Below, piece after piece: positions 1 through 43,152 of a stretch of DNA of 43,152 nt. The position numbers and the translations under genes were made by a program. A model generated the notes under the pieces. The model worked only from the letters and a program-made list of their open reading frames with translations. It made no database searches and was not told where the DNA came from. Origin of the DNA: Thermohalobacteraceae bacterium (GTDB lineage: Bacteria; Bacillota; Clostridia; Tissierellales; VENL01); contig DAOUQG010000002.1 of the NCBI GenBank assembly GCA_030625765.1, positions 1 to 43,152 on the forward strand, read 5' to 3'. The first letter of the stretch is position 1. Every line of letters starts with the position of its first letter.

Positions 1-125
1 AAACGCCCATCATTATTAGGCGTTCCTACATCACAGAATACTATCTGAGTTCCTTTTATTTTATTTGATTCAATGTATCTATCATAGATATGATTAATGC
101 ATAGGTTTACATTAGACTCTGGGTC
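1..125 (-). pseudogene. Truncated fragment of a large SNF2-type helicase/methylase-like protein of mobile elements (continues beyond the left edge)
   Basis: Minus-strand translation reads ...DDPESNVNLCINHIYDRYIESNKIKGTQIVFCDVGTPNNDGRF, resembling the 'TQ(L/I)VFCDxxTP' segment of ICE/phage SNF2-type helicases. Similarity stops near 125, where GGGGACG repeats begin. Confidence 0.5.
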
Positions 126-133
126 ATCTTCTA

Positions 134-260
134 TTGTGTCATGGGGACGTTGTGTCACGGGGACGTGTCATTCGTCAGATTCTAATTGTCTTTTCAATAA
201 TTGCACGTCCTTATTATCTAACTATTCTTATGTCGAACGAAACGTCCCCTTGTCATACTA
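134..260. repeat. REP-like GGGGACG repeat cluster (two direct copies plus one inverted copy)
   Basis: GTGTCATGGGGACGTTGTGTCACGGGGACGTGTCA... followed by inverted AACGTCCCCTTGTCAT at about 240-258. Confidence 0.5.
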
Positions 261-412
261 TTTTTTCATTTATTCAGGTAGTAACTTATACTTTGAACTC
301 ACTAAGTAATGTAATTGATTAATGTAGCGGAGACGAATGTTGCCAGGGATGTTAAGTTAAAAAATCTCGTTCTTTTGGGCAAAATAACAGCAGAATAATC
401 ACCTTTAGTATG

Positions 413-444
413 CAAAAAAAGAAGCCTCACATATTGAGACTTCT
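413..444 (-). terminator. Rho-independent terminator after the peptide/TPR operon
   Basis: Minus strand: GAAGTCTCAATATGTGAGGCTTCTTTTTTT. Confidence 0.75.
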
Positions 445-461
445 ACAACTATAACTAGGCT

Positions 462-614
462 TTATTTAACTATTACTTCTGATGTAGGAAATGGAACAAC
501 AGAATTGCCACCAGCTCCACCACCATTTTCATCATCATTTACTGCAAACACAATACTTGTTGATAAAAGAAATACCAATCCTATACATACTAGCTTCTTG
601 AACACTTTTTTCAT
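462..614 (-). CDS. Small secreted pre-peptide (50 aa), candidate Phr-like signalling peptide
   Basis: MKKVFKKLVCIGLVFLLSTSIVFAVNDDENGGGAGGNSVVPFPTSEVIVK*. Has a signal peptide; its GGAGG RBS lies in the 3' end of the upstream TPR gene; ATG is 2 nt after the TPR stop. Confidence 0.8.
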   Translation of the reverse strand: MKKVFKKLVCIGLVFLLSTSIVFAVNDDENGGGAGGNSVVPFPTSEVIVK

Positions 615-616
615 TA

Positions 617-1717
617 TCAAATTCCTCCCTTTTCTTTTTTATGTTTATAAAGGAGATAACTCAATCCTCCTAAACATGCACATAATTGAATACTAAAGGA
701 ATCGCTGTCATCAGCTATATCATTAATCAAACTTGTTATTATTTTTTTTAGTTCTATAATACATTCTTGATTATTAGTTTTTCTTAGCTTGTCAATTATA
801 AGCTTAATTGGATCCAAAACATGTATCTTATTAAATTGATGCTTATAAGATAATTTTAGCAGTTCTAACAATCTACTGATTACTTTATCCATTTCTTTAT
901 CTCCAGCACCTATTCTTACATATGTGTCATAGTAAATAAGGTATTTCTTATAATTATTTTTATCAAATAACTCAAAGCATTTATTTATGTACTCAAAAGC
1001 TTTATCCATTTGATTCATATTGTAGTACAATATACTAGCATTGTTATAGGCTGAAGCTAAGTTGTTATTATCATCTCCATAATATTTCATAGCTTTATTG
1101 AATATTTTGATACTTTTTTTATATTGCTTCATCAGTCTATAGCACCGACACAAATTATTATATGCATGTCCTTTTTTTGTATTGTCATTTTCTGAAAACT
1201 CCAATGCTTTATTAAACAAATCTATAGCATCTTGATAACGTCCTATTTTAATGCATAATATTCCATATTCATAATAATACCTATATAAAAATCTTTTAGG
1301 TATTTCATCACTTATCTTTTGACTACATTTTTCAAAGACTAATAATGATTCACCATAATTAAGTAATTCGTAGTAAATAACAGCAACATCAATCATGTAA
1401 TTAACCAATACATCGTTTCTATCATGTCTAAAAATGTTCTTTTTTAAAGTATCTACTGCAGCTTTAATTTCATTCAAAGCTCTTTTTGCATTACACTCTT
1501 TATAATATGAAATACCAATTTCACGAGTCATATGTGCTGCTTCAAACATCAATTTATGTTTAATAAATAATTCTTTAGCTCTCAGTAAAAATTCTCTATC
1601 TTTGTGATAATTATGTTCAGCTACCCCATCTATTATAAACTGACATAACTGCTTCAATTGTTTATGTGATTTTATATCTGATAAGTCATCTGTTGTAATT
1701 TTAATAATATCCCCCAT
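617..1717 (-). CDS. TPR-repeat protein, Rap/RRNPP-like regulator candidate
   Basis: 366 aa with multiple TPR repeats (YYEYGILCIKIGRYQDAIDLFNKALEF, AYNNLCRCYRLMKQYKKSIKIFNKAMKYY, AYNNASILYYNMNQMDKAFEYINKCFELF). Size and downstream peptide resemble rap-phr cassettes. Confidence 0.75.
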   Translation of the reverse strand: MGDIIKITTDDLSDIKSHKQLKQLCQFIIDGVAEHNYHKDREFLLRAKELFIKHKLMFEAAHMTREIGISYYKECNAKRALNEIKAAVDTLKKNIFRHDRNDVLVNYMIDVAVIYYELLNYGESLLVFEKCSQKISDEIPKRFLYRYYYEYGILCIKIGRYQDAIDLFNKALEFSENDNTKKGHAYNNLCRCYRLMKQYKKSIKIFNKAMKYYGDDNNNLASAYNNASILYYNMNQMDKAFEYINKCFELFDKNNYKKYLIYYDTYVRIGAGDKEMDKVISRLLELLKLSYKHQFNKIHVLDPIKLIIDKLRKTNNQECIIELKKIITSLINDIADDSDSFSIQLCACLGGLSYLLYKHKKEKGGI

Positions 1718-1982
1718 ATTTTGCGCCTCTTGACTTTATAATTTTTTTTGATTTTGCAGGTAATGTTTAAATTTTGCATATTTTCTTTTTAGTTTATTTC
1801 GAAATAATTAAATTATTTAGTCTTGTATAGATTATATTTCTAATACATCCGTACTTTTCTACTAATATGATTAAATCAAAACCTATTTTGTATTTAATTT
1901 TACATCTATTTCTATATTCTCCAAAAAATATTTTTCTCCTTCAAAATAAAAAAATTAAATTTTTTGTATTTTGAAAGATATA

Positions 1983-2018
1983 AAAAAACGTGGACTTAGC
2001 CCACGTTTTTTATTTAAA
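1983..2018 (-). terminator. Rho-independent terminator
   Basis: AAAAAACGTGGacttagCCCACGTTTTTT. Confidence 0.8.
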
Positions 2019-2029
2019 CATTTCTAATT

Positions 2030-2500
2030 TTAGTTATTGCTGTTATATCTATAACCTCTTCCTTGTCCTCTTCCTCTTCTAACTCTAGATCCATTGCCCA
2101 TTCCTTGTCCTCTCATACTGTTATTTCTTCCAAAGCCAAGGTTATAATTTTGACCAAATCTGTTGCTGCCAGGCTCTAGAGTACAGCCTTCTTCCATTTG
2201 CTTAATTATCTCATCTGCTTGCTCTTGTGTAATAACTCCTTCTTCAACTCTTTGCTGAAGAATAGCTTTTTTACTTTCCAAATTAGCTGCTCTAAACTCA
2301 TCTAGTAATCCTTGTTCATCTGCAAGCTGTCCAAAGGTTTTATCAGTACCTCTTTCTGCAATCGCTTCATCTACTGTAGTTCCTGTTAAGTCAGCATATA
2401 TCTCAGCGGGATTTCCAAAACCACTAGCAATAGCAATTCCTCCTACTCCTAAAACAAAAATACTTACTACAGCAATCCATAAAAATTTCTTCATAAACAT
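2030..2500 (-). CDS. Small exported protein, DUF2680-like, with Gly/Arg-rich C-terminus
   Basis: N-terminal signal peptide; AxLxGxTVDEAIAER...VITQEQADEI motif; RVRRGRGQGRGYRYNSNN tail. Confidence 0.6.
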   Translation of the reverse strand: MFMKKFLWIAVVSIFVLGVGGIAIASGFGNPAEIYADLTGTTVDEAIAERGTDKTFGQLADEQGLLDEFRAANLESKKAILQQRVEEGVITQEQADEIIKQMEEGCTLEPGSNRFGQNYNLGFGRNNSMRGQGMGNGSRVRRGRGQGRGYRYNSNN

Positions 2501-2652
2501 TCTCTCCTTTCTTTTTTTAACTTAATTATATTATAAAGAGAGACTGTGACAGTTATGTGACAACAAATTTAAAAATTTATGTATATTATCAATAAGCTTT
2601 AAGAAATTCAAAATGCAAAGAAAGTTATAAATCCAATTTATCATACTATTAC

Positions 2653-3726
2653 TTAATTTTTGTTAAGTATTCCTTTGAATTTTTTGTATTTACTAAGCCC
2701 AAGTTTACTTTTAATTAGAGGCATAGTCTTTTTCTTTACGTTAAAATATACAATAGAAGAAGGTACTACAGTTCCTAAAACAATGATAAAATTTAAAACA
2801 AATCTTCCAAATATCGAAATAATCCCTAATCTATTAAGGATACCATTAGATATGATTAGTATTAGTGGATGACTTAGGTATATATAGTATGATGCATCAC
2901 TAACTTGTTTACATATTCCAAAAATAAATTTGCTTTTTTTTGAAATCATAACTCCAATGAGATACAATGATAGAATTGCTAAAAATGAAAAAACAAACCA
3001 AGTCATATTAACCAAATATCCATTTACTGATTTTTTTAATGTTTGATATTGGTAGAACTGGTAGGAATAATAAATGATTATGCCTCCATGCATTGTAAAG
3101 ACTACATATTTCCATTTGTATAACAACCCTCTAAAATAATCTATATTCGTTGCTACATAACAACCAAAGCTAAAATAGAATAAATACTGCATAAAAAATC
3201 TGTCAACATATTTAAAATAAATATACTTCATAAACAATACATTTATTATGAGTGATAAAATAACTAATAAGTGTGGATTATACTTTTTATATAAAAATCT
3301 AAATACTACAAATAGCAGATAAAACTGTGTTATTGTAAGTATAAAATACAGATGATAGCACATTTTAGCCAGCATAAGATTCTTGATGAAAAAACTCACA
3401 GAAAAAGTATAATATCCTTTATAGATAAAATATGCATAGTATATTATTGTCCAAATAAAATAAGGTATCAAGATAGTTGATAATCTTTTCTTAAGAAATG
3501 AAAAATATTTGAAGTCCTTATCTTTATAAATATAAAAAAGTAAAAAGGCACTTATAAAAATAAATGCAGGTGTTGTATATTGAACTGCTCTATTTAACAA
3601 AGTAAAAGCAGATAATATATAACTTCTTTTCAGAGTTACAACTGGTTCAGCTGATAAATGTACTAATATTACAGATAAACAAGCCATTGCTCTTAATACA
3701 TAAATTTCATCAATACGTTTTTTCAT
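2653..3726 (-). CDS. Acyltransferase 3 family membrane protein
   Basis: RIDEIYVLRAMACLSVILVHLS N-terminus and ~10 TM segments typical of OafA/WecH-like acyltransferases. Confidence 0.8.
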   Translation of the reverse strand: MKKRIDEIYVLRAMACLSVILVHLSAEPVVTLKRSYILSAFTLLNRAVQYTTPAFIFISAFLLFYIYKDKDFKYFSFLKKRLSTILIPYFIWTIIYYAYFIYKGYYTFSVSFFIKNLMLAKMCYHLYFILTITQFYLLFVVFRFLYKKYNPHLLVILSLIINVLFMKYIYFKYVDRFFMQYLFYFSFGCYVATNIDYFRGLLYKWKYVVFTMHGGIIIYYSYQFYQYQTLKKSVNGYLVNMTWFVFSFLAILSLYLIGVMISKKSKFIFGICKQVSDASYYIYLSHPLILIISNGILNRLGIISIFGRFVLNFIIVLGTVVPSSIVYFNVKKKTMPLIKSKLGLSKYKKFKGILNKN

Positions 3727-3830
3727 TTTATCACCATTTCCTTAAAATTTGTACAAAATAAGTAGATTAATTATATCATATTGTTCTTCTCACGACAATT
3801 TCAATTACCAATATTTTGTAGTCTCTAATA

Positions 3831-5303
3831 CTAATAATTGTTTTTTTCTAACTTAAACCAAAACTCCACTCCATTATCTTTGTTTGATACTCCAAATTCA
3901 GCATCATGTAAGATAAGAATGCTTCTGACAATAGCTAATCCTAAGCCTGTACCTCCATATTTTCTACTTCTAGCCTTGTCAACTTTATAAAAGCTCATCC
4001 ATAAATTATTGATTTCATCTTTTGGAACAGGTTTACCTGTATTAAACACATTTACTTTTATTTTTTTATCACTTTCCTCAAAGCTTATTCTTAATGTTTT
4101 CTTATCGTCAACATGATTAATAGCATTATTGATATAATTTTTCAGAACCTGTTCGATTCTTGATATATCAGCATTTATCATAATTTCTTGTGCTTCATCT
4201 ACAGATACATTAATTCCTTTCTCATCAAATATAGGTCTATATTTTTTTACAGTACTATTGACAAGATCAATAATATCAAATACTTCTTTGTTTAATTTTA
4301 AATATCCAGACTCAAGCTGTGATAAATCGAGAAGATCCTTTACTAATTTATCCATTTTATCAGCTTCATCTATGATTACATCGCAATAATACTCTTTACT
4401 TTCCTGTTCTTCCATTACACTATCCTTTAACCCTTCCGCGTAACCTTGGATAAGAGATATCGGTGTCTTCAATTCATGTGATACATTAGATACGAATTTT
4501 TTACGCATCTCATCAATTTTTCTTTCCTTCTCTATATCTTTTTGTAGCTTTTTATTCGCATCATTTAATTCAGTAATTGTGCTATCTAATTTATCTGATA
4601 AATAATTAATATTTTTAGCTAACTCTCCTAATTCATCCTTTGTATTTATCTGACTTTTTTTATTAAAATCCAGCTCAGCTAGGCTATTAGTTACATCATT
4701 TAGCTCTATAATCGGTCTAGTAAACTTTTTTGCATAAATAAAGGCAAAAATCATACTTAATGTAATCGCTAATAACCCGATAAATAAATAAAAATTATTA
4801 GCAACCTTTGCTCCTTCTTGAATCGCTGCAAGTGGAATTTGAATAAGTATAATATCTTCTTTGAATAGCTTATAACCCATTGTTAAAAAATCTGCTTTTA
4901 ACTTATTATGGTGATATGTTTCAAACACTATTTCTCCTTCAAGTACCTTTAACAGTCCTTCTTTACTAATTGTTGGTCTCCATGGAGAATTTTTTTGACT
5001 TTGCCCCATTCCTCCCATACGCTGAGAAAACTGAGAACTGTATTTAACATCACCTACCTGTGAAAATATAGAAATACTTCCGTTTATATTACTCTCAATT
5101 GTGTTCAGCTTATCTTCTATGTTATCTATGCTTCCCAAATATATTTCATCAATCTCCTTAACATAATCAATCAATATATTTTTTTTCTTATATAAGTAAT
5201 ATTTATCTAGATATTGAGTATTTAGTACCCAAGATAACCCAATAATAAATATTATAAAAATACTAATTCCAATAAATAGCTTAAATCTTATAGAATTTTT
5301 CAT
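3831..5303 (-). CDS. Sensor histidine kinase
   Basis: Two TMs, HAMP, FVSNVSHELKTPISLIQGYAEGL H-box, GGTGLGLAIVRSI G-box. Confidence 0.95.
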   Translation of the reverse strand: MKNSIRFKLFIGISIFIIFIIGLSWVLNTQYLDKYYLYKKKNILIDYVKEIDEIYLGSIDNIEDKLNTIESNINGSISIFSQVGDVKYSSQFSQRMGGMGQSQKNSPWRPTISKEGLLKVLEGEIVFETYHHNKLKADFLTMGYKLFKEDIILIQIPLAAIQEGAKVANNFYLFIGLLAITLSMIFAFIYAKKFTRPIIELNDVTNSLAELDFNKKSQINTKDELGELAKNINYLSDKLDSTITELNDANKKLQKDIEKERKIDEMRKKFVSNVSHELKTPISLIQGYAEGLKDSVMEEQESKEYYCDVIIDEADKMDKLVKDLLDLSQLESGYLKLNKEVFDIIDLVNSTVKKYRPIFDEKGINVSVDEAQEIMINADISRIEQVLKNYINNAINHVDDKKTLRISFEESDKKIKVNVFNTGKPVPKDEINNLWMSFYKVDKARSRKYGGTGLGLAIVRSILILHDAEFGVSNKDNGVEFWFKLEKNNY

Positions 5304-5983
5304 TTATTCACCTCAAACCTATAACCAATTCCTCTTACTGTCTGAATAAAATTACTTTTATTTTCTAATTTAACTCTAAGCCTTTTTATATGAGTATCTA
5401 CCGTTCTTGCATCACCATAATAGTCATAGCCCCATACTGCATCCAATATCTGCTCCCTTGATAAAGCTTTACCTTGATTCGTAACTAAATAAATAAGTAT
5501 GTCATATTCTTTAGGACTTAAGTCAATTTCTTTATTATTAACATACACCCTATGTCCATCCTCATCTATTTGTAACCCATCAAACAAAAGCTTATTATCA
5601 ACATCTGTGAGCACTCTTTTAAATAGTGCCTTTATTCTTGCTACTAAAACCTTAGGACTAAATGGCTTTGTAATATATTCATCTGCACCTAATTCAAATC
5701 CGAACAATTGATCTGATTCTTCACTTCTAGCAGTAAGCATAACAATTGGTATACTTGAAGTCTTCCTTATCTCTCTACATACTGTCCAACCATCATATTC
5801 TGGAAGCATTATATCAAGGATAACCAAATCTATGTTTTCTTTTGCAAAAACATCTAATGCTATTTTACCATTTTCTGCTTCAAATACCTTGTAGCCCTCT
5901 CTTTTTAAGTAGTCGCCAACTAGTCTTCTCATTCTTTCTTCATCTTCAACAATTAAAATATTCTTATTAGCCATATTCTTCAC
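5300..5983 (-). CDS. OmpR-family response regulator
   Basis: Receiver (ILIVEDEERMRRLV, LVILDIMLP, PIVMLTARS) plus winged-helix output (TVDTHIKRLRVKLE...VRGIGYRFE); overlaps HK by 4 nt. Confidence 0.95.
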   Translation of the reverse strand: MKNMANKNILIVEDEERMRRLVGDYLKREGYKVFEAENGKIALDVFAKENIDLVILDIMLPEYDGWTVCREIRKTSSIPIVMLTARSEESDQLFGFELGADEYITKPFSPKVLVARIKALFKRVLTDVDNKLLFDGLQIDEDGHRVYVNNKEIDLSPKEYDILIYLVTNQGKALSREQILDAVWGYDYYGDARTVDTHIKRLRVKLENKSNFIQTVRGIGYRFEVNK

Positions 5984-6063
5984 CTACTTTGGAATCATTT
6001 TAAATTTACACTCGTTTTAGTGAGTCAGGAGGAACCGTCCCCTTTTACTTTTTCTGTTTTCGC

Positions 6064-6246
6064 ACACTCAAACACAAAAAGTTATGAAAGTTGCAGACAC
6101 TTGGGTTTGTATTATTATCTGAGTCGTGAATCATATACATCATTTCTTACCTTAATAAATAATCTTAAGAAGTGATGTATATCTGAACAGCGAAGATAAT
6201 AATATAAATCCTTGTCACCACTATGCAACATTTCTTTTAAATTAAC
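6064..6246. repeat. Dispersed structured repeat, copy A
   Basis: GGGTTTGTATTATTATCT-GAGTCGTGAATC-ATATACATCA...TGATGTATAT-CTGAACAGCGA-AGATAATAATATAAATCC; related to copies B and C. Confidence 0.85.
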
Positions 6247-6289
6247 ATCATCAAGTTAACTTAATTATATCACTTTATACTCTAATTTA

Positions 6290-6323
6290 AAAAGCTTGGG
6301 AGCAATATATATCTCCCAAGCTA
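6290..6323 (-). terminator. Rho-independent terminator
   Basis: AGCTTGGGAG caatatatat CTCCCAAGCT, T-run on minus strand. Confidence 0.75.
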
Positions 6324-6354
6324 ATACATAATATTTACTAGTATTTATAACTCA

Positions 6355-6735
6355 TTAAAAAATGTTAGTAAGTGTCAATGCTTCATTTTCTTTAACAATT
6401 CCAAATAACTTTTTAAGCACCTCTATTTCTCCAAGAGCTAAAGAAGGATTTTCAGAATACACATATTTCAGAGTCTTTGCCATTGATAAGTCAATGTTAT
6501 CAATTTCATGATGATCCAATATAGTACTCCACATACCTCTGATTTTATTCCAATTTTCTTCTATCTCAGAAAATTGAGCATTTGCAATATCCCATCTTTC
6601 AGCTTCAATTTCTGTGCTTAGAGCATTTAAATTATTCATAAACTCTTCGGTATCCTTTTCAATAGAATTGAATGTAACAATCCAACCTACTACTATAACT
6701 ATTACTATTATAAATATGACGAAAAATGCTTTCAT
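6355..6735 (-). CDS. DUF4363-like small membrane-anchored protein
   Basis: N-terminal TM then helical region; directly downstream of a DUF421 gene, a common pairing. Confidence 0.6.
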   Translation of the reverse strand: MKAFFVIFIIVIVIVVGWIVTFNSIEKDTEEFMNNLNALSTEIEAERWDIANAQFSEIEENWNKIRGMWSTILDHHEIDNIDLSMAKTLKYVYSENPSLALGEIEVLKKLFGIVKENEALTLTNIF

Positions 6736-6747
6736 ATTATTACTCCT

Positions 6748-7443
6748 TTACCTATTAACCTTCTTTTGAACAAAAACTTCTTTTTTTGCATCTATATATG
6801 CAAATAACACTTCTTTTGAATTATTTACTTTATGCTTTTCTAATTGGTTACTTAACCATTCTTCTGTTAAATTTAGTTCCCTTAAATTATCATATTTTAT
6901 ATGTCCATCAATTATAAGAGAAGTAGGAATTTCTTCCTTTGATGTTTTTGCTTTAACATCTTCGGCTGTAGCTGGTTTTTTTGTACTTTTGGGAATAATA
7001 CTCAAATCTCCACTCGTTTCTAATATTGCAAATTCAACATCTTGGAGAGAAGAATAATCCTTAGTTCTCATATGCTCTAATAAATCGTTTATGTTTATTC
7101 TTAAACGCCTCAATTCGCTTTCATTTATTTTTCCTCTACTTATAAGTATACTCGGTTTTCCACATATGATTTTTCTGGCTCTCTCACTTTTTAAGTTAAT
7201 ATATGAAATTAATATTTGTATCACTAATAATGTACTTATTGCAACAACTCCATTAATTAATGGAATTCCTAAATCCTCCATAGGTATTGAAGCTAGTTCA
7301 GCAATCATTAGTATAACTACTAATTGAAAAGGCTGAATCTCTGTCAATTCACCCTTGCCCATCAATCTAATAGCAATAAGAACAACTATGTAAAGTACTA
7401 TAGCTCTTATAAATATGACTATCATATTTCTTATTCCTTTCAT
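6748..7443 (-). CDS. DUF421 (YetF-like) membrane protein
   Basis: LIAIRLMGKGELTEIQPFQLVVILMIAELASIPMED and later GKPSILISRGKINESELRRLRININDLLEHMRTKDYSSLQDVEFAILETSGDLSIIPK. Confidence 0.85.
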   Translation of the reverse strand: MKGIRNMIVIFIRAIVLYIVVLIAIRLMGKGELTEIQPFQLVVILMIAELASIPMEDLGIPLINGVVAISTLLVIQILISYINLKSERARKIICGKPSILISRGKINESELRRLRININDLLEHMRTKDYSSLQDVEFAILETSGDLSIIPKSTKKPATAEDVKAKTSKEEIPTSLIIDGHIKYDNLRELNLTEEWLSNQLEKHKVNNSKEVLFAYIDAKKEVFVQKKVNR

Positions 7444-7573
7444 AAGTTAATTAAAGTTTGATATTTATAAAATAATTTTGAGCTAAAAGACTATTTTTTA
7501 TTCTTTGATTTTTATTTATTCTAAATCATATTGAATTAACCTCCATATTAAAAACAATAGTATGACAGCAAAA

Positions 7574-7607
7574 AAGGTTCTCATGATATATATCATGAGA
7601 ACCTTCC
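7574..7607 (-). terminator. Terminator hairpin after first small peptide gene
   Basis: AAGGTTCTCATGATatatATCATGAGAACCTT with T-run on minus strand. Confidence 0.75.
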
Positions 7608-7643
7608 CTTTACTTTACGTAGTTTTTTTAATAAGTAGCTTAA

Positions 7644-7757
7644 TTAGTATTTTCCATAGCCACAGGTACAGAATAAAACAACTAGTAATAAGAAGAAAAA
7701 TAATAATTCGCTACCTTCTCCAAAAAATCCACCTAAAATTCCGTTTTGTTCTGACAT
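7644..7757 (-). CDS. Small hydrophobic protein (37 aa), paralogue of 7914-8036
   Basis: MSEQNGILGGFFGEGSELLFFLLLLVVLFCTCGYGKY*, preceded by aggagg RBS; close paralogue adjacent. Confidence 0.75.
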   Translation of the reverse strand: MSEQNGILGGFFGEGSELLFFFLLLVVLFCTCGYGKY

Positions 7758-7837
7758 GCAAAATCCTCCTTTACTTTTTTTACTAATGTAATAGCATTAT
7801 ATGTAATTCATTTGGTTTGGTTACAATTTTTATACTT

Positions 7838-7886
7838 ACAAGGGGATAGTTCTAATGCTATATAGCATTAGAACTATCCCCTTGTT
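7838..7886 (-). terminator. Hairpin terminator after second small peptide gene
   Basis: AAGGGGATAGTTCTAATGCTatatAGCATTAGAACTATCCCCTT. Confidence 0.7.
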
Positions 7887-7913
7887 ATACGTAGTTTTTG
7901 ACAAGTAGCTTAA

Positions 7914-8036
7914 TTAGTATTTACCATATCCACAGAAGCAGAATAAAACAACTAACAATAAGAAGAAAAACAATAATTCGCTACCCTCTCCAAATAAACC
8001 ACCAAGTCCGCCTAAAATACCTTTTTGTTCTGTCAT
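7914..8036 (-). CDS. Small hydrophobic protein (40 aa), paralogue of 7644-7757
   Basis: MTEQKGILGGLGGLFGEGSELLFFLLLLVVLFCFCGYGKY*, RBS aggagg; not in the ORF track because of length. Confidence 0.75.
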   Translation of the reverse strand: MTEQKGILGGLGGLFGEGSELLFFFLLLVVLFCFCGYGKY

Positions 8037-8126
8037 GCAAAATCCTCCTTTACTTTTTTTCTAACGTAGTAACATTATATGTGATTCATTTGGTTTGGTT
8101 ACAATTTCTTATTATAATTATATTAA

Positions 8127-9386
8127 TTAATTATCTTGTTTTATTATTGGCTTATACAAGCTAATAGACTTAGAAATTAATATGCTAATTAAGAATATTC
8201 CAAATACAGCTACAAACATTGGTATTATTAGCTTTGTATTATCTAATAATACTCCAAAAAGGTTTAATCCCAATGTCTCACCTAATGAATACAAACAAAA
8301 TCTTGTTGTAGAAAATCTTCCTAATAACTCAATTGGAACTTGACGTTGATAAAAGGTTGAATAAAAAACATTTGTAATTGCACTTAACACCATAATACTA
8401 AATAACAGTATACACACAAATATTAAAGCATATAAAGGATTGATCTTAAAAAACGATAGCACAGGGCTAACACCTAATAAAATAAAAGGTATAAACAATA
8501 ATACTTGCCTATTAGTAAAAAATGAGATGACTCTTATTTCTCCAAACTTTTGTTTTGCCTTATTTACAAAAAAAAGTCCTATTATACTACCAGAAATTAT
8601 TACTGTATTATATGTTCCAACATAATGATTTGGTGCATTTAAAATCTCTTTAAAGAAGTAAGGAAGAACTACATGATAAAATGGTAAAATAAATACTCTA
8701 AATAGAATTAGAGCGCTAGTAAGTAATAATACACTTTTTACTCTAAAAAGAGCTACAAATCCTTCTTTCATGTCCTCAAAAACCTTTGTCTTTTCCATAC
8801 TTCTCTCTATTTTTTTCAACGTAATAAATTTTTCTGAAAATGCTGAAACCAAAAATGTTATTGCATCAATCATAATAAGCACTTTAATCCCAAATAATGT
8901 ATACAGCCATGTTCCTAATAAAGGTGCTATTAACCATGAAATTCGAGCAATAAAGTTATTACAAGCATATGCATCTTCGTAATCATCACTATCAAATATA
9001 AATGGTATTACTGTATATATGGCAGGCGAGAAAAAAGTTTCACAAATTCCAAAAGTAAACGTAATTAAATACACATATCCTATATTTAATGAAGATCTCA
9101 AAGTAAGGAAATATATTATTACTAAAAAAATTCCTCTAATTGTGTCTAAGGTAACTATTAATTTTTTTCTATCAAAACGATCTACAAATACTCCTGCAAA
9201 TGGATATAAAATCATCTTTGGAATTATACCAGCAGCTAAGATAGTAGCAAATTTTGTAGCTGAACCAGTTATATCAAGAACATATAATGACAATGCAATG
9301 TTAAACATTACTCCACCTATATCAGAGGTTGCTTGCCCAAACAATAGTAAAGCAAAATTTTTATTTTTTAATATTTTAAAATTCAT
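8127..9386 (-). CDS. MFS transporter
   Basis: 419 aa, ~12 TM; GVFVDRFDRKKLIVTLD motif. Confidence 0.85.
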   Translation of the reverse strand: MNFKILKNKNFALLLFGQATSDIGGVMFNIALSLYVLDITGSATKFATILAAGIIPKMILYPFAGVFVDRFDRKKLIVTLDTIRGIFLVIIYFLTLRSSLNIGYVYLITFTFGICETFFSPAIYTVIPFIFDSDDYEDAYACNNFIARISWLIAPLLGTWLYTLFGIKVLIMIDAITFLVSAFSEKFITLKKIERSMEKTKVFEDMKEGFVALFRVKSVLLLTSALILFRVFILPFYHVVLPYFFKEILNAPNHYVGTYNTVIISGSIIGLFFVNKAKQKFGEIRVISFFTNRQVLLFIPFILLGVSPVLSFFKINPLYALIFVCILLFSIMVLSAITNVFYSTFYQRQVPIELLGRFSTTRFCLYSLGETLGLNLFGVLLDNTKLIIPMFVAVFGIFLISILISKSISLYKPIIKQDN

Positions 9387-9650
9387 AATATTTTCTCAAA
9401 ATCTCAATAATATACTTTTCAAAATTGAGAGATTGATACTCCCTCCTAAATATCTAGTATAATACGTTTACGAAATGTTTCATCATTAAAACTTCACTTT
9501 TAATTTTTGTGTAGCCTATAATATATGTCTTTAATAAGTTTTGTGATATTAAAAAAACATATATTTACTAAATATTATATAAAAACCAAATTTATGTCAA
9601 ATGCATTTTTGTTAATCATAATAAATAATGATTTCAAATCAAATAACTTA

Positions 9651-10697
9651 TTACCTGATTTGAAAAATCTCAGCAAAAGCATCTATAATTTTTAACCTCT
9701 CTTCCCATGAAAAATTATCAAAATTTGATAAAAGAATTACTGTTAGTCTATGCTCTGGGAATGTTGTGAATAGGCTTCTAAATCCATTATCTGATCCTGA
9801 ATGATGCAATCTTTTAAGTGTAGGAGTTGATCTATGTGTTTCCCATCCAAAGCCATATCCTGCTTCAGTTCCATCATTTAACTTTCCAGATGTAAAAGCC
9901 TCATTTAGAGATTCTTTGCTTATTATTTTTTCTGTATATAAGGCTTGTTCAAAATTGACCAAATCTTTAATGCTTGAAAATATACAACCATCGCCAGTAG
10001 TTAGTGCTCCAACATAGTTACAACAAAACTTATCCTCATTTATGGTATATCCATAAGCACGATTTTTAACTATATGTTGACTTTCATCAAAAACTAGTGA
10101 ACTTTCCATTTCAAGAGGCTTAAAAATATTTTCCTTTAAGAACTCGTCAAAGGATTGTTTTGATATCTTCTCAACCAACATAGCAAGCAGTACATAATTT
10201 GAGTTTGAATAATCAAATCTCTCTCCAGGTTCAAACAATAGCTCTCTTTCTTTTTTTAATAAATCATAACAATCTTTGTTAGTAACGTAGAATTCCTTCA
10301 TACTTAATCTATCTAGTATTTCATAATAATTAATAATACCTGATGTATGATTTAATAAATGTCTTAATGTAATCCCTTTACAATAATAGGCTAACTCTGG
10401 GAAATACCTTATGATTTCATCATCATAGTTTAGCATTCCTCTTTCCTTTAAAAGCATTATTCCCATAGCAGTTATAGATTTTGATACAGAACACAAGTTA
10501 AATACTGAATCTTCAGTAATAGATATTTTGTATTCCAAATTTGCAAGCCCAACTGTTTTCATATATACAACTTCCCCATCCTTTATAGCTGCAACAGCTA
10601 CTCCTGGATTTTCTCCATCATATTTCTCTAAAATCTTATTTATTTCATCAAACTTACTTGAATTATTCTTGAATGTAGCCATTTGTGGTTCCCCCAA
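9651..10697 (-). CDS. Beta-lactamase-family serine hydrolase
   Basis: SVSKSIT (SxxK), YSNSNY (YxN), HHSGSDNG. Confidence 0.9.
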   Translation of the reverse strand: MGEPQMATFKNNSSKFDEINKILEKYDGENPGVAVAAIKDGEVVYMKTVGLANLEYKISITEDSVFNLCSVSKSITAMGIMLLKERGMLNYDDEIIRYFPELAYYCKGITLRHLLNHTSGIINYYEILDRLSMKEFYVTNKDCYDLLKKERELLFEPGERFDYSNSNYVLLAMLVEKISKQSFDEFLKENIFKPLEMESSLVFDESQHIVKNRAYGYTINEDKFCCNYVGALTTGDGCIFSSIKDLVNFEQALYTEKIISKESLNEAFTSGKLNDGTEAGYGFGWETHRSTPTLKRLHHSGSDNGFRSLFTTFPEHRLTVILLSNFDNFSWEERLKIIDAFAEIFQIR

Positions 10698-10791
10698 TTA
10701 TTTTGATCATTTCTAATTTGAACATGTTTTAACTTAATTCAATAAACAAAGCCTCAAAATCTCATACAATACTTACTGAAAGCATATTTCT

Positions 10792-11883
10792 TTATTTCAA
10801 TATTTCTCCAATATATTCCTTTAACGAATATCTAACATTAGCATCTCTGCCTTTTGTAGTTTCTGCACAAATCATTGAGTTTAATATAGCTTCTTCTGTA
10901 GCTTCTCCAACTGCCCTAAATAATTTATCTATATTGTTTTCATTGAAAACCTTAATTTGCACTGTAGCCTCTTTTTCATAGTGACTAACTTTATTTGCAG
11001 TAGAAAAAGAAATCACTACCTCACCACTACCATGTCCCATATATGACCCTGTTCTAGCAAGTCCTACACCAGTTCGCTTTGAAATTCTTTTAAGCTGTCT
11101 TGATGTCATTGGGATATCAGTTGCTAATACCATAATGATTGAACCCTTATCTATTTTATCATCCATAGCTTTCTGAATGTCTTCAATTTTTCTTCCAGCC
11201 TTAATCCCGTCAATGATTAAATCTTTTCGTCTACCAAAGTTAGTTAGTACCAACATCCCTATTGTAAATCTTTCATCATTTATTTCAACTATTCTTGATG
11301 CAGTCCCAATTCCGCCTTTTAATCCATAACAAACCATACCAGTTCCAGCACCTACTGATCCTTCTTCAAAATTGGTATACACATTTTCAAGAGCCATCAT
11401 AATATGCTGTTCTTTAACATGCATACCTCTAATATTATTAAGAATCTGATCATTACATTCACAAACAACTGGATTCACAGTTCCAGTTGTTCTTCCGATT
11501 TCATCATTATGATTTAGCATATATTTTACTAATGAGTCATAAGCAACTCCAGAACTTAATGTATTTGTTAAAATAATAGGAGTTTCAATTGTCCCAAGCT
11601 CATTAATTTGAACTGTTCCCATTGATTTACCAAAACCATTTATAACATGACTTGCAGCGATCAGCTTGTTCTGAAATATATTGCCTTCATGAGGTAAAAT
11701 TGCAGTAACTCCAGTTTTAATTTTACTATCACTCAAAGTCAAATGTCCCACCTTTACTCCAGTTACATCTGTAATAGAATTCAGTTTGCCTGTTTTTATC
11801 TCTCCAATTTTTATTCCATAGTCTCGTAATCTTTTTTGTCCTTTCATAGCATATTCCCCCAAAATTACTAATATATGATTCAT
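10792..11883 (-). CDS. P1-family peptidase (DmpA/L-aminopeptidase-D-esterase-like); true start probably at the internal MKGQKRLRD
   Basis: ITDVTGVKVGHLTL, GTVNPVVCECND, EGSVGAGTGMVCYGLKGGIGTASR. Confidence 0.9.
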   Translation of the reverse strand: MNHILVILGEYAMKGQKRLRDYGIKIGEIKTGKLNSITDVTGVKVGHLTLSDSKIKTGVTAILPHEGNIFQNKLIAASHVINGFGKSMGTVQINELGTIETPIILTNTLSSGVAYDSLVKYMLNHNDEIGRTTGTVNPVVCECNDQILNNIRGMHVKEQHIMMALENVYTNFEEGSVGAGTGMVCYGLKGGIGTASRIVEINDERFTIGMLVLTNFGRRKDLIIDGIKAGRKIEDIQKAMDDKIDKGSIIMVLATDIPMTSRQLKRISKRTGVGLARTGSYMGHGSGEVVISFSTANKVSHYEKEATVQIKVFNENNIDKLFRAVGEATEEAILNSMICAETTKGRDANVRYSLKEYIGEILK

Positions 11884-11963
11884 TATATATTACCATATTC
11901 CACTATACTAAATAAAACTCCTTTATTTAAAGTTAACTCGTTTGCTGAAGCTAAACATCTATG

Positions 11964-12030
11964 CTTAGGTAGGAGATTCTACTCCCACCTAAGTAGGAAA
12001 AATTGCAACACCCACTAATATAAGTGAGTG
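11964..12030. other. Two consecutive hairpins, possible IS200/IS605-type end remnant
   Basis: CTTAGGTAGGAGattctaCTCCCACCTAAG then CACCCACTaatatAAGTGAGTG. Confidence 0.3.
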
Positions 12031-12179
12031 CCTAATGATTTTAGATTAAAGTTGTAAGCTATAAATATGTTTGATACAATGTATATTATTGTAAAACAAT
12101 ACGCATTTAACCTATTGCATTGCCTTAAAAGATAACTATTAATGTGCTAATTAATCAAAAGAAGATGATTACAGAATAG

Positions 12180-12220
12180 AAAAAAGATTCTGCGTAAAAT
12201 TTACGCAGAATCTTTTTATT
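12180..12220 (-). terminator. Rho-independent terminator of flotillin operon
   Basis: AAAAAGATTCTGCGTAAAatTTTACGCAGAATCTTTTT. Confidence 0.85.
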
Positions 12221-12234
12221 TCAAACTCATTTAA

Positions 12235-13653
12235 TTATTCTTGAATTTCTTCCACTTCTTTAACTTCTTCTATCTCTGCAGTTTCTTCCGTTGACTTTCC
12301 TTTTAGATAGCTTGGAAGCTCCATTCCAGCCATATTGAAAACATCCTCAAATGGTGGAAGAGATTTTAACATTCCCGAAATAAAGTTTGCTGTTGAAGGC
12401 GTTCCATTCCCATTTCCACCCATCGAATCCCAAACAGTAACCTTATCAATCTTAATATTCTTAATAGCTTCAACTTGCTTTTCTACTAACTCTGGTAACT
12501 TATCAGCTATCATAAGAGTAACTGTATCCTTAGCATTTCCACCAGAAGCATCTACTAATTTACTGAAACCTTCCGCCTGCTTACTTAATATCTCCATTAA
12601 TCCTTGTGCTTCAGCTTGCATCTTTAATAATTGACCATCGGCTTGACCCTTAGCATGACGTCTAATTTTTTCTGCTTCGGCCTCAGCTTCTATTTCAACT
12701 CTTTGCTTATCTATCTCCGCATGCACAAGAACGTCCGCTATCTTAGTAGCTCTTTCTCTTTCAGCACGAGCCTTCTCAGCTGCCTGTTCAGCAGAATATG
12801 CCTCTTCTAATGCTTTTGCTGATTGAACTTTTTCAGCAGCACTTGCTTTTCTTTCTGCCTCAGCTTCTTTTTGTCTTCTTTCAGATTCAGAATTAGCAAT
12901 TGCAATCTGTGCTTGGTTTTCTCCTTCTACTGCTTCCGCATTTGCTTTTGAAACTTGAATTCTCTCATTACTCTTAGCATTTGCTTGACCTATAGCACCA
13001 TCACGATTTTTCTCTGCAACAGTTTTCTTTGCATCATTTATCGCTTTTGCTGCTGCTTCTTTACCAAGTGCCTCTATGTATCCTGACTCATCTTTAATGT
13101 CAGTAACGTTAACATTTATTAGTCTCAAACCAATCTTCTTAAGCTCTGATTCAACATTACTAGATACTGCTGCTAGGAATTTATCTCTATCAGTATTTAT
13201 CTCTTCAATATCCATAGTAGCAATAACTAATCTTAGCTGACCAAATATAATGTCCTTTGCTAATTCTCTAATCTCTTCTAGCTGTAATCCTAATAATCTT
13301 TCAGCTGCATTTGTCATAACACCTGTTTCAGTTGATATACCTACTGTAAACCTTGAAGGAACATCTACCCTAATGTTTTGTTTACTTAATGCATTTGTTA
13401 AATTTACTTCTATAGAAATAGGAGTTAAATCTAAAAATTGATAACTTTGAAATACTGGCCATACAAAAGCTGCTCCACCATGAATACATTTTGACGAAGA
13501 AGAACCTCCATCATTTGCTTTACCAACCTTACCGTAAACTACAAGTATTCTATCCGAAGGACATCTCTTATATCTTGAAAAAACTGCTGCTATTGTAACA
13601 AATATAACCACTACAATTACTGTAATTAAAATTACTGGATACATACCTGACAT
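12235..13653 (-). CDS. floT: Flotillin-like SPFH-domain protein
   Basis: N-terminal TM, SPFH region, long Ala/Glu-rich coiled coil (KANAEAVEGENQAQIAIANSESERRQKEAEAERKASAAEK). Confidence 0.9.
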   Translation of the reverse strand: MSGMYPVILITVIVVVIFVTIAAVFSRYKRCPSDRILVVYGKVGKANDGGSSSSKCIHGGAAFVWPVFQSYQFLDLTPISIEVNLTNALSKQNIRVDVPSRFTVGISTETGVMTNAAERLLGLQLEEIRELAKDIIFGQLRLVIATMDIEEINTDRDKFLAAVSSNVESELKKIGLRLINVNVTDIKDESGYIEALGKEAAAKAINDAKKTVAEKNRDGAIGQANAKSNERIQVSKANAEAVEGENQAQIAIANSESERRQKEAEAERKASAAEKVQSAKALEEAYSAEQAAEKARAERERATKIADVLVHAEIDKQRVEIEAEAEAEKIRRHAKGQADGQLLKMQAEAQGLMEILSKQAEGFSKLVDASGGNAKDTVTLMIADKLPELVEKQVEAIKNIKIDKVTVWDSMGGNGNGTPSTANFISGMLKSLPPFEDVFNMAGMELPSYLKGKSTEETAEIEEVKEVEEIQE

Positions 13654-13691
13654 ATTAATACCCCCTTATTTTTACAAAATGATAAAATATT

Positions 13692-14300
13692 TTAAACTCT
13701 TTCTACTAAAAGAACCGAATCATTTATTACATTTACCACCCTTACCGATTCTCCTGTAGGTATTTTTTTATTATCATCAGTCATTACATTTATTTCTCTT
13801 ATTGCTCCTTGTATTTTCATCTGTACCTTACCTGTTCCAGTTCTCTTAGGAGGAATTGTTAAATAAACCTCTCCTATATTTCCAATTGCATTTCGAATAT
13901 TTATATTGCCACTTCCTGTCATATGGCTCATAAAATAGAATATCCCAGCAACAATAAACATAACTACTAAACCCAATAATACTGATAAAATAACTGTAAC
14001 TGTATTACTAACTCCTGAATTTAATAAAGCGATACCTGTCCATCCAAATACAGTAAAGAATATGATGAAATTTCTGATAGTAAAAATCGGAAATGTTCCT
14101 CCAGCTTCAAGCCCACTATCGTCTCCATCAAAATCCATATTATCTCCTATTGAGCTTCCATCATCAATATCAATATCACCATCTCCTCCCATTCCAACAA
14201 AAGTTAAAATCGTCTGGATGGTAAATAATGTAGAAAATGGAATTGCAAAGTACCAAAACACTTTTTCAAATACAGAAATATTACTCCACCATTCTGTCAA
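13692..14300 (-). CDS. NfeD/YuaF-like membrane protein (TTG start MTEWWSNI preferred)
   Basis: TMs plus C-terminal OB-like domain (GNIGEVYLTIPPKRTGTGKVQMKIQGAIREINVMTDD); adjacent to flotillin; GGGGGGAG RBS precedes TTG. Confidence 0.75.
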   Translation of the reverse strand: MTEWWSNISVFEKVFWYFAIPFSTLFTIQTILTFVGMGGDGDIDIDDGSSIGDNMDFDGDDSGLEAGGTFPIFTIRNFIIFFTVFGWTGIALLNSGVSNTVTVILSVLLGLVVMFIVAGIFYFMSHMTGSGNINIRNAIGNIGEVYLTIPPKRTGTGKVQMKIQGAIREINVMTDDNKKIPTGESVRVVNVINDSVLLVERV

Positions 14301-14686
14301 AAAACTCCCCCCTCTCTCATAAAAACAACTTATACATTTATTAATCAAAATTAAATATAAGATATCTCATGTTTATTTTCTACAAAACAAATTAAAGTCC
14401 TTCTTTTTCGTCTTCTTTCTGACATAATATGTCATTGTGCTGTTGGAATGTTCTATTTTACACTCAATTACAAAATATGATCATGTTATATATATATGTT
14501 AGTTTCATTTGATATATATGCTATACATCATAATTACATAATCTAAATTTATTAATAAAATGAGATATTTGTGTCAAAACCAGCTATTAGCTTTGAAACA
14601 CAATCTTAACAATTGTACTTATTTAAGTTTTTTGCATATTATTGATAAAGTAAATTTATTTTATGAAGTAATAAGCTTATCTTAAA

Positions 14687-15043
14687 CTATTCTTTCTTCC
14701 GTAAAATACCCAAAATAACAAATAACCCACCAATAGTTGCAGGCCCAAGAGAGATTGTAAGAAAACTAAAAATGTTTTCATATGTATCAAAAAACAGAGT
14801 GAATACTATTGCTATAAAAATAAATGCTACCCCACTACCAATAGGATGTTTCCAAGATAATACTAAAATAATTATTAATACAAAAGATGGAATTAGATGA
14901 ATAATAAACCCTAAAAACTGCTGTGAAAATGAAGTTTCATCAGAAAATGCATCTAAAGCAAGTAATGATAAAAATAAAATAAAAATAGTTGTAATTATTC
15001 TTGGAATCCACATAAGCTTACAGTATTTATTATCAGTATTCAT
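14687..15043 (-). CDS. Hypothetical integral membrane protein
   Basis: 118 aa, four predicted TM segments. Confidence 0.6.
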   Translation of the reverse strand: MNTDNKYCKLMWIPRIITTIFILFLSLLALDAFSDETSFSQQFLGFIIHLIPSFVLIIILVLSWKHPIGSGVAFIFIAIVFTLFFDTYENIFSFLTISLGPATIGGLFVILGILRKKE

Positions 15044-15100
15044 TGTCTACCCCCTCTATCATACAAATATATTTTTTTATTGTTTTTCATGAAAACTAAT

Positions 15101-16060
15101 CTACTTACTAAATCTCTCAGTCTTATTTTTCTCATTTAACCAATTAACTATATCTGAATAAATCTCTTCTTTATTAACTTCATTTAAGATCTCATGTCTA
15201 CAATCAGAATAGATTTTGAATGAAGCATCTTTAATACCTATTTTTCTATAGTTTTCTGATATTTTTTTAACTCCAAGTCCTTTATTACTCACAGGGTCGT
15301 TTTCACCAGAAATAAAAAACATAGGCAAATCAAATGGAATTGTTTTAAAGTTTTCTGTATATGCAAGATACTTCATGCCACCAATAAAATCTTCAAAAAA
15401 AGCTGTTGTACACTTGAAACCACAATATTTATCTTCAATATATTCATCAACAATCTTTTCATCTCTAGAAAGCCAATCCAACTTTGTTCTTATAGGTTTG
15501 AAGGATTTATTACTTGATGCAAAAAATATTTTATCAATAAGCCAGCTTCTTCCTCTTTGCCCTTTTATTAATTTCTCTAACTTCGCTAGTGGTAAAATCA
15601 TTTTTAGAAGAAATGCTTCTATTTGACTTGTTCCACAAATAATTGCACCATCTATTTCCTTGCCGTATCTTGTTATATAGGTTCTAGTTAAAAAAGATCC
15701 CATACTATGTCCAAATAAAAAAATGGGTATACTATCGTTTTCATCTTTTATCAGTTTTGTTAGCTTATACATATCAGATACTACAGAATTCCATCCATCT
15801 TTCTCAGCAAAAAAACCTAAGTCACTCTCTTTCCCCGCAGTCTCACCATGACCCCTGTGGTCATTTATATATACCGAATACCCCTCATCAGTAAGTTTTT
15901 CTGCAAAATCACTATACCTTTTTCTATGCTCTGCCATGCCATGTGCAATTTGAACAACTCCTATAGGATTTTCAGTAATATATTTTGTAGTAGCAATATC
16001 TTTACCATCAAAACTTGAATATTTAAAATCTATCTTTTTGATAAGACATCCTCCTTTCAA
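15101..16060 (-). CDS. Alpha/beta hydrolase, monoacylglycerol lipase/lysophospholipase-like
   Basis: QIAHGMAEHRKRY, NDHRGHGET, FLFGHSMGSFL, SGENDPVSN, DCRHEILNE. Confidence 0.9.
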   Translation of the reverse strand: MKGGCLIKKIDFKYSSFDGKDIATTKYITENPIGVVQIAHGMAEHRKRYSDFAEKLTDEGYSVYINDHRGHGETAGKESDLGFFAEKDGWNSVVSDMYKLTKLIKDENDSIPIFLFGHSMGSFLTRTYITRYGKEIDGAIICGTSQIEAFLLKMILPLAKLEKLIKGQRGRSWLIDKIFFASSNKSFKPIRTKLDWLSRDEKIVDEYIEDKYCGFKCTTAFFEDFIGGMKYLAYTENFKTIPFDLPMFFISGENDPVSNKGLGVKKISENYRKIGIKDASFKIYSDCRHEILNEVNKEEIYSDIVNWLNEKNKTERFSK

Positions 16061-16435
16061 TACAACAAAGTCATAACTTAAGTAATTTACCTATTAATAA
16101 GATAATATTCAAAAATGTAATTCAATATTATTTTAGCACTAATTCTAATTATAATGCTAATATCCAAATATGACCACATCCACAATACATTTAATCAACT
16201 TCTTATTTAATTTGTAATATCAGATTTTCTTTCAAATCACATTTCTAACACCCTCTACATGAAATTTCTATATTTTTCCTCAATTTCCTTCATGGATACT
16301 TAATTAACAAAGAATTAACTGCTTACAAACGAGTCTTTGGTGACGTTCTTTACAACTAACTTTTCCTCAGTCTCTGAAAAAACCTCAAAAAATAAAAAGA
16401 GTTAATGAAACTATCTCATTGACTCTTCTTATAAA

Positions 16436-16777
16436 TCAACCTAATTTATCTCCCTTTTTAACTTGTTTATCTGGACTAATTAATACAACTCCCTGTTCTG
16501 CATATACACCTAACACTAGTACCTCAGACATGAAATCCGCTACCTGTCTAGCAGGAAAATTCACTACTCCTAATATTTGTTTTCCAACCAATTCTTCTAA
16601 CTGGTAACACTCTGTAATTTGTGCACTAGATTTTTTCATGCCTATTTCGTTGCCAAAATCAATCCAGAGCTTATATGCTGGCTTTCGTGCTTTCTCAAAC
16701 ATTTCAGCTTTAACAATTTCTCCGACTCTTATATCAAGCTTCAAAAAATCATCAAATTTTGCCATATTAATAATCAT
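16436..16777 (-). CDS. csaA: CsaA-like tRNA-binding-domain protein
   Basis: FLKLDIRVGEIVKAEMFEKARKPAYKLWIDFGNEIGMKKSSAQIT...GKQILGVVNFPARQVADFMSEVLVLG. Confidence 0.9.
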   Translation of the reverse strand: MIINMAKFDDFLKLDIRVGEIVKAEMFEKARKPAYKLWIDFGNEIGMKKSSAQITECYQLEELVGKQILGVVNFPARQVADFMSEVLVLGVYAEQGVVLISPDKQVKKGDKLG

Positions 16778-16811
16778 TCCTCTCTATCATATTTAATTTA
16801 CTCTTTCGTAT

Positions 16812-16998
16812 ACACTCAAGGCACAAAAAACTATAAAAGCACAAAACATTTGGATTTAGATGATTACCCGATTCACGAATCATATACAGCACTTATTTCC
16901 TTGAATTCAATCATAATAAGTGATGTATATCTGAGCAGGGAGGGTAATTATCTAAATCCTTAGCACCACATTAAAATCAATTTCTTTCAGATTAATGA
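16812..16998. repeat. Dispersed structured repeat, copy B
   Basis: GGATTTAGATGATTACCC-GATTCACGAATC-ATATACAGCACTTATT...AATAAGTGATGTATAT-CTGAGCAGGGA-GGGTAATTATCTAAATCC. Confidence 0.85.
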
Positions 16999-17059
16999 AA
17001 TCATAAATAGATTACTAAAATTTTCAATTTTGTGCAAATCACTAAGCAGCTTTATCAAA

Positions 17060-17097
17060 AACGAGTCAGAAGGAACCATCCCATCTGACTCGTTAAC
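17060..17097 (-). terminator. REP-like hairpin, possible terminator after typA
   Basis: ACGAGTCAGAaggaaccatcccaTCTGACTCGT. Confidence 0.5.
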
Positions 17098-17106
17098 TCA
17101 GCATCT

Positions 17107-18927
17107 TTATTTATTCGCTTTATATCGTTTGTTTTTATCTAATATTCGTTTTCTTAATCTCAAACTTTTTGGAGTAACCTCTACTAATTCATCAGTCTCT
17201 ATAAATTCTAAGCAATTCTCAAGACTCATAGTAATTGGAGGAGTCAATCTTAATGCATCCTCTTTCCCAGATGATCTTACGTTAGTAACATGCCTTTTCT
17301 TACAAACATTTACTTCTATATCACCTGATTTAGGATTCATCCCAACAATCATCCCACTATATATTTCAGTTACAGGCGAAACAAACAAATTTCCTCTTTC
17401 TTGTGCATTATATAATCCATAAGTTGTAGCTGTACCTGTCTCAAATGCTACTAACGAACCGTTGCTTCGTCTTGGTATTTCACCTTTATAAGGCTCATAG
17501 CCATCAAATATTGAATTTAATATCCCATTTCCTTTAGTATCAGTCATAAATTCTGAACGATATCCAATTAACCCTCTAGCTGGTATGGAAAATTCAATAC
17601 GAATATATCCAGTATTTGACTGAATCATATTCACCATTTCACCCTTACGTTTACCTAACTTTTCTATAACTGTTCCCATAAATTCTTCTGGAACATCAAT
17701 AGAAACTCTTTCCATTGGTTCATGTTTTTTACCATTTATTTGCTTATATAGAACCTCTGGCTTAGATACTTGGAATTCATATCCTTCTCTTCTCATAGTT
17801 TCAATTAGTATAGATAGATGTAATTCTCCTCTTCCAGAAATCTTAAATGAATCAGCAGATTCTGTTTCTTCAACTTTCAAGCTTACATCTGTGTTTAATT
17901 CTTTAAATAATCGATCTCTTAGTTGTCTAGATGTAACATAGTCTCCTTCTCTGCCAGCGAATGGACTGTTATTAACAGAAAACCTCATAGCTAATGTTGG
18001 CTCAGATATCTTAACAAAAGAAACTGGCTCTACATGTTCAGGGTCACATATAGTATCACCTATATGAATACCTTCTACACCTGTTACAGCTATTAAACTT
18101 CCTACCTTAGCCTCTTCTACTTTTACTCTATTTAGTCCAGCAAACTCATATATATTAGTTATTTTAACTTTCTTAGTTTTATCTGGATGATGCTCATTTA
18201 CAATTACTGTGTTATCATTAACCTTTATAGTCCCTCTTTCAATTTTTCCAATACCAATACGTCCAACATATTCACTATAATCTATTGTTGAAATCAATAC
18301 TTGTAAATGTCCTTCTGGATCACCTTCAGGTGCAGGAATATGTTTGATTATTGTCTCAAAAAGGGCTTCCATGTTTTCATCCTGCTTTTCACTATTTAGT
18401 GAAGCTGTTCCTTCTTTTGCAGATGCAAAAACAAATGGGCAGTCTAATTGATCTTCATGTGCACCAAGCTCTATGAACAAATCTAAAACTTCATCTATAA
18501 CCTCTTCTGGTCTAGCTTCGGGTCTATCAATCTTGTTAATACACACTATTACTGGTAAATCAAGCTCTAGTGTTCTTTTTAAAACGAATTTAGTTTGAGG
18601 CATTGGTCCTTCAAATGCATCTACTACAAGAATAACACCATTAACCATTTTTAGAACACGTTCAACCTCTCCACCAAAATCAGCATGACCTGGAGTATCA
18701 ATAATATTTATCTTTGTATCACCATAATCAACTGATGTGTTTTTAGATAATATTGTAATTCCTCTTTCTCTTTCTAAATCGTTTGAGTCCATTACTCTTT
18801 CTCTAACTACTTGATTTTCTCTAAATGTACCACTTTGTCTTAACAATTGGTCTACTAATGTTGTTTTTCCATGATCTACATGGGCTACAATTGCAATATT
18901 TCTAATATCATTTCTTACGATTTTCAT
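17107..18927 (-). CDS. typA: Translational GTPase TypA/BipA
   Basis: RNIAIVAHVDHGKTTLVDQLL, ERERGITILSKNTS, IDTPGHADFGGEVERV; full length. Confidence 0.97.
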   Translation of the reverse strand: MKIVRNDIRNIAIVAHVDHGKTTLVDQLLRQSGTFRENQVVRERVMDSNDLERERGITILSKNTSVDYGDTKINIIDTPGHADFGGEVERVLKMVNGVILVVDAFEGPMPQTKFVLKRTLELDLPVIVCINKIDRPEARPEEVIDEVLDLFIELGAHEDQLDCPFVFASAKEGTASLNSEKQDENMEALFETIIKHIPAPEGDPEGHLQVLISTIDYSEYVGRIGIGKIERGTIKVNDNTVIVNEHHPDKTKKVKITNIYEFAGLNRVKVEEAKVGSLIAVTGVEGIHIGDTICDPEHVEPVSFVKISEPTLAMRFSVNNSPFAGREGDYVTSRQLRDRLFKELNTDVSLKVEETESADSFKISGRGELHLSILIETMRREGYEFQVSKPEVLYKQINGKKHEPMERVSIDVPEEFMGTVIEKLGKRKGEMVNMIQSNTGYIRIEFSIPARGLIGYRSEFMTDTKGNGILNSIFDGYEPYKGEIPRRSNGSLVAFETGTATTYGLYNAQERGNLFVSPVTEIYSGMIVGMNPKSGDIEVNVCKKRHVTNVRSSGKEDALRLTPPITMSLENCLEFIETDELVEVTPKSLRLRKRILDKNKRYKANK

Positions 18928-19079
18928 ATTACTCCTACCTTCTTCTAATATATTTTGTTCTAATATTTTAAAAATTAATATATTTTCTCATTATAAACAA
19001 GTTTAATGCATATCACTATATATTAATCAGTATAACACAACTTTTATTCTAACATACTTATGTTAAAAATCAATAAAAA

Positions 19080-19116
19080 ACTCATCTTTAAGTTAAAAAC
19101 TTAAAGATGAGTTAAC
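19080..19116 (-). terminator. Rho-independent terminator after tldE
   Basis: ACTCATCTTTAAGTTaaaAACTTAAAGATGAGT, T-run on minus strand. Confidence 0.75.
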
Positions 19117-19240
19117 TAACTAAACCTTTTTTATTAAACTAATAAAGCTTTTAAAACCATGATCTACTCCAAGATGATATTTTTTTCATCAGAGTGAAAT
19201 AAGTCGCCAGAAAACGTCCACATCCACTCATAGCTCATAT

Positions 19241-20542
19241 TTAATTTCCTGCTACGTCAATGTTAAACAACTGGATTGATTTTGGCCCAACAAAATTATT
19301 ATCCTGTTGCATCTCTTTAGATAGATACATGTTTTTTTGAGCTTCTTTAATATTACCAGAAATAGAGCCTCCAGTTACTGGAATAACTTTATTTCCGTCG
19401 TAGTATCTTCCTAATCTAATTTCACCAGCAAAATCTCCTGTAAGTGGATTCATTTGAAAATCAGAGAATTCAATCAATTCAAGATAAGGCTCATTTTTAA
19501 GCTCATCGATTGATTTAGAACCACACTCTACTATAAAGTTATCGATCCTTCCAGTAGGTTTAATATCTAAATAGCTAGAGAACCTCTGATCTCCCCAGTA
19601 ATTCTTCAATATACCGTCTTCAAATATTGCTACTTTTTGAAGAGGAAATCCATCATTGTCATATGGTGATGAGATAGAAGAATTTTTTAAGAATGGATCT
19701 AAAGTAATTGTTACTAAATCACTTTTTATATCTTCTCCTTGAATGTTTTCATTCAATTTTGCAGTAGAAATCTTCTCATAAATAGCTTGAGCATTTGAGT
19801 GAGTAAAATAATATGAGAAGAATTTCTTTAATGGACTACCAGTCAAAATAACAGTTTGATTTTTTAGTGAAGGAGTAGGCACAGCCATAGCTTTTTCCTT
19901 ACTTATATTTAGCATATTTTCTACTTCACCTGCTATCATATCTGGATTGTAATCAGAAAACTTAATATCTTTAAATAGCTCAATTTCCTCTCCTTCTTCA
20001 GTCCAGTTAGTTATAAACTCCAATTGGCCACTATAGCTATCATAACTAACATCTAAACCCTCAGAATTCATTATTCTTGTGTTTTTTTTATTTAAAAACA
20101 GTTCGGCTGAGTTAACGCAACCATTTTCCTTATTATCCGCTTTAAATATAGCCTCAGTTAGTTTTGGAAGCCACTGTGCAATTGATGCTTGAAAAAACTT
20201 GCTTTCCATATTTGGCTGAACAGTATCACAAGGCTTAACAAGTGGATAAGCTTGATTTTTTACAAACGAAGCTGCAAATGATGCTTCGTTTATATTTTCC
20301 ATTACTTCATCTTCATCTGTATTTGGTGATATATTTATAGTTGAAGATCCAGTATACTTGTTACCATCTTCCTCGAAATTTTTATAAACTGTAACTTGAT
20401 ATTTATGAACTCTTTTTCCTCTATTCATATCTATTTGTTTTTTTACAAAAAATAGCTCACTAGATTCAACTTTCTCTTCATTTATCTTCCAACCGTCTAT
20501 ATCCTTAATACTTGATAATATTTTTAATAACTTATTTGTCAT
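19241..20542 (-). CDS. TldE/PmbA-like metalloprotease family protein (start at MTNKLLKIL)
   Basis: PmbA/TldD-family features (GRIDNFIVECGSKSIDEL...GDFAGEIRLGRYYDGNKVIPVTGGSISGNI); TAATG overlap with tldD. Confidence 0.85.
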   Translation of the reverse strand: MTNKLLKILSSIKDIDGWKINEEKVESSELFFVKKQIDMNRGKRVHKYQVTVYKNFEEDGNKYTGSSTINISPNTDEDEVMENINEASFAASFVKNQAYPLVKPCDTVQPNMESKFFQASIAQWLPKLTEAIFKADNKENGCVNSAELFLNKKNTRIMNSEGLDVSYDSYSGQLEFITNWTEEGEEIELFKDIKFSDYNPDMIAGEVENMLNISKEKAMAVPTPSLKNQTVILTGSPLKKFFSYYFTHSNAQAIYEKISTAKLNENIQGEDIKSDLVTITLDPFLKNSSISSPYDNDGFPLQKVAIFEDGILKNYWGDQRFSSYLDIKPTGRIDNFIVECGSKSIDELKNEPYLELIEFSDFQMNPLTGDFAGEIRLGRYYDGNKVIPVTGGSISGNIKEAQKNMYLSKEMQQDNNFVGPKSIQLFNIDVAGN

Positions 20543-21972
20543 TAACCTAACCTCCCTTTCGTCTTGATATACGCACCACCATCGGAGGTTTTTACCCATT
20601 CTTTATGACCTTTACCACACATACCACATCCATCTATTTCTACTTCTTCTGAAACCATAGAAATTGATTTTAATACATCTGGAACATAACCTGTCATTAT
20701 TACTGGAGATACAATTCTACCTGTTAATTTACCATTTAATATTTCTTTACCTTGAAGAAGCATGCATTGGATTCCCCAGTTCTTTGGGTCTTCCATACCA
20801 CTCATCATACCTTCAAGGAGGTATCCTTTTTCTATTGAAGCTATCATATCCTCTAATCTATCATTACCGCCAGCTAAGAAGGTATTTGTCATACGCGAAT
20901 AAGCTTTTCTTTCGAAAGACTCCCTTTTACCATTACCAGTAGGTTTAGTTCCTAACTTCAGAGAAGAAAGTAAATCTGAAATTCCTGTTTTCAAAATACC
21001 TTTATCAATAATAACTGTATCTGTTCCAAGTGTTCCTTCGTCATCAAACAAGTATGATGAAACACTTTCAATAGCAGTAGCACCATCGTGCATTGTAACA
21101 AGCTGGGAGGCAACAGGCTTTCCTAAATATTCCACTGACTTTGCTCTGTTTTTTACAAACATATCCATTTCTACTCCATGTCCGAATGCCTCATGTGCTA
21201 TTAGCCCTGTAACGTTAGGAGCACATATTATATCATACACACCAGGTTCAATTTTCTCAGCATCTAATAGCTTTACGGCTTTCGATACTGCTTCTTCATA
21301 TTTAACTTCTAATTCATCAAATACTTCAACTCCTTTTAGTCCAGACACCCCTTCAAAGCAATACTTTGTAATGCTATCTTTTCTTACTATTGGAACTAAT
21401 ACACCTTGACTCCAAATATATGATTGTTCTAAGTCCTTATTATTGGAAATAAATATTTTAGAAATATGTACCTCTTCATAACGCACTCTAAAGTCTAATA
21501 AATAATTTGAACACTTTAGTCCTTTATTCATTAGCTTTGTCATTCTTTCAATTTTCTCTTTTGAGCTCACTGTTTCTGGCAAAATTTCCACCTGACTTAG
21601 AAACTGTTTCTCTATAGCATCTTCATCAATAATTGAATAAGATGCTTGATTAATAGATGTTGCTTTCAAACCTTCCAAATCATTGTTTAATTTATTTTTT
21701 ATTTCTTCTGCTATTTCACTTAAGCTATCTATTGATATCTCATTAAATGAGAATTCAGAATAGTTTATTCCATTATGTACTCTAACAACAAACCCTCTTT
21801 CAGACCACATTGAGTCATTGATGCTTACACCAGTTCTTTGTATTCCATAGGTTTTTCCTTTTGTATCTACTCCTAATATTGAAACATACTTATACTCCTC
21901 GGATAGCATGTTTACAAGAATTTTTAAATTCTCTTTGTGCTTAGTTAAAAAACTCGACATTTCTACATGCAT
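20542..21972 (-). CDS. tldD: TldD-like metalloprotease
   Basis: GLIAHEAFGHGVEMDMF (HExxxH), GMCGKGHKEWVKTSDGGAYIKTKGRLG C-terminus. Confidence 0.9.
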   Translation of the reverse strand: MHVEMSSFLTKHKENLKILVNMLSEEYKYVSILGVDTKGKTYGIQRTGVSINDSMWSERGFVVRVHNGINYSEFSFNEISIDSLSEIAEEIKNKLNNDLEGLKATSINQASYSIIDEDAIEKQFLSQVEILPETVSSKEKIERMTKLMNKGLKCSNYLLDFRVRYEEVHISKIFISNNKDLEQSYIWSQGVLVPIVRKDSITKYCFEGVSGLKGVEVFDELEVKYEEAVSKAVKLLDAEKIEPGVYDIICAPNVTGLIAHEAFGHGVEMDMFVKNRAKSVEYLGKPVASQLVTMHDGATAIESVSSYLFDDEGTLGTDTVIIDKGILKTGISDLLSSLKLGTKPTGNGKRESFERKAYSRMTNTFLAGGNDRLEDMIASIEKGYLLEGMMSGMEDPKNWGIQCMLLQGKEILNGKLTGRIVSPVIMTGYVPDVLKSISMVSEEVEIDGCGMCGKGHKEWVKTSDGGAYIKTKGRLG

Positions 21973-22184
21973 TCTGTTGACACCTCCCTGTTAAAATCTA
22001 CATGATTGAATTCATGTTATTATCAGAAGAATATTTTATAAAATGATCTATTCCAAATAACACTCAACTATCTATTTTCTACATTTTCCCTTTTTATCCT
22101 GCTTTTTTTGATTTAAATTAATCGGTAAATTCATTATTTAAAAGATTAGCTTTTTTCTCAAAATACTGATATTCTTTCTTCTAC

Positions 22185-23987
22185 TTAATCATTACTTATT
22201 CTACTAAATTTACTTACATTATTCTGTACCTTCCTCTTTGCCTCTGTAACTATTTCTTTTGGATAACCTAAATATTCTAATAGTTTTATTGCATTTGAAG
22301 TAACTGCTATACCATACTTAATTTTATAATCAAAATCTAATCCTTGTTCACTAACATTATCGTTGAAATAATAGCATTGATAATTATTATAGAGCCTTCT
22401 TGCTAAATCTAGATCATGAGTAGCAACAATAATCAAAGCATTATTTTTAAGCATATATTTCAAAATCTCTTCTGACGCATTGACTCTCTCTAAAGAATTA
22501 GTTCCTGCTAATAATTCGTCTACGATACATAGAGTGGGATATTCTCTTTCTGATAGTTTTATCATATTAAACAATCTTTCAGATTCTGCGAAGTAATAGC
22601 TTTTACCTTCTGTTAGATCATCGGTTTGGCTTATTGATGTTAAAATATGAAATAAACTTCCATTATATGATGATGTTAAACAAGTATAGATTGTTTGTGC
22701 AAAAACAACATTGATTCCTATTGTTCTTAAAAAAGTTGATTTTCCAGCCATATTTGAGCCTGTAATCAATATACCTTTTTGATTTATCTTTATAGTGTTA
22801 GAAACAGGATTATCCAACAACGGATGCCGAACGTCTACTAACTCTAAATAGCCTTCATTATTAAAGAATGGTTCTGTAAAATCATCTAGCTCCTCTCTAT
22901 AAGAAGCTATAGATTGTAACGCATCGATCTCACCAAGTAACAAGAATATCTCTTTTAATTCGTTTATATTTTTATTAATTAGATTAATTGACGAATTAAA
23001 GCTATTTACCTCTAATAAAAATTGAATTTTAATATATTCATATACACAGGCTAAAACATCTAAAGATTTTATTGGTACTAAAAAAATAGTTTTATCTAAT
23101 ATCTTCTTTGAACATTTAGTAATCTCATTAAATCTAGTTTGATATCCTCTGATTCCTTTGATATCTATGTTTTCAATTTGTAATGCCGTTTTAATCATTC
23201 TACATAAATAAGTTATAATTGGTATTTTATGAGCATATTTCTTATTCATATAATAATGAATAAACATGTTTGTAAGAAATATTGGGAATATAATTATAAT
23301 TACCTTTATCCCCATAGATTTTATAAAAAACAAAGGCAATAATGCTAGTAATGACATTATATAAAACAGATATCTATACTTATTAGGTTTAGGAATATCC
23401 TGCCATATAAAATCATAAATACTTTTAGTTGAATCTCTACCTAAATCTAACAAAGCTAATTGAGTTTTTATCCTTAATAATTCATCCTTCCTAAATGCTT
23501 CTATTGTCGCACTCCTTTTCGAAAGTTTTCTCTTATCAAATAATGGATTTCTCAATAAATCATATAAAACTGTTTCGCCAGGTGTTGTAAGGGTACGATC
23601 AATCTTGGCATATATTCTGTTCATATTTAGATCCTTCCAAGTTTGATCATCAAGATAGTTCTTTAATCTTTGTTTATTCAAATACTTAAACAATCCAGAT
23701 ATTTGTTCAAAATCTCTGTCAGCTATTCTTTCTTTTCCCCATTTACTCTTTAAATCTATGCTATTCTCTAATGTTGTGTATCTGTTATATATTCTTATGT
23801 AAAAATATGCTAACGGAATTAACAATAAATTTCCTGCATAATATCTTTTGTCAATCTCTGTTCCAAAGTAAATGGATAATAAACCTGCAAGTATTAATAA
23901 TACTACAATACTATAAACAAAGATTTTGTATCTTTTGAGTATTTGCGAATTTGCATTTTTAATATACCAATCATTTTTCCGTTTCAA
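22185..23987 (-). CDS. MutS-family ATPase with N-terminal transmembrane segments
   Basis: VDVRHPLLDNPVSNTIKINQKGILITGSNMAGKSTFLRTIGINVVFAQ, CIVDELLAGTNSLERVNASEEIL, IVATHDLDLA; TM segments near N-terminus. Confidence 0.85.
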   Translation of the reverse strand: MKRKNDWYIKNANSQILKRYKIFVYSIVVLLILAGLLSIYFGTEIDKRYYAGNLLLIPLAYFYIRIYNRYTTLENSIDLKSKWGKERIADRDFEQISGLFKYLNKQRLKNYLDDQTWKDLNMNRIYAKIDRTLTTPGETVLYDLLRNPLFDKRKLSKRSATIEAFRKDELLRIKTQLALLDLGRDSTKSIYDFIWQDIPKPNKYRYLFYIMSLLALLPLFFIKSMGIKVIIIIFPIFLTNMFIHYYMNKKYAHKIPIITYLCRMIKTALQIENIDIKGIRGYQTRFNEITKCSKKILDKTIFLVPIKSLDVLACVYEYIKIQFLLEVNSFNSSINLINKNINELKEIFLLLGEIDALQSIASYREELDDFTEPFFNNEGYLELVDVRHPLLDNPVSNTIKINQKGILITGSNMAGKSTFLRTIGINVVFAQTIYTCLTSSYNGSLFHILTSISQTDDLTEGKSYYFAESERLFNMIKLSEREYPTLCIVDELLAGTNSLERVNASEEILKYMLKNNALIIVATHDLDLARRLYNNYQCYYFNDNVSEQGLDFDYKIKYGIAVTSNAIKLLEYLGYPKEIVTEAKRKVQNNVSKFSRISND

Positions 23988-24162
23988 AATATCACCTCAA
24001 TCATTAGATTCATATTATTAAATTCTACTGTCCTTTTCTACTAAGCTCGATAAGCCTAAATCAATATTTTAGTATAATCTATAAAATTCCTACTATGTCA
24101 TATTATAGCATATTCTATTTTGTATGGTGCGTCAAGCTAGAATCCATTATTAGCTACATATA

Positions 24163-24200
24163 AAAAGCTAGTGACCTTTATATTCACTAGCTTTAATAGT
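24163..24200 (-). terminator. Terminator of decayed lipoprotein gene
   Basis: AAAGCTAGTGAcctttataTTCACTAGCTTT. Confidence 0.65.
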
Positions 24201-24553
24201 ATTTTATCATACAATCCATATTTTATGAACAATGCCTTACCTTTATGAGGCTCTGCATATTCTATGTATTTTTTGCTATTTCAGAATCTGCTATAATAAC
24301 TACATAATTAGAATTAGATAAATCATTCAAATCGCTGACTTGTTATATCCAACAAATGCTGTTTCTGAGACTAACCTTCCTCTTTACATGTGTTGATATA
24401 TAAATCAGAACCTAGTAAATATAAGTGGCCATTTTTTTAATTGCTGTAATAAATTGTTACTACATCTTTTTCAGCTTCTTCACTGCTACATCCAACTAAA
24501 GCTATAACCAAAGTTAGTGCTAATAATACTGCTAAAAATTTTTTTACTTTCAT
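24200..24553 (-). pseudogene. Decayed lipoprotein/solute-binding-type gene (intact first 38 codons 24437-24553)
   Basis: MKVKKFLAVLLALTLVIALVGCSSEEAEKDVVTIYYSN* lipobox, then frameshifted coding-like stretches (DLSNSNYVVIIADSEIAK; KYIEYAEPHKGKALFIKYGLYDKI) up to the terminator. Confidence 0.5.
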
Positions 24554-24584
24554 AATTTCTCCTCACTTTCAAAAAATATAATTG

Positions 24585-26183
24585 TTATATTTTAAAAGCT
24601 TTAACAGATTCAGACAAGCTCAATACCATATTGTTTAAATCTTCTACTCCTACTTTAACTTCTTGGACAGCTACTGTTTGTTGGTCTGCTGAAGCAGTAA
24701 TTTGTTCAGTAGATGCAGCTGAAGTCTGAGCAATTAATGAAATATTTTGTATAGAATTTAACACACCATTCTTTCCTTCTCCAATATACTCTATTTCATT
24801 ATTTACTTGTTGGATATGTCCAATGATATCGTCAGCAGACTGCTGTATCTTATCGAATATTTCTTCAGTTTGAATCAAGTGTGTATTTGATTCATCGACT
24901 ATTGTATTCACCTGATTCACTGATGTATTAGTCTCATAGATAATATTTATAACTTCTTCGATTATATTCTTGATTTCTAAAGTTGCCTTAGAAGATTGTT
25001 CGGCTAATTTTCTTACTTCTTCAGCAACTACAGAAAAACCTTTTCCTTCTTCTCCAGCTCTCGCAGCTTCTATAGCTGCATTTAACGCCAATAAATTTGT
25101 TTGCTCTGCTATAGAATTTATCGTATCCACTATGAGTCCTACTGATTTGGATTTTACAGACAAATCTTCAATTTGCTTACTTACAGTTAGAGAAATCTGT
25201 TTATTTTCTGAAAATTTGTCCTCAAGCTTTGCAATTGCCTCTACACCTAGATCGTTTTTCTCTTTCATATCTGATGCTTTTCGACCAGATACCATGATTT
25301 TTTCTGTAATTTTTTCTAGACTATCAGAAAAATCCAATGTGAGTTCAGAGCATTTATTTGTATCAAATGCTTGATCGTTAATACCTTGTGCTATATCCTG
25401 TATTGATTTTGATATTTCTCCACTTGAAGCAGTTATCTCTTCAATTGAAGCAGTTATTAAATGTGAATACTCCTCAACATTTACAGATATAACCTTAATA
25501 TTATTAACTATGTTCCTGATATTTCTTATCATTTCATTAAAACTGTTTGCTAATGTTCCAATTTCATCCTTATTTTTTATATTAATAGAAACATTCAAAT
25601 CTCCAGTTTCTACCTTTTTCATAGCATCCGTAAGTTTTTCAAAAGGTCGTAAAAATAGTTTATTAATCAACAAGTATACAATCGTTACAAATATTACAAT
25701 CGTTAATAGTAATGTAATTATTGCAGTAATTTTAAATAAATTAAGTGGTTCAATAAACTCGCTGATTGGAATTGCAACTACTGCAATATAATTTCCTACC
25801 TTTTTATAAGTTACATACTTCTCAACCCCATCATATTCATAATTAAAATTATCTTCTTCCTTGCTAAGAATTGTTTTTCCCCAATCATAATCATGTAAGC
25901 TTATACCAATAGATTCTTCTTCAGGGTGTACTGTAATAATGCTATCACTATTTACTACATACCCATATCCATTTTCACCAATTCTAAGATTATCAATTAA
26001 TACCCACAAATCATCATTTTTTTGTATAGCAGACGCTAATACATTTAGCTCATTTTCTGCCTGCTTATATAACTGTTTTAAAACAATATCTTTAGCAAAA
26101 TAATACCCGCCAAATCCTATAAACGAAATAATAATTGTTAGAATCAGTACAACTGGTATAAGGATTTTATTTTTTAAATTCAT
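24585..26183 (-). CDS. Methyl-accepting chemotaxis protein
   Basis: Cache-type extracellular region, [44 protein letters not shown]. Confidence 0.95.
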
Positions 26184-26443
26184 TAATATCCACCTTTCTA
26201 TGCAAATAATATAATTTTTATCAATATACTTAAAAAAACACTTAGTAGATATTTAAGTTATTGTTATAATATTGTAATTCAACATTTCATTGTATTTTCC
26301 TTCAAAATTAGGATGAATTTTGTCATTTTTAAAATAAAATTCTGTCTCGATATTATCCTTAATTATAAACAGCATAGTTTCGTAGTTTCATATTATTATA
26401 AAAATCCTATATGCTTCTATTTAATATTTGTAAATATTGACTT

Positions 26444-26495
26444 TTATCATAATTTATAATATTATCAATATTGATAATATTATAAATTATGATAA
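26444..26495. promoter_or_regulatory. Perfect 52-bp palindrome, candidate operator of the downstream HTH gene
   Basis: TTATCATAATTTATAATATTATCAAT|ATTGATAATATTATAAATTATGATAA. Confidence 0.6.
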
Positions 26496-26509
26496 GGATG
26501 ATTAGTCTT

Positions 26510-27064
26510 ATGAGTTCAAAAAAAACCAAACTGTTATTACATCCAACTCGTTCAAAAATAATTAGAATTTTAGCTAATAATGAAATGACAACTTCTGAAA
26601 TAATGTCTGTTCTTCCTGATATTCCACAGGCAACATTGTACAGAAATATTAAACTGTTATGGGAGAATAACATTATTACTGTTGTGAAGGAAGTAACCAT
26701 AAGAGGAACTATCGAAAAAACATATACATTAAAAAAAGGTGCTGGGAAACTTAGTGAAGTAGAAATTGAGAATATTTCAGCTAAGGAGTTAATGGACATT
26801 ATATCCAGTTTCATATCAATAATTTATTCTGACTTAGATACATATATAAATAATGAGAACAGTAATTTTGATTTTACGGAATTGCTAATTGAGCAAAAAT
26901 CTATCTTTCTAAATAGAGAAGAATTAGTTGAACTAAAAAAACAACTTTTGAATGTAATTAAACAATATGCTAATAAGAACCATAAAGGAAGACAGCTATT
27001 TCATGTAACACAATTTCTAATTCCTGATGTAATTTTAACAAATGAAGATAAAGATTTAGGATAA
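26510..27064 (+). CDS. ArsR/winged-helix-type transcriptional regulator with helical C-terminal domain
   Basis: MSSKKTKLLLHPTRSKIIRILANNEMTTSEIMSVLPDIPQATLYRNIKLLWENNIITVVKE; upstream in-frame ATGs at 26489 and 26498 possible. Confidence 0.85.
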   Translation: MSSKKTKLLLHPTRSKIIRILANNEMTTSEIMSVLPDIPQATLYRNIKLLWENNIITVVKEVTIRGTIEKTYTLKKGAGKLSEVEIENISAKELMDIISSFISIIYSDLDTYINNENSNFDFTELLIEQKSIFLNREELVELKKQLLNVIKQYANKNHKGRQLFHVTQFLIPDVILTNEDKDLG

Positions 27065-27096
27065 ATAAAAAAAATTATATTGAGGAGGAATACTTA

Positions 27097-27654
27097 ATGT
27101 CTATTTTCCCTGAATTTGGTTTGTCATTGTTTAATGCATTTTATTTTTCTATCATTATCATATTAGTTAGATACTTTTTACCTTCAATAATAAACAAAAA
27201 ATCGCTGCCTGAATTGGCATATTTCCCTTTATATGATGGATTTGAAAACACTGCTTTTTGGATTTATCAAATTACAAACACACTTCTGTTGTTTTCTACT
27301 CCTTTCATTGTTCTAAAGGTGGAAAAATCATTTTTTATATTTGGCATCATATTATATATCTTTGGTCTTATAGGATATTCTTTATCTACTGCTGATTTTT
27401 CAAAAAATAAATATAATGGCATAAGACGATCTGGTCTTTATAAACTATCAAGAAATCCTATGTATATCTTCTACTTTTTATTGATATTTAGTATAGGGGT
27501 TATGGTAGGATCAATCTTATATATTGCAATTACCCTAGTCTTCCAATTTTTTTCACATTGGCTTATCAAGGCTGAAGAACAGTGGTGTATTAATCAATAT
27601 GGACAAGAATATATAAAGTATATGAAAAAAGTACCACGTTACATTCTTTTTTAA
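27097..27654 (+). CDS. Isoprenylcysteine carboxyl methyltransferase/PEMT-like integral membrane methyltransferase
   Basis: RRSGLYKLSRNPMYIFYFLLIFSIGV...HWLIKAEEQWCINQYGQEYIKYMKKVPRYI. Confidence 0.8.
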   Translation: MSIFPEFGLSLFNAFYFSIIIILVRYFLPSIINKKSLPELAYFPLYDGFENTAFWIYQITNTLLLFSTPFIVLKVEKSFFIFGIILYIFGLIGYSLSTADFSKNKYNGIRRSGLYKLSRNPMYIFYFLLIFSIGVMVGSILYIAITLVFQFFSHWLIKAEEQWCINQYGQEYIKYMKKVPRYILF

Positions 27655-27700
27655 TTCATCTCATTTCATGATGCAAAATGTGTTTGCATGCACAATTTAT

Positions 27701-27895
27701 AGATTAACCAACATGCCTTGCTCACTCAAGGCACAAAAAGCTATTAAGCCCTTCACACTTGGATTTGGATTATTATCTGAGTCGTGAATCATATACATCA
27801 GTTCTTTCATTAATCAGTAATTAAAAGAAGTGATGTATATCTGAACAGCGAAGATAATAATCCAAATCCTTAGACAATATTTCTTTCAAATTAAT
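27701..27895. repeat. Dispersed structured repeat, copy C (perfect 18-bp outer stem)
   Basis: GGATTTGGATTATTATCT-GAGTCGTGAATC-ATATACATCAGTTCTTT...AAAGAAGTGATGTATAT-CTGAACAGCGA-AGATAATAATCCAAATCC. Confidence 0.9.
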
Positions 27896-28006
27896 TACAT
27901 GCTAATACAAAACGTAACATATGAATATGAGCAAGTTTACTAATACATAAAAAAATGATAAACTGTTACTGATATCGTTTTCATAAATTAAACTGGAGGG
28001 ATAATT

Positions 28007-28387
28007 ATGGAGAAAAAAGTTATCGCAACTGAGAAAGCACCAAAGGCTATTGGTCCTTACTCACAAGGAATCAAAGCAGGAAACATGATATTTACATCTG
28101 GTCAACTACCTATGAATACTAGTACTGGTAAATTGGTTCAAGATGATATTAAATCAGAAGCTAGACAATCATTAACAAATTTAAAAGAAGTTTTAGCAGA
28201 AGGTGGCGCTACGCTAAATGACGTAGTTAAAGTTACAGTATTCATAAAAGATATGAATCAATTTGGACAAATAAATGAAGTTTATGCAGAATTCTTTAAC
28301 GAACACAAACCTGCAAGATCTTGTGTTGAAGTAGCTAGACTTCCTCTTGATGCAAATGTAGAAATTGAGGCAGTAGCTATCATATAA
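28007..28387 (+). CDS. ridA: RidA family (YjgF/UK114) enamine/imine deaminase
   Basis: APKAIGPYSQGIKAGNMIFTSGQLP...GATLNDVVKVTVFIKDM...RSCVEVARLPLDANVEIEAVAI. Confidence 0.95.
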   Translation: MEKKVIATEKAPKAIGPYSQGIKAGNMIFTSGQLPMNTSTGKLVQDDIKSEARQSLTNLKEVLAEGGATLNDVVKVTVFIKDMNQFGQINEVYAEFFNEHKPARSCVEVARLPLDANVEIEAVAII

Positions 28388-28432
28388 CATGAATCATAAA
28401 TTGACACAATCCTCTACTATCTATTTAGAAAT

Positions 28433-28472
28433 AGTAAAGTAAGGACAGGGATAACCCTGTCCTTACTATTTT
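28433..28472. terminator. Bidirectional terminator between convergent genes
   Basis: AATAGTaaaGTAAGGACAGGGataaCCCTGTCCTTACtatttt. Confidence 0.8.
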
Positions 28473-28473
28473 C

Positions 28474-29094
28474 TTACTTTTTTTCAAGTATATAATCAAT
28501 ATATCCTAACGTAATTTTCCCACCATCTCTTGTTGGACCTGTTCGTACTCTAACCTCTCTGTACACTACATCTAGGTTATGCTTTTTAAACAACTCTTCA
28601 ATCTCATTTCTTTCAAAATAGCTATGTATTACCTTTCCTCCGTGTTCATCCTGTAGATATTCTCCTTCACCTACTTTTTCACCTTCACCATACCCATGAT
28701 CATCAGTAGAAATAACATTTATAAAACATAATCCATTAGGCTTTAGTATCCTCTTTATCTCTCCAATACTTTTAGAAATATCTTCCTTTTTCATGTGGAA
28801 TATTGAATTGTACGAATAAGCATAACTCATCGAATTATCATCAAAAGGAAGAGAACGCATATCACCCTTAGTTATATTAAGCTCAATATCATTTTCTTTT
28901 TCAAATTCATTAGCTCTTTTTATCTGCTCATCATCAATTTCAATTCCATATGTTTTATATCCATGATCCTTAAAAATTGCCAATGGCGGAATTCTGCCAC
29001 CTGCTCCACAATCTAATACTTCCTTCTCTAGCTCTTGACCGTTGCAATATAGCATGAAAGTAAATAATTGGTTTTGCCTGAATATAGTTTTCAT
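28474..29094 (-). CDS. Class I SAM-dependent methyltransferase
   Basis: EVLDCGAGGRIPPLAIFKDHGYKTYGIEID...GDMRSLPFDDNSMSYAYSYNSIFHM. Confidence 0.85.
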   Translation of the reverse strand: MKTIFRQNQLFTFMLYCNGQELEKEVLDCGAGGRIPPLAIFKDHGYKTYGIEIDDEQIKRANEFEKENDIELNITKGDMRSLPFDDNSMSYAYSYNSIFHMKKEDISKSIGEIKRILKPNGLCFINVISTDDHGYGEGEKVGEGEYLQDEHGGKVIHSYFERNEIEELFKKHNLDVVYREVRVRTGPTRDGGKITLGYIDYILEKK

Positions 29095-29250
29095 AGATAA
29101 TTACCCCCTTAAATTTGAAATTTTCATAGTTGAACTTCTTGTTGCATGCATGAACAAACTAACATTTTAAGAAATTAATGGTTATATTATATGTCAAATA
29201 TTTACTAAATGAAAGTCTTTTTTTCACTGTCCTTATATGATATAATATTT

Positions 29251-29300
29251 ATAGAAAAAAGGGACAGGATTTCTATTGAAATTCCGTCCCTTTTTTCTTA
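29251..29300 (-). terminator. Terminator overlapping the 3' end of the SPOCS-like gene
   Basis: AGAAAAAAGGGACAGGAtttctattgaaaTTCCGTCCCTTTTTTCT. Confidence 0.75.
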
Positions 29301-30019
29301 TTGTCTATTATTTCTTTTTTATAAGTACTCGCTATTGCTGGAATCGCTATCTGTTGTTTCTGTAATAATTTCATCCTAATATATATTACCATTTTATTCT
29401 CAATCCGAATAATTTTTTTTACCCCAAGGGGCATTAGCATATTAGGCATTTCATTTATATAAATAAATTCATTATTCTCTACAATTCTACTACTAACAAT
29501 TTCACAATAAGGATATTCATTAAAAAATTCAGTTGTTATACTACTAACCGTATTCGAATCGTTTACCCGATTATTGCTCTTTTTTAAGTAATTTTCATTA
29601 TGATTTAAATATCTAACCTCAGATGTATTTGATTTGACACTAGGTACGATAGAGGCTCCATTAAGATTCATTGTAGTTGAACATTCAAATGGAACATCTA
29701 GTGTAAAATGCTTAAGTTTATTAACTGCTCCAATTACGTTTGATTTAGGATAGGAGTAATACCTGATTTTTTTTCTAACAAAACCCTTAAGAAAAACAAC
29801 ATCTGTATTATCAATAAAAGAACAATTAGTTATTCTAATCTGGTTGTCTATTTTCTTTATTCTACTAACTCCATGAGATAATTCAAAGCTTGAATTTAAA
29901 TTAATCTGTACTATAAATTCTAACAAAATCACAGGCACTTCAGCTATCACTCCTGATGTAATTGCTTCTATTTCGACGGGTACATTATGACTCACCCCTA
30001 TTATCTTGTTATTTTTCAA
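29273..30019 (-). CDS. SPOCS/DUF3794-like spore coat/exosporium protein (CsxC-like)
   Basis: VIAEVPVILLEFIVQINLNSSFEL...IRITNCSFIDNTDVVFLKGFVRKKIRY...HFTLDVPFECSTTMNLNG; paralogous to neighbour. Confidence 0.65.
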   Translation of the reverse strand: MKNNKIIGVSHNVPVEIEAITSGVIAEVPVILLEFIVQINLNSSFELSHGVSRIKKIDNQIRITNCSFIDNTDVVFLKGFVRKKIRYYSYPKSNVIGAVNKLKHFTLDVPFECSTTMNLNGASIVPSVKSNTSEVRYLNHNENYLKKSNNRVNDSNTVSSITTEFFNEYPYCEIVSSRIVENNEFIYINEMPNMLMPLGVKKIIRIENKMVIYIRMKLLQKQQIAIPAIASTYKKEIIDNKKKGTEFQ

Positions 30020-30124
30020 TTTATTATCACCTCCTACTAAATGTTTTCCTAAATCATAAAAGTAGTTACAATATTTTATGCTATTTGAATACTTTAGTTC
30101 TCATTATGTAATAATTGTAATTAT

Positions 30125-30160
30125 AAAAGCATCTGCCTTTTGGCAGATGCTTTTATAATA
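30125..30160 (-). terminator. Rho-independent terminator
   Basis: AAAAGCATCTGCCttttGGCAGATGCTTTT. Confidence 0.85.
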
Positions 30161-30171
30161 GCTATATTTTT

Positions 30172-31038
30172 TTATTCTTCACATCCTCCGCAATAGCATC
30201 CGTTATCTGAAGTTGGACCAATTGCCACTTGGCGAAGTTGTAAAAGCTTCAATGTCAAGTATATTACCATTTTCTCCTCAATTTTCTTAAATTCTTTTTC
30301 TTCAAAAGGTGCCTTTCCATGTATCTTAGAGCGACAGATATACTCATCAAACTCAACTATTCTACTACTAATCAATTCACAGAATGGTAATTCATTGAAG
30401 TATTCAGTACTTTCTTGATTGTATTCTGATAAATCACCTGATAATAGTTTATCCTTATCTGCAAATCCTTTTGGAAGCTCTTCTACTTTAAAGTATTCGA
30501 ATTCCGATTGCGATGTATTTATAACAGGTTTTGGTTGTGTTCCATTAAATACAACATTTGTTGTACACTGGAATGGTACATCTACAGTACAATGACGAAT
30601 ATCTCCACAAATAGCTTCAGAGTTAGAGCAATCTCTAACAGAGTAATCTATATTCTTTCTTACAAAACCTTTAATAAACAATACATCAGTGTTTTGAAGA
30701 AGCATACATTGAGTTATTTTAATTCTTTTCTTAATATTCTTTATTTCAATTGCTTTCTCTGGTAATTCGATTGTAGAGACAACATTAAATCTAATTGTCA
30801 TCTCTGCTAAAACTACTGGAAGCTTTGCTACTACTGGAGTAGTTATAGGCTCTAAACCAACTGGTCTATTTTCACAGGTTTCTACTGTTTGGCCTTCAAC
30901 CTCAGCACATCTTTTTTCACAAGGTTTACACTTCTTATCAACTGGTTTGCATTGTTGTTTTGAAGGAGGTTTATCTTGTGTTTTATACTTATATGAAACT
31001 TTAACATCAGAAACTGAACTTCTCACTTTTTTGTCCAT
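30172..31038 (-). CDS. SPOCS/DUF3794-like, Cys-rich spore coat/exosporium protein (CsxC-like)
   Basis: CKPVDKKCKPCEKRC...TPVVAKLPVVLAEMTIRFNV...KRIKITQCMLLQNTDVLFIKGFVRKNIDY...CYCGGCEE. Confidence 0.7.
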   Translation of the reverse strand: MDKKVRSSVSDVKVSYKYKTQDKPPSKQQCKPVDKKCKPCEKRCAEVEGQTVETCENRPVGLEPITTPVVAKLPVVLAEMTIRFNVVSTIELPEKAIEIKNIKKRIKITQCMLLQNTDVLFIKGFVRKNIDYSVRDCSNSEAICGDIRHCTVDVPFQCTTNVVFNGTQPKPVINTSQSEFEYFKVEELPKGFADKDKLLSGDLSEYNQESTEYFNELPFCELISSRIVEFDEYICRSKIHGKAPFEEKEFKKIEEKMVIYLTLKLLQLRQVAIGPTSDNGCYCGGCEE

Positions 31039-31319
31039 ATAATTTCAACTCCTTTTTAGAATTTCAGATGGCACTATTCCTTGTTGTCCTATTCCCTAGT
31101 ACATAGTATTCTGATGTACAAATATTGTGATATATTATTAAAAAATAATCCCGTTATTATAACGGGATTATTATATTGTAAAAAAGCTTTTTGTAGATTA
31201 AATACTTATTTGATTTTAAAGTAATCTACTGTTTTTGTAATTTTTGAACATATACATGTGATTTCATCAGAAATCCTATACCCTCTCTTTTTAAATATAT
31301 TTATTTAGGTACATGTTAT

Positions 31320-31961
31320 TTAACAAATTTGTCCTCCGACAATTTTGTCATCTTTAGAGTCATCGATTGCTCCAATAATAGCATATTTAAGACCTTTGAC
31401 TATGTCGTCTAAATTCATAAAAGCTGTATTCGGTTTATTAGTTACTTGTTCATTAATAAATGGAACGTGAATAAATCCCCCTAGTATATTAGGATATTTC
31501 TTATCAATCAAATATAATAATCCGTACATTATATGATTGCAAACATATGTACCCGCAGTGTATGATACTTCAGCAGGTATAAGATTCTCATTCATTATTC
31601 TAACCATTCTTTTGATTGGAAGATTACTAAAATACCCATCATTTCCATCTGAAAATATAGGCATATCTATTGGTTGATTTCCTTCATTATCAGGAATCAT
31701 AGCATCATCAATATTTATAGCCACTTTTTCAACGGTAATATTACTTCTTCCACCTGCCTGACCAACACAGATTACTCTATCAGGATTATGTTCTTTAATT
31801 GCATCCTCCAATATTTCTATTGATCTTCTAAATACTGTTGGAACCTCTAGCTTTATTATTTTACATCCGTTTATTGTATCATCTAGCCTTTTCACTGCTT
31901 CAAAAGCTGGATTAATCTGTTCTCCTCCAAATGGATCAAAGCCTGTGATTAGTACTTTCAC
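31320..31961 (-). CDS. pcp: Pyroglutamyl-peptidase I
   Basis: [23 protein letters not shown]...[20 protein letters not shown]...[14 protein letters not shown]...GFIHVPF. Confidence 0.95.
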
Positions 31962-32054
31962 TATATTTCTCCTCTCTTGTCTCTTTAAAGATATAGCTAT
32001 TTTTTTCTTCTGTTATTATTAGTATTTAGTATGTAATAGATTCCATTCCAAAAA

Positions 32055-32672
32055 CTATTCTAAAACACTCAATGCACATGTATACTTATCTCTAATTATT
32101 TCCTTACCGACAGGATCAATCTTTTTCCAACTTCTTTTTATCTTATTTCTTACCCATTCCTTTCCTTCTTCTATGCCCATTTCTTTATTAACATATATAG
32201 AATACAATAAAGATACAACCTGATCTATATGTGCCATTGCATCAGCACTTGCAACACAAACATCTTCAGCTGAACACTTGTCCACAATAACACTTGCTCT
32301 ATGTGAGAAAATACAATCCTTAACTTTTTCAATTTTCTCAGAAGGATAGTTCAAGGACATCAAAATTTTTTCAGCTTCCTGTGCCCCATATATATGATGA
32401 TCTTTAATATAGTCAGCGTTTTTTATACTTGCATAATCATGTAACAATGCAGCTATCTCTACTATTTCTTCATCGGCTCCTAATTTTTCTGCCATAAGCT
32501 TCGAATATTTTACTACATATATTATATGATGACTCCATATGCCGTAGCCAAAAATATTTGTTTCTTTTTTACATGCTTCCTCTGAGATATCCCTCACCTT
32601 TTCAATTATTAATTTGCTCATCTCAACCACTGCTCCAATCTGTTTTGTCAATTCACAAGAATTGATGACCAT
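32055..32672 (-). CDS. HD-domain phosphohydrolase
   Basis: HIIYVVKYSKLMAEKLGADEEIVEIAALLHDYASIKN...HHIYGAQEAEKIL. Confidence 0.85.
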   Translation of the reverse strand: MVINSCELTKQIGAVVEMSKLIIEKVRDISEEACKKETNIFGYGIWSHHIIYVVKYSKLMAEKLGADEEIVEIAALLHDYASIKNADYIKDHHIYGAQEAEKILMSLNYPSEKIEKVKDCIFSHRASVIVDKCSAEDVCVASADAMAHIDQVVSLLYSIYVNKEMGIEEGKEWVRNKIKRSWKKIDPVGKEIIRDKYTCALSVLE

Positions 32673-32727
32673 TCTGGTACATGATTTTATTCTACCTATA
32701 TCACCTGAATCGGCTCCTTAATATGCT

Positions 32728-33024
32728 CTATTTCTTAGATTTTTTCTTTTTTCTACTTAATGATAATCCACCAAATCCACTGATTACAGCAATGTAAAAT
32801 GCAAAATCATACCACCAACCACTATTAATGCTCTCATATACACGTATGTTACTCTTAAAAATTCCAATTATTAATGATAAAGGTGCTATCCACCCATGCC
32901 AAATTCCTGATAAAAATCCAGCAGGATCATTCTCACTATAGCTACCATCACCTGGTATGCAACCAGTTAAAACAATAAAGCTAATAATACAGATTAATAA
33001 TATCTTTAGATGCTTAGTTTTCAT
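32728..33024 (-). CDS. Small lipoprotein/membrane protein (start MKTKHLK), overlaps radical SAM gene
   Basis: LTGC lipobox; DPAGFLSGIWHGWIAPLSLIIGIF; one further TM and basic tail. Confidence 0.7.
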   Translation of the reverse strand: MKTKHLKILLICIISFIVLTGCIPGDGSYSENDPAGFLSGIWHGWIAPLSLIIGIFKSNIRVYESINSGWWYDFAFYIAVISGFGGLSLSRKKKKSKK

Positions 33025-34156
33025 TAAAATTTGCCCCCTTATTATAAATATTTTTATCCTTATGCAGCAATGAACGAACCCATTCGGAATTATTCCATAA
33101 AGCACACCCACAATCTGTTTCCTTTAAGTGCTCAGGACTTTGACGAATCTTCTTCAAAAATTCAGATTGTAGAGCTTCTTTTAGTGAAAAAAACTTCAAG
33201 TTTACATCTGAATATGGTGCAAATGGACAAGGCTCAAGACCTCCTTCAGGATTAATATGGACAAATCCCCTTCCTGACGAAAGACACCCGCCAAACTTTG
33301 CTTCATCTCCAGGAAATGAAATAAATAAACTCCTATATTCTGAAGAAAATTGATCTAGTCGTGTCTCTAGCTCCTTCCTTTGTTCCTGTGTAATAACTAA
33401 GCTTTCTGTATCTTGTTCAACAGGAACATATTCGACATAAAATATTACCTTACACCCCATATGTACTTGCTCTTTTATAAAATCTTCACTAGTTATAAGA
33501 GGAAAGTTATCTCTAGTAACAGTAAGAGATATTCCAAAGAATATTTTATCTTTTTTCATTTTTTTCATAATTACTTGAGTTTTCTTATATACTCCCTTTC
33601 CTCTTCGATTATCAGTTTCACTTTCAAAACCTTCTATACTGATAATTGGAATTACATTTCTCTGCTTCTTTAATTTCTTTATAGTCTCATCATTAATTAA
33701 TAATCCATTTGTAAATATTGGGAATATCACCTTTGGAAAGCTTTTTGTAATGTCTAGTAATTTAGAACGAGCAAATGGCTCTCCACCTGCTATCAATATT
33801 ATTGAAATACCTAACTCACTTGCCTCCCTTATTACACTTTTATATTTTTCATCAGACATCTCTGAAAATGATGAATTATTAAAAGCATTTGAATAGCAAC
33901 CTTTACACTTGAGATTACATCTTCTTGTAATACTGCTTATCATAAAAGGAGGTACATGTACATTTTTACTTTCCCAATATTTTCTCAAGATGGCAGCCTT
34001 TTTTTGCCAGCCTATTGTTCGTAAAATAAAGCCTGCATAAAATGGATTTGTTAAAGATATTCTGAGAGCTTTTTTTACAAGATTTACAATAGATCTATTC
34101 ATAAGTTCAATGTAATCATATTTCTTTTGCAATTTTAGAAAACCCCCTTTAATCAT
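33014..34156 (-). CDS. Radical SAM protein with C-terminal SPASM-like Cys motifs
   Basis: SSITRRCNLKCKGCYSNAF (CxxxCxxC), AGGEPF, CLSSGRGFVHINPEGGLEPCPFAPYSD, ETDCGCAL. Confidence 0.9.
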   Translation of the reverse strand: MIKGGFLKLQKKYDYIELMNRSIVNLVKKALRISLTNPFYAGFILRTIGWQKKAAILRKYWESKNVHVPPFMISSITRRCNLKCKGCYSNAFNNSSFSEMSDEKYKSVIREASELGISIILIAGGEPFARSKLLDITKSFPKVIFPIFTNGLLINDETIKKLKKQRNVIPIISIEGFESETDNRRGKGVYKKTQVIMKKMKKDKIFFGISLTVTRDNFPLITSEDFIKEQVHMGCKVIFYVEYVPVEQDTESLVITQEQRKELETRLDQFSSEYRSLFISFPGDEAKFGGCLSSGRGFVHINPEGGLEPCPFAPYSDVNLKFFSLKEALQSEFLKKIRQSPEHLKETDCGCALWNNSEWVRSLLHKDKNIYNKGANFNEN

Positions 34157-34159
34157 GCA

Positions 34160-34645
34160 CTAATTACTACTAACAAAGCCTAGTTTATCATATAAACTAC
34201 GCGCTGGTTCATTGTCTGAATGAACATCTAAAATAATACTATTCATTTTGCTATTAGACATATCTTCTACACATCTACTAAGCAAAGCTGTTCCTATACC
34301 CTTTTTTCGGTAAGACTTTACAACACCGACTGTTAATATATGTAAAGTAGTTTCGTTCTTAGGCAACCCTATTAATAACCCAATAACCTTTTTATCATCA
34401 TAAGCAGAAATGATATATCTTTTAGAAAAATCCCCTAGTCTCCCACTTTGCAAGTTTTCTAAGTATCTATCTGGGCTTTTCCCTGCAGTATCAGGGTCAA
34501 GTATCCCTTCCATAACTTCAATCAGATGTTGTCTCAAAAATGGAATTAATTCTTTGCTTTGTAAGGTTACCTTCTCAATTTTCCAATTTACCTTTGCATC
34601 AATTGGTTCATTAACAGTTCTATGTAATGTGTATTTCATATTCAA
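34160..34645 (-). CDS. GNAT-family N-acetyltransferase
   Basis: LTVGVVKSYRKKGIGTALLSRCVEDMSNSKMNSIILDVHSDNEPARSLYDKLGF. Confidence 0.9.
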   Translation of the reverse strand: MNMKYTLHRTVNEPIDAKVNWKIEKVTLQSKELIPFLRQHLIEVMEGILDPDTAGKSPDRYLENLQSGRLGDFSKRYIISAYDDKKVIGLLIGLPKNETTLHILTVGVVKSYRKKGIGTALLSRCVEDMSNSKMNSIILDVHSDNEPARSLYDKLGFVSSN

Positions 34646-34989
34646 CCTCCTTTTTACTCACAGAATATATATTAATAAAATCTTTGATATCTATTTTTTC
34701 AAAGCATTGTCTACCTTTTCAGTCTTATTAAAAATTTGGTCACTATATAATACTAGCTTCTTCACAACTGTACCCCCTTAATATATCACTAGAATCGTCT
34801 ATTCAATATTGTGCCATCACTTGCTATATCATAGTATTTCTATATGAAACAAAATTTTCCTTGTGAATGCCTAAAATTAAAGTGAAACTTTTGTAAAAGA
34901 AAAAAATGCTCAATACAACACTATACAAATTTTGTAACATAAAGTATATGGTTGAATTAGCATTTTATAATTTTAGTATCAATTTATAA

Positions 34990-35766
34990 TTATTTATTTA
35001 CACAAAAAACTACCTCAGCTTCACTTTCATCTAACTCATACCCAATTTTCTCATATAAACTACGTGCTCCTTTATTGTGAAACCCAACCCAAAGCATTGA
35101 TTTTTCTGCTCCTTTATCTTTTGCTATTTGAAGCCCTCTAAGTATTAATTTTTCGCCAATCCCTTTTCTTCTCTGACTTTCTACTACACCTAAATTTCTT
35201 ACAAAGCAACGATCCTTCTTATCACCATAAATGCTTATAAATATATATGCTACTATTTCTTCATCTTTCTTATAAACCAAATTGATATAATCATCACTTT
35301 TCACCCACTCGATCAGTTCTTCCTCTGATACATTGTAACTATCAAAAATTTTTCTTTCGATTTGTAGTAACTTCTTAATATCACTACTACTTAGTTCTTC
35401 AATACTGCTCATATTGTCTATCTGAAAATCACTATTATTCATGTCTAGTACATATCCTACATGTGTATTCTTAACAGAGTATCCCCATTCACATATAGTT
35501 TCAGTTGCCTCAAGAACGTTATCAAGATTACCTGCATATGTAAATCTAAAATTCTTATTTTCTTTTTTTATTTCATCAAGCCCTCTTTTTAGATCATCTA
35601 ATTTATTTACACCCCAAAACAATACATTTTCTTCTCCATCTTTTCCAATTACAAAAAAACCGCCCGCGAACTCATATGTTTTCTCGATTTTATTTAAATT
35701 ACAGTAAAAAAAGTTTACTGGATATTTTCGTCCTTTTTCAAATATTTCATTTATAGTCATCCTCAA
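34990..35766 (-). CDS. GNAT-family N-acetyltransferase
   Basis: VRNLGVVESQRRKGIGEKLILRGLQIAKDKGAEKSMLWVGFHNKGARSLYEKIGYE. Confidence 0.9.
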   Translation of the reverse strand: MRMTINEIFEKGRKYPVNFFYCNLNKIEKTYEFAGGFFVIGKDGEENVLFWGVNKLDDLKRGLDEIKKENKNFRFTYAGNLDNVLEATETICEWGYSVKNTHVGYVLDMNNSDFQIDNMSSIEELSSSDIKKLLQIERKIFDSYNVSEEELIEWVKSDDYINLVYKKDEEIVAYIFISIYGDKKDRCFVRNLGVVESQRRKGIGEKLILRGLQIAKDKGAEKSMLWVGFHNKGARSLYEKIGYELDESEAEVVFCVNK

Positions 35767-35833
35767 TTCTCCTAACTATACTAAATTCTGAGATTCATTT
35801 TTATATTATACCTTATCAAAAATAACTACACAT

Positions 35834-36268
35834 TTAGATGTTGTGCTTTTCTAAATGATTACTCACTTTTTCCCACAACATAGGCTGTATAAAAGGATAT
35901 GTCAAATCTTCTGAGATATCATCAACAAATTTAATCTCAACTATTTCACTATTAGGAAGCTCTTCAAGCTTATAAACTTTTGCATAATACAGCTTTCCAA
36001 AGCTTTCCTCCCCTTGGTCTTTTATAACTGAGTACGTACAAACTGGATGTAAATCAAAATCCTTTGCCCCAGTTTCTTCATATAACTCCCTCTTAGCAGC
36101 ACCAAAAGCTTTTTCAAATTCCTCGATGTGTCCTCCTGGAATCTCCCAAGTATCTCTATCTCTGTGTCTTACCATAATCCATTTGTCATTATACCTTGCC
36201 ATCATTACAACAAACTTCATTTTTGATTCTATAACTTCATTTTCTGAATAAAATTTAACTTGTGTCAT
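35834..36268 (-). CDS. NUDIX hydrolase
   Basis: EIPGGHIEEFEKAFGAAKRELYEETGA (Nudix box). Confidence 0.9.
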   Translation of the reverse strand: MTQVKFYSENEVIESKMKFVVMMARYNDKWIMVRHRDRDTWEIPGGHIEEFEKAFGAAKRELYEETGAKDFDLHPVCTYSVIKDQGEESFGKLYYAKVYKLEELPNSEIVEIKFVDDISEDLTYPFIQPMLWEKVSNHLEKHNI

Positions 36269-36332
36269 TTCTACCCATACCTCACTTTTCCTGCATTTTT
36301 ATATATATCACCAGAACCGTTCCTGTGATATA

Positions 36333-36785
36333 TTATAGCCCTATAGCATCCTTGTAGCCCATGTAACTTCCTGCGCATGGGAACTCTTTCATCGCTATTT
36401 CTTTAAATTTACATGTAAACCCGTAATTTTCTAAATCACTAATAGGTACTAGTTTCACATCTGAAATTGGATTACTGTCAAATTCATTAGTAGGCAGCGT
36501 TATTTCTCCTGAAACTCTTTCAAGCAAAAATGTCATATGTATCAAAGGTGGTTCTGTGTCAGTCTTATCACAAACATACAGCAGCTTAGATATTCGAGCT
36601 TCTAAACCAGTTTCTTCCATAATTTCTCTAAGAATCCCCTCTTCTATTGTTTCACCCTTTTCAAGTCTTCCACCTGGCAATGACCATTTTCTTTTTGATG
36701 AAACATTCTGCTTTACAAGTAAAATATGTTCATCTTCAATAAGAATACCAGTAACTCTTATCTGAAACAAATAATTCTCTTCCAT
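36333..36785 (-). CDS. NUDIX hydrolase
   Basis: LPGGRLEKGETIEEGILREIMEETGLEA (Nudix box). Confidence 0.95.
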   Translation of the reverse strand: MEENYLFQIRVTGILIEDEHILLVKQNVSSKRKWSLPGGRLEKGETIEEGILREIMEETGLEARISKLLYVCDKTDTEPPLIHMTFLLERVSGEITLPTNEFDSNPISDVKLVPISDLENYGFTCKFKEIAMKEFPCAGSYMGYKDAIGL

Positions 36786-36809
36786 CTCTCTTCCTCCATT
36801 TTACTTACT

Positions 36810-38003
36810 TTATCCATCTATATATAATGCCTTGAAATAATGTCCTTCACCTTCTATGAAAGTTGGCTTTGCAATAAACCCTACTTCCATTAAATAATTA
36901 TTTATCTCACCAAAAATCTGATGCCAAATCTCATTAGCCATATCTTTTATGTCAACCATATGTCTAATAGAAGTTAGTTGTAATACATTCTCTGCGATAT
37001 ATCTAAATGCTTTTTCAACTTCCTCACTGATATGTAACAATACCATTTCAGATATTTCATTTAATACAACCTTATCCTGTACCTCAAATATTGGAATTTT
37101 TACTGTAATTATGGAAGATTCATCTTTAAACCCTATATATTCCATTACTTTTAAAAAATCTATCATCAACTTGTCTTCATTTTTGAATTGATTATAACAT
37201 AACTTCTTATTAGCTATATCTAATAATAATTCTCCCAAATCCTTAACCAACTTGTCGTTAAACCCTTTAAGTAAAGCATTGTATGCTTGTCCAACTTCCT
37301 TATATTTTGAGCCATGTATAAGATTTCTTTGATAGCTCACCAGTACACCTCTCATACCCTTCATTCTAAGTCCCTGATCATCACCAAAGCTACTAAATCT
37401 AATATTTTCACTTTTTGTGTTGTTGCTACAGCAAAACAACTTATCACTATATTCTCTTACCTTTTTATTTTCTTCATATCCAATAATCAGATAGTCTCTA
37501 TTTCCTGGTTGGATTTTCGAGATATTTAGTATTCCTTTTTCAGCAAAATAATCTAAGCCCTGCCAGTCTAAAGTACGACAAGCAATAATGTGATACAGTA
37601 AAATACCTATAGAAGTGTTATCACAATGTTTTAGATTCTTAATTTTTTCAACTATCTTATTCTCTAATTCAATGATTTTTTCTCCTAGCTTCCTCGATAA
37701 ATGTTTATTGGCTTCCTGTAATAATAAAACATCTTCTTCTAAATAAGCTTGAAAATTTAGCTTAAACCTTCCATTGCTTTCTGTTATAGCATTTATCTTT
37801 TTGAGTGCATTTAAACCTTTGATACAACCTTTTACCTCAATATTCAAAAGCTTTGCAATATCTTGTGTAGATAATGTGAATGCTTCATTTTTCGCTATTA
37901 TGTATAGTATTTCTGGTACATATTCAATTGATTTCACATATACAGGATGGTACTCATCATATGCTCCTGGATCACCACAATGATATAATTTTATTTTTTC
38001 CAT
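36810..38003 (-). CDS. Protein of unknown function with N-terminal HTH-like segment (start MEKIKLYHC)
   Basis: GGAGGAG RBS precedes ATG at 38001-38003; ILYIIAKNEAFTLSTQDIAKLLNIEVKGCIKGLNALKKINAITESNGRF resembles a winged helix. Confidence 0.7.
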   Translation of the reverse strand: MEKIKLYHCGDPGAYDEYHPVYVKSIEYVPEILYIIAKNEAFTLSTQDIAKLLNIEVKGCIKGLNALKKINAITESNGRFKLNFQAYLEEDVLLLQEANKHLSRKLGEKIIELENKIVEKIKNLKHCDNTSIGILLYHIIACRTLDWQGLDYFAEKGILNISKIQPGNRDYLIIGYEENKKVREYSDKLFCCSNNTKSENIRFSSFGDDQGLRMKGMRGVLVSYQRNLIHGSKYKEVGQAYNALLKGFNDKLVKDLGELLLDIANKKLCYNQFKNEDKLMIDFLKVMEYIGFKDESSIITVKIPIFEVQDKVVLNEISEMVLLHISEEVEKAFRYIAENVLQLTSIRHMVDIKDMANEIWHQIFGEINNYLMEVGFIAKPTFIEGEGHYFKALYIDG

Positions 38004-38071
38004 TGTAAAATCTCCTCCTATCATTATAAAATCATTGTTCATGTTTTATCAAATAAAAGAGATTTATCTCA

Positions 38072-38818
38072 TCACCCTTCCTTATTCAATCCTCTATACC
38101 TTGCTGTCCTTAGTTCATCTATGTATGCAGTAAGCTCAGGCATGTTCGAGTCTTTTGCTTGCTCGATTGCCAGCTCTACATCATAGGGAACTCTAACAAA
38201 ATTTATAGAATAACTACTAAATTCTCTACTGTTATAATTACCCTCAATAATAGCATACGACGCTTGAGGAATATCTAAAGGATTTCCTACGCTTCCAGCA
38301 TTAAATAATGTTTTTCTTTTAAAATTTTGAATATATGCATTATGAACGTCACCATATCCAACTACATCTGGTCGAACGTCTCTTTTGCCTTTTGTGGTTA
38401 ATTCAGTATTATTAAACATAGATAATCTTTCTTCAAAAGAAGACCAGTCTTGTACTCGATGATAAATACCTTTTGCAGAAGCATGAAACAATCTTACTAA
38501 TCTCCCACTTATATAAAAATCATGTGAATAGGGTAAATCTCTTAAATAATTAATTCTTTCAGAATCTAGTTGATTTTGATACCACTTAATATTTTCGTTT
38601 TCAATGCATTTTGTCATCATATAATCCCAGTTTCCTTGTACTACAACTTCACAAGACTGTCTTATAACATCTATAGCTTCTTTTGAGCATGGACCTTTTC
38701 CAACTAAATCCCCTAAACAAAATATCCTTGAAATCCCTCGTTTTCTTATATCATTTAAAACAGAACTAAGTGCTGGAATATTTCCATGAATATCTGATAT
38801 TATTGCTATATTCTCCAA
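38072..38818 (-). CDS. Metallophosphoesterase (TTG start MENIAIISDIHGN preferred)
   Basis: IISDIHGNIPALSSVL, CLGDLVGKGP, QGNWD, GYGDVHNAY, NAGSVGNPLD; AAGGAGGT RBS 7 nt before TTG. Confidence 0.9.
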   Translation of the reverse strand: MENIAIISDIHGNIPALSSVLNDIRKRGISRIFCLGDLVGKGPCSKEAIDVIRQSCEVVVQGNWDYMMTKCIENENIKWYQNQLDSERINYLRDLPYSHDFYISGRLVRLFHASAKGIYHRVQDWSSFEERLSMFNNTELTTKGKRDVRPDVVGYGDVHNAYIQNFKRKTLFNAGSVGNPLDIPQASYAIIEGNYNSREFSSYSINFVRVPYDVELAIEQAKDSNMPELTAYIDELRTARYRGLNKEG

Positions 38819-38843
38819 AACACCAACCTCCTTAACCATTATC

Positions 38844-38938
38844 AGATTAACCAACATGCCTTTCTCGCTCAATACACAAAAAGCAATGAAATTTCAACAT
38901 ATTTGAATTTTCATAAAAAACTATTTTCTTTCAGATAA
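38844..38938. repeat. Dispersed structured repeat, copy D (lacks central hairpin)
   Basis: AGATTAACCAACATGCCTTTCTCGCTCAATACACAAAAAGC matches copy C left flank (AGATTAACCAACATGCCTTGCTCACTCAAGGCACAAAAAGC); TTTCTTTCAGAT matches right flank. Confidence 0.75.
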
Positions 38939-38988
38939 AAATTATCATAGTCGAAAATATCTTTGTATGTTAAGTAAGTTTCCAAATT

Positions 38989-39879
38989 CTATTCAAATAA
39001 GCTTAGCTGAACTGATTTATCTTCATAAAACATTTTGATACGAGTATCAATATTGTTTTCTTTACATTTTTGTTTGAATATTTCTTTTAGTAGCTTAACA
39101 TTATTAGCTGCACATCCATAATTATTCCCATACTTAGCTTGATATTTTTGTCTAAACCCCGGAAATAACTCATCTAATTTATTGTAATAATACACCCTCT
39201 GTCTATCTCTTAAAGTCATACCAAATGAAGCAATAATGTATTTTGCACCACTACTAGCTCCTTTCTCAACTATATCAATAATATTTTCTTCGTTATCTTC
39301 AATAAAAGGAAGAATAGGCATCATTGTAATACCTGTATATATCCCCGCATCGGATAATATCTTCATAGCTTTCAGACGTTCCGATGGAAGTGATGCACCA
39401 GGTTCAATTTTTTTCGCTAATTCATCATCAGTTGTTGTGATTGTAAAAGAAACTGCTGCGTAAACCCTGCTAATATCCTTCAAAATATCAACATCTCTTG
39501 TAACCAAACTACTTTTAGTAACAATATGAACTGGGAAATTGGAATCCCTAATAACCTTTAATGCTCCTCTTATCAATTTGGTTTTCTTTTCTAAGGGAGT
39601 ATACGGGTCATTCATTCCACCTGTCCCTATTGTTCCCTTAACCCGTTTACTCATAATTTCTTTTCGTAATAATTCTATTGCATTTTCCTTTACTTCAACG
39701 TTATTAAAATTAGCAATCTGATAACATTCACTTCTTGAATCACAATAGATACACCGATGCTGACATCCTCTATAAATATTCATACCATATTTTATTCCAA
39801 ACCATGGATCAGGGTTTTTGGAATAAGATAGTAATTTCTTAGCTTTTATTTTAATTATCTTGCTATTCATTATAAACAA
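38989..39879 (-). CDS. SPL-family radical SAM protein
   Basis: NIYRGCQHRCIYCDSRS; GTIGTGGMNDPYTPLEKKTKLIRGALKVI; VTKSSLVTRDVDIL. Confidence 0.9.
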   Translation of the reverse strand: MFIMNSKIIKIKAKKLLSYSKNPDPWFGIKYGMNIYRGCQHRCIYCDSRSECYQIANFNNVEVKENAIELLRKEIMSKRVKGTIGTGGMNDPYTPLEKKTKLIRGALKVIRDSNFPVHIVTKSSLVTRDVDILKDISRVYAAVSFTITTTDDELAKKIEPGASLPSERLKAMKILSDAGIYTGITMMPILPFIEDNEENIIDIVEKGASSGAKYIIASFGMTLRDRQRVYYYNKLDELFPGFRQKYQAKYGNNYGCAANNVKLLKEIFKQKCKENNIDTRIKMFYEDKSVQLSLFE

Positions 39880-40082
39880 CTACCTCTTTTACTTATTAAA
39901 GTTATTTTTTTAACAATGCCATATAATTTTAATCTACTACTTTCTATATTATATAATAACTAATGGAATTTATATATATGATTATAAAATTTTGTCATAC
40001 TTAAGAATATTTTCTTTGGTACTCAAATCTAGAAATGTATTTAATAATACAATCTTTACTCCTTAAGTTATAAAAACATAAA

Positions 40083-40124
40083 AAAATATAATCCTCTCAC
40101 ATAGGATTATATTTTTTTATTATA
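40083..40124. terminator. Rho-independent terminator
   Basis: AAATATAATCCTctcacatAGGATTATATTTTTTT. Confidence 0.8.
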
Positions 40125-40180
40125 TTACACCATTACATAAATTGCTTTTCTCATAATAGAGCTATTTTTTTAACTAGTGC

Positions 40181-40768
40181 CTATAGTTTTTTTGCTCTTA
40201 AAAAATATGTCTCACCTAGCTTCATAGACTCAGAAATTTCAAAGTCTGCTTCCTTAATTAATTCAGAAAAATATTGTAAGTCTTGTTCTTTATTCCATCG
40301 TGTTCCATATCCAGTTTCTACTACTTTTTCTCCTATAGTTACTTCAAGACGCATAACATATATATCTTTTTCCTTTTGTTCTTCTATCCTTTGTGGAATT
40401 ATCATATCCCACAAAACTAATTCTCCACCCTTTTTTAACACTCTATGTGTTTCCTTTAAAACTTTTTTACGAATCTCCATTGGCATATACATCATAGTAA
40501 AAAAACATGTTGCAGTATCAAAGGTATTATCTAAAAATTTCATATCACTTGCATCCATTACAATCTTTAATCCATTATCTGGTGCCTCTTCAAGCTCTCT
40601 TTTTATCTTATCAATTGCAACAACTTGATTTTTTTTGTATTGTGCTATTATTCCTTCTCCACCGCCACCTATATCTAGAATCTTTCCATTTAACTCTACA
40701 CCTGTAATATTAACTTTTTGTTTTTCAGCAAAATATAGTCTTTCGTTATCTATTTTTCCCGACATCAT
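40181..40768 (-). CDS. Class I SAM-dependent methyltransferase
   Basis: GKILDIGGGGEGIIAQYKKNQVVAIDKIK...DASDMKFLDNTFDTATCFFTMMYM. Confidence 0.85.
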   Translation of the reverse strand: MMSGKIDNERLYFAEKQKVNITGVELNGKILDIGGGGEGIIAQYKKNQVVAIDKIKRELEEAPDNGLKIVMDASDMKFLDNTFDTATCFFTMMYMPMEIRKKVLKETHRVLKKGGELVLWDMIIPQRIEEQKEKDIYVMRLEVTIGEKVVETGYGTRWNKEQDLQYFSELIKEADFEISESMKLGETYFLRAKKL

Positions 40769-40978
40769 TATTCCCCTTTCATTGATGAATTTTATTTATT
40801 TATTCCATCTTTTATCAATATATATAATTCTTTACTATATTTCAATATTACTTCATTATTTTTATTTTTTTGTTTTATTTTTTGAATTTTTTTAATATTG
40901 AATTGAAAATGTCAATGTTCACATTTTTATGTGATATGAATATCATATTGTGGAAATATTTATAAGGAGGGAATAGAT

Positions 40979-41632
40979 ATGATTATGTTTAGTATACCAC
41001 CAGGAAAACATAAACTACCCCCATTGCCTTATCCATATAATGCATTAGAGCCAATTATAGGTGCTGAAACAATAAGAATTCACCATAATCGTCATCATAA
41101 AAGCTATGTAGATGGATTAAATAAAGCTGAGCTTGAGCTTGTGAAAGCTCGAAATGAAGGAAATTATGATTTGATAGATTATTTAGAAAGAGAAATTGCG
41201 TTTAATGGGTCTGGTCATATACTTCATAGTATTTATTGGACAATAATGACTCCACCTAATTTAGGGGGACAGCCTGGTCCAATAACATCATATGAAATTG
41301 CAAAAGCTTTTGGAAGCTTTTCAAATTTTAAGGAGCAATTTAGTTCAGCTGCTGAAAAAGTAGAAGGCTCTGGATGGGGAATCTTGGCGTGGCAGCCAGC
41401 ATGGAGAAGGTTAGTAATTCTAACTGCTGAAAAGCATGAAAATCTAACTCAATGGAGTAGCATTCCTATTCTTGTTGTAGATGTATGGGAGCATGCTTAC
41501 TATTTAGATTATCAGAATAAAAGAAAAGAATACATTTCTCGTTGGTGGGAATTAGTAAACTGGTATGAGGTTGAAAGACGTTTAATATTAGCAATGCAGG
41601 GGATAACTCCATTAACAATGAATTGTTTATAA
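40979..41632 (+). CDS. Fe/Mn superoxide dismutase family protein
   Basis: LPPLPYPYNALEPIIGAETIRIHHNRHHKSYVDGLN, GSGHILHSIYW, GSGWGILAW, VDVWEHAYYLDY; His/His/Asp/His ligands present. Confidence 0.92.
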   Translation: MIMFSIPPGKHKLPPLPYPYNALEPIIGAETIRIHHNRHHKSYVDGLNKAELELVKARNEGNYDLIDYLEREIAFNGSGHILHSIYWTIMTPPNLGGQPGPITSYEIAKAFGSFSNFKEQFSSAAEKVEGSGWGILAWQPAWRRLVILTAEKHENLTQWSSIPILVVDVWEHAYYLDYQNKRKEYISRWWELVNWYEVERRLILAMQGITPLTMNCL

Positions 41633-41770
41633 ATAACAAGCCCAGCTAAACTGCTGGGTTCTAATATATTTGATAGCTTAACTATAATTCAAAAACGCAA
41701 AATATGGATAGAATATATTTCATATAACTATCCGATGATAAAATAATTAAATCTTAAAATTTAAAAAGCT

Positions 41771-41887
41771 TTAATTACCTCCGGCCATCATTTCTGCCAT
41801 CTCTGCTGCAGTAATCTCTCCTGCTTGCATTTTAGCAATTAGATCATCAATTTCTTTTTGCGATAGTACTCTCCCTGCCCCCGACAA
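41771..41887 (-). CDS. 38-aa peptide with FliM/FliY N-terminus-like LSQxEIDxL motif
   Basis: TTG start, AGGAGG RBS: MSGAGRVLSQKEIDDLIAKMQAGEITAAEMAEMMAGGN*. Confidence 0.65.
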   Translation of the reverse strand: MSGAGRVLSQKEIDDLIAKMQAGEITAAEMAEMMAGGN

Positions 41888-42192
41888 TTATTATACCTCC
41901 TTTTGAAATGTTCCATTTGTTGATATAAAAAATACCCATTCATTATATTATTGTACCATATTTTATAATTTTATGGAATAGTTTCATACCACATTTAAGT
42001 AAATATAAAATCCATACTCTCTATCAATTAGAAAGCACGGATTTTAATATTGTTTATCTAATAATCGTATATGGTATAGGTTAACAATGATGTAACAATC
42101 TAGTATCAATGAAACAATTATATACATTATTTTTCTCATAATTTTCAATATTTGTTTCATAATACAACAAATATCTCAACAAATCTTAACAA

Positions 42193-42798
42193 CTATTCGA
42201 ATTTATAAATTACATTTTCATTTTTATCAAGTACATAAACTTTTTTAGAAAATGCATTTTCACTATCTTCTCTTATAATCAGATAATAATCCTTTTCATT
42301 AACATCGTAAGAAATAACTTCCCCATCATTAAATTCTATAATTAATTTTGCAGCTTCTCTGTTTTGTATCAATCCATACATCTTGTTTCCAGTTGCGTAC
42401 ATTGTTATAGGAGTTGATTGAATATCTCCTCCTCCGCCTCCACCTCCCATAAGCTTATAGCCAAGTGGTGTATTATTTCTATGTATGACATTTAACCCCA
42501 TAAAATAAAATTCGTCATTAACAAGCTTGTCTACTGATTGGGTAATTTTATATCTATATGAATACAGTAAATATATTTCAGTATCAATTTCTGTTATTTC
42601 ATGAATTTTTATTGAGTCTTCAATCAACTCTCTTTTCTCCTCCATAAAATCCTTATCAAAATCATCTATTATTAATGCTTCTGCAACTTTCTCAATCATA
42701 TTATATTCTTCATAAAGATCAATTTTTTTAGTACAACCTGTTGCATTTAATAAAATTAGTATAATCATAAAAGTAACTATAAACATTCTTTTGTTCAT
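42193..42798 (-). CDS. Lipoprotein of unknown function
   Basis: MNKRMFIVTFMIILILLNATGCTKK lipobox; internal GGGGGGG run. Confidence 0.75.
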   Translation of the reverse strand: MNKRMFIVTFMIILILLNATGCTKKIDLYEEYNMIEKVAEALIIDDFDKDFMEEKRELIEDSIKIHEITEIDTEIYLLYSYRYKITQSVDKLVNDEFYFMGLNVIHRNNTPLGYKLMGGGGGGGDIQSTPITMYATGNKMYGLIQNREAAKLIIEFNDGEVISYDVNEKDYYLIIREDSENAFSKKVYVLDKNENVIYKFE

Positions 42799-43011
42799 TT
42801 TTTCATCACCTATCTTAAATTTGATTTACGGTACTCTTTTATTATATGCTTAAGAATGTATAAAGACAAATATTTATTGTAAATAGGTTGGTTGTATATT
42901 GAAATGATTTAGTAAGTAGGATAGATGTTTTTTTACATTCCTTGTTTTAGTGGAGGTATCTCTATTACACATCAGGCAAACTATTCAAACAAGTTTGCAC
43001 CCATGCTAATG

Positions 43012-43049
43012 AAAAAAGATCGAGAAACAAATTCTCAATCTTTTTTTCA
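43012..43049. terminator. Bidirectional hairpin terminator
   Basis: AAAAAAGATCGAGAAacaaaTTCTCAATCTTTTTTT. Confidence 0.7.
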
Positions 43050-43152
43050 TACTATTAAAGTGTACTTTCATTTTACTATATTTTTACATATCTTATGATT
43101 AAACTAATATTTGTAATATTACATGCACTACAATATCAGCAGAAAAATGAGC

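Follow-up and report, generated by a model that had tools for sequence, protein, structure and literature searches.

On the reverse strand of a Thermohalobacteraceae contig, a gene for a TPR protein lies directly ahead of a small gene for a putative secreted peptide, which raises the question of whether the two encode a receptor and its pheromone precursor and, if so, whether they belong to the Rap-Phr systems. The window analysed (43,152 nt) corresponds to the entire contig C83 of a MAG (86% complete, 2.68 Mb in 259 contigs). Judged from sequence and predicted structure, the locus is probably a self-contained RRNPP-type peptide-signalling cassette on a branch separate from Rap.

Arrangement of the two genes

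The TGA of the TPR gene is separated by 2 nt (TA) from the ATG of the peptide gene, and the last TPR codons, seen in GGGAGGAATTTGATAATG, contain the Shine-Dalgarno sequence of the latter (Table 1). Re-examination of the sequence confirmed the originally predicted interval (462-1717), the 2-nt gap and the placing of the Shine-Dalgarno sequence inside the 3′ end of the TPR gene, and the single terminator proposed for both genes was found just outside that interval. Two terminator-like hairpins with a T run were present in the stretch versus 0.3 expected. The upstream terminator separates the cassette from the DUF2680 gene, which would place the transcription start of the pair in 1718-1982. Repeated GGGGACG-type stretches, possibly debris of a mobile element, could be observed at window positions 121-260, near the contig end.

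Table 1. Coordinates of the cassette and its flanking elements in the window
Feature	Position	Strand	Remarks
TPR gene	617..1717	(-)	366 aa, ATG start, HTH-less; predicted TPR superhelix (17 helices)
Peptide gene	462..614	(-)	50 aa; from the ATG at 614 to the last base of the stop codon at 462; propeptide MKKVFKKLVCIGLVFLLSTSIVFA/VNDDENGGGAGGNSVVPFPTSEVIVK, the slash marking the presumed cleavage site
Codons of C-terminal SEVIVK	465..482	(-)	Conserved segment; likely pheromone or part of it, with presumed ends
Shine-Dalgarno sequence GGGAGG of peptide gene	624..629	(-)	Inside 3′ end of TPR gene
Intrinsic terminator closing the pair	420..444	(-)	Hairpin and T run
Terminator of upstream DUF2680 gene	1983..2011	(-)	Hairpin search
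Codons of Y186-N187-N188-L189	1151..1162	(-)	N188 is the counterpart of the RRNPP asparagine (RapF N227)

The TPR protein matched TPR_12 (3e-20) and other TPR models in a Pfam search, which recognised TPR repeats only and no HTH, and its sequence contained neither an N-terminal hydrophobic segment nor a signal peptide. The AF2 model (pLDDT 86) was all-helical and formed a continuous superhelix, in line with the TPR fold proposed at the outset; peptide binding in its groove is a prediction. The 50-aa peptide showed a Sec-type signal peptide ending in VFA, called, like all signal peptides reported here, with a home-made and loose rule.

Conservation of the gene pair and of the peptide C-terminus

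The TPR gene is present in a single copy in its own genome. Among 60 genomes searched as relatives, true relatives were found only in the MAG Tissierellales bacterium PL25a_bin.35 (G001), which belongs to another genus of the same family and carries seven TPR paralogues that are 39-45% identical to the window protein over the full length. Every one of the seven is followed, 2-3 nt downstream, by an ORF of 43-49 aa with a nearly identical signal peptide, starting MKKL.KSLACI.LVF.LS.SIVSA or a close variant, and the seven pairs are dispersed in unrelated gene contexts. With the same rule, a secreted ORF was detected after the TPR gene in 8/8 family members versus 2/44 of the other non-nested window ORFs of at least 100 aa (Fisher p 6e-8, with members that are paralogues and hence not independent). 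Nucleotide identity among the six closest paralogues was 82% for the TPR gene, 89% for the signal peptide and 67% for the tail, and 54% just past the peptide stop, where shuffled sequences gave 52%; omega was 0.18 for the TPR gene, 0.42 for the signal peptide and 0.52 for the tail. The omega values below 1 and the end of similarity at the peptide stop indicate that the frame of the small ORF is constrained. By these comparisons the TPR and peptide genes are conserved and duplicated as a pair, and the expectation that a TPR gene with a short secreted ORF would recur in relatives was borne out in G001.

Two genomes have yielded members of the close family. A single-sequence scan of genome contigs yielded no relative and a profile search recovered all seven. 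No further full-length member was found in 249 genomes of the order, none in a third genome from the taxonomic family of these two, and nothing except the own genome among 399 evenly drawn genomes of the phylum; viral contigs, phages and plasmids contained no relative of the window cassette. Weak peptide matches in G002:C64, G001:C13 and G000:C200 proved to lie next to serC-type genes or on the strand opposite them, and were rejected as peptides. An eighth place in G001 (L035, G001:C75:75355-75477) carries a decayed C-terminal TPR fragment without a peptide ORF. The cassette most closely related to that of the window has radical-SAM and phosphoesterase-like genes next to it (L018:6879-8536). 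These resemble genes at the opposite end of the window (38072-39879), which suggests rearranged synteny. Downstream of two cassettes, regulators of 255 aa and 427 aa with HTH-like starts were observed (L019:5882-6649 and L022:7858-9141), which are possible partners or neighbours by chance. Conserved AAATTTTCCTTATAAT- and TTAATTGTAGTATGAT-like blocks 5′ of the TPR genes in L011 and L013-L017 suggest a shared promoter or regulator site that is not evident in the window copy.

The peptide tails are 19-26 aa long, acidic and glycine-rich at the start, variable in the middle and alike at the C-terminus. The window end SEVIVK resembles five tail ends of G001 (EEIVIK twice, EEIIIK, EDILVK and EKIVAK), and this resemblance exceeded that to shuffled tails with p values of 5e-5 to 4e-4 over 5-8 residues. 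The common C-terminal pattern across the genera was E-[VI]-[VI]-[VI]-K, with the ends of L016 (EEILI) and L002 (EDILENTVE) deviating from it. Because the tails share this motif (p about 1e-4 by shuffling), the pheromone is probably C-terminal and comprises about SEVIVK, its exact ends being approximate; the initial guess of a C-terminal pheromone is thereby supported.

Relationship to HTH-bearing clostridial proteins and to Rap

Outside the own family, profile matches to full-length homologues were obtained in one other Clostridia family, f39 (best E 1e-43). Most of these homologues are 413-430 aa long and have an additional N-terminal segment. In the AF2 model of one of them, L048 (pLDDT 93), the TPR superhelix is preceded by five short helices at the N-terminus, all within residues 14-72, and this segment, unnamed by Pfam, would by the model be an Xre-type-like HTH. 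A secreted small ORF was present near the receptor stop at 21/27 evaluable loci, making the f39 HTH+TPR proteins candidate receptors by layout. The tails showed a D..[DN]P pattern near the start in 18/21 cases; similarity of the window tail to these DP-type tails was weak (best p 0.02 before correction). One f39 genome, G440, contains about 26 receptor genes of the wider family (L047, L052, L057-L076), most of them with a secreted peptide.

The HTH segment is missing from four f39 members. A tree calculated on TPR columns required three changes of HTH state: one for the window clade, one for L050/L051 and one for L053/L054, two genes with less certain TTG start codons. The latter two groups are nested among HTH forms and are therefore read as losses. 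In the Rap-rooted tree the window clade was sister to all f39 proteins, so that its own change may have gone in either direction. The window N-terminus LSDIKSHKQL weakly matched the residues that precede the HTH, LSDIKIKKPGKQL in the case of L052 (E 0.13). A candidate HTH remnant just 5′ of the TPR start, hinted at by a profile match that extended further and contained two stops, did not outscore shuffled DNA (p 0.14) and was rejected.

In an hhalign comparison with Raps, N188 aligned with the RRNPP asparagine. Its RapF counterpart N227 is conserved across RRNPP receptors and holds the peptide backbone, and in gel assays PhrF no longer bound once this residue was changed to alanine (PMC3601957). 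Among the aligned sequences, the window protein and L002 had asparagine at this position, as did every one of the 25 distant homologues and 8/8 Raps, while D or E was found in six of the seven close relatives in G001; N225 did not vary among the 33 clostridial proteins in the alignment. The hhalign matches to eight plasmid-borne Raps reached 97.4% (A1; 176 columns, TPR core only) and 98.7% (A2). Among PDB fold matches of the HTH-bearing f39 model, RapF appeared at rank 6 and a phage Rap was also present; the top 50 matches of the window model comprised generic TPRs only and no Rap, and a fold search of viral models with the window protein likewise returned generic TPRs. Fold matches carry little weight, TPR proteins being mutually alike. 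Since the pair is conserved and full-length HTH+TPR homologues mostly occur with secreted peptides, the locus was read as an RRNPP-type pair and the TPR protein as a likely RRNPP receptor, by anatomy as well as by homology. The groove asparagine of the window protein fits the receptor/pre-peptide cassette originally proposed, and its replacement by D or E in six of the close relatives counts against it.

AT-rich DNA is rich in short ORFs, and two other window ORFs passed the loose rule, so the small ORF might be a chance open frame behind an ordinary TPR gene; this reading is refuted by conservation in all eight members, the synonymous excess and the loss of similarity right past the stop, and is scarcely credible. 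The one-operon pairing would also fit a secreted antimicrobial or structural mini-peptide with the TPR protein as its chaperone, immunity or anchoring partner, and the glycine-rich tail does exceed pheromone length. However, what is conserved of the tail is a short stretch at its C-terminus, homologues with an N-terminal HTH indicate regulators rather than chaperones, and, judged from gene order and sequence starts, the seven contexts share no evident transporter or maturation gene linked to the pair, which makes a partner of this kind unlikely.

A true Rap-Phr system, with a Rap phosphatase or response-regulator anti-activator and its Phr, was suggested by size, by the HTH-less TPR protein preceding a secreted pre-peptide and by several dispersed paralogues per genome, as in Bacillus; RapF was also found by phmmer (1.4e-5), and the window protein has an asparagine at the equal groove position. 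However, RapH_N, the three-helix effector domain of Rap, had no Pfam match in the TPR protein at E<=1 and was found neither in the own nor in the relative genome, with a positive B. subtilis control. The window protein also has about 30 fewer residues ahead of the aligned core than RapLS20, and the tree, in which the Raps served as outgroup and NprR, QssR and AimR were not included, placed eight Raps on one side of a 100/100 branch and the window clade with the f39 proteins on the other. While window-family tails end in the above pattern, Phr peptides carry a conserved Arg (PMC3601957). Lacking RapH_N and falling outside the sampled Raps in the tree, the window receptor is by domain content and phylogeny not a Rap, and is Rap-like by architecture only; Rap-Phr membership, as first envisaged, was abandoned as very improbable.

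Proposed mechanism and significance

For the RRNPP-type cassette, a mode of action can be proposed by analogy. The peptide would be exported by Sec and cut by signal peptidase after VFA, and an extracellular protease would release a C-terminal fragment, about SEVIVK, which an Opp-type permease would take back in as density rises. The fragment might then bind to the concave TPR groove (N188, N225, N226) and alter receptor shape. As the receptor is without an HTH, its output would have to be protein-protein contact, as with Rap; first guesses for its target are a response regulator or inputs to Spo0A, which this genome encodes. Five Opp-type binding proteins were found in the own genome and seven in G001, and a Spo0A domain was present in both.

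The QssR/Qsr-type RRNPP systems likewise occur in Clostridia and combine a TPR receptor with an adjoining small peptide (PMC7206700, PMC7376267), whereas the window protein is without an HTH; this comparison was made by description only. RRNPP_detector yielded 21 new candidate subfamilies (PMC10075063). The D-x-x-DP-rich peptides of the f39 HTH-TPR homologues recall the DPG motif of AimR-AimP/AloR-AloP, described for peptides of AimR and of subfamily 08 (PMC12700828), but the window peptide is without DP and its cassette had no phage, plasmid or viral-contig match. A structural phylogeny inferred that the HTH was lost not only in Rap but also in another RRNPP receptor, that of Anoxybacter fermentans subfamily 17, which has nine TPRs and is similar by description (PMC12700828). 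A probable HTH loss outside Rap has thus been described before, and the window family, as a further variant, is possibly not the first such case seen. The open-access literature contained no report attributable to the window family. To our knowledge, HTH-less RRNPP receptors have been characterised experimentally only in Rap.

More speculatively, the family may be an RRNPP lineage of Clostridia in which HTH loss occurred separately from that in Rap and whose receptors act on a protein target not described so far. The near-common C-terminal signal of the seven pairs suggests cross-talk, and the seven-pair relative might, under the same tentative proposal, harbour a cross-talking network rather than insulated channels; the near-identical C-termini of its paralogue peptides raise the question of whether there is one common signal or several. 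Such a case would also bear on which output surface HTH-less receptors use when the Rap effector domain is missing. If true, an independent clostridial case would mean that the conversion of a transcription factor into a protein-binding switch recurs, and the cassette would be a candidate Rap-like input for anaerobes with Spo0A.
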